NCBI RefSeq assembly: GCF_003172915.1
Contig: NZ_QGKU01000033.1
Location: forward strand, 144,971 to 208,970
Source: Meridianimarinicoccus roseus
GTDB taxonomy: Bacteria; Pseudomonadota; Alphaproteobacteria; Rhodobacterales; Rhodobacteraceae
DNA length: 64,000 nucleotides
Direction: 5' to 3'
A program made the translations under genes and the position numbers. Shown here in pieces: positions 1-64,000 of this stretch. The notes under the pieces are model-generated. The model was not told the DNA's origin and did no database searches. It was given only the letters and a program-made list of their open reading frames with translations. The stretch's first letter is position 1. Each line of letters opens with the position of its first letter.

Positions 1-1385
1 GCGGCGGCCCCGCCCGCCAGCGCCCCGGCTGTCGAAAACACCCCCGCCGCCGCGCCCGCCGCGCGCTGGCCCGGTACCGCGCCGGGCACGGGCACGAAAG
101 CGGCGATGGCATCGTCCCAGGCCGGACGGGCGCGATGCTGCGCCGCGAGATGCAGGTTCGGGTTCCAGCCGCCCGACACCGCCAGCGCGCCGCAGGCGAT
201 GCGGCGGAGCGCGCCGCCCGCGGCGCGCACGGTGATCGCGGTCAATCGGCGCCGACCCGACGTGCCGATCACCTGTGCGCCGCGAAGGGTTTCGGCGGCA
301 AAGGGGCAATCGGGTGCGTCGGCGCGGGTGTCGATCAGTGCTACCACTTCGATCCCGGCAGCGGCGAGGTCGGCGGCGCTGCGATGCCCGTCATCGTTGT
401 TGGTGAACACCGCCGCGCGCCGCGCCGGTGCGGCGGCCCAGCGGTTGACAAAGGCGCGCGCGGCCCCGGCCAGCAGGATGCCGGGCCGGTCGTTTCCGGG
501 AAAGGCGATGGGCCGTTCGGTCGCACCGGCGCAGAGTGTGCACGCGCGCGCAAAGATCCGCCAGAACGTCTCGCGCGGGGCGTGGGACGGCGCGTCAGGC
601 GCTGCGCGTTCCAGAGCGCCGTAGGTGCCATGGTCGAAGACGCCGAAGACCGTGGTGCGCGGCATCACCCGCACCGACGGCAGCGCGGCCAGTTCGGCCC
701 GCGCTGCGGCCGCCCAGTCGGCACCCGGCGCATCGTCAATGGCATGGGTTTCTGCGTTGAGCCGCCCGCCCGCGACCGTGTCCTCGTCGGCCAGGATCAC
801 CCTCGCGCCTGCCCGGCCCGCTGTCAGCGCCGCCATCAGCCCGGCAGGCCCCGCCCCGACGACCAGCAGGTCGCAATGCAAAAAGCCCCGGTCGTAGCTG
901 TCCGGGTCGGGCGCGGTGTCGAGACGGCCCAGACCGGCAGCGCGGCGGATCGCCGGTTCATAGACCCGTTCCCAGAAGCCGCGCGGCCACATGAATGTCT
1001 TGTAATAAAACCCTGCCGTCAGCAGCGGCGCTGCGAGATCGTTCACAGCCAGCGTATCGAACCGCAGCGAGGGCCACGCGTTCTGCGGCGCCGCGACAAG
1101 CCCGTCCACCAATTCCACCATCGTCGCACGGGTATTGGGCGTGTGTGCCCCGCCATGCGCCAGCGTTACCAGTGCGTTGGGTTCCTCGGACCCGGCGGAG
1201 ATCAGCCCGCGCGGGCGGTGATACTTGAAACTGCGCCCCAGCAGCGCAACATCGTTCGCCACCAGCGCCGAGGCCAGCGTGTCGCCAGGATGGCCCGTGT
1301 AGCGCCGCCCGTCGAAGCGGAAGGACAGCGTGCGCGCGCGGTCGATCCGCCCGCCCGCCAGCCGGTTCGGCTGCGCCACGGTCAT
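1..1385 (-). CDS. mgdC: N-methylglutamate dehydrogenase subunit C / sarcosine oxidase alpha-like (partial)
   Basis: This is the N-terminal 461 codons of a sarcosine oxidase alpha-subunit-like protein; the rest lies beyond the left edge of the window. The protein begins MTVAQPNRLAGG. It then shows a 2Fe-2S-like N-terminal domain of the SoxA type (GDTLASALVANDVALLGRSF) and a dinucleotide-binding motif, VVGAGPAGLMAALTAGRAG, near residue 175. In heterotetrameric sarcosine oxidases and their relative N-methylglutamate dehydrogenase, this subunit binds NAD and tetrahydrofolate. Its start overlaps the end of the delta-like gene by 4 bases (ATGA), and the gene order beta-delta-alpha is that of sox/mgd operons. 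I prefer the N-methylglutamate dehydrogenase assignment because the N-methylglutamate synthase and gmaS genes are a few kb away. From sequence alone it could still be a true sarcosine oxidase. Confidence 0.85.
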   Translation of the reverse strand, partial: MTVAQPNRLAGGRIDRARTLSFRFDGRRYTGHPGDTLASALVANDVALLGRSFKYHRPRGLISAGSEEPNALVTLAHGGAHTPNTRATMVELVDGLVAAPQNAWPSLRFDTLAVNDLAAPLLTAGFYYKTFMWPRGFWERVYEPAIRRAAGLGRLDTAPDPDSYDRGFLHCDLLVVGAGPAGLMAALTAGRAGARVILADEDTVAGGRLNAETHAIDDAPGADWAAAARAELAALPSVRVMPRTTVFGVFDHGTYGALERAAPDAPSHAPRETFWRIFARACTLCAGATERPIAFPGNDRPGILLAGAARAFVNRWAAAPARRAAVFTNNDDGHRSAADLAAAGIEVVALIDTRADAPDCPFAAETLRGAQVIGTSGRRRLTAITVRAAGGALRRIACGALAVSGGWNPNLHLAAQHRARPAWDDAIAAFVPVPGAVPGQRAAGAAAGVFSTAGALAGGAA

Positions 1386-1669
1386 GCCCCACGCCCCAAA
1401 GCCAGCGCCACGTCGCGCGCGAGTTCGACCTGCGTGATCTCGTGACTGCGCGTGTCGCGCGTCACCACAAGCCACGACCGGTCACCCTGTTCGTGATACC
1501 ACAATTCGCGGTGCAGTCCGGCCGGGTTGTCGCGCAGGTAGAGATAGTCGTAGAACGCATCCTCCGCACCGGCGGCCAGTCCATCCGGGCGGTCGATCAG
1601 CGCGGCATCGCCGAGATAAGTGAATTCGCGCGCGTCGCGGGGCCCAAGCAGGGGGTGGTCGATGATCAT
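1382..1669 (-). CDS. mgdB: N-methylglutamate dehydrogenase subunit B / sarcosine oxidase delta-like
   Basis: This 95-residue protein matches the length of sarcosine oxidase delta subunits and sits between the beta and alpha genes, as in sox/mgd operons. It lacks the N-terminal CPxCG zinc-binding cysteines found in classical SoxD. The N-terminus reads MIIDHPLLGPRDAREFTYLG, and the whole protein contains no cysteine. The C-terminal half keeps the delta-type block RELWYHEQGDRSWLVVTRDT. Loss of the zinc knuckle fits the N-methylglutamate dehydrogenase version better than classical sarcosine oxidase, although I am recalling that distinction rather than testing it. The stop overlaps the next gene by 4 bases, so translation is probably coupled. 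Only 7 bases separate it from the upstream beta-like gene. Confidence 0.85.
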   Translation of the reverse strand: MIIDHPLLGPRDAREFTYLGDAALIDRPDGLAAGAEDAFYDYLYLRDNPAGLHRELWYHEQGDRSWLVVTRDTRSHEITQVELARDVALALGRGA

Positions 1670-1676
1670 GGCGCCC

Positions 1677-2927
1677 TCAATGCAGGTTGGGCGTCGCGCC
1701 CATCCCTTTTTCGTCGATCATCCGCCCGGCTCGGAACCGGTCCAGCCGATAGGCGGCGGCGGTTTCGTGCGGCGTGTCGGTGGCCAACAGATGCGCGAAC
1801 GCCAGACCCGATGCCGGGGTGGCCTTGAACCCGCCATAGCACCAGCCACCGTTGAAATAGAGCCCCTCGACCGGCGTGCGGTCGATGATGGGCGAGCCGT
1901 CCATGCTCATGTCCATGATGCCGCCCCACATTCGCAGAAGCCGCGCGCGCCCGATCATCGGCATCAGCGCCATGCCACCTTCGCAGACGTCCTCGACCAC
2001 CGGCAGGTTGCCGCGCTGCGCGTAGGAATTGTAACCGTCGATGTCGCCGCCGAACACCAGCCCGCCCTTGTCGGACTGGCTGACGTAGAAATGCCCGGCA
2101 CCGTAGGTGATGACGCCGTCCAGCACCGGCTTCAGACCCTCGGTGACGAAGGCCTGCAGCACGTGACTTTCGATCGGCAGGCGCAGCCCGGCCATCGCCA
2201 TCACGGCGCCCGAATGACCCGCCACAGCGACGCCGACCTTGCCTGCGGCGATCGGCCCGCGCGTCGTGTCGAGCCCCCGGATGCGCCCGCCCTCGATGCG
2301 CAGGCCGGTCACCGCGCAATTCTGGATGATGTCGACCCCGCGGCTGTCGGCGGCGCGGGCATAGCCCCAGGCGACCGCGTCGTGCCGCACTGTGCCGCCG
2401 CGCCGCTGCAGCAGCCCGCCCCTGATCCGGAAGCGCGCGTCGTCGAAATTCAGGAACGGGTACATTGCGCGCACCGCATCAGCATCCAGCAACTCCGCAT
2501 CCGCGCCATGCAGCCGCATCGCGTTGCCGCGCAGCCTGTAAGCGTCGCGCTGCGCGTCGCTGTGGCACAGGTTCAGAACCCCGCGCTGGCTGACCATCGC
2601 GTTATAGTTCAGGTCCTGCTCCAGCCCCTCCCAGAGCTTCATGGACAGCTCGTAGAAAGGCTCGTTTCCGTCCAGCAGATAGTTCGAGCGTATGATCGTG
2701 GTGTTTCGCCCCACGTTGCCGCCGCCGATCCAGCCCTTTTCCAGCACTGCGACACGGCGCGCGCCGTACCGGGCTGCAAGGTAATGCGCGGTGGCCAGCC
2801 CGTGCCCGCCGCCGCCGACGATCACGATGTCATAGGACGGTTGCGGGTCCGCATCGCGCCAGGCCGGGCCCCAGCCGCGATGGCCCCTGAGCGCCTCTCG
2901 CAAGATCCTGAACCCCGAATACCGCAC
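1677..2927 (-). CDS. mgdA: N-methylglutamate dehydrogenase subunit A / sarcosine oxidase beta-like flavoprotein
   Basis: FAD-dependent amine dehydrogenase subunit of about 416 residues, the usual length of SoxB. I chose a GTG start at 2927 because the family begins with (M)RYSGxRILREAL, which follows directly, and an AGGAAAGGGG ribosome-binding site lies just upstream. A longer open frame runs further upstream but is only antisense to the regulator gene. The Rossmann motif VGGGGHGLATAHYL is at residues 37-50, and the C-terminal half has the DAO-type fold signature ending in YFNGGWCYGGFKATPASG. It would oxidise the N-methyl group of N-methylglutamate (or sarcosine), feeding the C1 unit to tetrahydrofolate on the alpha subunit. 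It is first in a leftward operon and divergent from the GATase1-AraC regulator. Confidence 0.9.
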   Translation of the reverse strand: MRYSGFRILREALRGHRGWGPAWRDADPQPSYDIVIVGGGGHGLATAHYLAARYGARRVAVLEKGWIGGGNVGRNTTIIRSNYLLDGNEPFYELSMKLWEGLEQDLNYNAMVSQRGVLNLCHSDAQRDAYRLRGNAMRLHGADAELLDADAVRAMYPFLNFDDARFRIRGGLLQRRGGTVRHDAVAWGYARAADSRGVDIIQNCAVTGLRIEGGRIRGLDTTRGPIAAGKVGVAVAGHSGAVMAMAGLRLPIESHVLQAFVTEGLKPVLDGVITYGAGHFYVSQSDKGGLVFGGDIDGYNSYAQRGNLPVVEDVCEGGMALMPMIGRARLLRMWGGIMDMSMDGSPIIDRTPVEGLYFNGGWCYGGFKATPASGLAFAHLLATDTPHETAAAYRLDRFRAGRMIDEKGMGATPNLH

Positions 2928-2982
2928 GCGCCGCCCCTTTCCTGCAAGGCAAGACCGGTCTGCCACTTCGGAACACGCCGCG

Positions 2983-2995
2983 CCTTTCCGAAAGG
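2983..2995. promoter_or_regulatory. Short palindrome in the divergent mgdA/regulator promoter region
   Basis: CCTTTCCGAAAGG is a perfect 6-base inverted repeat with one central base. It lies in the 126-base gap between the divergent mgdA and GATase1-AraC genes. It could be an operator; nothing else supports that. Confidence 0.25.
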
Positions 2996-3053
2996 GACGG
3001 ATTCTTGTCTTTTCCGGCCATATGGCTATGCAAGCCCGGAAAGGAGCTTCGCC

Positions 3054-4145
3054 ATGCCGCGACGGATCGGTTTCTTGCTGCTCAGGGATTTCGCGCTGAT
3101 GTCCTGCGCGGCGGCGGTCGAACCGCTGCGCGCGGCGAACCTTCTGCAGGACCGGGCGCTTTATGACCTGACTTTCCTGTCGGTGAATGGCGGGCGCGCC
3201 GCGGCGTCGGTCGGGGCGGGGTTCGATACGGTCGCGCTGCGCGATGTGACCGCGCCGTTCGACATGGTGTTCGTGGTCGCGGGGGGCAATCCGATGGGCG
3301 CGCGCCATGTCGAGGCATGGCGCTTCCTGCGTGCGCAGGGACGGCGCGGGGTCGCGCTTGGCGGGATCTCGGGCGGGGCTGCGGTGCTGGCGCAGGCCGG
3401 ACTGATGGCGGGGCGCCGGTTCACGGTGCACTGGCAACACTACGACGCGCTGCGCGAGGAGTCCGCCGACTACCTGATGGAACGGCGACTGTTCGTGATC
3501 GACCGCGACCGGTTCACCTGCGCGGGCGGAGCGGCGCCGCTGGACATGATGCACGCGTTGATCACCACGCATCACGGCGCCGGGCTGGCGACCCGCGTGG
3601 CGGACTGGTTCATCCACACCCGCATCCGCGACGCGGACGACCCGCAGCGCACCGGCACCGCCGAACGGTACCGCATACACGACCCGGTGCTGGTGGCGAC
3701 GGTGGACCTTATGGAAAGCCACATCGCCGACCCGCTGAGCCTGGATCAACTCGCCGCGCTGGCGGGGACCAGCCCGCGCCACCTGCAACGCCAGTTCCGG
3801 ATGCGGATGGGCACCAGCCTGATGCGTTTCTACCGCGACCTGCGGCTGGACAAGGCGCGCGACCTGCTGGCGCAGACCGCCCTGCCCGTGCTGGAGGTCG
3901 CGCTGGCCACCGGCTTCGCCAACGGCGCGCATTTCGCCCGCGCGTTCCGCGACAGGTTCGGACAGCGCCCATCGGCCCTGCGCGCAGGGTCCGACGGGGA
4001 CGCGGGCGACCAAGAGGGGCCGAAGTGGCGGGAGGGGCCCGAGCGGTCGGCGAACGCGGTTGCGGGCGGGGGTGCGGCATTGGCGGCAGGCCGAACCGGA
4101 CAAAAGCCGGGGATCGGACTGGAAGGCCGGATGAAACTGACTTAG
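3054..4145 (+). CDS. GlxA/GbdR-type AraC-family transcriptional regulator
   Basis: This 363-residue regulator has an N-terminal DJ-1/PfpI (GATase1-like) domain (about residues 1-190, with the nucleophile-elbow segment GGISGGAAVLA) and a C-terminal AraC HTH domain (about 220-320, with SLDQLAALAGTSPRHLQRQF and VALATGFANGAHFARAFRDRFG). GATase1-AraC regulators such as GbdR and SouR control glycine betaine, dimethylglycine and sarcosine catabolism in Pseudomonas. Its position divergent from the sox/mgd operon suggests it activates that operon. The start at 3054 is preceded by GGAAAGGAG. The last 40 or so residues after the HTH are low-complexity, rich in G, A, E and R, and are probably an unstructured tail. 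The ligand is unknown. Confidence 0.9.
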   Translation: MPRRIGFLLLRDFALMSCAAAVEPLRAANLLQDRALYDLTFLSVNGGRAAASVGAGFDTVALRDVTAPFDMVFVVAGGNPMGARHVEAWRFLRAQGRRGVALGGISGGAAVLAQAGLMAGRRFTVHWQHYDALREESADYLMERRLFVIDRDRFTCAGGAAPLDMMHALITTHHGAGLATRVADWFIHTRIRDADDPQRTGTAERYRIHDPVLVATVDLMESHIADPLSLDQLAALAGTSPRHLQRQFRMRMGTSLMRFYRDLRLDKARDLLAQTALPVLEVALATGFANGAHFARAFRDRFGQRPSALRAGSDGDAGDQEGPKWREGPERSANAVAGGGAALAAGRTGQKPGIGLEGRMKLT

Positions 4146-4187
4146 CCTCGAAACGGTGATCACGGGTGCGGCCCGGTCAGGAGCTTC

Positions 4188-4817
4188 ATGACAGACACGG
4201 CATTCAGGCAGGATCCGCACAAGGTCCGCGACAGGCGCGAGAAGAACCTGGAGGTGGCGATCGGCCGCGAGGTGCGGGCCTTCCGCCACCAGCAGGACAT
4301 GACCGTCGCCGAACTGTCCGAAAAAACCGGGCTGAGCATGGGAATGCTGTCGAAGATCGAGAACGGCAACATCTCACCCTCGCTGAACACGCTGCAGGTG
4401 CTCGCCGGCGCGCTGAGCGTCCCGCTGACCGCCTTCTTCCGCCGCTTCGAGGAACGCCGCGAGGCGGTTCATGTGAAGAACGGCGAGGCGGTTGAGATCC
4501 ACCGCGCCGGCACGCGGGCTGGGCACCAATACAATTTGCTGGGGCACATCGGCTCCAACAGCAGTGGCGTGGTCGTGGAGCCCTACCTGATCACGCTGTC
4601 CGAGACGTCGGACGTGTTTCCGACCTTCCAGCATGACGGGATCGAGTTGCTCTACATGCTGGAGGGCGAGGTGCGCTACCGCCACGGCGACCGGCTTTAT
4701 GACCTTGCGCCCGGCGACAGTTTCTTCTTCGACGCGGATGCGCCGCACGGGCCCGAGGAACTGACCCGCCTGCCCGCACGATTCCTGTCGATCATCGCCT
4801 ACCCGCAATCCTCGTGA
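4188..4817 (+). CDS. XRE-family transcriptional regulator with C-terminal cupin domain
   Basis: This 209-residue protein has an XRE helix-turn-helix (about residues 26-80, including LSEKTGLSMGMLSKIENG) and a C-terminal cupin (about 125-205, including HDGIELLYMLEGEVRYRHG and PGDSFFFDADAPHGPEE). XRE-cupin regulators sense small metabolites through the cupin; several family members act on polyamine or amino-acid genes. It lies 42 bases after the AraC-type regulator with its own AGGAG ribosome-binding site, and 158 bases before mgsA. That placement makes it the likely local regulator of mgsABC-gmaS. A 17-base inverted repeat upstream of mgsA is a candidate operator. Confidence 0.9.
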   Translation: MTDTAFRQDPHKVRDRREKNLEVAIGREVRAFRHQQDMTVAELSEKTGLSMGMLSKIENGNISPSLNTLQVLAGALSVPLTAFFRRFEERREAVHVKNGEAVEIHRAGTRAGHQYNLLGHIGSNSSGVVVEPYLITLSETSDVFPTFQHDGIELLYMLEGEVRYRHGDRLYDLAPGDSFFFDADAPHGPEELTRLPARFLSIIAYPQSS

Positions 4818-4909
4818 CAGCCGCCAAGGACCGGTGAGGCCCGGCGCCTGCGTTTCGCGCGCGGGAGTGCCGCGCATTTGCGCATCCGTGGGATCATTTC
4901 TTGCTTTTC

Positions 4910-4926
4910 AGGAAACATACTTTCCT
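4910..4926. promoter_or_regulatory. Candidate operator upstream of mgsA
   Basis: AGGAAACATACTTTCCT is an inverted repeat with 6-base arms and a 5-base spacer. It sits in an AT-rich patch 50 bases before mgsA, where the -35/-10 region would be expected. The adjacent XRE-cupin regulator is the obvious candidate to bind it; this is inference. Confidence 0.45.
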
Positions 4927-4975
4927 TTAAATGGGGTATGCGCCACAAAGGCGACGCGGGCACGGAGGGAAGTTC

Positions 4976-5878
4976 ATGTGCGGCATTGTTGGGTTGTTCC
5001 TCAAGGACAGCCGCCTGGAGCCCGAGCTGGGCGCGATGCTGACCGCGATGCTGGTCACGATGACGGACCGCGGCCCGGACAGCGCCGGAATCGCGATCTA
5101 CAACGCCGATGCCGAGAAGCCGTTCAAGATCACCGTGCAGTCGCCGGAGGGCGACACGGAATTCGGCACGCTGGCCGACCGGGTGGCCGCCCTGACTGGT
5201 GCGCCCGCGCGGCTGGAGCGCAAGGGCTCCCACGCGGTGCTGGCGCTGGGGCGCGACCGGGCGAAGGCCGTGCTTGCGATGATCCGGTCCGATTTTCCAG
5301 GCCTGCGGATCATGAGCCAGGGCAACCGGATCGAGATCTTCAAGGAAACCGGCCTTCCGCAGTCGGTCGCGGAGGCGTTCGGCGTTGCGGCGATGCGCGG
5401 CACCCACGGGATCGGCCACACGCGGATGGCGACGGAGTCCGCTGTCACGACGCTGGGCGCGCACCCGTTCTCGACCGGGCCGGACCAATGCCTTGTCCAT
5501 AACGGCTCGCTCTCCAACCACAATTCGCTGCGCCGTCAACTCGTGCGTGACGGGATGCGCTTCGAGACAGAGAACGACAGCGAGGTCGCTGCGGCCTACC
5601 TGACCCACCGCCTGCAGGAGGGCCGCGACCTTGGCGGCGCATTGCGCGACGGATTGGCCGATCTCGACGGGTTCTACACCTTCGTGGTCGGCACCGAGAC
5701 CGGCTTCGGCGTGCTGCGCGACCCGATCGCCTGCAAACCCGCCGTAATGGCCGAAACCGACCGCTATGTCGCCTTCGGTTCGGAGTACCGCGCGCTGGTG
5801 GACCTGCCCGGCATCCGCGAGGCCCGCGTCTGGGAACCGCAGCCCGCCGAAGTGTATTTCTGGGAGCGCGCCGCATGA
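4976..5878 (+). CDS. mgsA: N-methylglutamate synthase subunit A (class II glutamine amidotransferase, GlxB type)
   Basis: This 300-residue class II (Ntn) glutamine amidotransferase starts MCGIVGLF, so Cys2 becomes the catalytic N-terminal cysteine after methionine removal. The amidotransferase signatures TDRGPDSAG (about residue 30) and HTRMATES are present. It is a stand-alone version of the N-terminal domain of glutamate synthase. In the N-methylglutamate pathway it hydrolyses gamma-glutamylmethylamide and passes methylamine to the FMN subunit. The start is fixed by the conserved MCGI and a GGAGGGAA ribosome-binding site. It is the first gene of mgsA-mgsB-mgsC-gmaS and overlaps mgsB by 4 bases. 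The same family is called GlxB in rhizobia, where its role is less certain. Confidence 0.9.
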   Translation: MCGIVGLFLKDSRLEPELGAMLTAMLVTMTDRGPDSAGIAIYNADAEKPFKITVQSPEGDTEFGTLADRVAALTGAPARLERKGSHAVLALGRDRAKAVLAMIRSDFPGLRIMSQGNRIEIFKETGLPQSVAEAFGVAAMRGTHGIGHTRMATESAVTTLGAHPFSTGPDQCLVHNGSLSNHNSLRRQLVRDGMRFETENDSEVAAAYLTHRLQEGRDLGGALRDGLADLDGFYTFVVGTETGFGVLRDPIACKPAVMAETDRYVAFGSEYRALVDLPGIREARVWEPQPAEVYFWERAA

Positions 5879-6561
5879 CCACCATGCTCGATCTGAACGA
5901 AACCCCGCTGCGCGATGTCAACGCGGCCCTGCAGGCGACCGCCGGGATGCAGCCGAATACCGCGTTCGAGATCGTCAATCCGCGCGGCAGTCACGCGCTG
6001 GCGGTCGGGCTGAACGCGCCGATCTCGGTGCGGATCAAGGGGTCCACCGGCTATTACTGCGCGGGCATGAACCAGCACGCCAACGTCATCGTGCAGGGGT
6101 CGGTCGGCCCCGGCGTGGCCGAGAACATGATGTCAGGCACCGTCGTTGTGGAAGGCGACGCCAGCCAGTACGCCGGGGCGACCGGGCATGGCGGGCTGCT
6201 GGTCGTGCGCGGCAACGCATCGTCGCGCTGCGGCATCTCCATGAAGGGGATCGACATCGTGGTACAGGGCAGCATCGGCCACATGTCGGCCTTCATGGCA
6301 CAGAAGGGCAACCTTGTCGTACTGGGCGACGCGGGCGACGCGCTTGGGGACAGCCTGTACGAGGCGCGGCTCTTCGTGCGCGGGTCCGTTGCATCGCTGG
6401 GTACCGACTGCGTCGAGAAGGAGATGCTGCCGGAACACGTCGACCTGCTGAGGGACCTGCTGGCACGGGCCGAGGTCGAGGCCGACCCGTCAGAGTTCCG
6501 CCGCTACGGATCGGCGCGCACGCTTTACAATTTTCATATCGACAACGCGCAGGCGTATTGA
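5875..6561 (+). CDS. mgsB: N-methylglutamate synthase subunit B (GXGXG domain, GlxC type)
   Basis: This 228-residue protein corresponds to the C-terminal GXGXG (right-handed beta-helix) domain of the glutamate synthase large subunit. Repeated glycine-rich strands run through residues 45-165 (for example GSVGPGVAENMMSGTVVVEG and GNASSRCGISMKG). It is a structural partner that joins the amidotransferase and FMN subunits. Its start overlaps the mgsA stop (ATGA) and it ends 10 bases before mgsC, which supports a single operon and a heterotrimeric enzyme. Confidence 0.9.
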   Translation: MTTMLDLNETPLRDVNAALQATAGMQPNTAFEIVNPRGSHALAVGLNAPISVRIKGSTGYYCAGMNQHANVIVQGSVGPGVAENMMSGTVVVEGDASQYAGATGHGGLLVVRGNASSRCGISMKGIDIVVQGSIGHMSAFMAQKGNLVVLGDAGDALGDSLYEARLFVRGSVASLGTDCVEKEMLPEHVDLLRDLLARAEVEADPSEFRRYGSARTLYNFHIDNAQAY

Positions 6562-6571
6562 GGCGTATGGC

Positions 6572-7903
6572 ATGAAGGACAACGACACCCCACGCACCCT
6601 GCCCCGCCAGAGCGCAACCTTCACCCGGGAGGTGAACGCCGAGATCCGGCGCGCCGCCGCGACCGGCATCTACGACATCCGGGGCGGCGGGGCGAAACGG
6701 CGGGTGCCGCATTTCGACGACCTGCTGTTCCTTGGCGCGTCGATCTCGCGCTACCCGCTGGAGGGCTACCGCGAACGCTGCGACACCGCCGTGACGCTGG
6801 GCACCCGTTTCGCCGCCAAGCCGTTGGAACTGGCGATCCCGATCACCATCGCGGGCATGAGCTTCGGGTCGCTTTCGGGTCCGGCGAAAGAAGCGCTGGG
6901 GCGCGGCGCGACGCTGGCCGGCACCTCGACCACCACGGGCGACGGCGGCATGACTGAAGAGGAGCGCGGGCATTCGGAAAAGCTGGTCTACCAGTACCTG
7001 CCCTCGCGCTACGGCATGAACCCGGACGATCTGCGCCGCGCCGACGCGATCGAGATCGTCGTGGGTCAGGGCGCCAAGCCCGGCGGCGGCGGGATGCTGC
7101 TGGGCCAGAAGATCACCGACAGGGTCGCCGGAATGCGCGATCTGCCGGTAGGAATCGACCAGCGGTCGGCCTGCCGCCATCCGGACTGGACCGGGCCCGA
7201 CGATCTAGAGATCAAGATCCTCGAGTTGCGCGAGATCACGGGCTGGGAAAAGCCGATCTACATCAAGATCGGCGGCGCGCGGCCCTATTACGACACGGCG
7301 CTGGCTGTGAAGGCGGGCGCGGACGTGGTCGTGCTGGACGGGATGCAGGGTGGCACAGCCGCCACGCAGGACGTGTTCATCGAGCATGTCGGCCAGCCCA
7401 CGCTGGCCTGCATCCGCCCCGCCGTTCGCGCGCTGCAGGAGCTTGGGATGCACCGCAAGGTGCAGCTTGTCGTGTCGGGTGGCATTCGAACCGGCGCGGA
7501 CGTGGCAAAGGCACTGGCACTGGGGGCCGACGCCGTGTCCATCGGCACCGCGGCACTGATCGCGCTGGGGGACAACGACCCGCGCTGGGAGGCAGAATAC
7601 AACGAGCTGGGCACCACCGCCGGAGCCTATGACGACTGGCACGAAGGCCGTGATCCGGCCGGGATCACCACGCAGGACCCGTCGCTCATGGCGCGGCTCG
7701 ACCCGGTGGCGGCAGGACGGCGCCTTCGCAACTACCTGAACGTTCTCACGCTGGAGGCTCAGACCATCGCGCGCGCCTGCGGCAAGAGCCATGTGCACAA
7801 TCTCGAACCTGAGGACCTGTGCGCGCTGACCGTGGAAGCCGCGGCGATGGCCGGCGTGCCGCTGGCCGGGACCGACTGGATCCCCGGACGCGGCGGATAT
7901 TGA
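6572..7903 (+). CDS. mgsC: N-methylglutamate synthase subunit C (FMN-binding glutamate synthase family, GlxD type)
   Basis: This 443-residue protein matches the central and FMN-binding domains of glutamate synthase. Family motifs seen are FGSLSGPAKEALGRGA, VVGQGAKPGGGGMLLGQKI, YIKIGGARPYYDTALAVKAG, DVVVLDGMQGGTAA and SGGIRTGADVAKALALGADAV. In this operon it should reduce the 2-oxoglutarate/methylamine imine to N-methylglutamate. The ribosome-binding site in front of the chosen ATG is weak. The gene is 10 bases after mgsB and 10 bases before gmaS. Confidence 0.9.
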   Translation: MKDNDTPRTLPRQSATFTREVNAEIRRAAATGIYDIRGGGAKRRVPHFDDLLFLGASISRYPLEGYRERCDTAVTLGTRFAAKPLELAIPITIAGMSFGSLSGPAKEALGRGATLAGTSTTTGDGGMTEEERGHSEKLVYQYLPSRYGMNPDDLRRADAIEIVVGQGAKPGGGGMLLGQKITDRVAGMRDLPVGIDQRSACRHPDWTGPDDLEIKILELREITGWEKPIYIKIGGARPYYDTALAVKAGADVVVLDGMQGGTAATQDVFIEHVGQPTLACIRPAVRALQELGMHRKVQLVVSGGIRTGADVAKALALGADAVSIGTAALIALGDNDPRWEAEYNELGTTAGAYDDWHEGRDPAGITTQDPSLMARLDPVAAGRRLRNYLNVLTLEAQTIARACGKSHVHNLEPEDLCALTVEAAAMAGVPLAGTDWIPGRGGY

Positions 7904-7913
7904 GGAGAAGCCG

Positions 7914-9221
7914 ATGACACGCGACCTTGCAGAGTTCGCCCGCGAGACGGGCATCCGGTATTTCATGATCTCCTTCACCGATCTTGCGGGCGGGCAGCGC
8001 GCCAAGCTGGTCCCGGCGCAGGCGATCGCCGACATGCAGGCGGACGGTGCGGGCTTTGCCGGTTTCGCGACATGGCTGGACCTGACCCCGGCGCATCCCG
8101 ACATGCTGGCCGTGCCCGACGCGGACGCGGCGGTGGTGCTGCCGTGGAAGCCGGACGTCGCTTGGGTGCCCGCCAACCCGGTGATGGAGGGCTTGCCGGT
8201 GGACCAGGCGCCGCGCAACGTGCTGCGCCGCCAGATCGACCTCGCCGCGGCGGCGGGGCTGCGCGTGAAGACCGGGGTGGAGGCGGAGTTCTTCCTGCTT
8301 GAACCGGACGGACGCGCGATTTCCGACCCGCAGGACGTCGCGGAGAAGCCGTGCTACGACCAGCAGGCGGTGATGCGCCGCTATGACGTGGTGGCCGAGA
8401 TCTGCGACTACATGCTGGAACTGGGCTGGAACCCGTACCAGAACGACCACGAAGACGCGAACGGCCAGTTCGAGATGAACTGGGACTACGCAGATGCGCT
8501 GGTGACTGCCGATCGCCACAGCTTCTTCAAGTTCATGGTCCGTTCGGTGGCCGAGAAGCATGGCCTGCGCGCGACCTTCATGCCAAAGCCGGTCGCGGGC
8601 CTGACCGGCAACGGCTGCCATGCGCATGTGTCGGTCTGGGACATGGACGGCACGACCAACGCCTTCGCCGACGACGCGGCGGAACTTGGACTGTCGGCGC
8701 GGGGGCGGCATTTCCTGGGCGGGATCATGACCCATGCCGCCGCGATGTGCGCGATCACCAACCCGACGGTGAACAGCTACAAGCGGCTGAACGCGCCGCG
8801 CACGCTGTCGGGCGCGACCTGGGCGCCGAACACGGTGACATGGACCGGCAACAACCGCACGCACATGGTGCGCGTGCCCGGGCCCGGGCGATTCGAGTTG
8901 CGGCTGCCAGATGGCGCGGCGAACCCTTACCTGCTGCAGGCCGCGATCATCGCGGCAGGGCTTGACGGGCTGGACAGGCAGGCCGATCCCGGCCCGCGCC
9001 GTGACATTGACATGTATGCAGAGGGGCATCTTGCAAGCGATGCGGAAAAGCTACCGCTGAACCTGCTGGACGCGCTGCGCGCCTTCGATGCCGACAGCGC
9101 GTTCCGGGGCGCGATGGGAGACGGCTTTGCCGACGCTTTCCTGAAGATCAAGCACGCTGAATGGCTGTCCTACACGGCCCATTTCTCGGAATGGGAGCGG
9201 GTGAACACGCTTGATGTCTGA
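7914..9221 (+). CDS. gmaS: Gamma-glutamylmethylamide synthetase (type III glutamine synthetase-like)
   Basis: This 435-residue glutamine-synthetase-fold enzyme carries the ATP-grasp-like GS signatures EAEFFLL, NDHEDANGQFEMNW, FMPKPVAGLTGNGCHAHVS and RVPGPGRFELRLPDGAANPY. GmaS condenses methylamine with glutamate using ATP and is the entry enzyme of the N-methylglutamate pathway for methylated amines. The N-terminus (YFMISFTDLAGGQRAKLVP) closely resembles my memory of roseobacter GmaS, and the position directly after mgsABC makes the assignment strong. A GAGGAG ribosome-binding site precedes the ATG. It is the last gene of the operon and faces the next gene with only 15 bases between them. Confidence 0.92.
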   Translation: MTRDLAEFARETGIRYFMISFTDLAGGQRAKLVPAQAIADMQADGAGFAGFATWLDLTPAHPDMLAVPDADAAVVLPWKPDVAWVPANPVMEGLPVDQAPRNVLRRQIDLAAAAGLRVKTGVEAEFFLLEPDGRAISDPQDVAEKPCYDQQAVMRRYDVVAEICDYMLELGWNPYQNDHEDANGQFEMNWDYADALVTADRHSFFKFMVRSVAEKHGLRATFMPKPVAGLTGNGCHAHVSVWDMDGTTNAFADDAAELGLSARGRHFLGGIMTHAAAMCAITNPTVNSYKRLNAPRTLSGATWAPNTVTWTGNNRTHMVRVPGPGRFELRLPDGAANPYLLQAAIIAAGLDGLDRQADPGPRRDIDMYAEGHLASDAEKLPLNLLDALRAFDADSAFRGAMGDGFADAFLKIKHAEWLSYTAHFSEWERVNTLDV

Positions 9222-9236
9222 CCGCGGCGGGTGCGC

Positions 9237-9770
9237 CTAGCCGGTCACGCCAAGGCCCCCGCATGGCGGTGCCGCCATGGCCGCACCGATCGCGGCGCTC
9301 GCGTCCGACGGGGTGCAGAGCGCGGTATCGAGATGCAGCGCCGCGTCCGTCCATGGCGCGTAGTCGCGGGCCTGCACCCTGGTCCAGTCCGGCAGCACCA
9401 GCCCCGGCACGTCCGGCGCCCGGCCTTCCACGCGACGCCTGTGCAACGCGGCATCGCTGCACAGGATTTCCACCCCCAACAGCCGCGCACCAACCCGGTC
9501 CGCCGCAGCGGCGAAGATTGCGCGGGTCAGCGGCCACGGGTTCACGCTGTCGACGATGACGCAATGGCCGACCGACAGGTTGGACGCCGCCAGCGCCGCC
9601 GCGATGTGATAGCTGTCGGGCCCGATATCGCGTCCCGGATCACGGGCCCAGATGGCGGCGTCGATCTCGTCGATACGCAGCCAGACCGCACCGCTGTCCC
9701 GCGCAAAATGCCGGGCGATGGTGGATTTGCCGGTCCCCGGAAGCCCGGCTAGCGCAACGAGGGTGGACAT
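9237..9770 (-). CDS. P-loop kinase-like protein (AAA_33/zeta-toxin-like fold)
   Basis: This 177-residue P-loop protein has a Walker A motif (GLPGTGKST, residues 9-17), a following R/D-rich segment (WLRIDEIDAAIW) and an H-V-I-VDSVNP Walker-B-like strand. This pattern is typical of small phosphotransferases that phosphorylate a metabolite (adenylylsulfate kinase, chloramphenicol phosphotransferase and gluconate kinase-like families). I cannot name its substrate. It lies 68 bases downstream of the cupin gene and may be the last gene of the leftward ureide operon, or independent. It converges on gmaS. Confidence 0.75.
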   Translation of the reverse strand: MSTLVALAGLPGTGKSTIARHFARDSGAVWLRIDEIDAAIWARDPGRDIGPDSYHIAAALAASNLSVGHCVIVDSVNPWPLTRAIFAAAADRVGARLLGVEILCSDAALHRRRVEGRAPDVPGLVLPDWTRVQARDYAPWTDAALHLDTALCTPSDASAAIGAAMAAPPCGGLGVTG

Positions 9771-9838
9771 GGGGCGTCTCCGTCAGGCGCCCCCACCCTA
9801 GCCCGGCGGTCGCCGCACGCCAAGCGGCGCAGTCCGGT

Positions 9839-10180
9839 TTACCCATCGTCGAGGATGCGGACGGGCCTTTCCCACTGGATCAGCACGGTGCAGCCCTGGT
9901 CCGAGCGAACGGAGTGCTGCGTCCCGGGCGGGTTGACCACAAGCGCGCCGACCTCGTGGCGGCCGTTCTCGTCGGTCTGCGCGCCGTCCAGCACCAGAAC
10001 CGTCTCCAGCCCCGGATGGCTATGCAGCGGCACGGTCGCGCCCGGCGAATAGCGCAGCAGCGCCACGTCCGGCGGCCCCTGCACCAGGCGGCAGATCTCG
10101 ACCCCGTCGCGGAATGGCTCGAAAACCATGTCGCGCCAGCCGCCGGCAAGCAGGGCGGGAAAGCTGCGCGCCTCAGCCAT
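9839..10180 (-). CDS. Small cupin-domain protein (ChrR-like)
   Basis: This 113-residue single-domain cupin has putative metal ligands H53, H55 and E59 (the [11 protein letters not shown] block) and H89 (PPGTQHSV). The ATG at 10180 overlaps the end of the upstream cysteine-hydrolase gene by 8 bases, so it belongs to the same transcript. It could be a small metalloenzyme or a ligand sensor. Its role in the operon is unknown. Confidence 0.8.
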
Positions 10181-10847
10181 GATCGCCCCCGATCCCGGCA
10201 AGGATCGCCGCCACCGGCGCGGTCCAGCCCACAATCGCCCCCTGCGCGCGGATCATCTCGAACGTTGCCTGCCGGAAGGCCGGGAAGTAGCTTTCGGTCG
10301 CGTCCTCGGCCAGAAGGCATTCATAGCCGCGGTCATTGGCCTCGCGCATGGTGGTCTGCACGCAGACCTCCGTCGTCACACCCGCGAACAGAAGCTGCCG
10401 CAGTCCCATCCCGGTCAGCACCTCGGCCAGGGGCGTGGCGTGGAAGGCGCCCTTTCCGGGCTTGTCGATCACCGTCTCGCCCGGCAACGGCGCAAGTTCA
10501 GGCACGATTTCGGCCCCCGGTTCGCCCGCGATCAGGATGCGTCCCATAGGGCCGCGATCGCCGATCGTGGGCGTGGCACCACCCCGCGCCCGCTTGGCCG
10601 GTGGACAGTCGGACAGGTCCGGGCGGTGACATTCGCGCGTGTGGATCACAGGCAGTCCCGCGGCGCGCACCCCGTCCAGCAGCGCGCGCACCGCGGGGAT
10701 GATCGCCTGCAGCGGCGCGACATCATTTCCCAGCGCGGCGCCGAAGCCCCCCGGTTCGATGAAATCGCGCTGCATGTCGATCACGATCAGCCCGATCCCG
10801 CCGCGCCGCAGCGGAAAATCGAACGGCTCGGCGCGGATCACGCTCAT
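10173..10847 (-). CDS. Isochorismatase-family cysteine hydrolase, probable triuret hydrolase (TrtA-like)
   Basis: This 224-residue cysteine hydrolase carries the family triad D24 (IVIDMQ), K129 ([10 protein letters not shown]) and C162 ([11 protein letters not shown]). It is clearly related to the biuret-hydrolase-like protein encoded 1.5 kb upstream: both have HTRExHRPDLSD, GRIL-type, IDKPGKG and [10 protein letters not shown] blocks. It differs in the substrate-binding parts ([21 protein letters not shown]). Triuret hydrolase (TrtA), a cysteine hydrolase encoded beside biuret hydrolase in Herbaspirillum and other proteobacteria, is the best guess. It would turn triuret into carboxybiuret, which decomposes to biuret. 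An amidase for another carbamoyl compound is the alternative. The start overlaps the ABC ATPase stop by 4 bases. Confidence 0.8.
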
Positions 10848-12367
10848 GCGTGGCCTCCCATGTGCTGGCCCAGTGTCGCCGGGTCCGATGCAGCGGCGGT
10901 GGTTTCGTGAACGATCCGCCCCTCGGACATGACCAGCACCCGGTCGGACAGCTCCAGGATCTCGTCCAGATCCTCGGACATCAGCAGCACACCGGCGCCC
11001 GCGTTCCGCGCTGCCATGATCCGCGCACGGATCTCGGACACAGCCGACACATCCAGCCCGAAGCACGGGTTGGAAATGACGAGCACATCCACGTCGCCGG
11101 TCAACTCGCGGGCCAGCACCGCGCGCTGCACGTTGCCGCCTGACAGCGCCGCGATGGGTGCATCAAGCGAGGCCGCCTTGACCTTGAACGCGGCAACAAG
11201 ATCAGCCGCGCGGGCGCGCATTTCGCGCCCCGACAGCCAGAAACGGGTGCCGCTGCCGTTCAGATCGAAGCTGCGAAAGCCGATGTTCTCGGCCACCGAC
11301 ATGCGCGGCGCGCAAGCGTTGTGCAGCGGTTCCTCGGGAAGATAGCGCACCGCGCGCAGCCGCGCCTCGGCCCGGCTGGCGGTGTAGGGCGCGCCCTTGA
11401 CCTCGATCTCGCCAGCCTCCAGCGGGCGCTGCCCGGTGAGGATTTCCATCAGTTCCATCTGGCCGTTGCCCGAGATGCCTGCGATGCCCACGATCTCGCC
11501 CGCGCGAACCTGGAGCGCGTCGATGGCGATGTCCTTCAGACCGGACCGGTCCCGCGCCCGTGCGGCGCGCAGCGCCAGCACCGGCGCGCCCGCTCTGCCG
11601 GTGCGCGGGGCGGGTTCGGCGATGGCGGCGTCTCCCATCATCATCGCCGCCATGTCGGAATGCGACAGGTCAGCGACGCGCCCACCGCCGACCAGCCGAC
11701 CGCGCCGCAACACCGACACCTCGTCGGCGAAGGCGGTCACCTCACGGAACTTGTGGGTGATCATCAGCACGGTGATCTGCCCAGCCTCGCACAGCGCGCG
11801 GACATGGCCCAGCACCTCATCCGCCTCGTCGGGCGTGAGAACGGATGTCGGTTCGTCGAGGATCAGGAAGCGCCGCCCGAGATAGAGCTGCTTGAGAATC
11901 TCCAGCTTCTGCTTCTCGCCCGCCGCGAGCGCCCGGACCGGCTGATCGAGCGGCACGCGGAACGGCATCCGGTCCATGAAGGCCGCCAACGCCGCGCGTT
12001 CGGCGCGCCAGTCGATGACCCTTGGCGCGTCGGGGCGGCTGATCACGAGGTTCTCGGCGGCGGTCAGCGACGGGACCAGCGTAAAATGCTGGTAGACCAT
12101 CCCAAGACCCAGCGCATGCGCCGCGCGCGGATCTGGCACCCGCGCCTCGCGCCCGGCGACCAGCATCTCGCCCGCCGTGGCATGGTAGAAGCCCATCATG
12201 CATTTGACGAGCGTGGACTTGCCCGCGCCGTTCTCGCCCAGCAGCGCGTGAAAGCTGCCCGGCGCTATGCGGATCGACACGTCGTCAAGCGCCGTGAACG
12301 CGCCGAAGCGCATCGTCATGTGCAACGTTTCGACCCCGATGGCGCCCTGCGGCAGGTCGGGGGTCAT
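10844..12367 (-). CDS. ABC transporter ATPase of a BMP-type importer, two fused ATPase domains
   Basis: This 507-residue protein has two ABC domains in tandem, the layout of nucleoside/BMP-type importers. Domain 1 has Walker [10 protein letters not shown] (residues 44-52) and Walker [12 protein letters not shown]. Its signature motif is degenerate ([15 protein letters not shown]). Domain 2 has the non-canonical P-loop [16 protein letters not shown] and signature [17 protein letters not shown], as is normal for the second half of this family. The ATG at 12367 replaces a longer upstream extension that only overlaps the neighbouring gene. It overlaps biuH by 4 bases, so the ATPase gene is embedded between two hydrolase genes. 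This ties transport and hydrolysis together. Confidence 0.93.
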
Positions 12368-13056
12368 GGCAGCGCAGCCAGCAGCGTGGCGCTGTCCGCG
12401 ACCGCACCGAATACGCCACCCTGCATCGTGACCATCTTCAGCGCGGCGTCGTGGTTGCCCTTGTCCGTCGCGCCGCAGCAGTCGGACAGAACGAGGCATT
12501 CGAAGCCGCGATCGTTCGCCTCGCGCATGGTGGTGGAGACACACACGTCGGTTGTGATGCCTGTGAGTATCAGGTTGTCTATCCCACGGGTGCGCAGCAT
12601 GAGTTCCAGATCGGTTGCGCAGAAACTGCCCTTGCCGGGCTTGTCGATGATCGGCTCGCCTTCCAGCGGGGCAAGTTCGGGGATGATGTCCCAGCCCGGT
12701 TCGCCGCGCACGAGGATCTTTCCGCAGGGGCCCGGATCGCCGATGCCCGCGCCGATCTGCCGGGAGCGCCAGCGCTTGTTGGCGGGCAGGTCCGACAGGT
12801 CGGGCCGGTGCCCTTCACGGGTGTGGATCACGTGAAACCCACCTGCGCGCATCGCTGCCAGCACCGCGCGGATCGGTTCGATCGGGGCGCGGGTCAGAGA
12901 CAGGTCATACCCCATCTTGTCGACATAGCCGCCCTCCCCGCAGAAATCGGTCTGCATGTCGATGATCACGAGCGCGGTGTTGCCGGGGCGCAGATCGCCG
13001 TTCCATGGCCAGGCATAGGGGTCGGCCACAACGGTGCGGGGCGCCGCATCCTTCAT
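12364..13056 (-). CDS. biuH: Biuret hydrolase (biuret amidohydrolase) BiuH-like
   Basis: This 230-residue isochorismatase-family cysteine hydrolase very closely follows the biuret hydrolase of Rhizobium leguminosarum as I recall it. Shared blocks are DPYxWPxNGxLRPxNTAL, [22 protein letters not shown], [22 protein letters not shown] and [15 protein letters not shown]. The catalytic triad reads D33, K139 and C172, exactly three residues before the numbering recalled for the Rhizobium enzyme (36, 142, 175). It converts biuret to allophanate and ammonia in the cytoplasm. Allophanate would then be hydrolysed by the AtzF encoded at 35.4-37.2 kb. It lies in one transcript with formamidase and the BMP-type importer. 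Confidence 0.88.
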
Positions 13057-14069
13057 TCCGCTGCCTCCTTGCGGACCGGCGCGTAGGTCCGCGTCGGTGC
13101 ATCGAAACCGCAGGAGGTGCCGTCGGTCACTTTCACTTCGTCCTCCCAGGGCAGGCGGTACTGCCCCGCCGCAAGGTCTGTCATGTAGGTATAGGGACAA
13201 TCCTGCGCGCCGCCCTTCACTGCGACATAGCCGCGATGGCCGAACTGGTAGATGTTGTTCTCCACCCCCCAGTGCACGCGGGCCTCGCGCACGAGGTCGG
13301 GACGCACCTCGGCGGTGATGATCTCGTCGGCGCGGCCGGTGGTGCCGTGGGCGATGGTGCTGCCGTCGAAGTTGCAGATCATCCCCTCGCCCATGCTGTC
13401 GAAGGTGCCGTCGGACCCGCACATGCAGACATTCGCCGTGACCATCAGGTTGCAGAAGGCGTTGGACTGGTTGGTAAAGCGCCAACTTTCGCGGATCGGC
13501 GCGGTGTAGCCGGCGGTACGAAGCATGATCTCGGCCCCCTTGTAGGCCGCTTCGCGGGCCATCTCGGGGAACATGCCGTCGTGGCAGATTATCAGGGACA
13601 GCTTGCAGCCCTTCGGCCCGTCGATCACCGGGATGCCCAGGTCGCCCGGCTCCCATGGTTCGACGGGCACCCAGGGGTGCAGCTTGCGGTAGTAAAGCTG
13701 CATCTCGCCGGTGTTGTCGATGACGATGCCTGAATTGAAAGGATTGCCGTTCTGGTTGGCCTCCATGATGGAAAAGCAGCCCCAGATGTCATGCTCGATG
13801 CAGGCGGCCTTGAGCGCGGCGACCTCGGGCCCGTCCAGATCGCACATGATCTCGGGGTTGGTGTCCATCGACAGGCCGTGCAGCATGTATTCGGGGAAGA
13901 CGACCAGATCCATGCCCGCGTTGTTGCGCCGGGCCTTGCCGACCAGCTCAACCACGCGCGCGGTCTGCGCGGTCAGATCGGCCTTCGTCTTCACGTCGGG
14001 CAATTGCAGTTGCACCAGCCCGATGACGACGCCGTTCGGTGACTTGTTGAGGCCTCCCAGACCGTTCAT
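13053..14069 (-). CDS. amiF: Formamidase (AmiF-like, nitrilase superfamily)
   Basis: This 338-residue nitrilase-fold amidohydrolase is the usual size of AmiF formamidases. The Glu-Lys-Cys triad is visible at E60 ([11 protein letters not shown]), K129 ([14 protein letters not shown]) and C162 ([11 protein letters not shown]), aligned with the Helicobacter pylori AmiF residues at a constant offset after an early gap. The C-terminal part ([21 protein letters not shown] and YKLPWED-like [15 protein letters not shown]) is also AmiF-like. It would hydrolyse formamide to formate and ammonia. Another short amide released from the imported compound is possible. It is followed at a 4-base overlap by biuH and preceded by the permease at 11 bases. 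Confidence 0.88.
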
Positions 14070-14079
14070 GGCGTTCTCC

Positions 14080-15000
14080 TTACTTGGTGATGGACAGTTC
14101 GCCCGGCGCCCCGGTCATGGCGCGGTGCGGCGACGAAGTGGCGATCAGCACGCCGAGCGTCAGCACGTAGGGCGCGGCGTAATAGAGGTAGTAGCCTTCC
14201 GACACGCCGACCGATTGCAGCGCCGGGCCAAGCGCCCCGGCCCCGCCGAACAGCAGTGCCGCGCCGAAGCAGGCGACCGGATTCCAGCGCGCGAAGATCA
14301 CGAGCGCGACCGCCATCAACCCCTGCCCCGACGAGATGCCTTCGTTCCAGCTGCCGGGATAGTAGAGCGACAGGTAAGCGCCGCCGACCCCGGCGAAGGC
14401 GCCGCCGGCCGCCGTGGCCAGCGTGCGGATCAGCGCGGGACGCAACCCCATCGCGCGGGCCGCATCGGTGCTGTCTCCAACGACACGGATGATCAACCCG
14501 ACGCGGGTGGCGCGGAACATCCACCACATGGCGAAGGCCGCGGCAGCGCCGATCAGGAATAGCACGTTGACCTGCAGGGCGGCCTGCACCTGCGGCAGGT
14601 CAGACCACCAGCCCAGCGGGATCGCCGGCAGATCCGGCGCGACGGGTTGCACGAAGGGCTTGCCAAAATAGAACGCAAGCCCCATGCCGAGGATCATCAT
14701 CGCGATACCGATAGCGATGTCGTTGACCCGCGGCAGCGAACATATAAGCCCGTGCACAAGGCCGAACAGCGCTCCGGCGACCGCTGCCGCCAGTACCCCT
14801 GCCCATGGCGACCCGGTCAGGTAGGCGACCGCGTAGCCGGACATCGCGCCAAACACGAGCGTGCCTTCGAGCCCGAGGTTGATGCGTCCAGACCGCTCGG
14901 TCAGCACTTCGCCGAGGCTGACGAACAGGAAGGGCGTCGAGACGCGGATCGCGCCGGCAAGGATCGCCAGCGGCACCGCCCAGATCCCAAGATCGGTCAT
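14080..15000 (-). CDS. ABC transporter permease (BMP/nucleoside-type importer), second permease
   Basis: This 306-residue polytopic membrane protein is of the branched-chain/BMP permease family, with about eight to nine hydrophobic segments. It carries the cytoplasmic-loop block NLGLEGTLVFGAMSGY near residue 45 and RATRVGLIIRVVGDSTDAARAMGL near residue 165, which contacts the ATPase in this family. Its start overlaps the upstream permease stop by 4 bases. With the other permease it forms the heterodimeric channel of the importer. Confidence 0.93.
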   Translation of the reverse strand: MTDLGIWAVPLAILAGAIRVSTPFLFVSLGEVLTERSGRINLGLEGTLVFGAMSGYAVAYLTGSPWAGVLAAAVAGALFGLVHGLICSLPRVNDIAIGIAMMILGMGLAFYFGKPFVQPVAPDLPAIPLGWWSDLPQVQAALQVNVLFLIGAAAAFAMWWMFRATRVGLIIRVVGDSTDAARAMGLRPALIRTLATAAGGAFAGVGGAYLSLYYPGSWNEGISSGQGLMAVALVIFARWNPVACFGAALLFGGAGALGPALQSVGVSEGYYLYYAAPYVLTLGVLIATSSPHRAMTGAPGELSITK

Positions 15001-16106
15001 CGCGTGCTCCAGCGTTCGGGGGCGAAGATCCGCAACCGCCCGTATAAGGTTTCACTGATCAGGATGGCCACGAAGACAAAGCCCTGCAGAACCAGCGTTG
15101 TGGCGTCGGGCAAGTCCATGCGGCGCTGCACGAGGCCGGAAGACGCCTCGAACCCCGCCAGCAGGATCGCAACGGGAATGATGGCCAGCGGGTTGTGCCG
15201 TGCGAGAAACGCTATGAGGATCCCGGTATAGCCGTAGCCCGAGGCAAGCGAGGCGTTGGCCGACCCGTGCACCGCCGCGACCTCGAAGAAACCAGCCAGT
15301 CCGGCGAAGGCACCGCCAAGCGCGGTGAACCCGAGGATCAGCCGCCCCACAGGCAGGCCCTGCACCTGCGCCGCGCGCACGTTGCCGCCCGCGATGCGCG
15401 CCGCGAAGCCCCATGTCGTGCGATCGATCAGTGCCCAGGCCAGCACGCAGCCCGCAATGCCGGCCAGCAGCCCCCAATGGACATCCCAGCCCGGCATGTC
15501 ACCGACCCGAAGCGCATCGGCAAGCGGGGCGGTGGACGGCTTGTTGAGGCTGGCCGGATCGCGCAGCGGACCTTCGACGAGGTGGTTCATCAGCGCGATG
15601 GCGATATAGGCCAGCAGCAGACTGGCGATCGTTTCGTTCACCCCGCGCAGGTATCGCAGCGCGCCGACTGATCCGATCCACAGCCCGCCCACGACGCAAG
15701 CCGCCAATGCCATCAGCGGCAGCGCGACAGCGGCAGGTGCACCGGCCAGAGAGACGCCAAGTGCCCCGGCGGCCAGCCCGCCAAGGACGATAGCCCCCTC
15801 CCCGCCGATGACGACAAGACCGAGCCGGGCCGGAAGGGCGACACAAAGCGCTGCAAACAACAATGGCGCTGTGCGCGACAGGGTATTCTGCCACGAGAAT
15901 GCCGTTCCGAACCCGGCCTTGTAGACCAGCGAAAAGAACTCCGCCGGCGATTTGCCCTGCATGAGCAGGAACAGGCTGAACACGGCGAACCCGGCCATCA
16001 GCGCCGCCAACGGCAGCACAACCGCCTCGGCCCGGCGCGCCACGCGGGCAAGCATGGCCCGAAGCGGCGCCCCGGTGGCGGGGCCGGAGATCCCGTGATC
16101 GGTCAT
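14997..16106 (-). CDS. ABC transporter permease (BMP/nucleoside-type importer), first permease
   Basis: This 369-residue permease is the larger of the pair, as usual in BMP-type importers. It has the family loop GLVVIGGEGAIVLGGLAAG near residue 95, RYLRGVNETIASLLLAYIAIALMN near residue 155, and a cluster of hydrophobic helices throughout. The gene follows the solute-binding protein by 13 bases and overlaps the second permease by 4 bases. Confidence 0.93.
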   Translation of the reverse strand: MTDHGISGPATGAPLRAMLARVARRAEAVVLPLAALMAGFAVFSLFLLMQGKSPAEFFSLVYKAGFGTAFSWQNTLSRTAPLLFAALCVALPARLGLVVIGGEGAIVLGGLAAGALGVSLAGAPAAVALPLMALAACVVGGLWIGSVGALRYLRGVNETIASLLLAYIAIALMNHLVEGPLRDPASLNKPSTAPLADALRVGDMPGWDVHWGLLAGIAGCVLAWALIDRTTWGFAARIAGGNVRAAQVQGLPVGRLILGFTALGGAFAGLAGFFEVAAVHGSANASLASGYGYTGILIAFLARHNPLAIIPVAILLAGFEASSGLVQRRMDLPDATTLVLQGFVFVAILISETLYGRLRIFAPERWSTR

Positions 16107-16119
16107 GCCCGGCGCCGCG

Positions 16120-17244
16120 TCAGGAGGTCGACCCGATCACGCCTTCGACGAGGTATCCCATGCTTTCCAGCGCCACGTCGGTTTCCGCGAAGGCCTGCCC
16201 CTCGGTGGCGATGACATTGCCCGCGTTGTCCTTGAGCGGCCCCTTGATGACGGCGAAACCGCCCTTCATGATCTCGGCCTTCGTGGCCTCGAACTGGGCG
16301 CGTGCGGCGTCGGACACGGCCGGACCCAGCGGCGACATCTTGATGAATCCCTCGGCCAGACCGCCGCGCACGAAATTGTCGATCGACCCGCCGTTCATTG
16401 TGGTCGTGACCATGTCGGTATAAACCTGTGCCCAGTTCCATTCCGCCCCGGTCAGATACATGTCGGGTGCCAGCGGCGACTGGTCGGCGTGATAGCCGCA
16501 CAGGAAGCAGCCACGCGACGCGGCGGTTTCCATCACGACCTTCGGTCCGTCCACGTGGCAGGTGATGACATCCGCGCCGCCGTCTGCCAGCGCGTTTGTC
16601 GCCTCGGCCTCTCGCACGGCCATCGACCATTCGCCCGTGAAGATGACCTGGCATGTGATGGACGGATCGACGGCCCGCGCGCCCAGCAGGAAAGAGTTGA
16701 TGTTCAGCAGCACCTGCGGGATCGGCTTTGCGGCGACGAAGCCGATCTTCTTGGTCTTGGTGGCGTGCCCTGCGGCGATGCCGTTCAGGTACTGACCCAT
16801 CCCGATGTATCCGAAATAGCTTCCAACGTTGGACGGGTGCTTGTCCGCCGACCAGAGCCCGCCGCAATGTTCGAACCGCAGGTCGGGATATTTCGGCGCG
16901 ACCTCCAGGATATGGGGGTCGAAATAGCCGAACGATGTCGGGAACAGTAGCGTCGCGCCATCGAAGTTGATCATCGATTCCATCGACTTCTGCACATCGG
17001 TGGTTTCGGCGACGTTCTCCTCTTCCACGACGGTCACGCCCGCCATCGCCTTCACGGCTGCAGCCCCTTCGGCGTGGGCCTGATTATATCCGAAATCGTC
17101 CTTGGGGCCGACATAGATGAACCCGACCGTCAGATCGCCCGCAGCACTCACGGGCAGCGCCGACAGCGGCGCGACGGCGGCGGCACCGGCAAGGGCAGCA
17201 CCCGACCGCAGAAAACCGCGCCGGGAAAAAGGATGGGTGGGCAT
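16120..17244 (-). CDS. BMP-family ABC transporter substrate-binding protein, Tat-exported
   Basis: This 374-residue periplasmic binding protein has a twin-arginine signal (SRRGFLRSG followed by an Ala-rich hydrophobic stretch ending LPVSAAG). The mature part belongs to the BMP family (basic membrane protein/PnrA, nucleoside-like binding). Blocks include GFIYVGPKDDFGYNQAHAEGA, FATSFGY-like FPTSFGYFDPHILEVA and GYIGMGQYLNGIAAGHATKT. I chose the start at 17244 because the Tat motif follows it directly and an AGGAGGTTCC ribosome-binding site precedes it. It is the first gene of the leftward formamidase/biuret operon. Its ligand is probably biuret/triuret or a related ureide, inferred from the linked enzymes. 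Confidence 0.92.
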   Translation of the reverse strand: MPTHPFSRRGFLRSGAALAGAAAVAPLSALPVSAAGDLTVGFIYVGPKDDFGYNQAHAEGAAAVKAMAGVTVVEEENVAETTDVQKSMESMINFDGATLLFPTSFGYFDPHILEVAPKYPDLRFEHCGGLWSADKHPSNVGSYFGYIGMGQYLNGIAAGHATKTKKIGFVAAKPIPQVLLNINSFLLGARAVDPSITCQVIFTGEWSMAVREAEATNALADGGADVITCHVDGPKVVMETAASRGCFLCGYHADQSPLAPDMYLTGAEWNWAQVYTDMVTTTMNGGSIDNFVRGGLAEGFIKMSPLGPAVSDAARAQFEATKAEIMKGGFAVIKGPLKDNAGNVIATEGQAFAETDVALESMGYLVEGVIGSTS

Positions 17245-17271
17245 GGGTGGGAACCTCCTGAAGGCTGAACG

Positions 17272-17303
17272 GGCCTGCGGCAGGGGGAAGTCCACCGCAG
17301 GCC
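17272..17303. promoter_or_regulatory. Stable hairpin in the leader of the biuret-importer operon
   Basis: The arms GGCCTGCGG (17272-17280) and CCGCAGGCC (17295-17303) are perfectly complementary, with a 14-base loop. They lie 28 bases upstream of the binding-protein start on the minus strand, just before its ribosome-binding site. It may be a leader hairpin that affects transcription or translation, or a protein-binding site. It does not match a riboswitch I recognise. Confidence 0.4.
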
Positions 17304-17357
17304 GTCTTGGATAGGGCAACTATGGAATCTTGTTCCGCGCAGGTCGTCTGCTATGTT

Positions 17358-17374
17358 TGCACCGAAGCGATGCA
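17358..17374. promoter_or_regulatory. Paired TGCA half-sites near the LysR gene start (candidate LysR binding site)
   Basis: TGCA-N9-TGCA lies 24 bases before the ATG of the LysR gene, in the divergent region with the ureide importer operon. The paralogous LysR gene at 42550 has the more perfect CGGTGCA-N5-TGCACCG at the same place. The repeated half-site makes autoregulatory binding plausible but unproven. Confidence 0.35.
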
Positions 17375-17397
17375 TTTCTTGCAGCAGTCAGGGCCGG

Positions 17398-18303
17398 ATG
17401 CGCCACCTCACCCCACTGGGCTACATCGACGCGATCGCGCGCGCGGGGTCGATCCGCAAGGCGGCGGAACAACTGTCGATCACCTCGACGGCGCTGAACC
17501 GTCGCGTGCTCGCGCTTGAGGAAGAATTGGGCGCGCCGGTGTTCGAACGGCTGCCGCGCGGGGTGCGCCTGTCCACCGCGGGCGAGCTGCTGATCCAGCA
17601 TATCCGCACTCAGGTGTCGGATGTTGAGAAGCTGAAGAGCCAGATCGCCGATCTGGCCGGGGAACGGCGCGGGCACGTATCCGTGGCCTGCAGCCAAGCG
17701 CTGCTGCCCTATGTTCTGCCCGAACAGATCGCGCGGTATCGTGCCAGCCACCCTGCGGTGACCTTCGGCGTGCATCTGCGGGACCGCGCTGCTGCCGAAC
17801 AGGCGCTGGTCGATCATTCAGCCGACATCGCCGTGGTGTTCGAACCCGTCCGCCTGAGCGAGGTACAGGTGCTGGCCAGCGTGCCGCAGACGGTCTGCGC
17901 TGTGCTGCCCGCCGATCATCCGCTGGCTGCGCGCGACACGCTGCGTCTGCGCGACCTTGCGGGGGTGCCAATCGGCCTGCCGACCACGCCCTACGGCGTG
18001 CGGCACCTCATCGACCTTGCCTTGCAGCGGTCCACGGTGGAACTTTCGGTGGTCGTGCAGTCCGACAGTTTCGAGTTCCTGCGCAATTACCCGGCGCGCG
18101 AGGCGCTGGTCACCTTCCAGATCCCGTCCGGCCTTCCGTCCGGTGACCGCGACACCACGGCGGACGGGATCGTCAGCCGTCCGCTCGATCCGCGCGACGT
18201 ACCCGCAGGGTTGTTGTACCTGTGCCAGTTGCGCGGGCGTACGCTTCCGGTCGCGGCGGCCAAGTTCGCAGCGCAACTGGAACGGTCCCTGCTGGAGGAC
18301 TGA
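17398..18303 (+). CDS. LysR-family transcriptional regulator of the ureide/biuret importer locus
   Basis: This 301-residue LysR-type regulator has a winged HTH at residues 1-60 (AGSIRKAAEQLSITSTALNRRVLALEEELGAPVFERL) and an effector-binding domain from about 90 onward. I take the ATG at 17398 rather than an earlier in-frame ATG because the protein then starts MRHL like its paralogue at 42550, with which it shares roughly half its residues over the full length. It is divergent from the BMP-type importer/formamidase/biuH operon. It converges, 3 bases apart, on the second BMP importer cluster. The most likely role is control of the ureide operon. Confidence 0.9.
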   Translation: MRHLTPLGYIDAIARAGSIRKAAEQLSITSTALNRRVLALEEELGAPVFERLPRGVRLSTAGELLIQHIRTQVSDVEKLKSQIADLAGERRGHVSVACSQALLPYVLPEQIARYRASHPAVTFGVHLRDRAAAEQALVDHSADIAVVFEPVRLSEVQVLASVPQTVCAVLPADHPLAARDTLRLRDLAGVPIGLPTTPYGVRHLIDLALQRSTVELSVVVQSDSFEFLRNYPAREALVTFQIPSGLPSGDRDTTADGIVSRPLDPRDVPAGLLYLCQLRGRTLPVAAAKFAAQLERSLLED

Positions 18304-18306
18304 TCC

Positions 18307-19251
18307 TCAGCGTTCGCCGCGCCGGTAGGGTTTCATCAGCGCCTGCGGCACCCGCGCCCGGCGCGACATCACCACCAGAGCGACGATGGACAGGATATAG
18401 GGCATCATCAGGAACAGCTGATAGGGCACGGCGCTGCCGAACACGGTCTGCAAACGGAGCTGGTAAGCGTCGAACATTGCGAACAGCAGCGCGCCGAACA
18501 GCGCTCGCCCCGGTCGCCATGTGGAGAACACTACCAGCGCGATGCACACCCAACCGCGCCCCTGCACCATCGTGGGGAAGAAGCTGTTGAATGCCGCCAG
18601 CGTCAGGAACGCACCGCCCATCGCCATCAGCGCCGATCCGACAATCACGGCGCCGTAGCGGATGCGGATAGGGTTCAAGCCCTGCGCCTCGGCGGCATGC
18701 GGGTTCTCGCCGGTCATGCGCACCGCAAGCCCCAGCGGCGTGCGGAACAGCACATAGGCCAGAACACCCGCCAGCGCGATCGCAAGGTAGGTCGGCGCGG
18801 TCTGGGAAAAGAGCGCCGGGCCGATCAGCGGCAGGCCCGATAATCCGGGGATCACGAGGGGCGCGAACGGTTCCACCGTGGGAGGCGTGCCCTGCACTTC
18901 GACCGCGAGACGGAAGATGTAGTAGGACAGCGAGGAGGCGAGCAGCGTGATCCCGAGGCCGGTGACGTGCTGCGACAGGCCAAGCGTCACCGTCAGCGCG
19001 GCGTGCACCAGCCCGAAGGCAGCGCCGGTCCCCGCCGCCACCAGCATCCCGGTCCAAAGATCCGCGCCCATGAACACCGCAAGCCAGCCCGCCATCGCGC
19101 CGAAGGTCATGATGCCCTCGATCCCGAGGTTAAGCACCCCTGCCCGCTCGCAAAGCAGCGCGCCGAGGGTGCCGAAGATCAGCGGAGTGGCGATGCGCAG
19201 TACCGACGACCACAACCCGACGGTGAACAGGATGTCGATCAGATCGGTCAT
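18307..19251 (-). CDS. ABC transporter permease, second BMP-type importer (second permease)
   Basis: This 314-residue membrane protein of the BMP/branched-chain permease family has the loop block NLGIEGIMTFGAMAGWL near residue 45 and FRTPLGLAVRMTGENPHAAEAQGLNP near residue 170. It overlaps the upstream permease by 4 bases. It is the last gene of the cytosine-deaminase/importer cluster and ends 3 bases from the convergent LysR gene, so the terminators must lie inside coding sequence. Confidence 0.93.
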   Translation of the reverse strand: MTDLIDILFTVGLWSSVLRIATPLIFGTLGALLCERAGVLNLGIEGIMTFGAMAGWLAVFMGADLWTGMLVAAGTGAAFGLVHAALTVTLGLSQHVTGLGITLLASSLSYYIFRLAVEVQGTPPTVEPFAPLVIPGLSGLPLIGPALFSQTAPTYLAIALAGVLAYVLFRTPLGLAVRMTGENPHAAEAQGLNPIRIRYGAVIVGSALMAMGGAFLTLAAFNSFFPTMVQGRGWVCIALVVFSTWRPGRALFGALLFAMFDAYQLRLQTVFGSAVPYQLFLMMPYILSIVALVVMSRRARVPQALMKPYRRGER

Positions 19252-20297
19252 CGGCGCACCCGGTAGGCGGTGAAGAACAGCGCTACGAGCATCGTGAGCA
19301 GTGACAGAGCGACAGTGACATCGGCGATGAAGCTGGGCACGTCCAGCGTGCGGGACATGCCGTCCGCGCCCACGAACATCGCCGCGACGAAGACCGCCGC
19401 CAGCACCACACCCAGCGGGTTCAGCCCGGCCAGCATAGCCACGACGATGCCGGAATAACCGAAGCCCGGCGACAGATCGGTGGTGACATAGCCCTTCACG
19501 CCCAGTACCTCGACCGCGCCGGCAAGGCCCGCCAGGCCGCCCGACAGGCAAGCGACACGGATCAGGGTGCCGGGGATCGGCACCCCGGCAAAACGCGCGG
19601 CCGCCGGGTTCAGGCCCGCCGCGCGCGATTGCATACCGAAGACGGTATGGCGCCCGATCAGGAACACCAAACCGGCCAGCGCACACGCGATGGCCAACCC
19701 GAGATGCAGGCGCGAGCGTTCGACGATGCGGGGCAGCGCGGCCTCTTCGACCACAGGCACGGATTGCGGCCAGCCGAAGGCCAACGGGTCCTTCAGGAAC
19801 CCCTCCACCGCAAGAGAGACGAACAGGAGTACGATGAAGTTGCCCAGCAGCGTGGTGACCACCTCGTCCACCCCGAAGCGCAGGCGAAGCACAACCGGGA
19901 TAACCAGTAGCATCATCCCGGCCAGCGCGCCCGAGAGCATCAAGGCTGCGATCAGTGCTGCGGGGGGCAGGCCCAGCGGGTTGGCAGCGCCAAGCGCGGC
20001 AACCGCCAGCGCCCCGGCATAGAGCTGCCCCTCGGCACCGATGTTCCAGACCTGCGCGCGGAACGCAACGGCAGCAGCAAGCCCGGTCAGGATCAGCGGC
20101 GTGGCGCGGGTCAGCGTTTCCGTGATCGCCAGCCGCGAGCCGAATGCCCCGGCAGCGATGCGCGCATAGGCTTCCAGCACCGGTGCGCCGGACAGCGCGA
20201 TCAGCCCACCCGCAATCGTCAGCGCCACGGCAACGGCGACAAGCGGCGCCGCCAGCCCGAGCAGTGGTGAGGTTCGCGCGCGCCGTTCAAACCGCAT
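19248..20297 (-). CDS. ABC transporter permease, second BMP-type importer (first permease)
   Basis: This 349-residue permease starts MRFERRARTSPLLGLAAPLV and has about nine to ten hydrophobic segments. The family loop WNIGAEGQLYAGALAVAALGAANP is near residue 90 and RFGVDEVVTTLLGNFIVLLFVSL near residue 140. It overlaps the ATPase gene by 11 bases upstream and the second permease by 4 bases downstream. Confidence 0.93.
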   Translation of the reverse strand: MRFERRARTSPLLGLAAPLVAVAVALTIAGGLIALSGAPVLEAYARIAAGAFGSRLAITETLTRATPLILTGLAAAVAFRAQVWNIGAEGQLYAGALAVAALGAANPLGLPPAALIAALMLSGALAGMMLLVIPVVLRLRFGVDEVVTTLLGNFIVLLFVSLAVEGFLKDPLAFGWPQSVPVVEEAALPRIVERSRLHLGLAIACALAGLVFLIGRHTVFGMQSRAAGLNPAAARFAGVPIPGTLIRVACLSGGLAGLAGAVEVLGVKGYVTTDLSPGFGYSGIVVAMLAGLNPLGVVLAAVFVAAMFVGADGMSRTLDVPSFIADVTVALSLLTMLVALFFTAYRVRR

Positions 20298-21813
20298 CGG
20301 CCAGCCCCTCCCAGACGCCTGCCATCATCAGGCCCAGACGCCGTGCGTCCAGATGCGCGGCATCCACGGGCGGTGACAGCCGTCCGTTGACAATGGCCTG
20401 CGCACGGTCCGCGAGCGCGATCACCTCGTCAAGATCCTCCGAGATCAGCACGACGCCGGTCCCACCCCGCGCGGCGGCCAGCAGTTCGGCATGGACTGCG
20501 GCGATGGCGCCCTCGTCCAGCCCGCGGGTCGGCTGCGCGGCGACCAGCACGCGGGGCGCGTCAACAAGGTTCCGCCCGAGGATCAGTTTCTGCATGTTAC
20601 CCCCGGAGAGTTGCCGCGTCTCGGTGTCGGGGCCGCCGCCCCGCAGATCGAACCGCGCGGCGATGTCGGAGGCGAAGCGCCGCGCGGCCCCGCGCCTGAC
20701 AATGCCCAGACGTGCGAAGCGCGGATCCGACAGCCGTTCAAGCACGGCGTTCTGCCAAATCGGGAAGCTTCCGACCGCGCCTTCGGTGTTGCGATCCTCG
20801 GGGATGCGGCCGACGCCCATCGCCGCCATGGTCCGCGCTGTCAAGCCACGCGCGTCCTGTCCGAGGATTCTGATCTGCCCGGCGGACGGGGTCGCGAGGC
20901 CGGACAGCAGGTGCGCGAGGGTGGTCTGACCGTTGCCGGAGACACCGATGATTCCCAGGATCTCGGACCCGCGCAGGGTGAAGTCGGCCCCCCGAAGCGG
21001 CGTGCCGCCCGGCATCGGCACATCGACGCCCCGCGCCTCGATCACCAGCGGTCCGGGCTGGGTAGGCTGCCGGACGGGGCGTTCCACCCGGCGACCGACC
21101 ATCAGTTCCGCTAGCTCGGCCTGGGTGGTGGCGCCGGTCCGGCGCTCGGCGGTCACCCGCCCTGCGCGCAGCACGACGACGCGGTCGGCCCCGGCCATGA
21201 CCTCGTGCAGCTTGTGCGAGATGAAGATGATTGACAGCCCCTGCCGCGCCATGTCGCGCAGCGTTTCGAACAGCCGTTCCGCCTCGGGGCGGGTCAGAAC
21301 CGCCGTCGGTTCGTCGAGGATAAGGATGCGGGCGTCGTTGTAGAGCGCCTTGAGAATTTCGACCCGCTGCTGCTGGCCCACCGACAGCGCGCTGACATGG
21401 GCATCCGGATCCACAGCCAGCCCGAACCTCTCCGCCAGCGCCGCAAGCCGCTGCCGCGCCCGACCCTTGGCGGAGCGGGGCGCGAGCAGGGATTCTGTGC
21501 CGGTCATCACGTTCTCGAGCACGGTCAGGTTGGGTGCCAGCGTGAAATGCTGGTGCACCATGCCGACCCCGGCGGCGATGGCATCGCGCGGCACGCCAAG
21601 TCGCAGCGCCCGTCCATCCACCGTCACACTGCCCTCGTCGGGCATGTAGTGACCGAACAGGATGTTCATCAGCGTGGTCTTGCCAGCGCCGTTCTCACCC
21701 AGAAGGGCAAGAACCTCGCCACGGGCAAGATCGATGCTCACGTCCTCGTTCGCGGTGATCGCCCCAAACCGCTTCGTGATTCCGTCCAGACGAAGGATCG
21801 AATCGCCGCTCAT
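20287..21813 (-). CDS. ABC transporter ATPase, second BMP-type importer, two fused ATPase domains
   Basis: This 508-residue double ATPase has, in domain 1, Walker A GENGAGKTT, signature LSVGQQQRVEILKAL and Walker B ILILDEPTAVL. Domain 2 has the degenerate P-loop GVSGNGQTTLAHLLSG and signature LSGGNMQKLILGRNL. This is the layout of nucleoside/BMP importers. The ATG at 21813 precedes the conserved IxRLDGITKRFGAI block; upstream sequence in this frame is not part of the gene. It follows the binding-protein gene by 97 bases. The same transporter family appears twice within 12 kb with different substrates implied by the linked enzymes. Confidence 0.93.
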   Translation of the reverse strand: MSGDSILRLDGITKRFGAITANEDVSIDLARGEVLALLGENGAGKTTLMNILFGHYMPDEGSVTVDGRALRLGVPRDAIAAGVGMVHQHFTLAPNLTVLENVMTGTESLLAPRSAKGRARQRLAALAERFGLAVDPDAHVSALSVGQQQRVEILKALYNDARILILDEPTAVLTRPEAERLFETLRDMARQGLSIIFISHKLHEVMAGADRVVVLRAGRVTAERRTGATTQAELAELMVGRRVERPVRQPTQPGPLVIEARGVDVPMPGGTPLRGADFTLRGSEILGIIGVSGNGQTTLAHLLSGLATPSAGQIRILGQDARGLTARTMAAMGVGRIPEDRNTEGAVGSFPIWQNAVLERLSDPRFARLGIVRRGAARRFASDIAARFDLRGGGPDTETRQLSGGNMQKLILGRNLVDAPRVLVAAQPTRGLDEGAIAAVHAELLAAARGGTGVVLISEDLDEVIALADRAQAIVNGRLSPPVDAAHLDARRLGLMMAGVWEGLADAV

Positions 21814-21910
21814 GCGCGCGCTGTGCTCAAATCGGTCATCCCGTCGTTCGAGTCGGAGTACGCCCGCGCCACCGCCCGGCAGCGGCCACGGGCGCACCGG
21901 ACAGGTCAGG

Positions 21911-22897
21911 TCAGGTCGGTTCGGACATGTCCACCGGCACTTCCAGCGTACCGGCCTTGATCGCCGCGCGCGCTTCTTCCATCGCGGGGATGGCGTCGGC
22001 GGGCACCATGCTTTCGGTATAGAGGATGTCGTTGCCGCCCTCCTTCATCAGGCAGTAGGGCGTGTAGTCGCGCGCATTCGGGCCACCCGCCTGCTTGTCC
22101 GCGACCGCTGCATCCAGCAATGGGCGGAAGTACCACATCGCGTTGGCGAAGACGGTTTCAGGGTAGCGCGGTGTGTAGTCGATCAGCGATCCGATCGCCT
22201 TGATGCCCCGTTCCTTCGCGGCGTCCGCCGTACCGATCCGTTCACCGAACAGGATGTCTGCCCCAGCGTCGATCTGCGCCAGACCCGCCTCGCGGGCCTT
22301 TGGCGGGTCGAAGAAGGTGCCGATGAAGCCGATCAGGTGTTCGGCATCGGGGCGCACCGCATCCACGCCGGCGCGGAAACCGTTGATCAGCAGGTTCACC
22401 TCGGGGATCGGGATGGCGCCGACCGACCCGAACTTGCCGGTCTCGCTCATCCGGCCGGCCAGCATACCGGCAAGGTAGGCCCCTTCGTGGTTCCATGTGC
22501 CGAACGTGCCGAAATTGTCGCCCGAGGGTTGGCCGCTCGATCCCATCAGGAAGGCGACCTGCGGATAGTCCTCCGCGATCTGGCGGATTTCGCGTTCAAC
22601 GGCATAGGCCTCTCCGACGATCAGGTCCACGCCGCTTTCGGCGTATTCACGGGCCGCGCGACCATAATCGGTCGCGGCGATGCCTTCCGAGAACACGTAT
22701 TCGATCGCGCCGTCCGACGCAGCTTCGACCATCGCGCCATGCAGGCGGGAATTCCACGCGTTCTCCACCGGGGAGGCGTGCAGCCCCGCCACCTTGAAGG
22801 TCGCCTGCCCGATCACCGGCGGCGCAGCCAGCACGAAGGTGCTTGCAGCGGCGCCTTTCAGGATGGTGCGGCGGGTCGGCCGGATCAGTGTTGCCAT
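21911..22897 (-). CDS. BMP-family ABC transporter substrate-binding protein, second importer
   Basis: This 328-residue BMP-family binding protein has a Tat-like signal (RPTRRTILKGAAAS followed by VLAAPPVIGQA). Mature-region blocks are GIAATDYGRAAREYAESGVD, TFGTWNHEGAYLAGMLAGRMSE and GSLIDYTPRYPETVFANAMWYF. The last is typical of nucleoside/purine-type BMP binders. The start at 22897 is set by the signal peptide. It lies 28 bases downstream of cytosine deaminase, in the order enzyme, binding protein, ATPase, permease, permease. The ligand is probably a pyrimidine (cytosine-like) base. Confidence 0.92.
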   Translation of the reverse strand: MATLIRPTRRTILKGAAASTFVLAAPPVIGQATFKVAGLHASPVENAWNSRLHGAMVEAASDGAIEYVFSEGIAATDYGRAAREYAESGVDLIVGEAYAVEREIRQIAEDYPQVAFLMGSSGQPSGDNFGTFGTWNHEGAYLAGMLAGRMSETGKFGSVGAIPIPEVNLLINGFRAGVDAVRPDAEHLIGFIGTFFDPPKAREAGLAQIDAGADILFGERIGTADAAKERGIKAIGSLIDYTPRYPETVFANAMWYFRPLLDAAVADKQAGGPNARDYTPYCLMKEGGNDILYTESMVPADAIPAMEEARAAIKAGTLEVPVDMSEPT

Positions 22898-22925
22898 GGT
22901 CTGTCTCTCCTGTTGGTCTGCTGTG

Positions 22926-24215
22926 TCATTGCGATGCGGGGGCATAGGCGGCTGGGTCCACCGAAGCCGGGCGCCCCGGCAGATCGAGGGTGGCCACCTG
23001 CGGCGGGCTTGCGGCGATCACTTTGCCTGCGCGGATCACATGGAGGCGGTTGGCACGCAGGCGGATCGCCTCGATCGGGTCGGCGGCTTGCAGGATGACC
23101 ATGTCGGCACGATTGCCCACCGCGATCCCGTAACCGTCAAGCCCGATGGCACGGGCGGCGTTGACCGTGACGGCGTCGAAGCACTGTGCGATGGCGGTAC
23201 GGGATGTCATCTGCGCCACATGAAGGCCCATCGATGCGACTTCCAGCATGTCGCCGGACCCGAGCGAATACCACGGGTCCATCACGCAATCATGCCCGAA
23301 GGCGACGTTCAGCCCGGCCGCCATCAGTTCCGGCACACGCGTCTGGCCGCGCCGCTTGGGATAGACGTCATGGCGGCCCTGCAATGTGATGTTGATGAGG
23401 GGGTTCGCGACGACCTGAAGGTCAGCCTCCGCCATGAGCGGAATAAGCTTGGACACGTAATAGTTGTCCATCGAGTGCATGGAGGTGAGGTGCGAACCGA
23501 CCACCCTTCCCTGCAGCCCATACCGCAGGGACTGCGCCGCAAGCGTTTCCACATGGCGCGAATGGGGATCGTCGCTTTCATCGCAATGCAGATCCACCGG
23601 CAGGCCCCGGTCTGCGGCGATCCGGCACAGCGCTTCGACCGAGGCCGCGCCGTCTGCCATCGTCCGTTCGAAATGCGGGATGCCGCCCACGACGTCCAGC
23701 CCCATGTCGAGCGCACGGTCGAGAAGCTCCACGGCGCCGGGGCTGCGCAGGTAGCCATCCTGCGGAAAGGCCACGAGTTGCAAGTCGATGTAGGGGCGGA
23801 CCTGTTCTCGAACGGCGATCATCGCCTCGGCGGTAAGTAGGCGCGGGTCGGACACGTCGACATGGCTGCGGATCGCAAGCAGCCCCTTCGAGGCGGCAAG
23901 GTCGCAATATCGCAAGGCGCGATCGACCAGCCCGTCGAAAGTCAGAATCGGCTTCAATTCGCCCCAAAGCCCGATGCCTTCCAGCAAGGTGCCTGACCGG
24001 TTCATCCGAGGCATGCCAAGCGACAGTGTCGCGTCCATGTGGAAGTGCGGATCCACGAAAGGGGGACTGACAAGCCGACCATGAGCGGCGATGCGGGTGC
24101 CCGCCTCGGCGGCAACGCCGGGTTCAAGCGCTGCAATGCGCCCGCCTGATACCGCTATGTCCATGTTTCGCCGCCCGTCCGGCAGCGTCGCCCCTTCCAC
24201 GATCAGATCGAACAT
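22926..24215 (-). CDS. codA: Cytosine deaminase (CodA-like amidohydrolase)
   Basis: This 429-residue metal-dependent amidohydrolase tracks E. coli CodA closely along its whole length. It shows the N-terminal PPFVDPHFHMDATLSLG metal site (HxH), IRSHVDVSD, DLQLVAFPQDG, DLHCDESDD (His/Glu proton shuttle), GSHLTSMHS, NPLINITLQGRHDVYPKRRG and AFGHDCVMDPWY (Asp metal ligand). It deaminates cytosine to uracil and ammonia; related enzymes accept isoguanine or creatinine. The start at 24215 gives the expected length. It is the first gene of the second BMP importer operon, so import and deamination of the base are coupled. Confidence 0.9.
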   Translation of the reverse strand: MFDLIVEGATLPDGRRNMDIAVSGGRIAALEPGVAAEAGTRIAAHGRLVSPPFVDPHFHMDATLSLGMPRMNRSGTLLEGIGLWGELKPILTFDGLVDRALRYCDLAASKGLLAIRSHVDVSDPRLLTAEAMIAVREQVRPYIDLQLVAFPQDGYLRSPGAVELLDRALDMGLDVVGGIPHFERTMADGAASVEALCRIAADRGLPVDLHCDESDDPHSRHVETLAAQSLRYGLQGRVVGSHLTSMHSMDNYYVSKLIPLMAEADLQVVANPLINITLQGRHDVYPKRRGQTRVPELMAAGLNVAFGHDCVMDPWYSLGSGDMLEVASMGLHVAQMTSRTAIAQCFDAVTVNAARAIGLDGYGIAVGNRADMVILQAADPIEAIRLRANRLHVIRAGKVIAASPPQVATLDLPGRPASVDPAAYAPASQ

Positions 24216-24368
24216 GCCTGTCCCTGCCCTTCCACGCTGCTGTCGGGGGTTCCGACGTGCAGCATCATCCGCCCGGCCACGGTATTGCAACCCTGCCCCA
24301 TCTTGCGGGCGCCCGATTCTTCATCGGCGCACATAAATGCAGCAATCTCTGCGCCGCACCGCCCCAGA

Positions 24369-25421
24369 CTAGAGACCCAGCATCGCCCGGTTCGCCGCAT
24401 CGTCGGTTCCGGCCCCGGCAAAATCATCGAACGCCTTTTCGGTCACGCGGATGATGTGATCCCTCACGAAGGCAGCGCCCTCCCGCGCGCCGTCCTCGGG
24501 GTGCTTCATGCAGCATTCCCATTCGACCACGGCCCATCCGTCGAAGCCGTATTGGGTCAGCTTGGAGAAGACTGCGCCGAAATCGACCTGCCCATCGCCG
24601 GGGCTGCGGAACCGTCCGGCGCGGTTCACCCACGACTGGTAGCCGCCGTAGACACCCTGCCGCCCAGTTGGGTTAAACTCGGCGTCCTTGACGTGAAACA
24701 TCCCGATCCGCTCGTGATATATATCAATATTATCAATATAATCAAGAGCTTGTAAGACATAGTGAGATGGGTCGTACAGCATTCGTGCACGGGCGTGGCC
24801 CTGCACGCGTTCCAAGAACATCTCGAAGCTGATGCCGTCGTGCAAATCCTCGCCCGGGTGGATTTCATAGCAGATGTCGACGCCGCAGTCTTCGGCGTGA
24901 TCCAGCAGCGGGCGCCAGCGGCGCGCCAGTTCGTCGAACGCCGCCTCGACCAGACCTGCCGGGCGCTGCGGCCACGGGTAGACATAGGGCCAAGCCAGCG
25001 CCCCGGAGAAACTCGCCATCGCGGTCAGGCCGAGATTGGCCGACGCGCTCAGCGCCTTTTTCACCTGGTCCACCGCCCAGGCCTGCCGCGCCGCCGGATT
25101 TCCATGCACCGATGGCGCCGCGAACCCGTCGAAGGCGATGTCATAGGCCGGGTGCACGGCCACCAGCTGTCCCTGAAGATGGGTGCTGAGTTCGGTGACG
25201 GTGATGCCATGTTCGGCAGCCTGGCCCTTGAAGGTGTCGCAGTAGTCCTTGGATCGCGCCGCTGCCTCCAGATCGAACAGGCGCGAATCCCAACTCGGCA
25301 CCTGAACGCCCGCATAGCCGCATTCTGCCGCCCAATGGGTGATGGCAGGCCAGGAATTGAACGGCGCGTCATCCCCGGCGAATTGCGCCAGGAACAGCCC
25401 GGGGCCCTTGATTGTCTTCAT
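24369..25421 (-). CDS. Sugar phosphate isomerase/epimerase-like TIM-barrel protein
   Basis: This 350-residue xylose-isomerase-like TIM barrel shows metal-site segments ICYEIHPGEDLHDG (E186), LYDPSH (about 216-220), MFHVKDAEFNPTG and WAVVEWECCMKHPEDG. Such proteins isomerise or epimerise sugars and polyols and normally sit in LacI-regulated sugar ABC operons. Here the transporter and dehydrogenase partners are missing and only a LacI gene lies next to it. Codons for residues 217-236 are strikingly AT-rich (TTA, CTT, ATA, ATT, TAT) because of a threefold 9-base repeat. The reading frame is unbroken and the encoded peptide still looks family-like. The exact substrate is unknown. Confidence 0.87.
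   Translation of the reverse strand: MKTIKGPGLFLAQFAGDDAPFNSWPAITHWAAECGYAGVQVPSWDSRLFDLEAAARSKDYCDTFKGQAAEHGITVTELSTHLQGQLVAVHPAYDIAFDGFAAPSVHGNPAARQAWAVDQVKKALSASANLGLTAMASFSGALAWPYVYPWPQRPAGLVEAAFDELARRWRPLLDHAEDCGVDICYEIHPGEDLHDGISFEMFLERVQGHARARMLYDPSHYVLQALDYIDNIDIYHERIGMFHVKDAEFNPTGRQGVYGGYQSWVNRAGRFRSPGDGQVDFGAVFSKLTQYGFDGWAVVEWECCMKHPEDGAREGAAFVRDHIIRVTEKAFDDFAGAGTDDAANRAMLGL
24719..24745. repeat. Three tandem 9-base AT-rich units inside a coding sequence
   Basis: Plus-strand units ATATATCAA, TATTATCAA and TATAATCAA follow one another. On the coding strand they read as TTGATNATA-like units encoding LDY, IDN and IDI. They form the core of a roughly 50-base island of very low GC in an otherwise GC-rich gene. 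Confidence 0.7.
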
Positions 25422-25457
25422 GTCTTTCCCTCCCTCAGTGGTTGCGCACCGGCCTTG

Positions 25458-26486
25458 TCACGGCAGGTTTTCGCGCAGGATGATCTCGATTCTGATGCGT
25501 TCCTGCGATGCAAGGATTTCGCGCCCATCGCAGCGGGCCTGCAGGACCCGGATAGCACTACGCACCAGGTGGCCGGTGTTCTGCGTGATGATCGCATCCA
25601 ATTCACCAGCCAGAAGCGCGGCGCGCGTGAGGGGCGTCAGTTCATGGGCGATGACCACGAGTCGCGCCAGACGTCCCTTCTCGCGGAGCGCATCGATCAG
25701 GGCGCCATTGCCGGTGGACAGCGAATAGACGCCGACGATATCGGACCTTGCCGCAAAGGCATTTTGCAGGATCGCCGCCATGCGCTGCGGGTCGTCATGG
25801 GCCTCTAGCGTAGGAAGGCAGTGCACCGCAGGAAACTCGGTGCCGATCAGGCTGTCGAAACCGAAGCGACGTTCAAGGCTGTCGCGCGCCCGGATCGAAC
25901 TTGCGACCACCAGTACCGGCCCTCCGGATGGGGGCAGGAACCGGCCCATCAGCCGGGCTGCGGTGCGCCCGGCCGCGTCATTGTCGATCCCGACGAAATG
26001 ATCGCGGTCGGATTGCGGTTGGTCCGCGACCAGCGCCACGACCGGGGTACCGCCGCGGCGAAGCCGGGCCACCGCATCGCGCACTTGCGGACTTTCCGGC
26101 GCCATCACTGCCACCCCGTCGACCTTGCCCGCGCCAAGAGCGACAAGCGTGGCGGCAAGCGCATGGGGATCATGCACCGGCACATGACACACCTCAAGCA
26201 TCACACGGTCGGTCAACTGGCTTTCGCGGGCCTCCTCCAGCGCGGAAAGGATGGTTCCAACGAACCGGCTCTGGCCGTCTGGCAGAAGAAAGGCGAAGCG
26301 GTAAACCCGGCGCCGGGCAAGGTTGGCCGCGCCCTGGTCACGCACATAGCCGATGGCGCGGATCGCTTCCTCGACACGTGCAACGGTTTGCTTGCGCACC
26401 CCCGGCCGCGCGTTCAAGACCCGGTCCACCGTTGCGAGGCTCACACCGGCATGCCGCGCGATATCGTGCACAGTGGGTCGTACCAT
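25458..26486 (-). CDS. LacI-family transcriptional regulator
   Basis: This 342-residue LacI-type regulator has an HTH at residues 1-55 (TVHDIARHAGVSLATVDRVLNARPGVRKQTVARVEEAI) and a periplasmic-binding-protein-like effector domain (residues 60-340). Family members with the VDRVLN signature usually regulate sugar or polyol ABC operons. The gene is upstream of and in the same direction as the isomerase-like gene (36 bases apart). It is the last metabolic gene before the partition genes. A TTGA-N6-TCAA palindrome 46 bases before the start is a possible autoregulatory operator. Confidence 0.9.
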   Translation of the reverse strand: MVRPTVHDIARHAGVSLATVDRVLNARPGVRKQTVARVEEAIRAIGYVRDQGAANLARRRVYRFAFLLPDGQSRFVGTILSALEEARESQLTDRVMLEVCHVPVHDPHALAATLVALGAGKVDGVAVMAPESPQVRDAVARLRRGGTPVVALVADQPQSDRDHFVGIDNDAAGRTAARLMGRFLPPSGGPVLVVASSIRARDSLERRFGFDSLIGTEFPAVHCLPTLEAHDDPQRMAAILQNAFAARSDIVGVYSLSTGNGALIDALREKGRLARLVVIAHELTPLTRAALLAGELDAIITQNTGHLVRSAIRVLQARCDGREILASQERIRIEIILRENLP

Positions 26487-26532
26487 CGCGGACAGCGCCC
26501 CCTTCCCTCTTGCGCAAGGTTAGATCGCCTCG

Positions 26533-26546
26533 TTGAGGTACGTCAA
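26533..26546. promoter_or_regulatory. Candidate LacI-type operator
   Basis: TTGAGGTACGTCAA, with 4-base arms TTGA/TCAA, lies upstream of the LacI-family gene in the 140-base gap before parB. LacI-family operators often have TTGA..TCAA-like half-sites, but the arms are short. Confidence 0.3.
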
Positions 26547-26626
26547 TCAGTGATCGACCGACGTGCTGCCGCGCCGACTTGCCCGGGCCATGGATCCCCA
26601 CATATCGTTATACTATAACATAAAAT

Positions 26627-27718
26627 CTAGCCATCCAGCCCCTGAAGAAAGCGCGCGACGGCATCTTCCAGCTTCTTGCGCTCCAACGCCGAGAAGTCAG
26701 CGTCACCGCGCAACTCCAGCCGCCCTTGCGAAGCCGTACACTTGATCGGACCAAGCGCGCTTTGCACTTGGAACGTTGTCCGCGCGGGCCGCGCGGTCGC
26801 TGGCTTGCGCGTTGAACGGTTCCCCGCGGGGAACCGCTTTTCAGACTCGGCGTCTGCTTCACAGAACTGTCGCAGCAACTCAAGCTCCTGTTCCGCGGTG
26901 CGCGCACCGTTTCCAATCAGAAGGGCCTCGAGTTCATGCAAGCTTTCCGGTTCGTCCTCGAGCTTTTTGCGCAAGCTCAAGCCAAGCGCGCGCGGGATCG
27001 CGTTAGGGTGCTCCAGTCGCGGGCCAACCATCGCAAGCATCTTTGCAAAAGCGCGGATATAACTGCGCTTCTGCTTGCCGGCCGAGCCGAAGAGCGTCTG
27101 CACAGCCTCGTCCAGCGAGGTCGCCGATGTCTCCACGTCGTCGGCATACGCCTGCGCCAGCGCAGCCATCTCCGCGAAGCTGACATCGGACCGGATCAGG
27201 TTCTCATCCACCATCCGGCGATACAGCGTGTCGAGGGTTTCGCCCTGCTCCATCACGACAGCCGGGATCTCCGCATATCCGCCGCCGGGCGTGCTCTCGT
27301 CTAGACGGCGATAGGCCGACAAGCGCCGCAAGCCCTGCACCAGCTCAAACCCGTCATCCGACCGCTCGACTTGGATCGGATTTGACAAACCGATCGCGCG
27401 GATACTGTCGCACAGTTCCTGCAGGCCCTCGGGATCAACCTCCCGCCGGTCGCGGGTCAACTTGCTCGTGCGGATACTGTCCAGCGGAACCCGCTGCATG
27501 ACAAGCCCCTGCCCCTTTAGCCGCACGAATTCATGAGCAAGCGCGTCGTTCTCGTCCCGGATTGCTTTCTCGGCCTCGGCACGTGCACGCAATGAATCCG
27601 CATTTTCTCGCACAGCGCTGGCCATCGGCCCCCTGCGCACGTCCGTGATGGGTTCGGGCTGAGGCGCTGCCGCCTCCTCGGGCATCTCGATGTCGAACAT
27701 CCTGCGCTTGCGGCTCAT
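26627..27718 (-). CDS. parB: Plasmid partition protein ParB (RepB-like)
   Basis: This 363-residue ParB-family centromere-binding protein has the N-terminal ParB/sulfiredoxin-like domain (about residues 75-170: VPLDSIRTSKLTRDRREVDPEGLQELCDSIRAIGLSNPIQV and ELVQGLRRLSAYRRL, the ParB 'box II'-like arginine patch). A KorB/HTH region follows (VSFAEMAALAQAYADD and QKRSYIRAFAKML). The 5' end overlaps parA by 4 bases, the standard par operon order. A 20-base perfect palindrome resembling a RepB binding site lies within this gene at 26817-26836 and encodes part of the segment around FPAGN. It should pair with ParA to segregate the replicon. Confidence 0.93.
   Translation of the reverse strand: MSRKRRMFDIEMPEEAAAPQPEPITDVRRGPMASAVRENADSLRARAEAEKAIRDENDALAHEFVRLKGQGLVMQRVPLDSIRTSKLTRDRREVDPEGLQELCDSIRAIGLSNPIQVERSDDGFELVQGLRRLSAYRRLDESTPGGGYAEIPAVVMEQGETLDTLYRRMVDENLIRSDVSFAEMAALAQAYADDVETSATSLDEAVQTLFGSAGKQKRSYIRAFAKMLAMVGPRLEHPNAIPRALGLSLRKKLEDEPESLHELEALLIGNGARTAEQELELLRQFCEADAESEKRFPAGNRSTRKPATARPARTTFQVQSALGPIKCTASQGRLELRGDADFSALERKKLEDAVARFLQGLDG
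26817..26836. other. parS-like palindrome inside parB
   Basis: CGGTTCCCCGCGGGGAACCG is a perfect 20-base palindrome. Its core GTTCCCCGCGGGGAAC fits the GTTNNNNGCNNNNAAC pattern of alphaproteobacterial RepABC-type parS sites. The same 16-base core occurs in parA (28024-28039). It lies in coding sequence for RFPAGNR. Confidence 0.75.
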
Positions 27719-29025
27719 GCCTTGTCCTCCATCTCATCCCACGCCTTGATCAACGTCTCGCGAAACTCGCCATAGGCTCGGTCGAATGTTGCCCTCGCTC
27801 GCCGCCAGGTCTCACGAGTCATGTTGCGGTAGTCGATTTCATAGACCGAACTGAGGAAACGTCCGGACTGTTCCACTGCACGTGTCAGCTCGATCGGGTG
27901 CTCCGCCAGGCGGTCGCCGAACACCTTTCCGAACGCATCATACATCGCGCGATGCAGGTCGTTGCCAGGTTCAAAACGGGTCAGAAGAAAGCGCACATCC
28001 AGAAACGCTTTTGGGGATCCGGCGTTCCCCGCGGGGAACGACACCTGGCTGAACCCGGCGTCCAGATCTTCCAAAGCCTCGCTCAACTGGCCGATGAAAC
28101 TGGTGGTGCTGTCATACTCCCAGTAGCCAGGACCAGACGGAACATAGAGTACGTCCGCCGCAAAGACGGCGTTCATTGACTGATAGCCAATCGCAGGCGG
28201 ACAGTCGAAAATGATCAAGTCATAGCTGTCGTCGGGAATCTGGTCGAGATAGCGAGCGACCGCCGCGAAGAAGGACCAATCAGGATTTAGGTGCCGATAC
28301 TGCGCCGACGCGAATTCAACGAAGGCCGCATTGGCACAAGACGGAATGATATCGATGGTCGGCCAGCTCGTCGCCTGAATGAAATCCGCGACGCGAAGAT
28401 CCTCCAGACCCATGTCCCGAACCGACGCGGGCAGACGCCTCTGGGGCAGGGCGGTTCCACTGGCAGCACCGGTTACTGCACTGTTCATCCGGTCCGTCTC
28501 CCGGATAAGATCACGCGCCATGATGCCCCAGACGGTGTGATCCTCGCTCACATCGCTCAGCCCCATGGAATGGCTCAGGGTCGCTTGCGGATCGAAATCC
28601 ACACACAGAACACGGTAGCCATCCAGCGCCGCAGCGTGGGCGAAGTGCAGCGCTACCGTAGACTTGCCGGCCCCGCCCTTGAAGTTGGCGATTGCAGCAC
28701 GGATTGCGCGCTTGCCCTGTGGCCTGGGCGGAAGCAGCGTCTTGCGGTTAATCTTCATACGACGGCGCAACTCGTTGATCTCCTCAAGAGAGAACCAACG
28801 CTGACGGCCATCCTCCTCAACCTCGCCGGCAGGCAGGCTGGGATCCGCCGCCAGCCTCCCGCGGAACGTCGACTGGTTGACCCTGAATATCAGTTCCGAC
28901 ACCTCCCATGAGGAAAACCGGCGCAGTGTCTTCTCCAGTTCCGGTGAATAGGTCTGCCTGCGGATCCAACCCTGAAGCTTCAGCGATTGTGCCTGCAGCG
29001 CCTGCAAGTCCTGATAGGTGTACAT
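27715..29025 (-). CDS. parA: Plasmid partition ATPase ParA (RepA-like)
   Basis: This 436-residue type Ia ParA has an N-terminal DNA-binding extension of about 105 residues (MerR-like HTH features, WFSLEEINELRRRMK). A deviant Walker A motif, FKGGAGKST, follows at residues 115-123, then the A' motif VLCVDFDPQATLS and Walker B-like YDLIIFDCPPAIG. It drives segregation and, through the N-terminal domain, probably represses its own operon. A second copy of the parS-like palindrome lies in this gene at 28023-28040, also encoding FPAGN. The gene is divergent from the replication initiator with a 436-base intergenic region that probably holds the origin. Confidence 0.95.
   Translation of the reverse strand: MYTYQDLQALQAQSLKLQGWIRRQTYSPELEKTLRRFSSWEVSELIFRVNQSTFRGRLAADPSLPAGEVEEDGRQRWFSLEEINELRRRMKINRKTLLPPRPQGKRAIRAAIANFKGGAGKSTVALHFAHAAALDGYRVLCVDFDPQATLSHSMGLSDVSEDHTVWGIMARDLIRETDRMNSAVTGAASGTALPQRRLPASVRDMGLEDLRVADFIQATSWPTIDIIPSCANAAFVEFASAQYRHLNPDWSFFAAVARYLDQIPDDSYDLIIFDCPPAIGYQSMNAVFAADVLYVPSGPGYWEYDSTTSFIGQLSEALEDLDAGFSQVSFPAGNAGSPKAFLDVRFLLTRFEPGNDLHRAMYDAFGKVFGDRLAEHPIELTRAVEQSGRFLSSVYEIDYRNMTRETWRRARATFDRAYGEFRETLIKAWDEMEDKA
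28023..28040. other. parS-like palindrome inside parA
   Basis: CGTTCCCCGCGGGGAACG is a perfect 18-base palindrome with the same 16-base core as the site in parB. It is 1.2 kb from that site and again encodes FPAGN on the coding strand. It fits the RepB-type parS consensus GTTNNNNGCNNNNAAC. Confidence 0.75.
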
Positions 29026-29461
29026 CGTGCCTCACTAGACGTTATTTCTGCTCTTCTCCTGAAATACGCCGATTAGACAAAATAGGCAAAAGGGAATATC
29101 GTTACTTTCATCGGAATGCGATATTTCCGCAAAGTCCTATGTCGGCACGAGTTTCTGCCGAATCAGTTATCTCCGTTGATGCCGCCACGAGATAGAGTGG
29201 CATAGCCGAAAGAGGGGACAAAATACCTGCTCCTCGGCATAAAGGGGGGACAGGAATGACGACAAGGGGGACAAACTGAGTGTCCCCCATTACCAATGAA
29301 CCCAATTTTTAATTCCATTTCTGGATCGATCTGCCCTGTTCCGCTATCGAGGATTGACTCATCAAAGTTTTGGACGTTAAATCCAGAAACAATCGGAAAA
29401 GCGTCCTAAGCAACAAGGGCGCAGGGGTAACAGCCCCAAGAGGCAGAGCAGGAGCAGGCCA
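29026..29461. other. Probable replication origin and divergent promoter region between parA and the initiator
   Basis: This 436-base non-coding gap is clearly more AT-rich than its surroundings. It holds an inverted repeat AATATCG/CGATATT (29095-29101 and 29119-29125), a group of GGGGACA iterons at 29209-29290, and an AT-rich block after about 29296 that could be the unwinding element. The initiator starts at 29462 with an AGGAG ribosome-binding site. Location beside the initiator gene and the iterons make it the natural origin candidate. Confidence 0.65.
29209..29290. repeat. Iteron cluster (GGGGACA repeats)
   Basis: Three direct copies of an RGGGGGACA-like unit lie at about 29213-29220, 29244-29252 and 29266-29273, with one inverted copy, TGTCCCCC, at 29281-29288. 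Spacing is irregular. Repeats of this kind in front of a plasmid initiator gene are typical binding sites for the initiator. Confidence 0.65.
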
Positions 29462-30151
29462 ATGCTGGCCACGCGACCATTAAGGCAGGGTTCTGCCTCC
29501 AAGAAGTACGACGTGTTGACGGCTCTCGGCGTCCATGCATGTGCGGGAAGTAAATTCCAGCAACGGCTTATCCTACGGTTCATGACCGCGATCACGGCCA
29601 GATACAATTGGCAGCGCGACGAACTGACGATGGGTAGAACGGAACTCGCTCGCCTGTGGCAAGTCGACGAACGCACAGTGAAACGGGAGCTGGCCAAATT
29701 GAAGGCATGCGGCTGGTTATGCGTGAAACGGCCGGCGGCGCGGGGCAGGGTGACAGCCTATTCCATCGACTGGGACCGCATCCTGTCAGATACCCGCCCC
29801 TGCTGGGACTATGTGGGGTCTGACTTCACAACCAGACTGTCCACACTGGCGGGTGCGGCTCAACCGGCCGACCAGCCGGACCGTACTGTCATTGCTTTTC
29901 CGGCAGCCGCTTCTCCAAGCGACACCGAATGGGACCATGCTCTCGCGCTTCTGCACCGCGCGGACCCCGCCTTTCACGCCAATTGGTTGGCCAGCGTCCA
30001 GCGCCGGGCTCTCAGCCAAGGCATCCTTGAACTCGAAGCGCCAACCGCGTTCCAGGCCGAATACCTCAACACTCATGCAGGGGCCCGGATCACTCGCGCG
30101 GTCCAAACCTTCGCGCCACAGGTTCACAGGGTGATCGTTCGTCCGGCATAA
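29462..30151 (+). CDS. DnaA-like plasmid replication initiator (Rhodobacterales type)
   Basis: This 229-residue protein has an N-terminal winged-helix region (about residues 10-100: KYDVLTALGVHA, LRFMTAITARYNWQRDELTMG and ARLWQVDERTVKRELAKLKACGWL). A linker with ITAYSID-like sequence follows. The C-terminal DnaA_N-like domain (about 155-225) contains WDHALALLHRADPAFHANWL and LELEAPTAFQAEYLNTHAGARIT. This combination matches the 'DnaA-like' replicases that define one class of Rhodobacterales plasmids. The order initiator, divergent parA-parB, is the one expected for that class. It lacks the AAA+ domain of chromosomal DnaA, so it probably recruits the host replication machinery at the adjacent iterons. 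Confidence 0.88.
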   Translation: MLATRPLRQGSASKKYDVLTALGVHACAGSKFQQRLILRFMTAITARYNWQRDELTMGRTELARLWQVDERTVKRELAKLKACGWLCVKRPAARGRVTAYSIDWDRILSDTRPCWDYVGSDFTTRLSTLAGAAQPADQPDRTVIAFPAAASPSDTEWDHALALLHRADPAFHANWLASVQRRALSQGILELEAPTAFQAEYLNTHAGARITRAVQTFAPQVHRVIVRPA

Positions 30152-30232
30152 GCTGCAGCAGTGGTGTGCAAAAGTTATCAATAACGCTCACAAAGTTTCG
30201 AACGTATGAGAACTGCGATGAAAGGAAACACA

Positions 30233-30985
30233 ATGGCCACAACCCCGATCGCCCTTGTTACCGGCGCCGCTCATGGCATCGGCCAAGCATGTGCCGCTGT
30301 GTTGCACAGGCAGGGAATGGACGTGGTGCTTGCCGATATCGATACAGATGCAGCTACAGCAGCAGCGCAGGCGCTTGGTGATCGAGCACGGTCCGTGACC
30401 TGCGACATGGCAGACCCCGAGCAGATCGCCGCCCTGTTCAAGGATATCGATGCGCAGGACGGCACACTTGTGGCTTTGGTCAACAACGCGGGCATGGTGC
30501 GCCCGGCCGATTTTCTCGACATGACACTGGAAGACTTCCGAACGGTCCTGGACGTGAACCTCGTCGGCGCCTTCCTTGCAACGCAGCATGCGGGACGCAT
30601 GATGGTGCGCGACGGCGTGCGCGGTGCCATCGTCAACATGACGTCGATCAACGCGCAGGTCGCAATCCCGACAATCGCCTCGTACTGCGTGTCCAAAGGG
30701 GGAATGGCGCAACTGACCAAGGCAGCCGCCTTGGCGCTGGCGCCCCACGGGATCCGGGTCAATGCCGTCGGTCCAGGGTCCATCGACACGGCGATGGTCG
30801 CAAGCGTGAATGCGGATCCCGCGGCGATGGCGAAGGTGATGTCGCGTACGCCATTGGGGCGGCTCGGTCGGGCCGAGGACGTGGCTGAAACCGTCGCTTT
30901 CCTCGTGGGGGAGGGGGCTGCCTACATCACCGGCGAGACGATCTATGTGGACGGCGGTCGTCTTGCGCTGAACTATACCTGCTAG
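30233..30985 (+). CDS. SDR-family NAD(P)-dependent oxidoreductase
   Basis: This 250-residue classical short-chain dehydrogenase has the cofactor motif TGAAHGIG (residues 10-17), NNAG (84-87) and catalytic S138, Y151 and K155 (YxxxK). The FabG/glucose-dehydrogenase-like C-terminus ends YITGETIYVDGGRLALNYTC. I chose ATG 30233 over two earlier in-frame ATGs because a good AAAGGA ribosome-binding site precedes it at the right distance. It stands alone between the replication initiator and the convergent RND genes, and its substrate cannot be deduced. Confidence 0.9.
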   Translation: MATTPIALVTGAAHGIGQACAAVLHRQGMDVVLADIDTDAATAAAQALGDRARSVTCDMADPEQIAALFKDIDAQDGTLVALVNNAGMVRPADFLDMTLEDFRTVLDVNLVGAFLATQHAGRMMVRDGVRGAIVNMTSINAQVAIPTIASYCVSKGGMAQLTKAAALALAPHGIRVNAVGPGSIDTAMVASVNADPAAMAKVMSRTPLGRLGRAEDVAETVAFLVGEGAAYITGETIYVDGGRLALNYTC

Positions 30986-30995
30986 GCGCGTCCGG

Positions 30996-33900
30996 TCATG
31001 CCGTGCTTGCCTCGGCTGCGCTCAACTCGTCCGAAAGTCGCCGCTGTTCTTCGGCACGTGGCGGACTAAATCGCGCCAGCAGAAGGTAGGCGACCGGCGT
31101 CAGATACAGCGTCGAAAGTGTCGCAAGACCAAGCCCCCCGACGATCACCCAGCCAAGCGCCTCGCGCGCCTCCGCACCTGCACCGGATGACAGGATCAAC
31201 GGCACTCCGCCCAGCACAGTGGATGTCATCGTCATCATCACCGGCCGCAGCCGGATGGTCGATGCGTCCAGGATCGCTGAATGCACATCCGCGCCCCTGT
31301 CGCGTAACTGATTGGCGAACTCCACGATCAGGATACCGTTCTTCGCCATGATGCCGATCAGCATCACGAGGCCGATCTGGGAATAAACGTTAAGGCTCAG
31401 CCCCGTGAAGGCCAGCGCGAAAACCGCGCAGGCAAGCCCCAGCGGCACCGTCGCCATGACCACGATAGCCGATATGAAGCTTTCGAACTGTGCCGCCAGA
31501 ACGAGCAGCACGACGACGATTGCGAAGCCGAACGTGACCACAAGCCCCGATGCCGTCTCGTCCAGCGTCGCGGCTTCGGCCAGCGGGATGATGCGGTTGT
31601 TCTCCTGCAGGATCGGCGCGGCCAGTTGCTCGACCTCGGCCAGAGCGTCCCCAAGCGCCATCTGCGGTGTCAGCCCGGCTGAGATTTCGACCGAACGGGA
31701 CTGGTTCTCGCGGTCCAGTTCCGGGGCGACTGCGCGTTCCTCCAGCGTGACGAAGGTTGACATCGGGACCATCCCGCCACCACCGGTCTGCACGAAAATG
31801 TTCTGCAGATCGCCAGGGTCGTTGATCGGATCCGTTGTGGACAGGAGCTGGATATCATAACTGGTATCATCGATGAACACCGACCCGACCGACCGGCCGT
31901 CAAGAAGCGCACGCAGCGCCGCCCCAAGCCCGGTGATATCGATCCCTAGATCCGAAGCCCGCGTACGGTCGATCTGGACGAAGAGCTGCGGCTGTGTGGT
32001 CTCGTATTCAAGCTGCACCCGTCCGAAATCCGGGTTCTCGCGCATCCGTTCCACCAACGCTTCGGACATGTCCGCCAACTGGTCGTAATTGTCTCCGGTG
32101 ATGGCGAAGGACAGGCCGCGTCCCGCGCCGCGGATGCCCAGCGAATTGGGCTGGATCACGAAGGCCCGGACCCCGATCACGTCGCCAAGCCGGGCATAGA
32201 TGTCGCCGACGATCTGCTGCTGGCTGCGCTCCCGCGCGGACCAGTCAGACAAGGTCATAACCATGAAGCCGCGGTTGTCGGCCCGGAATCCGGATATGTT
32301 GAAAACGTTGGTGATCTCGCCGCTGTCCCGCAGCGGCTGGATCGCCGCCTCGATCTCGGACATCTTGGCATTTGTGTACTCCAGCGACACACCCTGCGGC
32401 GCAGTGACGGACATCAGCGCAACGGCCCGGTCCTCGGACGGCGTCAGTTCCTGCCGAATCGTGCCCAGCACGAACACCGCCGTCAGCGCGAACAGGGCGG
32501 CGGCCAGCACGATGACCACCGGCATCGCCAGCGCGCCGCGAAGACTGGCGGCATAAAGCGCACCCAGATGCGTCCCGAGCCAGGCCAGCGGTCCCCGCCC
32601 GTCGGTGTCAGGATCAGCGGTCAGAAGGCGGCTGGCCAGCACCGGGCAAAGCGTCAGCGCCACGACAGAAGACAGCATCACCGCGATCGCAAGCGTGAAG
32701 CCGAACTCGCGAAAAAGCCCTCCGGCCTGGCCGGGCAGGAACGATAGCGGGATGAACACGGCTGCCAGTGTCGCCGTAGTGGTGACCACCGCGAAGAACA
32801 CCTGCCGCGTGCCCAGAACGGCCGCCGCGCGGGGGCCAACGCCGTCGGCCCGGCGCCGCACGATGTTCTCCAGCACGACGATGGCGTCGTCCACCACCAT
32901 GCCCGTCGCCAGCACCAGAGCCAGGAGCGTCAGGATGTTGACCGAGAAGCCGACTAGATAGATCGCGGCCAGCGTGCCCACCAGCGCCACGGGCATCGTC
33001 AGCGCCGGGATCATCGTGGCGCGCGCATCGCGCAGGAAAATGAAGATGACGACGACCACGATGGCGATGGCAAGGCCAAGCGTTTTCAGGACTTCCTCAA
33101 TGGATCCGTTGATGAACACCGCGTCATCCGAGGTAACGAAGATGTTCACATCGTCGGGCAGGGTCTGTTGCAGGCTGTCCACCGTGGCGCGTACAGCGGC
33201 CGATATCTCGAGTGTATTCGACGTGGACTGGCGGATGATGCCCAGCCCCAGCCCGGTCTGGCCGTTCGCGCGCAACACGGTCTCGTTTGGCGCGGGGCCA
33301 AGCGAAACTGCTGCCACGTCGCCCACGATCACGTCATCGCTCAGGCGCAACCGTTCGAAAGCTTCGGGGTTGTTCAACGCCGCCGTGGTGCGCACGTTGA
33401 TCGACTGGCGGTCGCCCGACAGGTCCCCGGCCGGCGCGTCGAACGCCACGTCTTGCAACGCGCGCCCCAGGTCGGCCAGCGTCAGCCCGCGGCTTGCCAG
33501 TTCCTTCTGGTCGATATCGACCCGGAAGATCGGGTCTCGGTCGCCATAGATCTGCAGGTCGGCCACGCCGGGGATCGACAGAAGCCGGTCCTCGACCCGG
33601 TCGGCGACCAATTGGGTCAACTCCTGCGGCGATCGGCTTGCCGCTGTGACGGCGATGCGCACCACCGGCTGGCTGTCCGCGTCGGCCTTCACGACTTCCG
33701 GGTCTTCGGCGTCCTCGGGCAAGTCGGCGGCGATCCGCGCAACTGCATCGCGCGTATCGGTCGCGGCCACGTCTATGTTCACGCTGTCGTCGAATTCCAG
33801 AACCACGCGGCTGCGTCCGAAGCGCGAGTTCGACGCGATGGACTTGATCCCCGCGACCCGGCCCACGGCGCCCTCGATCCGGCCGGTGACTTCTTGATCC

Positions 33901-34154
33901 ACGGTCTCGGGCGCGGCGCCGGGAAACTGCGTCGTCACGGTGATCACGGGGCGATCCACATTCGGCAACTCGCGGATTTCCACCCCGAAAAGGCTGGCCA
34001 GCCCGGCGATGATGATCAGCGCGGATAGCACGAAGGCAAGGATGGGCCGCGATACGAACAGCGCGACCCCGCCGCCGGGCGTGGTGACCGGACGGTCCGG
34101 GGTTTCCGTGCCGGAAGAATCGGGAGCGGCGTCATTGCCTGCTATGTCCGACAT
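30996..34154 (-). CDS. RND-family multidrug efflux permease (HAE1 type)
   Basis: This 1052-residue inner-membrane RND pump is the full family length. It has the family-typical TM4 block ATGMVVDDAIVVLENIVRRR with the two adjacent aspartates of the proton relay. Large periplasmic loops follow each half (for example NVDRPVITVTTQFPGAAPETV), and the second transmembrane bundle contains LVMLIGIMAKNGILIVEFAN. It exports hydrophobic compounds using the proton gradient together with the adaptor encoded just upstream. No outer-membrane factor is encoded here, so it would use a TolC-like protein from elsewhere. The N-terminal 30 residues are an extra hydrophilic extension. Confidence 0.95.
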   Translation of the reverse strand: MSDIAGNDAAPDSSGTETPDRPVTTPGGGVALFVSRPILAFVLSALIIIAGLASLFGVEIRELPNVDRPVITVTTQFPGAAPETVDQEVTGRIEGAVGRVAGIKSIASNSRFGRSRVVLEFDDSVNIDVAATDTRDAVARIAADLPEDAEDPEVVKADADSQPVVRIAVTAASRSPQELTQLVADRVEDRLLSIPGVADLQIYGDRDPIFRVDIDQKELASRGLTLADLGRALQDVAFDAPAGDLSGDRQSINVRTTAALNNPEAFERLRLSDDVIVGDVAAVSLGPAPNETVLRANGQTGLGLGIIRQSTSNTLEISAAVRATVDSLQQTLPDDVNIFVTSDDAVFINGSIEEVLKTLGLAIAIVVVVIFIFLRDARATMIPALTMPVALVGTLAAIYLVGFSVNILTLLALVLATGMVVDDAIVVLENIVRRRADGVGPRAAAVLGTRQVFFAVVTTTATLAAVFIPLSFLPGQAGGLFREFGFTLAIAVMLSSVVALTLCPVLASRLLTADPDTDGRGPLAWLGTHLGALYAASLRGALAMPVVIVLAAALFALTAVFVLGTIRQELTPSEDRAVALMSVTAPQGVSLEYTNAKMSEIEAAIQPLRDSGEITNVFNISGFRADNRGFMVMTLSDWSARERSQQQIVGDIYARLGDVIGVRAFVIQPNSLGIRGAGRGLSFAITGDNYDQLADMSEALVERMRENPDFGRVQLEYETTQPQLFVQIDRTRASDLGIDITGLGAALRALLDGRSVGSVFIDDTSYDIQLLSTTDPINDPGDLQNIFVQTGGGGMVPMSTFVTLEERAVAPELDRENQSRSVEISAGLTPQMALGDALAEVEQLAAPILQENNRIIPLAEAATLDETASGLVVTFGFAIVVVLLVLAAQFESFISAIVVMATVPLGLACAVFALAFTGLSLNVYSQIGLVMLIGIMAKNGILIVEFANQLRDRGADVHSAILDASTIRLRPVMMTMTSTVLGGVPLILSSGAGAEAREALGWVIVGGLGLATLSTLYLTPVAYLLLARFSPPRAEEQRRLSDELSAAEASTA

Positions 34155-34163
34155 CGGTCGCTC

Positions 34164-35336
34164 CTAAAGCTGGCGGCGGCCGGTCGTGGCCGCGCTCTGG
34201 TTGTCGGACTGATCGGCGGGGGCACCCTCTATGGTCACCTGCGCGCCGGGCCGCAGCGTCTGCAGTCCTTCCGTCACGACCTGCTCGCCGGGTTCCAGCG
34301 CGCCCTCCACCAGCACGCTGTCGGTGTTCCGCTGGCGTATGGTGATCGGCACACGCGCCACGGCACCGTCGCGCACGGCCCAGACGAACGATCCGTCGCG
34401 TGACCATTGCACCGCCAGCGGGTCAACAGCGGGCATCACGTCGCCCGCGTATTCCAGCGCGACCGAGAAGGCCATGCCGCTGCGCAGCATATCCGCGGCA
34501 TTGTCCAGTCGGCCTTGCACCCGCAGCGTCCGGCTGGCCCGGTCGACCACCGTATCGATCGCACTGATTTCGCCAGTCAGCGTCGTGCCGGGCATCGCCA
34601 GCGGCGTGACCTGCATCGGCTGGCCCGTCGCCAGTTGCCCGATCACCCGTTCGGGAACCCGGAAATCGATCAGGATGCCGGAGCGGTCGGTGATCGTCGC
34701 CAGCGCGTCCTGCGCCGTAACCCGCTGCCCGACCTCAAGGTCGATCAGGCCGACCCAGCCTGCGATGGGCGCGCGGACCGTGCGCTGGTCCAGATCGTAG
34801 TCGGCCTGGGCCAGTTCCAGTTCCGCCGTGCGCAGGGCCAGTTCCGCCTCCTGTCGCCGGACCGATGTCACCGCCCCTGTATCAGCCAGTTGCGACAGCC
34901 GGTCGAGATCGGCCTGCGCGTCGTCCCGCATGATCCGCGCGCGATCGAGAGCGATGCGCTCGGCCCGGTCGTCCAACCGCGCGATTACCGTTTCGGCCCC
35001 GATTTTCTCTCCGGAGGCGACGCCCACCTCGATGATCCGCCCGCTGGTTTCCGCGCGCACGGTCACCATGCGCAGGGCCTGTCCGTCGCCGATGGATGTG
35101 ATCCGGTCGGCCAGCGCGCGATGCTCCACCGTGGCGGTGACGACCCGCGTTGCGTCGCCTCCGCGTTGGCCCCGCCTGTCCTGCGCCGCCTCCTGCGCGG
35201 GTGCCTCCATGCCCAGAAGGTCCAGCAGGCCCGCTCTGTCCAGAACGGCGGTGGCCGAAGGAACATAGGCGATCCATCCCGCGACGGTGGCAGCGATCAG
35301 GGCAAGGGCAAGGGCCAGCTGTTTGAGCAGAGTCAT
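34164..35336 (-). CDS. RND efflux periplasmic adaptor (membrane fusion protein)
   Basis: This 390-residue membrane fusion protein has an N-terminal membrane anchor (LLKQLALALALIAATVAGW), a lipoyl/barrel-sandwich region split around an alpha-helical hairpin (RIMRDDAQADLDRLSQLADTGAVTSVRRQEAELALRTAELELAQADYDLD region), and beta-barrel parts (VRAPIAGWVGLIDLEVGQRV). It links the RND permease to an outer-membrane channel. It ends 9 bases before the permease gene, in one operon. Confidence 0.94.
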   Translation of the reverse strand: MTLLKQLALALALIAATVAGWIAYVPSATAVLDRAGLLDLLGMEAPAQEAAQDRRGQRGGDATRVVTATVEHRALADRITSIGDGQALRMVTVRAETSGRIIEVGVASGEKIGAETVIARLDDRAERIALDRARIMRDDAQADLDRLSQLADTGAVTSVRRQEAELALRTAELELAQADYDLDQRTVRAPIAGWVGLIDLEVGQRVTAQDALATITDRSGILIDFRVPERVIGQLATGQPMQVTPLAMPGTTLTGEISAIDTVVDRASRTLRVQGRLDNAADMLRSGMAFSVALEYAGDVMPAVDPLAVQWSRDGSFVWAVRDGAVARVPITIRQRNTDSVLVEGALEPGEQVVTEGLQTLRPGAQVTIEGAPADQSDNQSAATTGRRQL

Positions 35337-35415
35337 GGGCGGGTCCGATCGGTGTTAGGGCGGCAAAACGCCTTTGCCACAAGAACCTAGGACCGATCGA
35401 TCCGCGATACACACA

Positions 35416-37221
35416 TTATTGCGTGATCGGTGCGGCCTTCGCTGCCAGATAAGCGCGCCAGCCGCCGAATGTTCCTATGTCGGTGGCCCCGTCGGTCGCT
35501 GCCGCTTCGCACAGGAACCCTGGCACGCTGCTGCCATCCTCCAGCCGCACCGGTCCAAGGCCAAGCGGCGCCGGGATCTCCGCCAGCAGGCCGCCGATGG
35601 CGGATTTTGGCAAAGCCCAGACCTCCACCGCGATGCTCTGGCCCCCTTCGCCAAGCCGCACCAGTCCCGGCCGTTCGGGCGGGCCGCCCGGCAGCGCGTA
35701 GAACCCGTAGTCCTCCGATGTCCGGGTCGCGGCAAGGAACCGCCCGGCGCGACCGGTCAGCTGGCCGTTCAGTGGCAGGCCCGACATGTGCGCGCCGCAC
35801 ACCGCCAGCGCGATCTCGTCTGCGCCGGGTTGCGCAACCGGGGCAGGGGGTGGGGTGCCAGTCGCCAGCGCCTCGATCCGCAACGCTTCGGCGGCCAGCC
35901 GCCCGTCGCTGCCCGCCGGGCCGATCAGCGTGACCGATCCGGGTCGTCCATCGGCGCGCGGCGCGGCGGGCACCGCGATCGCGGCCAGGTCCATCAGGTT
36001 CACGAAATTGGTGTAGGTGCCAAGGTTGGAGTTGGGCGTGACCGGGTCGGCTTCGAGATCCGCCACGGTGTAGAAGGTCGGGATCGTCGGCACGCACAGC
36101 ATGTCGCAGCCTGCCAGGACAGGCGCGCAGGCTGCGCGCAGCTCGGCCAGCCGGTAGAAGCCGCGGAAAGCATCGGTCGCGCTGAGGGTTTCGGCATTGC
36201 CGACGATCCCGCGCGTGACCGGCAGGATCGCGTCCGGGTCCTCGCGCATCAGCGCTTCGATAACGCTGTGCCGTTCGGCCACCCACGCGCCGTCATAGAG
36301 CATCCGGGCCACGTCGTAGAACGGGGTGAAATCGATCTCCGTCACGATGGCCCCGGCATCCTTCAGCGCGGCGACGGTCGCGGCGAAGGCATCGCGCTGC
36401 ACCGTATCGCCCAGAAAGACGATACTGGTGGCGTCGGGGATCGCGATGCGCGGGGCGGGCAAAGGCGCGGGCAAGGGCGGTGCCGGGACGGGTCGGGAAT
36501 AGGCGTCGGCGGGATCGACGCCCGCCGCCACGGTGAAGACGGCATGGGCGTCCGCGACATAGCGGGCGAAGATCGACACGGTGTCGAGCGTTCTGCAGGC
36601 CGGAACCACACCGCTTGCCGACAGCGCGCCAAGAGTGGGTTTCAGCCCGGTGATGCCGTTCAGCGCAGCGGGCACGCGGCCTGACCCTGCGGTGTCGGTG
36701 CCAAGCGCGAAGGGCACGATGCCGTGCCCGACGATCACGCCAGACCCGCCCGAGGACCCGCCCGGCACGATGTCGGGGTCGAGCGCGTTGCGCGGCGCGC
36801 CGTAGGGGGTGCGCACCCCCACGAGGCCGGTGGCGAACTGGTCGAGATTGGTCTTGCCCAAGGGGATCGCGCCAGCCGCGCGCAGGCGGGCCACGACGAA
36901 GGCATCGGCCTTCGGCGCATAGCTCCAGGCCGGGCAGGCGGCGGAGGTTGGCATTCCGGCCACGTCGATATTGTCCTTCACCGCGAAGGGAACGCCCCAG
37001 AGCGGCAGATCCGGGTCGAACGGTCCCAGCGCGTCTGCGGCCTCCATAAGGTCGGCCTCCGGCGGCAGGTGGATGAAGATGCCTGGATCTCCCACATCGG
37101 CCAGGCGCGCAAGGCATTCGGCCATCACCGCCCGCGCCGTGACCCCGCGCGCATAGGCGTTGCGCAGGGCTGTCAGGGTAAAGGGCAGGTCCGCGAGCGG
37201 GCGGTTCTGGGCGTCTTTCAT
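35416..37221 (-). CDS. atzF: Allophanate hydrolase AtzF
   Basis: This 601-residue amidase-signature enzyme has the Ser-cisSer-Lys triad at K82 (VKDNIDVAG), S156 (VPGGSSGGS) and S180 (TDTAGSGRVPA). These sit a constant nine residues before the AtzF numbering I recall from Pseudomonas sp. ADP (91, 165, 189). After the amidase domain (to about 450) follows the smaller AtzF C-terminal domain (GADEIALAVCGAHMSGLPLNGQL and EDYGFYALPGGPPERPGL). Allophanate hydrolase converts allophanate to two ammonia and two CO2 in the cytoplasm and completes biuret degradation. It lies 25 bases downstream of the Dpp-type ABC ATPase, in the same direction. No urea carboxylase gene accompanies it, so allophanate probably comes from biuret. 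The start MKDAQ at 37221 is preferred over a longer upstream extension. Confidence 0.92.
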   Translation of the reverse strand: MKDAQNRPLADLPFTLTALRNAYARGVTARAVMAECLARLADVGDPGIFIHLPPEADLMEAADALGPFDPDLPLWGVPFAVKDNIDVAGMPTSAACPAWSYAPKADAFVVARLRAAGAIPLGKTNLDQFATGLVGVRTPYGAPRNALDPDIVPGGSSGGSGVIVGHGIVPFALGTDTAGSGRVPAALNGITGLKPTLGALSASGVVPACRTLDTVSIFARYVADAHAVFTVAAGVDPADAYSRPVPAPPLPAPLPAPRIAIPDATSIVFLGDTVQRDAFAATVAALKDAGAIVTEIDFTPFYDVARMLYDGAWVAERHSVIEALMREDPDAILPVTRGIVGNAETLSATDAFRGFYRLAELRAACAPVLAGCDMLCVPTIPTFYTVADLEADPVTPNSNLGTYTNFVNLMDLAAIAVPAAPRADGRPGSVTLIGPAGSDGRLAAEALRIEALATGTPPPAPVAQPGADEIALAVCGAHMSGLPLNGQLTGRAGRFLAATRTSEDYGFYALPGGPPERPGLVRLGEGGQSIAVEVWALPKSAIGGLLAEIPAPLGLGPVRLEDGSSVPGFLCEAAATDGATDIGTFGGWRAYLAAKAAPITQ

Positions 37222-37246
37222 GATGCGGTCTTCTCTTGCTTGGCGG

Positions 37247-38914
37247 TCATTCGGCGGCGCGGTCGGGCGCTTGCGGCGATCTGGGGGCGGAAGGCGGCTT
37301 CGGCGCGGCCCCAAGCAGCGCGCGGGTATAGGGATGCGCGGGCGCATCCATCACCTGCGCGGCTGGTCCGGCTTCCACGATCTCGCCGCCCTGCATAACG
37401 ATCACCTCGTCGCACAGAAGCCGCACGACGTTCAGATCGTGACTCACGAATAGGTAGCTCATGCCGAGCCGGGTGCGCAGGTCCGCCAGCAGGTTCAGCA
37501 CCACCGCCTGGATCGACACGTCAAGCGCGGCGGTCGGTTCGTCGAGGATCAGCAGGCGCGGATCGGTGGCGATCGCGCGCGCAATGCCGACGCGCGCCTT
37601 CTGCCCGCCCGACAACTGGTGCGGAAAACGGTCCAGCAGTCCTGCGGGCAGGCCGGTCATCGCGGCCAGTTCCTCCACCCGCGCGCGCCGCGCGGCGCCG
37701 TCCAGTGTGGTCAGCCGACGCAGCGGTTCGCCGATCGTGTCGCGCGCAGTGTGGCGCGGGTTAAGGCTGTCGGTCGCGTCCTGGAACACCATCTGGATCG
37801 CGCCGCGCAGCGGATTGCGCGCGAAGCGATCGGCGGGGATCGCGCCGATATCCTGCCCGTCGAACAGAATGCGCCCCGCGCTCGGGTCCAGCAGCCGTAC
37901 CAGCATGGATGAGGTCGTGGATTTGCCGCAGCCCGATTCGCCCACCAGACCGACACTCGCGCCCTGCCGGATGGTGAAATCGATGCCTTTGACCGCATGC
38001 ACCGGGCCGGACTTGCCCGTATAGGTCTTGGTCAGCCCCTGCACCTCCAGCAGCGGAGTGTTTGAGACGGCGTGTGGCACCAGCGGTGTGCGCGCCTCGG
38101 CAGGCAACAGCGCGCGCAGATCGGCACCGGGACGGGGCGTCGCGTCCACCAGCCGGGCGGTATAGGGATGACGCGGGCGCGCGAATACGTCCGCCGCCGC
38201 GCCCGTCTCCACGATCTCGCCGTCCTTCATCACCGCCAACCGGTCGCAATATTCCGCCGCGAGGCCAAGGTCATGGGTGATCAGGATCGACGACATGCCG
38301 CGCGCACGAATGAGGTCGCGGGTAAGATCCATCACCGCCTTCTGCGTCGTGATGTCGAGTCCGGTCGTCGGTTCGTCGGCGATCAGCAGCTTGGGATCGC
38401 AGGCTAGCGCGATGGCGATCACGACCCGCTGGCACATCCCGCCCGACAACTCGAAGGGGTAGGCGTCATAGCGCGCCTCGGGATCGTTGATGCGCACATC
38501 CGCCAGCGCCTTGATCGCCTTCGCGCGTGCGTCCTGGCGGCTGGCGCGGCCATGCTGGCGCAGCACGTCCTCGATCTGATGGCCGACCTTGCGGATCGGG
38601 TTCAGTGCCGCGCGCGGGTTCTGGAAGATCATCGAGATTTCGCGCCCGCGGATGTCGCGCATGCCCCGTTCCGACGCTGCGCGCAGGTCGATCCCGCCAT
38701 AGGTCACGCCGCCCGTGCGGATCGTTCCGCCCGCATCGAGGATGCGCAGCAGCGCGTAGGATGTCACGGACTTGCCCGACCCCGACTCGCCCACGATACC
38801 CAGCGTCTCGCCCCGAGCCAGCGCGAAGCTGATCCCGCGCACCGCTTTCACCTCGCCCCGACGGGTGCGGAAACTGACGGCAAGGTCGTTCACGGACAGC
38901 AGCTTTGGGGCCAT
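37247..38914 (-). CDS. Dpp/Opp-type ABC transporter ATPase, two fused ATPase domains
   Basis: This 555-residue fusion of the DppD and DppF-like ATPases has two P-loops (GESGSGKSVTSYALLR and GESGCGKSTTSSMLVRL) and two signatures (LSGGMCQRVVIAIALACDP and LSGGQKARVGIARAIATDP). Each half ends in a peptide-importer C-terminal segment such as PRHPYTARLVDATPRPGADLR. The ATG at 38914 comes right after the permease stop region. Order in the operon is binding protein, permease, permease, ATPase, atzF. Peptide-type importers are also used for opines and small amides, so the substrate here is probably a nitrogen-rich compound. Confidence 0.94.
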   Translation of the reverse strand: MAPKLLSVNDLAVSFRTRRGEVKAVRGISFALARGETLGIVGESGSGKSVTSYALLRILDAGGTIRTGGVTYGGIDLRAASERGMRDIRGREISMIFQNPRAALNPIRKVGHQIEDVLRQHGRASRQDARAKAIKALADVRINDPEARYDAYPFELSGGMCQRVVIAIALACDPKLLIADEPTTGLDITTQKAVMDLTRDLIRARGMSSILITHDLGLAAEYCDRLAVMKDGEIVETGAAADVFARPRHPYTARLVDATPRPGADLRALLPAEARTPLVPHAVSNTPLLEVQGLTKTYTGKSGPVHAVKGIDFTIRQGASVGLVGESGCGKSTTSSMLVRLLDPSAGRILFDGQDIGAIPADRFARNPLRGAIQMVFQDATDSLNPRHTARDTIGEPLRRLTTLDGAARRARVEELAAMTGLPAGLLDRFPHQLSGGQKARVGIARAIATDPRLLILDEPTAALDVSIQAVVLNLLADLRTRLGMSYLFVSHDLNVVRLLCDEVIVMQGGEIVEAGPAAQVMDAPAHPYTRALLGAAPKPPSAPRSPQAPDRAAE

Positions 38915-38915
38915 G

Positions 38916-39788
38916 TCAGGTCCTCCGGCGGGGGTCGACAAGGTCGCGCAGACCGTCACCCATCAGGTTGAAGGTGAAAACCGCCAGCATCAGCCACAAG
39001 CCGGGGAACAGTGCGACCCACCACTGGCCCGAGACGATGAAATTCGCGCCCTCGGCCACCATGATGCCCCATTCCGGCGTTGGCGGGCGCACGCCGAGCC
39101 CGATGAAGGACAGCCCCGCCGCGTTCAGGATCGCCCAGCCGAGGTTTAGAGAGACCTGCACCATCATCGGCGGCAGCGCATTGGGGAAAATGTGGAATGC
39201 GACCACCCGCAGGTGCGAATTGCCCGCCAGCCGAGCAGCCTGCGCAAAGCCAGCCTCGCGGCGAATGTTGACCTCGGCCCGCACGAGGCGCGCGTAGAAC
39301 GGGATGTTGATGATCGCCGTGGCATAGATGATGTTTTCGACAGTGTTTCCAAGCGCGGCCACGATGCCCATCGCCAGCACGAACAGTGGAAAGGCCATGA
39401 TCGTGTCGAAGATGCGGTTCAGCACCACGTCCCACCAGCCGCCCCAATAGCCGGCGACGGCGCCCAGCACCGCGCCGATCACGAAGGACAGCGCGACTGC
39501 AGCGACCGAGATGGTCAGGTCCAGCCGCGTCGCCACGATCACCCGGCTGAACACGTCGCGGCCAAGGCTGTCGGTGCCGAACCAGTGGTCAAAGCTTGGA
39601 GGTTGCAGCGCACGGGCGGCGTTGGTCGCCAGCGGGTCGTGCGGCACGAGGTAAGGACCGATCAGCGCCGACAGCACGAAGAAGGCGCACAGCGCGAAGG
39701 CGATCAGGGTCACCGGATTGTCCCGCAGCACGTAGACGAGATGTGCGCGCGCCGAATTGGAGTGCGAGGGGGCGGGTGCGTCGGTCAT
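38916..39788 (-). CDS. Dpp/Opp-type ABC transporter permease (DppC-like)
   Basis: This 290-residue DppC-type permease has an early hydrophobic helix (VTLIAFALCAFFVLSALIGPY), the LGTD-type block FGTDSLGRDVFSRVIVATRLDLTIS, and the EAA cytoplasmic loop LVRAEVNIRREAGFAQAARLAGNS. It overlaps the upstream permease by 4 bases and sits 1 base before the ATPase start. Confidence 0.94.
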   Translation of the reverse strand: MTDAPAPSHSNSARAHLVYVLRDNPVTLIAFALCAFFVLSALIGPYLVPHDPLATNAARALQPPSFDHWFGTDSLGRDVFSRVIVATRLDLTISVAAVALSFVIGAVLGAVAGYWGGWWDVVLNRIFDTIMAFPLFVLAMGIVAALGNTVENIIYATAIINIPFYARLVRAEVNIRREAGFAQAARLAGNSHLRVVAFHIFPNALPPMMVQVSLNLGWAILNAAGLSFIGLGVRPPTPEWGIMVAEGANFIVSGQWWVALFPGLWLMLAVFTFNLMGDGLRDLVDPRRRT

Positions 39789-40810
39789 TTGCCCGCGAAC
39801 CCGATGCGCGGATCGATCAGCGCGTAGCTGAGGTCGATCAGCAGGTTGAGGATCACGAACAGCACGGCCATCGCCAGAACGAAGCCCTGGACCGCCGCGT
39901 AGTCGGACGCCACCAGCGCCTCCACCGCATAGGATCCGATGCCGGGCCAGGCGAAGACCTTCTCCACCAGCACGTTCGCGCCCAGCACGAAGGAAAACAC
40001 CATGCCCAGTGTCGTGACGACGGGCAGCAGCGCGTTGCGGAAGGCATAGCCGTAGAGCACCTTGCGTGGCGTCAGCCCTGCGGCCCGCGCGGTGCGGATG
40101 TAATCCGACGAAAGCGCGGTCAGCATTGCCGCGCGGGTCATGCGGGCGATCGGGGCAAGGGTGAACAGGGCCAGCGTCGCGGCGGGCAGCGCCAGTTGGC
40201 GCAGGGCGGCGAAAAATGTCTCAGCGTCGCCTGCAAGCAAGCTGTCGATCAGGTAGAACCCGGTGACCTGCGGTGGTGGCAGGTAGATGAAATCAAGCCG
40301 CCCCAAGGGCGAGGGCGCCCAACCCAAAAGGTAGTAGAACACGTAGATCAGAAGAACGCCGGTGAAGAAGGTCGGCAGCGAGACGCCCGCCGTGACCAGC
40401 ACCCGGCACAGGTGATCAACCCAAGAACCTTGCCGTACCGCCGCCCACACGCCCAGTGGCACCGCGATGAGGCAGGACAGCAGCAGCGCGCTCAGCGTCA
40501 GTTCCAGTGAGGCCGGCAGCCGCTCCGCAAGGTCGGTCAGCACTGGCCGCCCGGTTCCCACCGACCGGCCGAGATCGCCCCGAAACAGATCGCCCACGTA
40601 GATCGCGAACTGTTCGGGCAGCGATTTGTCGAGGCCTAGTTTCACGCGCGTCGCCTCGATTGACTCCGCGTCGGCCATCACGCCTGCGAAATAGGCCGCC
40701 GGGTCGCCGGGCAGGGCGCGGGTCAGCAGGAAGCTGATCAGCACAACCCCGAACAGCACCGGCAGGGTCTGCGCGATGCGCAGACCCAGGGCGACGGCGC
40801 GGCCCCTCAT
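39785..40810 (-). CDS. Dpp/Opp-type ABC transporter permease (DppB-like)
   Basis: This 341-residue DppB-type permease has the N-terminal helix TLPVLFGVVLISFLLTRALPGDPA, ALPAATLALFTLAPIARMTRAAMLTALSSDYIRTARAAGL (the EAA-type loop) and a final block (YALIDPRIGF). It overlaps the binding-protein gene and the DppC gene by 4 bases each, so the four transporter genes are translationally coupled. Confidence 0.94.
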   Translation of the reverse strand: MRGRAVALGLRIAQTLPVLFGVVLISFLLTRALPGDPAAYFAGVMADAESIEATRVKLGLDKSLPEQFAIYVGDLFRGDLGRSVGTGRPVLTDLAERLPASLELTLSALLLSCLIAVPLGVWAAVRQGSWVDHLCRVLVTAGVSLPTFFTGVLLIYVFYYLLGWAPSPLGRLDFIYLPPPQVTGFYLIDSLLAGDAETFFAALRQLALPAATLALFTLAPIARMTRAAMLTALSSDYIRTARAAGLTPRKVLYGYAFRNALLPVVTTLGMVFSFVLGANVLVEKVFAWPGIGSYAVEALVASDYAAVQGFVLAMAVLFVILNLLIDLSYALIDPRIGFAGK

Positions 40811-42417
40811 GTGCTGGCGCGGGTCAGCGGGCGGGCGTCAAGCTGCCGGTGGAACCAGAATTCGTAGCCCGCCGCGCCGTTCATCGCCACGTTCAGCGCG
40901 GGCTGGTAGAGCGGGATGCGCGGCAGGTCTTCGATCGCGATCTCGAACATCCGCTTGAGCTTGGGCGCATAGTCGGGATGGTCTGTCGGCATGTGCAGCG
41001 TTTCGTTGGTCAGCGTCTCGACCTCCTCGTTGTAGTAGTTCGAGGAATTGAACAGCCGGTCCTTCTGGTAGGCCCAGAAGAAGTAGTAGTCGGGTGTGTC
41101 CAGCCAGCCGCCGAAATTCTCCAGGTGCATCGGCAGGGTCTTTTCCACAAGCGCGGCGGTGCGCCAGTTGGCGCCGGGGATCTTCTCCAGCGTCACGGCG
41201 ATGCCCAGCGGCGCCAGCGCCTCCTGGATCAGAAGCGCTGTCGGCTCCATCCAGCTTGCAAGACCTAGGCTGATGGAAAGCGGGACCTCGAACCCGTCCG
41301 GAAAACCGGAAGCGGCCATGTGTTCCTTAGCCTTGTCGATGTCGGTGGCATATGGGAACGCACGCGGCCAGGCGATGTCGGAGATTTCCGTCTCTCCGCC
41401 CCACAGCGGCTTGCCCCGCCCGTAGGCCGCCGTCTGGAAGATCGCCTCGTAGGGGATCGCATAGGCGATGGCCTTGCGCACGTCAGGGTCGCGGAATGGC
41501 TCGAAGATGGTGTTCAACGCGACGCAATGGATGCAGTTGGCGATGGGCGTGGAATGGACCGTCAATTCGTCCGCCAGTTCGGCGGCGTCGCGGTCGGGGA
41601 TGCCGAACGACATCTGCACGTCTCCCCGTTCGATCAACGCGCGGCGCGTGGCCTGGCTGGGCACTTCGCGGACGATCACGCGCTGCACGGCGGGCAGGGG
41701 GCCTCCGGTCCAGTCATCGTTGCGTTCATAGACAAGCTGCTGGCCCTGATCCCAGCGCGCGACCTTGAAGGCGCCCGACCCGGCCGGGGTCGTATGCAGG
41801 TATTCCATCGCCCACGGGTCGTCCTCGGTCGCGTTGGCGATGGCCACCTTCGAATTGATCACGAAAGGCACCGGCACGGCAAGGTCGGGCAGCGCCAGTT
41901 TGGACGGGAAGTCCAGCGTGATCTGGAAGCGGCCATCCTCCAGCGCGGCGAACTGCTCGGGCCGGTTCAGCCCGCCAGCCTTCATCTGCACGGTCGGGAA
42001 GCCGCCGACCGATACCGCCCGGTCGAAGGACCATTTCACATCCTCGGCCGTCACCGGCGTGCCGTCCCAGAATTTCGCCTCTGGCTTGATCGTGAAAGTG
42101 ATCGTCAGCCCGTCGTCGGAAATTTCCCAGCTTTCGGCAAGCTCGGGTTCCAGAACGGAATAGTCGAAGGACATTTCGCCCGACGGCATCTGCTTGCGCC
42201 CGAAGGTCACCAGCCTGTCATAACAGTTCACCGCCACTTGGTAGCTCGCCCGGTTCGTGCCGACCCTGTGCAGATCGAGGCTGTTGATCGTCTCGCCCGA
42301 CACTACGACCAGCGTTTCGCTGGCCTGCGCGCTGGCGGGCAGGACCTTCAGGAATGGCAGCAGGGCTGCGCTGGCGGCCCCAGTCTTCAGAAAAGTGCGG
42401 CGGGTGGGAGATGTCAT
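40807..42417 (-). CDS. ABC transporter substrate-binding protein (family 5, Dpp/Opp type), Tat-exported
   Basis: This 536-residue extracellular solute-binding protein of family 5 has a Tat signal SPTRRTFLKTGAASAALLPFL ending near LPASAQA. Typical family blocks are LEPELAESWEISDDGLTITFTIKPEAKFWDGTPVTAEDVKWSFDR and DVRKAIAYAIPYEAIF. ATG 42417 is chosen for the signal peptide; ATG 42429 is possible. It is the first gene of the atzF operon and divergent from the LysR gene. It probably binds a peptide-like or amide nitrogen compound. Confidence 0.93.
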   Translation of the reverse strand: MTSPTRRTFLKTGAASAALLPFLKVLPASAQASETLVVVSGETINSLDLHRVGTNRASYQVAVNCYDRLVTFGRKQMPSGEMSFDYSVLEPELAESWEISDDGLTITFTIKPEAKFWDGTPVTAEDVKWSFDRAVSVGGFPTVQMKAGGLNRPEQFAALEDGRFQITLDFPSKLALPDLAVPVPFVINSKVAIANATEDDPWAMEYLHTTPAGSGAFKVARWDQGQQLVYERNDDWTGGPLPAVQRVIVREVPSQATRRALIERGDVQMSFGIPDRDAAELADELTVHSTPIANCIHCVALNTIFEPFRDPDVRKAIAYAIPYEAIFQTAAYGRGKPLWGGETEISDIAWPRAFPYATDIDKAKEHMAASGFPDGFEVPLSISLGLASWMEPTALLIQEALAPLGIAVTLEKIPGANWRTAALVEKTLPMHLENFGGWLDTPDYYFFWAYQKDRLFNSSNYYNEEVETLTNETLHMPTDHPDYAPKLKRMFEIAIEDLPRIPLYQPALNVAMNGAAGYEFWFHRQLDARPLTRAST

Positions 42418-42518
42418 TGGCGGCTCCATGTCAGGAAAGGGCGGTCGTGCGCGACCTGTCGTTGCCCTCAGCATGGCGCTATCCGTGCTGTTCCGGAAAT
42501 GCTATTATTTCAACAGAC

Positions 42519-42537
42519 CGGTGCACGCCATGCACCG
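42519..42537. promoter_or_regulatory. Palindromic candidate LysR binding site
   Basis: CGGTGCACGCCATGCACCG has perfect 7-base arms with a 5-base spacer, 12 bases before the LysR ATG, in the 132-base gap shared with the divergent atzF/importer operon. A similar TGCA pair precedes the paralogous LysR gene at 17398. Confidence 0.5.
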
Positions 42538-42549
42538 CAAGGGGGCGCG

Positions 42550-43464
42550 ATGCGGCATCTGGAAACCTTTCGCCTGATCGCGGCGGTGGCGCGCGCCGGA
42601 TCGATCCGCAAGGCGGCGGAGGATGCCAACATCACCGCCTCGGCGCTGAACCGCCGCATCGCGCGGTTCGAGGACGAGTTCGGTGCGCCGATCTTCGAAC
42701 GCCTGTCACGCGGCGTGCGGCTGAACCCGGCCGGAGAGCTTGTACTGCAGCATTTTCGCGCCCAGCAATCCGACCTGCAGCGCCTGCAAAGCCAGGTCGC
42801 CGACTTGTCGGGCATCCGGCGCGGTCACGTCGCCATTGCATGCAGTCAGGCGCTGCTGCCGTATTTCCTGCCGCGCCAGATCGCGCTCTATCGTCGGGCG
42901 CATCCGGGGGTCACCTTCAGTGTCAACGTGCGCGACCGTGAGCAGGCGGAACAGGATCTTGCCGGGTTCGCAAGCGATCTCGCGCTGGTGTTCGAACCTG
43001 TGCATCTCGTGGATTTCGAAGTGCTGCACGCGGTGCCGCAGCCCGTCTGCGCGGTGCTGGCCGAAGGCCATCCGCTGGCGCACAAGGCTGAATTGCGGCT
43101 GCGGGACTGCCTCGATCAACCGCATACCGCGCCCTCTCTGCAATACGGGGTGCGCGCGCTGCTGGACGCAGCGGCCAAGCGCACCGGGCGGCGGGTGGCA
43201 CCGGTACTGGAAACCGAATCCTTCGAACTGATCCGGCACTATGTGCTGCACGAGGCGTTGGTAGGCTTCCAGATCGGCATCGGGCTGGAGCCGGGCCACG
43301 GCATCGTCGCACGCCCCATCGCGACCCGGGACGTGCCGCCCGGCCACCTGCTTCTAGGGCAGATGAAGGGGCGGGCGCTGCCCGTGGCTTCGGCGCGGTT
43401 CGCCCAGCAGATCGCCACCTCGCTGGAGGCGGGACAGGCGGCCGCCGCCGCTCAGGCTTCGTAA
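42550..43464 (+). CDS. LysR-family transcriptional regulator of the allophanate hydrolase/importer operon
   Basis: This 304-residue LysR-type regulator has an HTH at residues 1-60 (AGSIRKAAEDANITASALNRRIARFEDEFGAPIFERL) and an effector domain with IRRGHVAIACSQALLPYFLPRQIALYRR. It shares roughly half its residues with the LysR regulator at 17398, including the MRHL start, the ERLxRGVRL segment and the RRGHVxxACSQALLPY block. The ATG at 42550 has an AAGGGGG ribosome-binding site. It is divergent from the Dpp-type importer/atzF operon. The last codons overlap the convergent small gene by 13 bases. Confidence 0.92.
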   Translation: MRHLETFRLIAAVARAGSIRKAAEDANITASALNRRIARFEDEFGAPIFERLSRGVRLNPAGELVLQHFRAQQSDLQRLQSQVADLSGIRRGHVAIACSQALLPYFLPRQIALYRRAHPGVTFSVNVRDREQAEQDLAGFASDLALVFEPVHLVDFEVLHAVPQPVCAVLAEGHPLAHKAELRLRDCLDQPHTAPSLQYGVRALLDAAAKRTGRRVAPVLETESFELIRHYVLHEALVGFQIGIGLEPGHGIVARPIATRDVPPGHLLLGQMKGRALPVASARFAQQIATSLEAGQAAAAAQAS

Positions 43465-43634
43465 TAGGCGAACATCTGTTCCAGCGCGTCAGGCGCTTCG
43501 GCGTCGCGTGCGGGAAGGGCGGCGGGCGCAGCGTGATCGGGTCGGAAATACGCCTGCGCTTCCAGCGCGTCCGCGACGGCGGGCGCGTTGGCGGTCCGGC
43601 GCAGGGCAGTGAAGTCGGGAGTGGTGAGGGTCAT
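43452..43634 (-). CDS. Small conserved-looking protein of unknown function
   Basis: This 60-residue protein starts MTLTTPDFTALRRTANAPAV and ends ALEQMFAYYEA. It has its own ribosome-binding-like GGATG upstream of the start, and its composition is natural (not arginine-heavy like shadow frames). I recall short Rhodobacteraceae proteins with a similar LEQMxAYxEA end but know no function. Its 3' end overlaps the convergent LysR gene by 13 bases. Confidence 0.55.
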   Translation of the reverse strand: MTLTTPDFTALRRTANAPAVADALEAQAYFRPDHAAPAALPARDAEAPDALEQMFAYYEA

Positions 43635-43834
43635 GGCAACATCCTTTCAGGCCACCCAGTTAGGCCCCGTCACGGCCTGCCGCACCCGCCAAAAGGGCAA
43701 GCCCGCCATACGCAATGTGCATGCCGCCGCATACCGCCACGGCATCTGCGCGGAACCCACGCGCCGTGCCGATCGCCTCTAGGCCGCCGCGCCACCAGCC
43801 GCTAGAAAAAGGGCGAACCCTATCGGAGCTTGCC

Positions 43835-45064
43835 ATGATCCTTTCGCGCAGAACCGTCACACTCGGCCTTGCCGCCTGCGGGCTGACCGCCTGCACCGGC
43901 GGCGTCACGCGCGGCACACCGGCGGCGGCGATGCAGCCGGTGGACAACCCGGCCTTCGATGCGTGGCTGTCGGGCTTTCGCGGCCGCGCCCGCGCGCAAG
44001 GCATCTCGAACGCGGTGCTGGACCGGGCGCTGCCCGGAGCGGGCTACCTGCCGGGCGTGATCGAACGCGACCGCAACCAGGTGGAATTCACCCGGTCACT
44101 GGAAGATTACCTCGCCATCGCCGCCTCGGACACGCGTGTCTCGGACGGGCGCGCGGGTCTGGCGCGGCAATCCGCGTCGCTGGCTGCGATCGAACAGCGC
44201 TTCGGCGTCGAGCGCGCCGTGGTCACCGCCGTCTGGGGCCTTGAAAGCAGCTACGGCACGCGGCGCGGCGACATCCCGGTCGTGTCGTCGACCGCGACGC
44301 TGGCCCATGACGGGCGACGCGGGGCTTTCTTCGAAAGCCAGCTGGTTGCGGCGCTGAAGATCCTGCAGGCGGGCGATACCACCCCTGAACGGATGGTCGG
44401 AAGCTGGGCTGGCGCGATGGGCCACACCCAGTTCATTCCGACCTCGTATCTCGCCTTCGCGGTGGATTTCACCGGCGACGGGCGGCGCGACATCTGGTCG
44501 GACGATCCGACCGATGCACTCGCCTCCACTGCCGCGTATCTTGACCGGTCCGGCTGGACACGCGGGCAGCCCTGGGGGGTCGAAGTGCGTCTTCCGTCAG
44601 GCTTCGGCGGCCCGTTCGGGCGCGGCAGCACCCGCAGCCCGGCTCAATGGGCTGTGATGGGAGTGCGCGACATGGACGGCAACGTGGTGCCAGATCACGG
44701 CCCGGCCTCAATCCTCATCCCGTCCGGCGCGTCCGGGCCGGCCTTTATGGTGTTCCGCAATTTCACGGTCATCACGCGCTACAACAACTCGGAAAGCTAC
44801 GTCATCGGCATCGGCCACCTGTCCGACCGGATCGCGGGCGGCCCGCCGATCCGGGGAACTTTCCCGCCCGACGCGCAGGGCTTCACGATCGAGGACCGCC
44901 GCGCGCTGCAGCGCCGACTCACCGCCGCCGGATACGACACCGGCGGCACAGACGGTGTGATCGGGCCGAACACGCGCGCGGCTATCTCGTCCTATCAGCA
45001 AGCGGCGGGATTGCCCGTGACCGGCGTCCATTCGCGCGCGTTGCTGGATCGGCTTGGCGGCTAA
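43835..45064 (+). CDS. Lytic murein transglycosylase (MltB family) lipoprotein with C-terminal peptidoglycan-binding domain
   Basis: This 409-residue MltB-family protein has an N-terminal lipoprotein-type signal (RRTVTLGLAACGLTAC, lipidation Cys20). The catalytic region has E137 in AVWGLESSYGTRRG, followed by GSWAGAMGHTQFIPTSYLAFAVDFTGDGRRDIW. The C-terminal peptidoglycan-binding domain spans about residues 345-409 (LQRRLTAAGYDTGGTDGVIGPNTRAAI). It cleaves glycan strands to 1,6-anhydromuropeptides at the cell envelope. I start it at 43835 because the signal peptide begins there; an earlier in-frame ATG would place the signal 40 residues in. It is a housekeeping-type gene on an apparently extrachromosomal element. 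Confidence 0.94.
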   Translation: MILSRRTVTLGLAACGLTACTGGVTRGTPAAAMQPVDNPAFDAWLSGFRGRARAQGISNAVLDRALPGAGYLPGVIERDRNQVEFTRSLEDYLAIAASDTRVSDGRAGLARQSASLAAIEQRFGVERAVVTAVWGLESSYGTRRGDIPVVSSTATLAHDGRRGAFFESQLVAALKILQAGDTTPERMVGSWAGAMGHTQFIPTSYLAFAVDFTGDGRRDIWSDDPTDALASTAAYLDRSGWTRGQPWGVEVRLPSGFGGPFGRGSTRSPAQWAVMGVRDMDGNVVPDHGPASILIPSGASGPAFMVFRNFTVITRYNNSESYVIGIGHLSDRIAGGPPIRGTFPPDAQGFTIEDRRALQRRLTAAGYDTGGTDGVIGPNTRAAISSYQQAAGLPVTGVHSRALLDRLGG

Positions 45065-45087
45065 AGCCCCATCTTTCAAGGCGTTGC

Positions 45088-45118
45088 CCGATCCTGACTC
45101 GCGTTTTGTCGGGATCGG
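45088..45118. terminator. Hairpin downstream of the transglycosylase gene
   Basis: CCGATCCTGAC (45088-45098) and GTCGGGATCGG (45108-45118) can pair over 11 bases with one T-G wobble, around a 9-base loop. It lies 24 bases after the stop codon and before osmC. It lacks a clear T-tract, so it is a candidate only. Confidence 0.5.
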
Positions 45119-45213
45119 ACATAATCGCGTTTGACCGGTGGCGCTGAAAACTTCAGCTTTCAGGAAACGCTGCGCAATCGTTTGCGCACCCGGTTCCGAA
45201 GGAAAGGCCCGCC

Positions 45214-45729
45214 ATGACCAGCGCCGCGACACCCGACCCATCCCGCGACAAGATGTTCGACGTGATCTTCGAATCGAAGGGTGTTTGCGTCGGCAAGATG
45301 CGCAACGAAGTGACCAATACGGCGCACCAGCCTTTCCAGGTCAGCCGTATGCTCGCTACGGACGAAGGCCCTTTCCAGGGCGGCGAAGATACCTCGCCCA
45401 CGCCGCTCGAATTTTTTCTGACCGGGCTCGTCGGATGCCTGATGACGCAGATGCGGGTCTTCGCCAAGCGCATGAAGGTGGACATGCGCGATCTCGAAGT
45501 GACCTGCCGCGCGCATTGGGAAGCCCACAAGGGCGATATCGGCCCCTACGAAGCGTCGCCGCGCGGGTTCGACATCGGGATCTCCATGAACTCCGACGCG
45601 TCCGACGACGATGTTCAGGCCCTGATCGAGGCCTCGAAGCGTGCCTGCTTCGTTGAGGCGACGCTCGCCCAGGCCAATTCAGTGACCCACAACCTGCGGC
45701 TCAACGCAGGGGAGGCGCGCCCGGTCTAG
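45214..45729 (+). CDS. OsmC-family protein
   Basis: This 171-residue OsmC/Ohr-fold protein has the two conserved cysteines at C75 (LVGCLMTQM) and C145 (SKRACFVEATLA). Members reduce organic hydroperoxides with these cysteines or are less defined 'OsmC-like' proteins. It stands between the transglycosylase and the TRAP importer genes, 68 bases before the latter. It may be transcribed with the TRAP genes. Confidence 0.9.
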   Translation: MTSAATPDPSRDKMFDVIFESKGVCVGKMRNEVTNTAHQPFQVSRMLATDEGPFQGGEDTSPTPLEFFLTGLVGCLMTQMRVFAKRMKVDMRDLEVTCRAHWEAHKGDIGPYEASPRGFDIGISMNSDASDDDVQALIEASKRACFVEATLAQANSVTHNLRLNAGEARPV

Positions 45730-45796
45730 GGGCGCAGCGGCGGCCCGGCGACGGTGCAGCCACATTTCATCACACCCAAAGGGAGGACTATCGAAC

Positions 45797-46867
45797 ATGA
45801 CCCTCAAGACCCGTGCGCGCATCGGCGCGGCCTTCGCGCTTTGCTCCGCGCTTGCCGTGCCCGCGAAAGCCCAGCAGGAAATCGACGTGACGATCGTCTC
45901 GGGCTTCTCGCCCGCCGTCGCCGTCGTGCGAATGCTGAAGGAAAGCTTCATGCCCGGCGTGGACGAGCGCCTCGCGGAAACCGGCAACTACAAGATCAAC
46001 TGGCAGGAAGCGTTCTCCGGCACGCTCGCGAAGCCGGCGGGTGAGCTTGAAGCGATCCAGACCGGGCTGGCCGATATGGGCGTGATCCCGACCGGCTTTC
46101 ATGCTGACAAGCTGCCGGTCTACCAGATCGGCTATGTCACGCCCTTCACCACCACCGACCTCGTGCTGATCCACAAGGTCGTGGACGGGCTGGTCGAGGA
46201 ATATCCGGCCTTCCGCGACACCTGGACCAGCCTGAACCAGGTCACCCTTTCGGCCAGCGGCATCCCCGACAACTACATCCTGTGCTCGTCGAAGCCGATC
46301 AACTCTGTTGCCGATATCGAAGGGCTGAAGGTGGCGGGCGCGGGCCCGAACCTGCGCTGGATCGAACCGGCGGGCGCGACGGGCGTGACCGGCAGCCTCG
46401 GCAATTTCTACCAACTGGTGGAAACCGGCGTCGTCGATGCAATGCTGGTCTGGGGCGAAAGCGTCGTTTCGCTGAAATTCTACGAAGTGTGCAACAACTA
46501 TTTCGACGCCAGCCTCGGCGGGGTGAATTCCTACGTCATCAATGCCAACCGTCAGGCTTGGGACCGTTATCCCGACGAAGTGAAGACCGCGATGATCGAC
46601 GCCGCCAAGCAGTTCGGCATCGATATCGGCGAATTCGCGGCGCGGCTCGGGGCGCAGGCCAAGGACACGGTGCTCGAAAACGGCGGCACCGTGGTGGATA
46701 TCGACCCGCAGGAGCGGATCGACATGGCCATGTCGCTGCCCAACCTCGCGCAGGAATGGGCTCAGGCGCTCGAAGCGCGCGGCGTGCCGGCGCAGGCGAT
46801 CCTCGACGACTACATGCAGGCCATGCGCGACGCGGACCAGCCCATCGCGCGGCAGTGGGACGAGTGA
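45797..46867 (+). CDS. TRAP transporter solute-binding protein (DctP family)
   Basis: This 356-residue periplasmic binding protein has a signal peptide (ARIGAAFALCSALAVPAKAQQ). DctP-family features include GTLAKPAGELEAIQTGLADMGVIPTGFHADKLPVYQIGYVTPFT and the family arginine segment EGLKVAGAGPNLRWIEPAGATGV. It captures a carboxylate (often an organic acid or amino-acid-derived acid) for the two membrane subunits encoded next. An AAAGGGAGGA ribosome-binding site precedes the start. Confidence 0.94.
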   Translation: MTLKTRARIGAAFALCSALAVPAKAQQEIDVTIVSGFSPAVAVVRMLKESFMPGVDERLAETGNYKINWQEAFSGTLAKPAGELEAIQTGLADMGVIPTGFHADKLPVYQIGYVTPFTTTDLVLIHKVVDGLVEEYPAFRDTWTSLNQVTLSASGIPDNYILCSSKPINSVADIEGLKVAGAGPNLRWIEPAGATGVTGSLGNFYQLVETGVVDAMLVWGESVVSLKFYEVCNNYFDASLGGVNSYVINANRQAWDRYPDEVKTAMIDAAKQFGIDIGEFAARLGAQAKDTVLENGGTVVDIDPQERIDMAMSLPNLAQEWAQALEARGVPAQAILDDYMQAMRDADQPIARQWDE

Positions 46868-47454
46868 CGCCCCGAAAGGACCGTGGCCGCGGCGGGGACA
46901 CCCCCCGCCCGGCCGCACCCGCATCTCCCGAAGCCGCCGGGCCGCCGGTGCTGACCCCGGTCACCACCGCGATGAACACGGTCGGCGCGTTGCTGGTGCT
47001 GGGCATGGTCGTCATCGTCAACATCGATGTGTTCGGCCGCTGGCTGGCCAACGCGCCGCTGGCCGGAACACTGGAGCTGACCGAAATGGGCGTCGTCGCC
47101 GTGGTCTACCTGACCATTGGACACGCTGTTGCCGGTCGCCGCCTGACCCGCTCGGACGCGGCGCTGGGGCTGCTGCACCGGCGCGGCCACCGACGCACCG
47201 AACTGGCGCTGCGTACGGTATTCAACGCCGCGGGCGCGACCGTGTTCACGATCATCGCCTGGGGCCAGCTGCCCCGGCTCGCTGATGCCTGGAACTACAA
47301 CTACTTCAAGGGCAATGTCGGCATCTTCACCGCACCCACTTGGCCGCTCGAGGCGATCATGCTGACCGGCGCCATCGCCGCTGCGCTGCATTTCGCCGCG
47401 CTGACCGTGCGCCGCGCCCGCGCCCTGACCGGAGGCTCTGATGACCGGACTTGA
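46864..47454 (+). CDS. TRAP transporter small permease (DctQ family)
   Basis: This 196-residue small membrane subunit has about four hydrophobic segments (MNTVGALLVLGMVVIVNIDVFGRW, LELTEMGVVAVVYLTIGHAVA, TVFTIIAWGQLP and LTGAIAAALHFAALTV). The proposed GTG start at 46864 overlaps the binding-protein stop (GTGA), and the resulting N-terminus is a hydrophilic 35-residue extension. An internal ATG near residue 37 is an alternative start. Its end overlaps the large permease by 14 bases. Confidence 0.88.
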   Translation: MTPRKDRGRGGDTPRPAAPASPEAAGPPVLTPVTTAMNTVGALLVLGMVVIVNIDVFGRWLANAPLAGTLELTEMGVVAVVYLTIGHAVAGRRLTRSDAALGLLHRRGHRRTELALRTVFNAAGATVFTIIAWGQLPRLADAWNYNYFKGNVGIFTAPTWPLEAIMLTGAIAAALHFAALTVRRARALTGGSDDRT

Positions 47455-48778
47455 AATCGGCCTGATCTCCGTCGTGGTGATCGTCGCACTGATCTACGCG
47501 GGGATGCATGTCGCCATCGCGCTCAGCCTTGTGTCCTTCTTGTCCGTCGCCCTGCAACGCGGCGATGCCGTGCTCGCCTCCAAGCTGCTCACGCTCGCCG
47601 CCGCCGACGGGGTCGCCGACCAGACCTTCGCAGTGATCCCGCTCTTCGTGCTGATGGGTCTGATCATGAGCGCGTCCGATGTCGGGCGAGACGCCTATGA
47701 CGTGGCCGACCATTTCCTGCGGCGCATCCGCGGCGGGCTGGGGCTGGCCACGGTCTCCTCCAACGCGGTGTTCGCGGCGGTCACGGGCGTCTCCATCGCC
47801 TCGGCAGCGGTGTTCACCCGCGTCGCGGTGCCGGAAATGCTGCGCCTCGGCTACTCGCCGCGCTTCGCGGTGGGCACCGTGGCTGGCTCCTCCGTGCTGG
47901 GCATGCTGATCCCGCCCTCGATCCTGCTCATCATCTACGCGATCCTCACCGAACAATCGATCGGGCTGATGTTCTTCGCCGGCATCGGGCCGGGGCTGCT
48001 GCTGTCAGGCGTCTATTGCGCCGGGATCATCGGCATGGCCTACCTGATACCGCGCTTTGTCTACGACACCACGGGCCGGTTCTCGGACCCGGCGGCGACC
48101 GAAACCCCGCCGGAACGCGGCGCGGGGGAACTGCTGGGCAAGATCGCCCCGATCCTGGCCCTGGTGGTGATCGTGCTCGGCGGCATCTACGGTGGCATCT
48201 TCACCCCGACCGAAGCGGGCGCCGTCGGCGCCGCCGCCGCGCTGATCCTCGCCGTGGCGCGGCGCAAGCTGACGCTCAACGAGTTCTGGGGTGTGCTGAA
48301 GGAAACCGGCCACATCACCGCGTCGGTGTGTTTCCTCGTGATCGCGGCGACGATGTATACCCGTTCTCTCGGTCTGGCAGGGGTGCCGATTGAAATCGGC
48401 AACATGGTCCGCACCGCGACCGACAGCTTCGTCATCGTGCTTCTGATCTACATCGCCGTGATCCTGTTCCTTGGCACTATCATCGACAGCGTGTCGATCC
48501 TGCTGATTATGGTGCCGCTCTTCCTGCCGATCATGCAGGGCTTCGGCGCAGACCCGATCTGGTTCGGCATCATCACCGTCGTCGCGGTGGAGGTCGGCCT
48601 GCTGACTCCGCCGCTCGGTATGGCGTGCTTTGTCATCAAGGGCTGTATCGAGGACCCGCGCATCACGCTGGGCGATGTGTTCCTGGGCGCGCTTCCCTTC
48701 GCGGGAATGATGATCTTCGTGCTGGCGCTGCTGACACTCTGGCCCGATCTCGTCTATATCGACCGCTGGTTCGGGTAG
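47441..48778 (+). CDS. TRAP transporter large permease (DctM family)
   Basis: This 445-residue transporter subunit has about twelve hydrophobic segments. Family blocks are GLGLATVSSNAVFAAVTGVSIASAAVFTRVAVPEMLRLGYSPRFAVGTVAGSSVLGMLIPPS and PTEAGAVGAAAALILAVARRKLT. It forms the sodium-driven channel of the TRAP importer with the small subunit. The start is set by the overlap with the previous gene. It ends 35 bases before the LacI-type regulator, which probably controls the TRAP operon. Confidence 0.95.
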   Translation: MTGLEIGLISVVVIVALIYAGMHVAIALSLVSFLSVALQRGDAVLASKLLTLAAADGVADQTFAVIPLFVLMGLIMSASDVGRDAYDVADHFLRRIRGGLGLATVSSNAVFAAVTGVSIASAAVFTRVAVPEMLRLGYSPRFAVGTVAGSSVLGMLIPPSILLIIYAILTEQSIGLMFFAGIGPGLLLSGVYCAGIIGMAYLIPRFVYDTTGRFSDPAATETPPERGAGELLGKIAPILALVVIVLGGIYGGIFTPTEAGAVGAAAALILAVARRKLTLNEFWGVLKETGHITASVCFLVIAATMYTRSLGLAGVPIEIGNMVRTATDSFVIVLLIYIAVILFLGTIIDSVSILLIMVPLFLPIMQGFGADPIWFGIITVVAVEVGLLTPPLGMACFVIKGCIEDPRITLGDVFLGALPFAGMMIFVLALLTLWPDLVYIDRWFG

Positions 48779-48813
48779 ACTGGGCCCCAGACACGCCGAA
48801 CGGACGCCGCGCC

Positions 48814-49872
48814 ATGCCCGACGACAAGACCGCCGCCCCGATCCGCCCGCGCTCCGCGCGGGTCAAGATCGCTGATGTGGCGGCGGCGGCGGGGGTACAT
48901 GCGTCCACCGTGTCGCGGGTGCTGCGCGCCGACCGCACGGGCCGCGTGTCGCCAGATGTGGCGGCGCGCATCCGTGCCGTGGCGCACGACCTCGGCTACA
49001 GCGCCAATCCGTTGGCGGCCGGGATGCGCACGCGCTCCACCCGGTCGGTGGGCGTGATCGTGCATGACATAAGCGACCCGGTCTATCCGCCCATTCTGCG
49101 AGGTATCGAACGGCGGATGGGGCAAGCCGGGCACATGGTGGTGCTGGGCAATACCGGCTACGACCCGGCCGCCGAATTGGCTATGCTGGACCAGATGGCG
49201 GCGCGTATGATGGACGGGGTGATCCTCGGGACAACGCGGCGCGACGATCCGGTCGTGGCACGGGCGCGCGGGCTGGGCCTGCCGGTGGTGTCGGTTCTGC
49301 GCCGCACCGACGCGGGCCTGTGCAGCGCAGTGGCGAACGACTGCGCGGCCGGGATGCGCGCGATGGCGCAGGCGGTGCTGGAGCATGGGCACCGCGACAT
49401 CGCCCTGATCGGCGCGCCGCAGGACCTGTCCACCGCGCGCGACCGGCACGAGGGGGTGACCGGCGCGCTGGCCGCGCACGGCTGCCCGGTGCCCGACGAC
49501 CGGATCGCCTTCGTGCCGCGCATGGACGTGGTCCAGGGGCGGCTGGCGATGCAGGCGCTGCTGGCGCGCCGTGCCCACCCGCCCGAGGCGGTGATCGCGG
49601 TCAACGATCTCGTGGCGCTTGGGGCGGTGCAGGCCTGCCGCGATGCCGGACTCGACTGCCCGCGCGAGATTTCCGTGACCGGTTACAACGACATACCATT
49701 GCTGGCGATGTTCGACCCGCCGCTTGCCTCCGTGGCGATGGACCTGACCGGGATCGGTGCTCAGGCGGCAGACCTGCTGCTGGCGCATCTTGCCGATCCG
49801 GCGCTTGGGCCGCAGCTTCAGATCGTGCCCCCGGTGCTGCGCTTGCGCGCTTCGCTCGCCCGGCGGGGCTGA
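48814..49872 (+). CDS. LacI-family transcriptional regulator of the TRAP locus
   Basis: This 352-residue LacI/GalR regulator has an N-terminal 17-residue tail, HTH at about 18-70 (KIADVAAAAGVHASTVSRVLRADRTGRVSPDVAARIRAVAHDLGY), and a ligand-binding domain with VNDLVALGAVQACRDAGLDCPREISVTGYNDIPLLAMFDPPLASV. It is encoded in the same direction directly after the TRAP genes, the usual position for a regulator of organic-acid uptake. The 3' end overlaps a convergent gene by 55 bases. Confidence 0.92.
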   Translation: MPDDKTAAPIRPRSARVKIADVAAAAGVHASTVSRVLRADRTGRVSPDVAARIRAVAHDLGYSANPLAAGMRTRSTRSVGVIVHDISDPVYPPILRGIERRMGQAGHMVVLGNTGYDPAAELAMLDQMAARMMDGVILGTTRRDDPVVARARGLGLPVVSVLRRTDAGLCSAVANDCAAGMRAMAQAVLEHGHRDIALIGAPQDLSTARDRHEGVTGALAAHGCPVPDDRIAFVPRMDVVQGRLAMQALLARRAHPPEAVIAVNDLVALGAVQACRDAGLDCPREISVTGYNDIPLLAMFDPPLASVAMDLTGIGAQAADLLLAHLADPALGPQLQIVPPVLRLRASLARRG

Positions 49873-50543
49873 GCCCCCGTATCCGGATGCGGGCGCGTCG
49901 CGCCCGCACCGCGGAGCAGCCACAGCCCGATAAGCGCGAACCACGCGATGAAGCCCAGCCCGAACATCGCGCCGCCGGTCTCCGCCAGCGCGGGCACCAG
50001 CGTCGCCGCGCCCGCCGCGGCGATCACGCCGCCAAGCGCCAGGGTGGCGCGCCCGAAGACGCGGCGCCCGGCGATGCACACGCAGGCGAGCCACGCGGCG
50101 CCGGCGATCTCGATCCCGCCGCCCAGCCCGCTTTCGACCATGTGCGCCGTCTGCCAAAGCTGCGCGGCGCGCTCGGGCGCCGCGGCGTGCAGGTCGGCGA
50201 CAAGTCTCACGCCGGACTGCGCGACCAGCCCCGCCGCCAGTACCAGCAGCGCCCAGAGCGTGCCCAGAGTGCGCGACAGCGCCGCGGCGCCGGGTGCGGC
50301 CGCGTGCAGCCGGTCCGCCAGCGCTGTGACGAGCACCGCCAGCGCCAGCCCGTTCAGCACGTAGATGGCGCCGAACCAGCCGCCCATCAGACCGGGCCGT
50401 GCGGCGATCAGCGCCGCGGCTCCGGTCGGGTCCGAACCGGCGTAGCCCGCGGGCAGCAACACCGTGATCAACAGCGCGAAACCGGCGACGTAGCTCGCCG
50501 CGCAGACCAGCGCGGCCCAGCCGCCCGCCCGTGCCAGCGTCAT
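49818..50543 (-). CDS. DUF4386-like integral membrane protein of unknown function
   Basis: This 241-residue protein has about six hydrophobic segments (for example WAALVCAASYVAGFALLITVLLPAG, AIYVLNGLALAVLVTALADRL and GTLWALLVLAAGLVAQSG). The pattern, with a small periplasmic loop after TM1, resembles DUF4386 proteins, whose function is unknown. The 3' end overlaps the convergent LacI gene by 55 bases, and the extreme C-terminal residues are arginine-rich. Confidence 0.8.
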   Translation of the reverse strand: MTLARAGGWAALVCAASYVAGFALLITVLLPAGYAGSDPTGAAALIAARPGLMGGWFGAIYVLNGLALAVLVTALADRLHAAAPGAAALSRTLGTLWALLVLAAGLVAQSGVRLVADLHAAAPERAAQLWQTAHMVESGLGGGIEIAGAAWLACVCIAGRRVFGRATLALGGVIAAAGAATLVPALAETGGAMFGLGFIAWFALIGLWLLRGAGATRPHPDTGAQPRRASEARKRSTGGTI

Positions 50544-50902
50544 CCCACCACCCGGTGCCCGCGCCCGCGCATGCACTCCGTCACGATCTCTTCGCGTTTC
50601 TCCGTGCCGTCGGCCAGCGCCGATCCGCCGACGATGACCAGCCCGCCAAGTGCGGCTTCCTCCACGGTCAGGCTGTCGTCCAGCCCGCCGACCATCGCCC
50701 CGACCCCGGCGCCCAGGACGGCCGCCGCGATGGCCTCCTGGTTCAACTGGTCCTGCTCGCGCGCCAGCGCCCGGCAGGCTGCAAGGTCATGCTCGAAGGT
50801 GGCGCCGCGCGTGCCGTCGACGATGGGGGTGTAGTCCGCGCCGGCCCCGCAGGCCGCCAGCGCGACCGGCAGCAGTGCCGCCGGAATGCGTAGATGTCTC
50901 AT
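50540..50902 (-). CDS. Small glycine-zipper lipoprotein
   Basis: This 120-residue exported lipoprotein has the lipobox LAAC at Cys18, followed by two glycine-zipper-like segments (AIAAAVLGAGVGAMVGGL and AALGGLVIVGGSALADG). Two further cysteines, in CRALARE and ECMRGRGH, could form a disulfide. Such proteins often sit in the outer membrane. It overlaps the membrane-protein gene by 4 bases, so the two form one unit. Confidence 0.85.
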   Translation of the reverse strand: MRHLRIPAALLPVALAACGAGADYTPIVDGTRGATFEHDLAACRALAREQDQLNQEAIAAAVLGAGVGAMVGGLDDSLTVEEAALGGLVIVGGSALADGTEKREEIVTECMRGRGHRVVG

Positions 50903-51083
50903 GGTGTGATCCGTGTTGATGAAAGGGGCAGCACCGGAAGTGCCGCAGGCCGGTCTTCTAGCCGGCAGCGCCGCCGCGCCCCATGACCGTCGGTAACAGC
51001 CCGTTGGCCCGGTGTATCAAATCCGCGAACCGGATCACGACGGCAGGCCAGCCCGATGAAGAATCCGACCGTCGCCGCAAGAA

Positions 51084-51736
51084 TGGCCACTACCAATGCC
51101 GATGACGCTGCGCGCCTCGGTGCCGACCGGGTGTTTCTGCTGCGCGCGGTCTACATTCCGGCGGGCGGCCTCGCGGACCCGGATGCGCGTCTGCCGCGCG
51201 ATGCCTGACGTATCCTCAAGCGCGCCGCCGCCACTTCCCTGGCCAAACCTTCGCGCTGAAGGCCGAGGTGACCCATCCGCGCCCCGCCCGCGCTGCCGCC
51301 TGTGGCGAGATCTTCGGCATCCCGGTCCGTTTCGTGGCCGACCGCACCGCGCCGCGCATCGCGCCCGAAGGGCTGGCCGTCGAATTCGACGGCTCGGTTG
51401 CCTGTGCGTTGGGCCTGTTCGCCGACCGCGTCGAAGCGCCGATGCGAAAGCTGGAAAGCGGCGTCAGCCCGCGCGGCCGGATCGAGGCATACCCGCTGCC
51501 GCGCCTGCGCCGCGGCGACGTTTCGGCCCCGCGGTCACGTCAGACACTGCATCGCAGCCTCAAGGACGAAGGTACCAGTGTCGCCGCATGGCGAGCGACG
51601 ACCTGACCGCGCGCAAGGTTTCGGTCGGGCAGGCGGCCTATTTCGTCGGGTTTTCCGAAGCCTCGACCTCCGTGCGAGGTTTCGGCACTGGACCGGCACC
51701 ACCCCGGCCGAATTCGTCGCCGCCGCTCAGCGATAG
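51084..51736 (+). pseudogene. Decayed AraC-family regulator
   Basis: The region encodes pieces of an AraC-type regulator in different frames. They include a short N-terminal piece (ADRVFLLRAVYIPAGGLADP) ending in a stop at about 51207 and a middle piece on 51250-51606 with the arabinose-binding-like run THPRPARAAACGEIFGIPVRF. A C-terminal HTH follows with the end WTGTTPAEFVAAAQR and, in another frame, VGQAAYFVGFSEAS. At least two frameshifts and one stop separate them, so the gene is inactive. Its original target is unknown; the remnant lies directly before the convergent LysR gene. Confidence 0.75.
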
Positions 51737-52677
51737 GTGCGCGCGGCGATCGGCGTGGCCTCGATCCGGTCCAGCAGCCCAGCCAGAAAGGCTGCCTCGG
51801 CCCGGTTCAGCTGCGCGCGCGGGTTCCACACGACATGCACGTCAAGCGCGGGCAGCCGGTCATAGGGCGGCACCTGCCACAAAAGCCCTGCGGCCACATC
51901 ACGCGCGGCCACGTGGACCGGCAGCGGGCCTACCCCCAGCCCGGCGACGATCATCCGGCGCACCTCTTCCAGGTGGCTCGACCGCCCGACGATGGCCTCA
52001 CCGAGCCCCGCTTCGGCCCGCATCAGTGTCACCGGCTTCAACACGTCGTCCAGCTGGTCGGTTTCGAAACTGACCGACGCCTGACCGGCCATGTCCGCAG
52101 GACCCAGCCCGCGCCGCCCGAAGGCCGGGTGCGGCGGGCCGCAGAACAGGCCGAAGAACTCGCGGTAGAGCCGCCGGTATTCCAGACGCGGGTTGCGGTC
52201 GCGCACCAGGCACACCGCGAGCGCGGCGCGCATCGCCGTGACCTCGCCGATGGCATCGGGGCTGGGCATCACGTCCAGCCGCAGCCGTGCCTTGGGGTGG
52301 GCGGCATGAAAGCCCGCCAAAACCCCGTCGAACAGCGGGCACACCACATGGCTGGCCAGCGCCACGCGCACCAGCCCGGTCACCTCGTCGGTCACGTCGC
52401 GCAGGCTGGTCGCCAGCCGAAGGATGGACCCCTCGATCTCCACCGCCTCGCGGCGCAGGATCTCGCCAGCGCGGGTCAGGCGGAACCGCCCCGGCCGCCG
52501 GTCGATCAGCGGTTTGCCGATCCGGTCCTCCAGCCGCTTCAGCGCGGCCGACACGCTGGGCTGCTTGAGGCGCAGCGTCTCAGCCGCTTCGGTGATCGAC
52601 CGGGCGTCGGCCAGCACGACGAAGGTGCGCAGCAGATTCCAGTCCAGGTCGCGGACAAGGCGCGCGGGGTCATCCAT
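51727..52677 (-). CDS. LysR-family transcriptional regulator of the polyamine-type cluster
   Basis: This 316-residue LysR-type regulator has an N-terminal HTH at about 10-70 (LDWNLLRTFVVLADARSITEAAETLRLKQPSVSAALKRLEDRIGKPLIDRR). The effector-binding domain follows with AGLGVGPLPVHVAARDVAAGLLWQVPPYD. It is divergent from the polyamine-type ABC operon. A 10-base perfect inverted repeat covers its start codon and reaches into the divergent promoter region, suggesting autoregulation. Confidence 0.92.
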   Translation of the reverse strand: MDDPARLVRDLDWNLLRTFVVLADARSITEAAETLRLKQPSVSAALKRLEDRIGKPLIDRRPGRFRLTRAGEILRREAVEIEGSILRLATSLRDVTDEVTGLVRVALASHVVCPLFDGVLAGFHAAHPKARLRLDVMPSPDAIGEVTAMRAALAVCLVRDRNPRLEYRRLYREFFGLFCGPPHPAFGRRGLGPADMAGQASVSFETDQLDDVLKPVTLMRAEAGLGEAIVGRSSHLEEVRRMIVAGLGVGPLPVHVAARDVAAGLLWQVPPYDRLPALDVHVVWNPRAQLNRAEAAFLAGLLDRIEATPIAARTYR

Positions 52678-52721
52678 AGATCAAACCTATATCGACAATT
52701 CATCCTATCTATTTGATCTAT
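52676..52721. promoter_or_regulatory. Inverted repeat overlapping the LysR start (candidate operator)
   Basis: ATAGATCAAA (52676-52685) and TTTGATCTAT (52712-52721) are perfect inverted copies 26 bases apart. The block is AT-rich and the left arm covers the LysR start codon, with the ABC operon starting at 52772. It is the best candidate operator in this intergenic region. Confidence 0.55.
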
Positions 52722-52771
52722 GGTCCCGGGCCGGTCAATCCTGCGGTGACCAGTATCGGAACCGCCCGCGC

Positions 52772-53638
52772 ATGTCCGTCGAAGCCCGAGAAGCCCGCCA
52801 GCCCTGGATACTGCTTTCACCCGCCCTGACCGCGCTGGTGCTTCTGCTGTTCGTTCCGCTGCTGTTCATCGTGGTCTATTCGTTCTGGCTCCGCTCCGCC
52901 GCAGGCGCCGATCAGGCGGGCTTCTATCTCGACAACTGGCGCGAGGCGCTTGGCGACGCGTTCTACCGCGACATCCTGCTCGGCACCCTGCGCATCGCCG
53001 CGATCACCACGCTGGTCTGTGCGCTGATGGGTTATCCGGCGGCCTACTTCATCGCGCGCTCAAAGGGCAACAAGGTGCTGCTTCTGTTGCTGCTGATGCT
53101 TCCCTTCTGGATCAGCTACATCATCCGCACGATGAGCTGGATCAACATCCTCGGCACCTCCGGCGCGCTCAATTCGGTGCTGCTGTCGCTCGGGATCGTC
53201 TCCGAACCGCTTCGGATGCTTTACAACGAAACCACCGTGATCCTTGGGCTGGTGCACTTCCTGCTGCCGTTCATGGTGCTCAACGTCTATGTCAGCCTTG
53301 ACGGGATCGACACCAATCTTGAGGACGCGGCGAATTCGCTGGGTGCGACGCGCTGGCAGGCGTTCACGCAAGTCACGCTGCCGCTGTCGCTGCCGGGCCT
53401 CGCTGCCGGGGGACTGTTGTGCTTCGTGCTGGGGGCGGGAACCTACATCACGCCGCTCGTTCTTGGCGGACCCCGCGACGCGATGTTCGCCAACCTCGTT
53501 TACGAGGCGATCATCACGCAACTCAACTGGCCGCTCGGCTCGGCGCTGTCGCTGATGCTGTTGGCGGTGCTGGGCGTCCTGGTGGCGATCTACAATCGCT
53601 ATCTCGGGATGGCGCAGCTTGCCAAAGGGCTGGGCTGA
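52772..53638 (+). CDS. Polyamine-type ABC transporter permease (PotB-like)
   Basis: This 288-residue permease has six predicted membrane segments beginning ILLSPALTALVLLLFVPLLFIVVYSFW. Potential family blocks are PFWISYIIRTMSWINILGTSGALNSVLLSLGIV, characteristic of spermidine/putrescine PotB, and the EAA-type loop NLEDAANSLGATRWQAFTQVTLPLSLPGL. The next gene starts at the stop codon (TGATG). ATG 52772 directly precedes the first hydrophobic segment after a short hydrophilic stretch. Confidence 0.93.
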   Translation: MSVEAREARQPWILLSPALTALVLLLFVPLLFIVVYSFWLRSAAGADQAGFYLDNWREALGDAFYRDILLGTLRIAAITTLVCALMGYPAAYFIARSKGNKVLLLLLLMLPFWISYIIRTMSWINILGTSGALNSVLLSLGIVSEPLRMLYNETTVILGLVHFLLPFMVLNVYVSLDGIDTNLEDAANSLGATRWQAFTQVTLPLSLPGLAAGGLLCFVLGAGTYITPLVLGGPRDAMFANLVYEAIITQLNWPLGSALSLMLLAVLGVLVAIYNRYLGMAQLAKGLG

Positions 53639-54432
53639 TGCGGGGCTGGGGCTGGCACGCGATCACGCTCTGGACCCTGCTGGTCTATGGCTTCATGTTC
53701 CTGCCGGTCGGCGTGGTCGTGCTGCTGTCCTTCAATGCCTCGCAATTCGGGTCCTTCCCGATGACCGGCCTTTCGGGGCGCTGGTTCGTTGAGCTGTGGA
53801 ACAACGACGCGATCATGCGGGCGTTTCGCACCTCGTTGATCCTGGGCCTGCTGACGGCGGTGATCTCGACCACGCTCGGCGTGCTCGCCAGCCTCGCGCT
53901 GGTGCGCTACCGGGTGCCGGGGCGCAACCTGATCTCCACGCTGCTGATCGCGCCGATCCTTGTGCCCGAGGTGGTGCTGGCCGTCGCGCTGCTGCTGTTC
54001 CTGAACTTCCTCGGGCTGCCGAAGTCGTTCCCGCTGCTGCTGGCGGGGCATGTCATCTTCACGCTACCCTTCGTGGTGCTGGTGGTGCAGGCGCGGCTCG
54101 TGTCGATAAAGCGCGACGTGGAAGAAGCGGCGCTCAGCCTTGGCGCCTCGCCTGTGCAGACATTCTTCGAGGTGACGCTGCCACTGATGATGCCCGCCGT
54201 GGCGGCCGGAGCGCTGTTCGCCTTCACGATCAGCTTCGACGACATCACCGGGACGCTGTTCTGGAAGCCCGGCGGGGTCGAAACCGTGCCGACGCAGATC
54301 TTCTCGATGTTGCGCAATTCCATCTCGCCCGAGATCAACGCGCTGGGGACCGTGATGATCGTGTTCACCGTCGGGTTGCCGCTGCTTGGCGCAGCGGTGG
54401 CGCGGCGGCTGGCGCAGCGCGGGGGCGGGTGA
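53638..54432 (+). CDS. Polyamine-type ABC transporter permease (PotC-like)
   Basis: This 264-residue second permease starts MRGWGWHAITLWTLLVYGFMFLPVGVVVLLSFNAS. It has the EAA-type loop VEEAALSLGASPVQTFFEVTLPLMMPAVAAGALFAFTISFDD, as in PotC. Its ATG overlaps the stop of the first permease. A 91-base gap then leads to the solute-binding-protein gene. Confidence 0.93.
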   Translation: MRGWGWHAITLWTLLVYGFMFLPVGVVVLLSFNASQFGSFPMTGLSGRWFVELWNNDAIMRAFRTSLILGLLTAVISTTLGVLASLALVRYRVPGRNLISTLLIAPILVPEVVLAVALLLFLNFLGLPKSFPLLLAGHVIFTLPFVVLVVQARLVSIKRDVEEAALSLGASPVQTFFEVTLPLMMPAVAAGALFAFTISFDDITGTLFWKPGGVETVPTQIFSMLRNSISPEINALGTVMIVFTVGLPLLGAAVARRLAQRGGG

Positions 54433-54523
54433 CGGGCGAGATAGGGGGCCCCTGCCGGGTCCGACAAGAGTCTTACGGGAGTGCTACAAGATTCATATGA
54501 AAATCCGACAGGAGAAAACGACC

Positions 54524-55678
54524 ATGACAAAGCGCATCGACGACACCACACGCTACCAGCGGCTGCTCGACCGCTACCGCGAGGGCGACCTGGATCGGCG
54601 GTCCTTCCTGGGCCTGATCGGGGCCGCCGGCATGGCCTACGGGATGCAGACGCCCTTTGCGAAATACGCGTCCGCCCAGTCGGTCGGGCAGGTCCGTTTC
54701 GACGGCTGGGGCGGGGTCGTGTCCGAAGCGTTCCGCGAACACGCTTTCGCACCCTTTACCTCCAAGACCGGCACCGAAGTGGTGGACGGCACCTTCTCGG
54801 GCGGCGACGAATACCTCGCGCAGGTTCGTGCCTCGCAGCCCGGCGAATACAACATCGCCCACCTGTCCGGGGTATTCGACTATGCACGCTATGCCAATTT
54901 CGACCTGACCACCGCGCTGAACCTCGACAATATTCCGAACATGGAACTGGTGATGACGCGGCTGGTGGAACCCTATCGCGCGATCACGCCCGACGCGCTG
55001 TCTGCGGTGCCGTATGATTACGGCACCACCGGTCTGGCCTACAACCGCAAGTATATCTCGGACGAGGAGATGCGCGAGAAGGGCGCATCCATCCTGATCG
55101 ACGAGGCCTACAAGGACCGCATCGGCGGCTGGTCAGACTGGCGCACGCGGGTCTGGTACGGTGCGCTTCAGACCGGGCAGGATCCCAACAACATCGAGGA
55201 CATGGACGCCGTTTGGGACGCAATCCGCGCCCACCGCGATCTTGCACTGAAATACTGGGGTTCGGGGGCCGAGTTGATGAGCCTGCTGGCCGAAGAGGAA
55301 ATCTACGTCACCGAAGGCTGGTCCGGCCGGATCGCCGCCTTGCAGGAGCAGGGCCACGACATCGGCTACTACGATCCGCCGAACGGCTTCGGCTGGCAGG
55401 AGTGTCTGTTCGTTATCAAGGGCTCGCCCGTCGCCGCCTGTGAGGAACTGCTGAACTTCATGCTCGCGCCCGAGACTTCCATCGCCGTGGCCGAGGGGCA
55501 GAATTACCCGCCGGCGCTTGATGCCACCAAGGTAGATCTGGGCGCGAAGATCCCCACGCTGCCCGCCTTCGATGCGACCGGTACGCTGTCTGGGCTGACC
55601 TTCGCCGATCCGGCCTACTGGAACGGCAACGAGGCCGATTGGTCCAAGACCTTCAGCCGCGTCCAGCGCGGGTACTGA
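54524..55678 (+). CDS. ABC transporter substrate-binding protein (polyamine-type), Tat-exported
   Basis: This 384-residue binding protein has a twin-arginine signal (DRRSFLGLIGAAGMAYGMQTP) that ends near KYASAQS. The mature part belongs to the PotD/iron-type binding-protein superfamily (VRFDGWGGVVSEAFREHAFAPFTSKTGTEVVDGTFSGGDEYLAQV and VTEGWSGRIAALQEQGHDIGYYDPPNGFGWQECLFVIKGSP). ATG 54524 is chosen for the AGGAG ribosome-binding site; an earlier ATG at 54497 is possible. In this operon the ligand is probably a polyamine or acetylpolyamine, inferred from the linked deacetylase. Confidence 0.92.
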   Translation: MTKRIDDTTRYQRLLDRYREGDLDRRSFLGLIGAAGMAYGMQTPFAKYASAQSVGQVRFDGWGGVVSEAFREHAFAPFTSKTGTEVVDGTFSGGDEYLAQVRASQPGEYNIAHLSGVFDYARYANFDLTTALNLDNIPNMELVMTRLVEPYRAITPDALSAVPYDYGTTGLAYNRKYISDEEMREKGASILIDEAYKDRIGGWSDWRTRVWYGALQTGQDPNNIEDMDAVWDAIRAHRDLALKYWGSGAELMSLLAEEEIYVTEGWSGRIAALQEQGHDIGYYDPPNGFGWQECLFVIKGSPVAACEELLNFMLAPETSIAVAEGQNYPPALDATKVDLGAKIPTLPAFDATGTLSGLTFADPAYWNGNEADWSKTFSRVQRGY

Positions 55679-55737
55679 CAACCCAAACCGGGGCCGCCCG
55701 ACCTTCCGGGCGGCACCCTTGCCGGAGGCGCCCGCGC

Positions 55738-56823
55738 GTGAGCACCGTCACCCTGTCAAAAATCGTCAAGCGCTTCGGTGCCTTCACCGCCGTGCACGAC
55801 ACCTCGCTCGAATTCGGCGAGGGGCAATTCGTCACGCTGCTGGGCCCGTCCGGTTGCGGCAAGACCACGACTCTCCGGATGATCGCCGGGTTGCTCGATC
55901 CGTCCGAGGGCGACATCCTGATCGGTGGGCGGCGCGTCAACGACATCCCGATCCACAAGCGCAACCTTGGTATCGTATTCCAGAACTACGCGCTTTTCCC
56001 GCACAAGACCGTGGCCGAGAACGTGGCCTTCGGGCTGAAATACCGCAATGTTCCCAAGGACGAGGCTGCGCGCCGGGTGGCCGAGGCGCTTGACCTCGTG
56101 CAGTTGCCGCAGGTGGGCGACCGCTATCCGAAGGCATTGTCCGGCGGGCAGCAGCAGCGCATCGCGCTGGCCCGTGCCATCGTCATCGAGCCCGACGTTC
56201 TGCTGTTGGACGAACCGTTATCCGCCCTCGACGCGAACCTGCGCGAGGACATGCGGGTGGAACTGAAGCGCATCCAGGATCGGATCGGTGTCACCACGGT
56301 GTTCGTCACGCATGACCAGTCCGAAGCGCTGGCGATGTCCGACAGCATCGTCGTGATGTCGAACGGCCGCGTCGAACAGGTCGGCGCCCCGGAAGAAGTC
56401 TACAACACGCCCGCGTCCGAATTCGTGGCGCAGTTTCTCGGTGCGTCCAACATCCTGGCCGCCACTTGCACCGGCCGCGCGAACGGCACCGTGACGCTGG
56501 ACGCGCCGGTGTTCGGCAGGCTCGGGATTCCCGCCGAAAGGGCGCCGCAGGTCGCGGGCGCGGGACCGGCCAAGCTGGTCCTGCGCGCCGAGAAACTGCA
56601 CCTTGCAGCGCGCGGCACGACCGACGGACAGGCCGCCAGTGCTGATGCGGTGGTCGAGGCCGTGGATTACCAGGGGCAGGCGGCGCGGTACTTCCTGCGG
56701 GCAGGCGCGCATCGTTTTCAGGCGGTGAACATGATCGACGGGCGGCCCTTCGCGGCCGGCGCCGAAGTCACGCTTCATCTGCGCCCGCAGGACTGCGCCG
56801 CGCTGCCGGGAGACCCGGCATGA
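55738..56823 (+). CDS. Polyamine-type ABC transporter ATPase (PotA-like)
   Basis: This 361-residue ATPase has Walker A GPSGCGKTTTLR, Q-loop region IVFQNYALFPHKTVAENV, signature LSGGQQQRIALARAI and Walker B VLLLDEPLSALDANLRE. A C-terminal TOBE-type domain (about 280-360) is the usual sign of the PotA/MalK group. I take GTG 55738 because it follows a GGAGG ribosome-binding site and starts right before the ABC domain. Its stop overlaps the aminotransferase start by 4 bases, so import and catabolism are coupled. Confidence 0.93.
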   Translation: MSTVTLSKIVKRFGAFTAVHDTSLEFGEGQFVTLLGPSGCGKTTTLRMIAGLLDPSEGDILIGGRRVNDIPIHKRNLGIVFQNYALFPHKTVAENVAFGLKYRNVPKDEAARRVAEALDLVQLPQVGDRYPKALSGGQQQRIALARAIVIEPDVLLLDEPLSALDANLREDMRVELKRIQDRIGVTTVFVTHDQSEALAMSDSIVVMSNGRVEQVGAPEEVYNTPASEFVAQFLGASNILAATCTGRANGTVTLDAPVFGRLGIPAERAPQVAGAGPAKLVLRAEKLHLAARGTTDGQAASADAVVEAVDYQGQAARYFLRAGAHRFQAVNMIDGRPFAAGAEVTLHLRPQDCAALPGDPA

Positions 56824-58175
56824 GCGGGCGTCCGGCAAGCCATCTGTTCTACCAGGGCCGCGGGCGAAAGCCCGTGCTGGAACAGGCGCGCGGCGTCTAC
56901 ATGTGGGACGTTGACGGCAAGCGGTATCTCGACGGCTCGTCCGGCGCGATGGTCTGCAACATCGGGCATGGCAATGACCGTGTGCTGGCGGCAATGCGCG
57001 CGCAGATGGACAAGGCGACCTTCGGATACCGGCTGCATTTCGAAACCGAGGCGTCCGAACGGCTGGCCACCAAGACGGCTGGTCTGATGCCGCCGGGTCT
57101 GAACCGCGTGTTCTTCGTCTCGGGCGGGTCCGAAGCGGTTGAAAGCGCGTTGAAACTGGCGCGGCAATACGCACTGGCGGTCGGGCAGGCGCAGCGCTGG
57201 AAGGTCATCAGCCGCTTTCCCAGTTATCACGGGGCGACGCTCGGGGCGCTGGCGGTGACGGGCTATGCACCGATGACGGCGCCGTTCGATCCGATGATGC
57301 GCCCGATGCCCAAGATCCCTGCGCCGCGCGCCTATCTCGACGGGCTGGATCCGGAAGATCCCGCTACGGGCCGCCACTATGCGGACATGCTGGAGACGAA
57401 GATCATGGAGGAGGGGCCGGAAACCGTGCTCGCCTTCATCGTGGAGCCTGTGGGCGGCGCGTCCACCGGGGCGCTGGTTCCGCCGGCCGGATACCTGCAG
57501 CGCGTGCGCGAGATTTGCGACCGGCACGGGGTGCTGATGATCACGGACGAAGTGATGACGGGTGCCGGGCGCACCGGCGCCTTCCTTGCCACCGATCACT
57601 GGGGCGTCCCGCCCGACATCATCGTGTTGTCCAAAGGCTATGCTGCAGGCTATGTGCCGCTCGGTGCGATGGTGGCGCATGAAAGGCTGGTGGAACCGGT
57701 GCTGGATTCTGGCGGCTTCATCCACGGCTACACTTATGCCGGCAATCCGCTAGCCTGCGCGGCCGGTCTTGCCGTCTTGGATGAGATCGAGCGTGAGGGC
57801 TTGATCGGCAACGCCGCCGCGATGGGCGAACGGCTGCGGGCCCGGCTGGACGGGCTGATGCAGAAATACCCCTTCATCGGCGATGTGCGCGGCAAGGGGC
57901 TGCTTCTGGCGTTCGAATTCGTGTCCGACCGCGCCAGCATGGCACCGCTGCCACCCGAGGCAAAGGCCTTCGACCGCTTTGTGCAGATCGCCTATGAACA
58001 GGGGCTGATCGTCTATGCCCGTCGCACGCGCGGGGGCTACAGCGGGGATCACATTCTGGTCTGTCCGCCCATGATCGTCACCGACGCGCATCTTGATGAG
58101 ATCACCGAGGGGCTGGACCGGTCGCTGGCGCAATTCGCCGATGAGTTGGCCACGCGTGCCATGACCCCGGCTTGA
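56820..58175 (+). CDS. Class III aminotransferase (PLP-dependent omega-aminotransferase)
   Basis: This 451-residue fold-type I aminotransferase shows SGGSEAVESALKLARQYALA (cofactor phosphate site), FPSYHGATLGALAVTGY, IVEPVGGASTGALVPPAGYL and the PLP lysine K272 in DIIVLSKGYAAGYVPLGAMV. Its family accepts terminal amines, so it would transaminate putrescine-like compounds or omega-amino acids. Start and end overlap or abut the ATPase and the next gene within 4 bases, indicating a single operon for uptake and breakdown. Confidence 0.92.
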   Translation: MSGRPASHLFYQGRGRKPVLEQARGVYMWDVDGKRYLDGSSGAMVCNIGHGNDRVLAAMRAQMDKATFGYRLHFETEASERLATKTAGLMPPGLNRVFFVSGGSEAVESALKLARQYALAVGQAQRWKVISRFPSYHGATLGALAVTGYAPMTAPFDPMMRPMPKIPAPRAYLDGLDPEDPATGRHYADMLETKIMEEGPETVLAFIVEPVGGASTGALVPPAGYLQRVREICDRHGVLMITDEVMTGAGRTGAFLATDHWGVPPDIIVLSKGYAAGYVPLGAMVAHERLVEPVLDSGGFIHGYTYAGNPLACAAGLAVLDEIEREGLIGNAAAMGERLRARLDGLMQKYPFIGDVRGKGLLLAFEFVSDRASMAPLPPEAKAFDRFVQIAYEQGLIVYARRTRGGYSGDHILVCPPMIVTDAHLDEITEGLDRSLAQFADELATRAMTPA

Positions 58176-58179
58176 TCCG

Positions 58180-59127
58180 ATGGCCCGCGTGATCCTGACC
58201 TGCGCCGTCACCGGCTCCATCCACACGCCGTCGATGTCGCCCCACCTGCCGGTCACGCCGGATGACATCGTGGCACAATCCGTGGCTGCGGCGCAGGCGG
58301 GCGCCGCGATCCTTCACCTGCATGCGCGCGACCCGGCCGACGGCCGCCCGTCGGCCACGCCCGCGCATTATGCGGCGACCCTGCCGCATATCGCCGCCGA
58401 AACCGACGCGGTGCTGAACCTCAGCACGGGGGGCAGCGCCGTGATGACGCTCGACCAGCGGCTGGAGGCCCCGCGCGCCTTCGCCCCCGAGATGTGTTCG
58501 CTCAACATGGGGACGATGAATTTCGCGCTCTACCCCATGGCCGCGCGGGTGACCGACTGGCTGCACGACTGGGAGCGCCCGTTCCTCGAAGGTTCGGACG
58601 ACCTTGTGTTCCGCAATACGCCGCGCGACATCGCGCAGGTGCTGGAGCAGATAGGCGCGCAGCGCGGTGCCCGGTTCGAGTTCGAATGCTACGACACCGG
58701 GCACCTGCACATGCTGCGCCATTTCGCCGATCGCGGCGCGGTTGCCCCGCCCTTCTTCATCCAGTTCGTGTTCGGCGTGCTTGGCGGCATGGCGGCCGAA
58801 CCCGAGACGCTGACACATATGAAACGGCTGGCCGACAAGCTTTTCGGGGACGATTACCTGTTCTCGGTGCTGGCGGCGGGGCGGCACCAGATGCCCTTCG
58901 CGGCGATGGCGGCGGCGATGGGCGGGCATGTCCGTGTGGGGCTTGAGGACAACCTGACCATCGAACGCGGCCGCCTTGCCACGAGCAACGCCCAGCAGGT
59001 CGCCCGCGCCCGGGCGCTGATCGAGGGGCTGGGCCACACCCTTGCCAACCCGGACGAGGCGCGCGCGATGCTGGGCCTGAAAGGCGCAGCGGCCACCACA
59101 ATCCCGCAACCGGACCCGATTCAATGA
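58180..59127 (+). CDS. BKACE-family (3-keto-5-aminohexanoate cleavage-type) enzyme
   Basis: This 315-residue protein belongs to the beta-keto acid cleavage enzyme family (BKACE, formerly DUF849). The zinc ligands H46 and H48 (ILHLHARDP) occupy the same positions as in 3-keto-5-aminohexanoate cleavage enzyme, and E256 (HVRVGLEDNL) is the third ligand candidate. The enzyme reacts a beta-keto acid with acetyl-CoA to give acetoacetate and a shorter CoA ester. Its gene lies 4 bases after the aminotransferase. The exact beta-keto acid is unknown. Confidence 0.92.
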   Translation: MARVILTCAVTGSIHTPSMSPHLPVTPDDIVAQSVAAAQAGAAILHLHARDPADGRPSATPAHYAATLPHIAAETDAVLNLSTGGSAVMTLDQRLEAPRAFAPEMCSLNMGTMNFALYPMAARVTDWLHDWERPFLEGSDDLVFRNTPRDIAQVLEQIGAQRGARFEFECYDTGHLHMLRHFADRGAVAPPFFIQFVFGVLGGMAAEPETLTHMKRLADKLFGDDYLFSVLAAGRHQMPFAAMAAAMGGHVRVGLEDNLTIERGRLATSNAQQVARARALIEGLGHTLANPDEARAMLGLKGAAATTIPQPDPIQ

Positions 59128-60143
59128 AAGCTATCTTCGATCCGCGCCAGCGCGCCCATGACCCGCAGCATTTCATGGCGAACGGCACGCGCCTGCCCAG
59201 CCCCGAAAAGCCTGAACGCATCGACCGGCTTCATGGCGCGGCGCTGACGGCGGGCTGTGTGTTCGAAGCGCCGGCAGATCACGGCATGGGGCCGATCGCG
59301 GCGGTGCATACCCCCGAATATCTTGACTTCCTGCGCACGATCCATGCCCGCTGGCTGCGGATCGAGGGTGCGGCCTGCGAGGTGATCCCGAACATCCATC
59401 CCGCCAGCCGCACCGACAGCTATCCCAAATCCGCTGTCGGGCAGGCCGGCTGGCACCAGGCCGACACCGCCTGCCCGATCGCGGCGGGCACGTGGGAGGC
59501 GGCCTACTGGTCCGCCCAGACCGCCTTGAGCGGGGCGGAAGCGATCCTGGCCGGGGCGCGGGCCGTCTATGCGCTATCGCGTCCGCCTGGGCACCATGCC
59601 TTCACCGACCTGGCGGGCGGATTCTGCTTCCTGAACAATTCCGCCATCGCGGCGCAGCATCTTCTGGCGCAGGGGCTGCGACCTGCCGTACTTGACGTCG
59701 ATGTGCATCACGGCAACGGCACGCAGGGGATCTTCTATGATCGCGGCGACGTGCTGACAGTGTCGATCCACGCCGACCCCGCACGGTTCTATCCGTTCTT
59801 CTGGGGCCATGGCCATGAACGGGGCAAGGACGCGGGGCTGGGCGCGAACCTGAACCTTCCGCTGGAGCGGGGCACGGGGGATGACGGCTTCCTAAGCGCG
59901 CTCGACACGGCGTTGGCGCGCATCGACGCGTTCGGCGCAGGCGCGGTAATTGTCGCGCTTGGCCTCGATGCGCATGTCAACGACCCGTTCCGTGGGCTGG
60001 CGGTCACGACGCCCGGCTTTGCGCGGATCACGGCGGCGATTGCAGGACTTGGCCGTCCGGTGCTTTACGTCCAGGAGGGCGGGTATCTTTCCGACGATCT
60101 CGGCCCGAACCTGACCAGCGCGCTGGAGGGTGCACAGGCATGA
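59124..60143 (+). CDS. Acetylpolyamine amidohydrolase-like deacetylase (histone deacetylase family)
   Basis: This 339-residue class of zinc deacetylase is close in length to Mycoplana acetylpolyamine amidohydrolase (341). Catalytic residues read H157-H158 (RPPGHHAF), zinc ligands D193, H195 and D282, and Y321 (VQEGGY), all in the expected order. It would remove the acetyl group from N-acetylputrescine, N-acetylcadaverine or N-acetylspermidine. It overlaps the BKACE gene and the FAD oxidase gene by 4 bases each. The chain through import, deacetylation and transamination is consistent. Confidence 0.9.
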   Translation: MKAIFDPRQRAHDPQHFMANGTRLPSPEKPERIDRLHGAALTAGCVFEAPADHGMGPIAAVHTPEYLDFLRTIHARWLRIEGAACEVIPNIHPASRTDSYPKSAVGQAGWHQADTACPIAAGTWEAAYWSAQTALSGAEAILAGARAVYALSRPPGHHAFTDLAGGFCFLNNSAIAAQHLLAQGLRPAVLDVDVHHGNGTQGIFYDRGDVLTVSIHADPARFYPFFWGHGHERGKDAGLGANLNLPLERGTGDDGFLSALDTALARIDAFGAGAVIVALGLDAHVNDPFRGLAVTTPGFARITAAIAGLGRPVLYVQEGGYLSDDLGPNLTSALEGAQA

Positions 60144-61237
60144 GCACGGCGGACATCATCGTGATCGGCGGCGGAATCGCCGGGATCAGCGCGGCGGCGG
60201 AACTGGCCGCCCGTGCCGATGTGCTTGTGCTGGAGGGCGAGGCCGCGCCGGGCTATCATGCGACAGGGCGGTCGGCGGCGGTGTTCATCCGCAATTACGG
60301 CAACGCCGTGCTGCGCGTGCTTTCGGGCCTGTCCGAACCGGTGCTGGCCGATCCGGGCGAACTGGCGGACGGGCCGCTGCTGAAGCCGCGGGGCGAATTG
60401 ATGATCGCCACCGAGGCGGAACTGCCGCTTCTCGATGCCTACGCCGAGGGCGCGACGGGGCTGGAGCGGATCACCGGGGCGCAGGCCGGCGCGCTCTGTC
60501 CGCTGTTGCGGCCCGGCCATGTCGCCGCAGCGCTCTATGAACCGGGCGCGCAGGACATCGACGTGGACCGGCTGTTGCAAGGCTACCTGCGGCGGCTCAA
60601 GGCGCGCGGCGGACGGGTACAGTGCCGCGCCCCGGTCAGCGCGATCCTGCGCCAGAGCGATGGCTGGCGGATCACCGCGGGCGGGCGCGCCTACTCTGCG
60701 CCGCTGATCGTGAACGCGGCGGGCGGATGGGCCGACTCGGTGGCGCGCATGGCCGGGGCGGTGCCCCTGTCGCTCGTGCCGCTGCGCCGTTCCGCCGTCC
60801 TGGTGCCGCTGCCCGACGGGATCGACGCCGCAGCCTGGCCGGTGGTCGTCAGCGCGCCGGAGACCTGGTACGCCAAGCCCGACGCCGGGATGCTCATGGT
60901 CTCGCCCGCGGATGCCGACCCGGTGGAACCGCACGACGCCTGGCCCGAGGACATCGTGATCGCGGAAGGGCTGGACCGTTTCCAGCAGGCGATGGCGCTG
61001 GAGGTGACCCGCGTCGGGCGCAGCTGGGCCGGGCTGCGCACCTTCGCGCCTGACCGCACGCCGGTGGTTGGCCACGACCCGCAGGTGCCGGGCTTCTTCT
61101 GGCTGGCGGGGCAGGGTGGCTATGGCGTGCAGACAGCTCCGGCGCTGGCACAGCTTGCGGCGGCCCTTGTCACCGGCGGTGATACGGCCCCTTATGCAGG
61201 CACGCCCGCGGCGCTGTCGCCGGCCCGTTTCCACTGA
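60140..61237 (+). CDS. FAD-dependent amine/amino-acid oxidoreductase (DadA-like)
   Basis: This 365-residue FAD protein has an N-terminal Rossmann motif DIIVIGGGIAGISAAAELAA and VLEGEAAPGYHATGRSAAVFIRNYG. The C-terminal DAO-type motif is WAGLRTFAPDRTPVVGHDPQVPGFFWLAGQGGYGVQTAPAL. Relatives oxidise amino acids or secondary amines. Its start overlaps the deacetylase stop by 4 bases. The substrate is probably an intermediate of the polyamine pathway, but could be a D-amino acid or imino acid. Confidence 0.88.
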   Translation: MSTADIIVIGGGIAGISAAAELAARADVLVLEGEAAPGYHATGRSAAVFIRNYGNAVLRVLSGLSEPVLADPGELADGPLLKPRGELMIATEAELPLLDAYAEGATGLERITGAQAGALCPLLRPGHVAAALYEPGAQDIDVDRLLQGYLRRLKARGGRVQCRAPVSAILRQSDGWRITAGGRAYSAPLIVNAAGGWADSVARMAGAVPLSLVPLRRSAVLVPLPDGIDAAAWPVVVSAPETWYAKPDAGMLMVSPADADPVEPHDAWPEDIVIAEGLDRFQQAMALEVTRVGRSWAGLRTFAPDRTPVVGHDPQVPGFFWLAGQGGYGVQTAPALAQLAAALVTGGDTAPYAGTPAALSPARFH

Positions 61238-61255
61238 CCCGCAAGGACGCACTCC

Positions 61256-61603
61256 ATGACCGACATCACCCGACTCGACACCGGCCCGCGCATGAGCCAG
61301 GCCGCCATCCATAACGGCACCATCTACCTTGCCGGGCAGGTCGGCGCGCCAGGCGCCAGCGTGACAGACCAGACGCGGGACTGCCTTGCGAAGGTCGATG
61401 CGCTTCTGGCGCGCGCGGGGTCAGACAAGACCAAGCTGTTGCAGGTCACGATCTGGCTGGCCGACATGGCCGATTTCGCCGAGATGAACGCGGTCTGGGA
61501 CGCCTGGGTGCCCGAAGGTCACGCCCCTGCCCGCGCGACCGGCGAGGCCAAGTTGGCCACGCCCGATTACCGGGTGGAGGTCATCGCAATCGCTGCAGCC
61601 TGA
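61256..61603 (+). CDS. RidA-family reactive imine/enamine deaminase
   Basis: This 115-residue YjgF/RidA-family protein has the family pattern AAIHNGTIYLAGQVG at about 16-30, the arginine in APARATGEAKLATPDYRVEV and the conserved EV near the C-terminus. RidA hydrolyses reactive enamines and imines to the keto acid and ammonia. It fits the preceding FAD oxidase, which would release imines. It lies 18 bases downstream of that gene. Confidence 0.93.
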   Translation: MTDITRLDTGPRMSQAAIHNGTIYLAGQVGAPGASVTDQTRDCLAKVDALLARAGSDKTKLLQVTIWLADMADFAEMNAVWDAWVPEGHAPARATGEAKLATPDYRVEVIAIAAA

Positions 61604-61615
61604 AAACGCGCCAGC

Positions 61616-61647
61616 GCAGGGGCGCGGCCCGGTCGTGGCCCCTGCGG
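61616..61647. terminator. Bidirectional hairpin between ridA-like and Lrp genes
   Basis: CGCAGGGGC (61616-61624) and GCCCCTGCG (61639-61647) are perfect inverted arms around a 14-base loop, in the 57-base gap between two convergent genes. It probably terminates the long polyamine-type operon. Confidence 0.65.
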
Positions 61648-61660
61648 GCCGGCCGTGGCT

Positions 61661-62128
61661 TCAGGCCCCGTCCGAGCCGAGGGGCAGCCCGAAGCCGACC
61701 TTGACCCGGTCGATCACCACGCTGGTGGTGAAACGCGCGACATGCCCGCCGTCCAGGAAGTGACGCCGCACGAAGCCTTCGTATTCGGGCATGTCCCGCG
61801 CCGTCAGCAGCACGATGAAATCGGACGCGCCGGTCACGGCGTAGCATTGCATGACCTCGGGCGCGACACGCATCCGTTCTTTGAACTCGTCAAGTTCCAC
61901 CGTGCCTTCGGTGACCAGCGTCACGCAAACCGCCATGACCAGCCCACGCCCCATCGCCTCGGGCGACAGGACCGCTATCTCGCGTTCGATCACGCCCGAC
62001 GCGCGTAGCCGTGCGAGCCGCTTTCGGCAGGCATCGGGCGACAGGCCGACGCGTTGTGACAGTTGTTCCGATGTCAGCCGGGTGTCGTGCTGCAGCGCGT
62101 CGAGGATGCGCCGGTCCTGAATGTCCAT
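61661..62128 (-). CDS. Lrp/AsnC-family transcriptional regulator
   Basis: This 155-residue Lrp/AsnC regulator has an N-terminal HTH (LDALQHDTRLTSEQLSQRVGLSPDACRKRLARLRASGVI) and a C-terminal RAM/sensor domain (VAPEVMQCYAVTGASDFIVLLTARDMPEYEGFV). The start MDIQDRRIL at 62128 gives the normal family length. It is divergent from the diaminopropionate-ammonia-lyase-like gene and likely regulates it. Confidence 0.93.
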   Translation of the reverse strand: MDIQDRRILDALQHDTRLTSEQLSQRVGLSPDACRKRLARLRASGVIEREIAVLSPEAMGRGLVMAVCVTLVTEGTVELDEFKERMRVAPEVMQCYAVTGASDFIVLLTARDMPEYEGFVRRHFLDGGHVARFTTSVVIDRVKVGFGLPLGSDGA

Positions 62129-62316
62129 GCCAGTTGTCCGCCCTTCGTCGTGCCTGCCCGAACCGCCGCGCGACACTGCCTGCCGTGGTTCGGCGGGGAA
62201 AGCTGCGAAATGACGCAGATGCACAGGAAAATGTCCGGAATGGGGCGCGTCGCTGGCATCGTCCTGCTAGGCTGGCCGGAACAGGTCGTACCAGATCCGT
62301 TGAAAGGCATCCCGGC

Positions 62317-63393
62317 ATGACCCAAATCATCGAAAACCCCTACCGCAAGACCGGCTTCGGGTCGTCCAGCGGGCAGGCGGCCGTGCTGCCGGAAACCGAT
62401 GCCGCTGCGGTAGCGCGGCTTCTGGCCGAGTGCCCGGCCCATGCGCCGACGCCGTTGCGCGATGTGCCGGGGCTTGCGCGCCGCCTCGGCGTGGCGCGTG
62501 TGTCGGTCAAGGACGAAAGCGACCGGATGGGGCTGGGCAGTTTCAAGGCGCTCGGGGCCGCCTTCGCCATCGCCCATGCCGCCGCCGCGCGGCGCAACGC
62601 GCGGCCCCACATAGCCTGGAGCGAGATTTTGCGCGACCAGACCTATGTCACCGCCAGTGCCGGAAATCATGGCATGTCGGTTGCCGCCGGCGCGCGGGTG
62701 TTCGGCGCACAGGCGGTGATCTTCCTGTCGGCCCCGGTGCCCGAAGCCTTCGCGCAGCGTTTGCGCCGGATGGGCGCGAAGGTCGTCCGTAGCGGTGAGA
62801 CCTACGAGGACAGCATGGATGCCGCCGAAGGTCATGCCGTGCGCGCGAAGGCCGTGCTTCTGTCGGACAGTTCGTGGCCCGGTTACACCGATCTGCCGGG
62901 CAGGGTGATGCAGGGCTATTTGCAGATCGCCGCCGAAGTGGTTGCGCAGTTGGACCCGCCGCCGACGCATATCCTGCTTCAGGCCGGTGTCGGCGGGCTG
63001 GCGGCGGCGATGGCGGTGCACCTGCGCGCGGCGTGGGGTGACACACCGCTGGTAGGGGTCGTCGAACCCGTGGCCGCTCCGGGGCTAATGGCCAGCGTGC
63101 TTGCCGGGCACGCGACCATGACCTCGGGGCCGGTGTCCAACATGGGGCGGTTGGACTGCAAGATGCCCTCGATGGTGGCACTGGCCGGGCTGGCCCGCGA
63201 CGCCGACTTGTTCATGACGGTGACTGACGTTCAGGCCGCAACGGCGGTGGACTGGCTGGCCCGCGAAGGGCTCAGCACCACGCCCTCAGGTGCCGCGGGA
63301 CTGGCCGGGTGCGTCGTTCACGGCGCCGATCTTGGTCTCGATGCGGACGCGCGCGTGCTGCTGGTCCTCAGTGAGGGGCCCGAGCATGGTTGA
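62317..63393 (+). CDS. PLP-dependent lyase (diaminopropionate ammonia-lyase / threonine dehydratase-like)
   Basis: This 358-residue fold-type II PLP enzyme has the PLP lysine K77 in VKDESDRMGLGSFKALGAAF. Further blocks are TASAGNHGMSVAAGARVFGA, the QAGVGGLAAAM phosphate-binding loop, GPVSNMGRLDCKMPSMVAL and a C-terminal SEGPEHG. The DAL-type long loop after residue 100 suggests 2,3-diaminopropionate ammonia-lyase, although it is about 40 residues shorter than typical DAL and could act on serine, threonine or another 3-amino acid. It starts 188 bases from the divergent Lrp gene and overlaps the following M24 remnant by 8 bases. Confidence 0.88.
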   Translation: MTQIIENPYRKTGFGSSSGQAAVLPETDAAAVARLLAECPAHAPTPLRDVPGLARRLGVARVSVKDESDRMGLGSFKALGAAFAIAHAAAARRNARPHIAWSEILRDQTYVTASAGNHGMSVAAGARVFGAQAVIFLSAPVPEAFAQRLRRMGAKVVRSGETYEDSMDAAEGHAVRAKAVLLSDSSWPGYTDLPGRVMQGYLQIAAEVVAQLDPPPTHILLQAGVGGLAAAMAVHLRAAWGDTPLVGVVEPVAAPGLMASVLAGHATMTSGPVSNMGRLDCKMPSMVALAGLARDADLFMTVTDVQAATAVDWLAREGLSTTPSGAAGLAGCVVHGADLGLDADARVLLVLSEGPEHG

Positions 63394-63960
63394 TGCTGCC
63401 GAGGTACGGGGACGACCAAGGCAGATCTGCGCCCGCAGGGCCGGGCGTTGCAGGCCGACATTTGGCGCGCCAAGATCGGCGCCCTGCTGCTGACCACGCC
63501 GGCGGATGTGTTCCACGTCACCGGGTTTCTGACGCGGTTATGGTAAAGCCCGCCGCGCCGTTGGGTCGTGCTGGTGCCGTCGTCGGGCGACCCGGTCGCC
63601 GTGATCCCCGAGATTGGCCCGCACCCGGACGCGCTGCGCCGGGCACATGCGCCGCTGTACGCTGCGACGGATGACGCGCTGGAGGCACTTCGCCCCGGAA
63701 TGACGGAGTCTAACCTGCACGGCGCACTGTTCCGCGCGTTGACGGCGCAGGGGACGGTGGCCTGAAACGGGCGGCAGGGGCACGGGCTGGGCGTGACATT
63801 GACCGAATGGCCGTCGCTGACGCGGCTCGACCAAAACCGACGTGTGCCGGGTTGGTGCTGACGCTGGAGCCGGGGGCCGAGATCGCGCCGGGACGCATCC
63901 TTTTTCACCAGGAGTGATCGTGCTTCGCCAGAATGGTCCCGAACTTCAGCAGTGCCCCCG
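63386..63960 (+). pseudogene. Decayed M24-family metallopeptidase-like gene
   Basis: Pieces of an M24 (Xaa-Pro aminopeptidase/ectoine-hydrolase-like) protein follow the lyase gene in several frames. The N-terminal piece has GALLLTTPADVFHVTGFLTRLW, then an in-frame TAA at 63544-63546 where relatives have a glutamate codon. The frame then continues with VLVPSSGDPVAVIPEIGPH and LEALRPGMTESNLHGALFRALTAQG. After another stop and a deletion of the metal-binding core come GHGLGVTLTEWPSL and VLTLEPGAEIAPGRILFHQE. Stops and frameshifts show the gene is dead. It probably acted in the same catabolic unit. Confidence 0.8.
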
Positions 63961-64000
63961 GACGTGGTGTAGGAGGAGGCCGCGCGCGGAGCCTCCGGCG

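Follow-up and report, generated by a model that had tools for sequence, protein, structure and literature searches.

Twin palindromes within parA and parB of Meridianimarinicoccus roseus as likely parS centromeres of a probable DnaA-like-I plasmid, and their co-variation with two ParB residues

Introduction

The par module of Meridianimarinicoccus roseus raises the question of why one and the same 16-base palindrome, GTTCCCCGCGGGGAAC, lies within the coding sequences of both parA and parB, and why in both genes it is read in the same frame (TTC CCC GCG GGG AAC) to give the peptide FPAGN. The initial annotation of this locus took the two copies for parS-like sites. In marine bacteria with several replicons, the pairing of ParB with parS is considered to govern plasmid compatibility, and the 2011 paper that named the DnaA-like plasmid type reportedly pointed to conserved palindromes of the module as its probable centromeres.

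According to excerpts of PMC9040568, the repABC replicons of Alphaproteobacteria bear palindromic parS near or inside the partition genes, positive selection of parS within downstream ORFs has been proposed, and in Rhizobiales the site is found at the 5′ end of repB. In Bacillus subtilis, parS-359 lies within parB (excerpt of PMC4442127), as does parS1 of the Streptomyces plasmid SCP1 within parB1 (excerpt of PMC13245405). Both cases resemble M. roseus in that parS is inside parB, but they concern other replicons, and these excerpts do not mention a twin site in parA. A term search of PMC7022226 gave no result on parS inside parB. While parS inside parB and repABC parS within ORFs are already known, a conserved site inside parA and a rule for ParB residues 215 and 216 appear to be new with respect to the literature searched: the open-licence papers, compared mostly by title and the beginning of the abstract, yielded neither a conserved parS inside parA of DnaA-like-I plasmids nor a 215/216 rule, and a search with the exact palindrome strings gave one unrelated plant paper only.

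As to the reading of the site by the protein, in ParB and Noc a few residues in or near the helix-turn-helix set the DNA preference, which was shown experimentally for four positions (173, 179, 184 and 201), with R173 contacting guanine 1, and the recognition helix of Caulobacter ParB enters the major groove of parS (excerpts of PMC7383237). In contrast to these experimentally established positions, residues 215 and 216 in the present plasmid family are proposed here purely from co-variation.

Materials and Methods

The window, that is, the whole stretch of DNA analyzed, comprised 64,000 nucleotides. Related modules came from two sources, namely 80 named loci (the best 80 of at least 571 confirmed) and loci from a genome search, in which 89 of 296 genomes gave a match at E 1e-120; one locus (G032:C71) was left out, and 75 stretches were extracted from these genomes. 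The resulting 185 rows, including the window, were reduced to 164 by removing identical ParA+ParB pairs.

Class I accounted for 144 rows, two of which had a cut ParA and were dropped, leaving 142 modules, that of M. roseus included. Twelve of the 142 had no repeated half-site and were not labelled; three of the remaining 130 labelled modules lacked a full ParB, which left 127 for the comparison of protein and site. Class II comprised 20 rows, and 19 of them were scored, since L133 had no ParB match.

The number of parA sites was counted in two ways, with small shifts of the site allowed or at a fixed position. ParB was likened to solved ParB–DNA complexes by the ranges of fold alignments, not residue by residue; a PDB sequence search with the DNA-binding region of ParB alone found no ParB.

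Results

The par module probably belongs to a DnaA-like-I plasmid

The features of the module are collected in Table 1. Four bases are shared between parB and the end of parA. The gene order in the window, with a DnaA_N-type replicase candidate divergent from parA-parB, is the same as in NC_023136 and NZ_CP084953, and both ParA and ParB are homologous to those of named DnaA-like-I plasmids. NZ_CP084953 is pDSM14862_b of Sulfitobacter indolifex, tabulated as DnaA-like-I in the excerpt of PMC9025767, where pDSM14862_d is tabulated as DnaA-like-II; NC_023136 (Leisingera methylohalidivorans, 285,395 bases) is taken to be pMeth_A285, which is named DnaA-like I in the excerpt of PMC3910554. The M. 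roseus ParA is 79–97% identical to the best 80 of at least 571 relatives and 58–64% identical to class II loci, which places it in the group I clade. Most probably, the replicon is thus of the DnaA-like-I plasmid type of Rhodobacterales.

Table 1. Features of the M. roseus par module, with positions in the window
Feature	Position	Strand	Basis
parB, 363 aa, ParB_N and helix-turn-helix domain	26627..27718	-	PF02195, E 3.7e-08; predicted structure; fold alignment
ParB predicted disordered linker, residues 291-309, hosting the parB site	26792..26848	-	pLDDT <50; length varies in relatives
parS-like palindrome in parB	26819..26834	.	GTTCCCCGCGGGGAAC; perfect over 20 bases, 26817-26836; ParB residues 296-300 FPAGN
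ParB predicted recognition helix, residues 215-234	27017..27076	-	AlphaFold2 model, block pLDDT 88-93; fold alignment of this region with SopB-DNA and KorB-operator domains
Codons for ParB K215 (proposed reader of the outer base of the half-site) and Q216 (proposed reader of its inner second/third bases)	27071..27076	-	co-variation with parS half-site
parA, 436 aa, ParA/RepA-type ATPase	27715..29025	-	PF13614 AAA_31, E 4.8e-26; TIGR03453 199.5 bits, below cut-off 348.45
parS-like palindrome in parA	28024..28039	.	GTTCCCCGCGGGGAAC; perfect over 18 bases, 28023-28040; ParA residues 330-334 FPAGN
Candidate DnaA-like replicase (229 aa), divergent with respect to parAB	29462..30151	+	PF11638 DnaA_N, E 3.9e-05, 23.7 bits, just below cut-off 24.6; arrangement as in named DnaA-like-I plasmids

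The 16-mer fits the RepB parS pattern GTTNNNNGCNNNNAAC, which was taken from the initial annotation, and in this the module resembles RepABC. It differs from RepABC in its score with the RepB model (TIGR03454, 38.5 vs. the equivalog cut-off of 201.5 bits; the RepA cut-off was likewise missed, Table 1) and in its DnaA_N-like neighbouring replicase candidate. Furthermore, the excerpts of PMC9040568 do not mention a conserved RepABC parS within the homologue of parA.

Among the named plasmids, NC_023136 is like M. roseus in having a palindrome at the parA position, although of the TGTCCCC type, and unlike it in having a long array of sites downstream of parB. In the DnaA-like-I plasmid pDSM14862_b, GTTCCCC sites are located upstream of parA and, as two copies, within parB, with none in parA, whereas M. 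roseus has exactly two sites, both intragenic. The host genome contains a second par module on contig C68, whose ParA is 63% identical to that of the window and belongs to the class that includes pDSM14862_d.

In the AlphaFold2 model of ParB, the helix-turn-helix is built of helices 181–193, 202–209 and 215–234, with residue 215 opening the third helix. The ParA model was poor (mean pLDDT 54.4), with blocks of 30–33 around residues 321–340, i.e., in the region of the site.

The two palindromes are the only copies in the genome

Re-examination of the window confirmed what had been reported from the first reading: two copies of the 16-mer, one in each gene, the extension of the parB copy to 20 bases, and FPAGN in the same frame in both proteins (Table 1). 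At up to 2 mismatches, the whole genome (4,294,927 bases, 69 contigs) contains these two copies only, while the control, the 16-mer pattern read backwards, gave one place; the 16-mer is therefore not a common element scattered over the genome, a point on which the original proposal depended. The same scan found no copy upstream of parA in the M. roseus module. In the window at up to 3 mismatches, there were 3 matches vs. 0.84 expected, and 3 of 100 shuffles reached this number; it is thus the exact identity of the two 16-mers that is notable.

The complete plasmid pSC52_3 of Rhodobacteraceae bacterium SC52 (273,781 bases), which is the closest complete plasmid, carries the same pair of palindromes, one in parA and one in parB at the corresponding positions, and at up to 2 mismatches it contains no site besides this pair. 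As for the common peptide, all three reading frames of GTTCCCCGCGGGGAAC are open, so that the same frame in parA and parB is about a 1-in-3 event, and no shared peptide is necessary to account for it.

The parA site is kept at the DNA level

A paired palindrome, with all six half-site base pairs intact and the central dinucleotide free, was found at the parA FPAGN position in 121 of the 142 class I modules when small shifts of the site were allowed. At the fixed position the palindrome was observed in 120 of the 142, vs. 10.5 expected when codons were redrawn for the same peptide according to the usage of each module. The peptides encoded at this position (n = 142) were FPAGK (43), VPAGT (29), LPTGK (25), FPAGN (13), FPTGK (10) and rarer ones; the peptide follows the DNA variant and differs between modules in step with the sites located outside the genes. 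FPAGN is a side effect of the DNA site and represents its translation in one of the three open frames. The view that one short peptide was inserted in two unrelated proteins is not supported, since the parA site is conserved and the peptide follows the DNA variant.

The parA site was broken or lost in 21 of the 142 modules; in 12 of the 142, a usual peptide was encoded while an arm of the palindrome was broken. Relatives with codons that destroy the palindrome, which were initially named as evidence against a DNA site, thus do occur, yet they are rare.

Sites within a module agree, and those in parB change place

The half-site differs between modules and is usually repeated at several places in one module. 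Of the 121 modules having an intact parA site, 116 had at least one further site with the same half-site, whereas shuffling of the partners gave a mean of 42.8 and a maximum of 58 (1000 shuffles). Among the 130 labelled modules, the half-site was located at the parA position in 116, inside parB in 82, within 1500 bases upstream of parA in 82 and downstream of parB in 91; sites in both parA and parB were present in 73.

Of the 93 sites internal to parB, 41 fell in the N-terminal linker, 19 in the C-terminal one, 13 in the last codons, 12 in the loop near residue 160 and 7 elsewhere, the one left belonging to a row without alignment. Every linker site is in the FPAG frame, unlike the sites in the loop and at the end, which are read in a different one. 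The parA position is conserved, and the parB sites shift among linkers, loop and gene end. Because the parB sites vary in both place and frame, the peptide is not an inserted motif; rather, the DNA site overlies tolerant stretches. In the close relative L007, the parB copy has one mismatch in an arm. Fifteen class II modules had the class II half-site as their commonest one, and in these all of its sites were either at the parB end or downstream of the gene.

ParB residues 215 and 216 co-vary with the half-site

Residue 215 of ParB tracked the outer base of the half-site in 127 of the 127 labelled class I modules with a full ParB, the outer base being the majority over the sites of a module (mixed within the module in 40 of 130), and the rule being derived from the same 127 rows that it scores, many of which are related. 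Tyr215 accompanied outer C (75/75), Lys (10) or Arg (1) outer G as in GTTCCCC (11/11), Arg215 the outer TG of TGTCCCC (25/25), and Pro (15) or Ala (1) outer TT (16/16). Where the third of the six half-site bases is C (TTC/GTC), residue 216 was Gln in 90 of 94 modules, with 4 exceptions; with another base at this place it was non-Gln in 33 of 33. The M. roseus ParB has Lys215 and Gln216.

Since the rule was read from its own 127 rows, more weight is carried by the modules outside this set. In class II, outer G was accompanied by Lys215 in all 19 modules with ParB, while residue 216 was Met with TAACCC (16/16), Thr with TTACCC (2/2) and Val with TTACCG (1/1). The named plasmids also fit the rule, both pDSM14862_b (GTTCCCC, Lys-Gln) and the co-resident pDSM14862_d (GTAACCC, Lys-Met).

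On the ParA tree, the eight half-site labels required 12 changes (the minimum possible being 7), the outer-base class 9, residue 215 also 9, and their joint state 10, which means that nearly all changes of the outer base and of residue 215 coincide. When the comparison was limited to the 17 ParB columns that need 15 changes or fewer, the runner-up to residue 215 shared one third of the outer-base changes. Three fast columns (57–63 changes) shared as many of them as residue 215, owing to the sheer number of their changes. In the strict independent-pairs test on well-supported branches, no pair was opposed, but there were 1–3 pairs per comparison only, too few for significance (sign test p of 0.5–1).

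An extension of the rule to RepABC (26 RepB loci) gave a suggestive pattern in an alignment of unsure register, and it was set aside.

The sites are largely confined to the par module

The pattern CTTCCCCNNGGGGAAG was sought in 22 genomes and found at 20 places in 6 of them, vs. none for the backward control. Seventeen of these 20 CTTCCCC places shared a contig with the module, lying either close to parAB or at the contig end; the other three were on a different contig of one genome (G275:C1) and had a non-palindromic centre. Among the genomes read as having another module type (6 of the 22 being untyped), a CTTCCCC place was found only in G270, of the CTTATCC type, where it lay in its own module. 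In the M. roseus genome, GTAACCCNNGGGTTAC occurred at up to 1 mismatch at 2 places, each of them at the C68 module of class II.

Each of the 12 genomes with two module matches had one of class I and one of class II, the class I match of G135 being a fragment. The half-sites of the two classes differed in 10 of the 10 co-resident pairs that could be read for both.

Discussion

The co-variation with ParB residues, the agreement of sites within modules and the fit of class II make it most likely that the palindromes are parS sites. In our estimate, the probability is roughly 0.9 that the two M. roseus palindromes, located inside the coding sequences of parA and parB, are parS centromeres of a probable DnaA-like-I plasmid and predicted targets of its own ParB. 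The initial proposal of parS-like sites in both genes has gained support in that the sites are conserved as DNA, restricted to the par module and fitted to ParB.

By this mechanism, a ParB dimer would load at each palindrome, the loaded ParB would spread over the par operon, and ParA would move the ParB complex, thereby segregating the plasmid copies. The location of the sites inside the par genes may be explained by the tolerance of the parA position and the ParB linkers for the encoded residues, and by the fact that a site so placed would be inherited together with the ParB that reads it. ParB bound at the palindromes may also dampen parAB transcription. The regulatory and the centromere roles are mutually compatible.

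If the palindromes were instead ParB operators that only regulate parAB transcription, the working centromere would be elsewhere on the replicon. Their location inside the transcribed operon and the copies found close upstream of parA in 82 of the 130 labelled modules would suit such a role, but neither the M. roseus genome nor pSC52_3 has a further copy, so that no alternative centromere with this specificity emerged, and the class II sites (15 modules) are all found where parB ends or further downstream; we regard this explanation as improbable. Selection at the protein level, with FPAGN functional in both ParA and ParB and the palindrome arising from codon bias, is less probable still. It could draw on the prevalence of [FLV]P[AT]G[KNT] at the parA position, yet redrawing the codons leaves only 10.5 palindromes per 142 modules in place of 120, the peptide varies between modules in step with extragenic sites, and the parB copies of relatives lie at different places and frames of ParB.

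The idea of a mobile or REP-like palindromic repeat inserted into both genes has even smaller odds: the 16-mers are indeed identical and the position of the parB site varies in relatives, but neither the M. roseus genome nor pSC52_3 has copies beyond the par module, the sequences flanking the parA and the parB copies are unlike beyond the palindrome itself, the parA position is conserved in the family, and the site sequence tracks the recognition helix of ParB. The earlier wording of a mobile site therefore fits only in the sense that sites in parB and in the flanks turn over, and not in that of an element that transposes. Chance or a coincidence of G+C-rich coding sequence is scarcely credible, since high G+C raises the frequency of CCCCGCGGGG-like strings but only about 0.006 exact 16-mer copies per genome are expected from base composition (the window G+C of 0.669 being used for the whole genome), and the same half-site recurs in 116 of 121 modules.

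Taking the palindromes as parS, we may suggest a broader scheme for the DnaA-like plasmids, which we consider somewhat more likely than not. In this scheme, an ancestral centromere would lie in the parA frame, with copies in the ParB linkers, the loop and the gene end, and the specificity would come from a two-residue code where the ParB recognition helix begins. The outer base would be read by residue 215, with Lys/Arg matching G, Tyr matching C, Pro/Ala matching T and Arg matching TG. Residue 216 would recognize the second and third bases, Gln pairing with TC, Thr/Val with TA (in TTA) and Met with AA (in TAA). As the reader and its target would share the same genes, an exchange of par genes would swap both at once.

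The family provides about 130 natural ParB–parS pairs, in which the site often overlies coding sequence and co-varies with two residues, and this makes the specificity rule directly testable by point mutants. If the two-residue code is true, two codons could suffice to tell the compatibility group of a plasmid. The likely parS inside parA would also be an example of the long-term keeping of a centromere inside a protein-coding gene.

Two modules may retain a trace of such a change in specificity. In L032 and L040, the parA site is a degraded one of the GTCCC type, whereas their other sites (one and four, respectively) are GTTCCCC; we infer that the parA site is a remnant predating a switch.

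Gene neighbourhood of parB

A gene pair near parB in the window, its likely products read by eye, has annotated counterparts in pSC52_3, the closest complete plasmid relative (from Rhodobacteraceae bacterium SC52). These counterparts lie next to the pSC52_3 parB (locus L221) in the identical order; in the window (region 21900-26500) the pair is separated from parB by two extra genes.

Gene pair near parB in the window, products read by eye
Feature	Position
BMP-family substrate-binding protein-like and amidohydrolase-like genes	21911-24290

Candidate parS sites in other modules

The genome hosting the window bears a second parAB module, of class II (DnaA-like-II-type), on contig C68 (L084/L120), where GTAACCCGCGGGTTAC has two copies, one in the terminal part of parB and the other a short way downstream of that gene; parA has no copy. 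Another ParB-like gene on contig C40 (L086) is surrounded by three copies of GTTTCGCGCGCGAAAC, which are a further candidate parS set in the same cell as the window module.

On the Leisingera plasmid NC_023136 (L192, 51391-58296), the region downstream of parB contains 13 copies of TGTCCCCGCGGGGACA, one of them with an altered end base, mostly spaced by 55-136 bases; additional copies beyond this array lie within both partition genes, parA and parB, and ahead of parA on its upstream side. In L032 and L040, the parA loop bears a degraded GTCCC-type site, and the other sites found in each module are GTTCCCC; the degraded site is possibly a leftover from a specificity switch. Among the RepB loci of RepABC systems (L193-L218), a single position in the DNA-binding region seems, for the majority of loci whose palindrome is clear, to be Lys/Arg when the outer base of parS is G and Glu when it is C, the alignment register relative to the window ParB being unsure.

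Finally, a DnaA-like-I module of genome G208 (contig C1, L187) resides on a 5.56-Mb contig, suggesting either chromosomal integration or a fused assembly.
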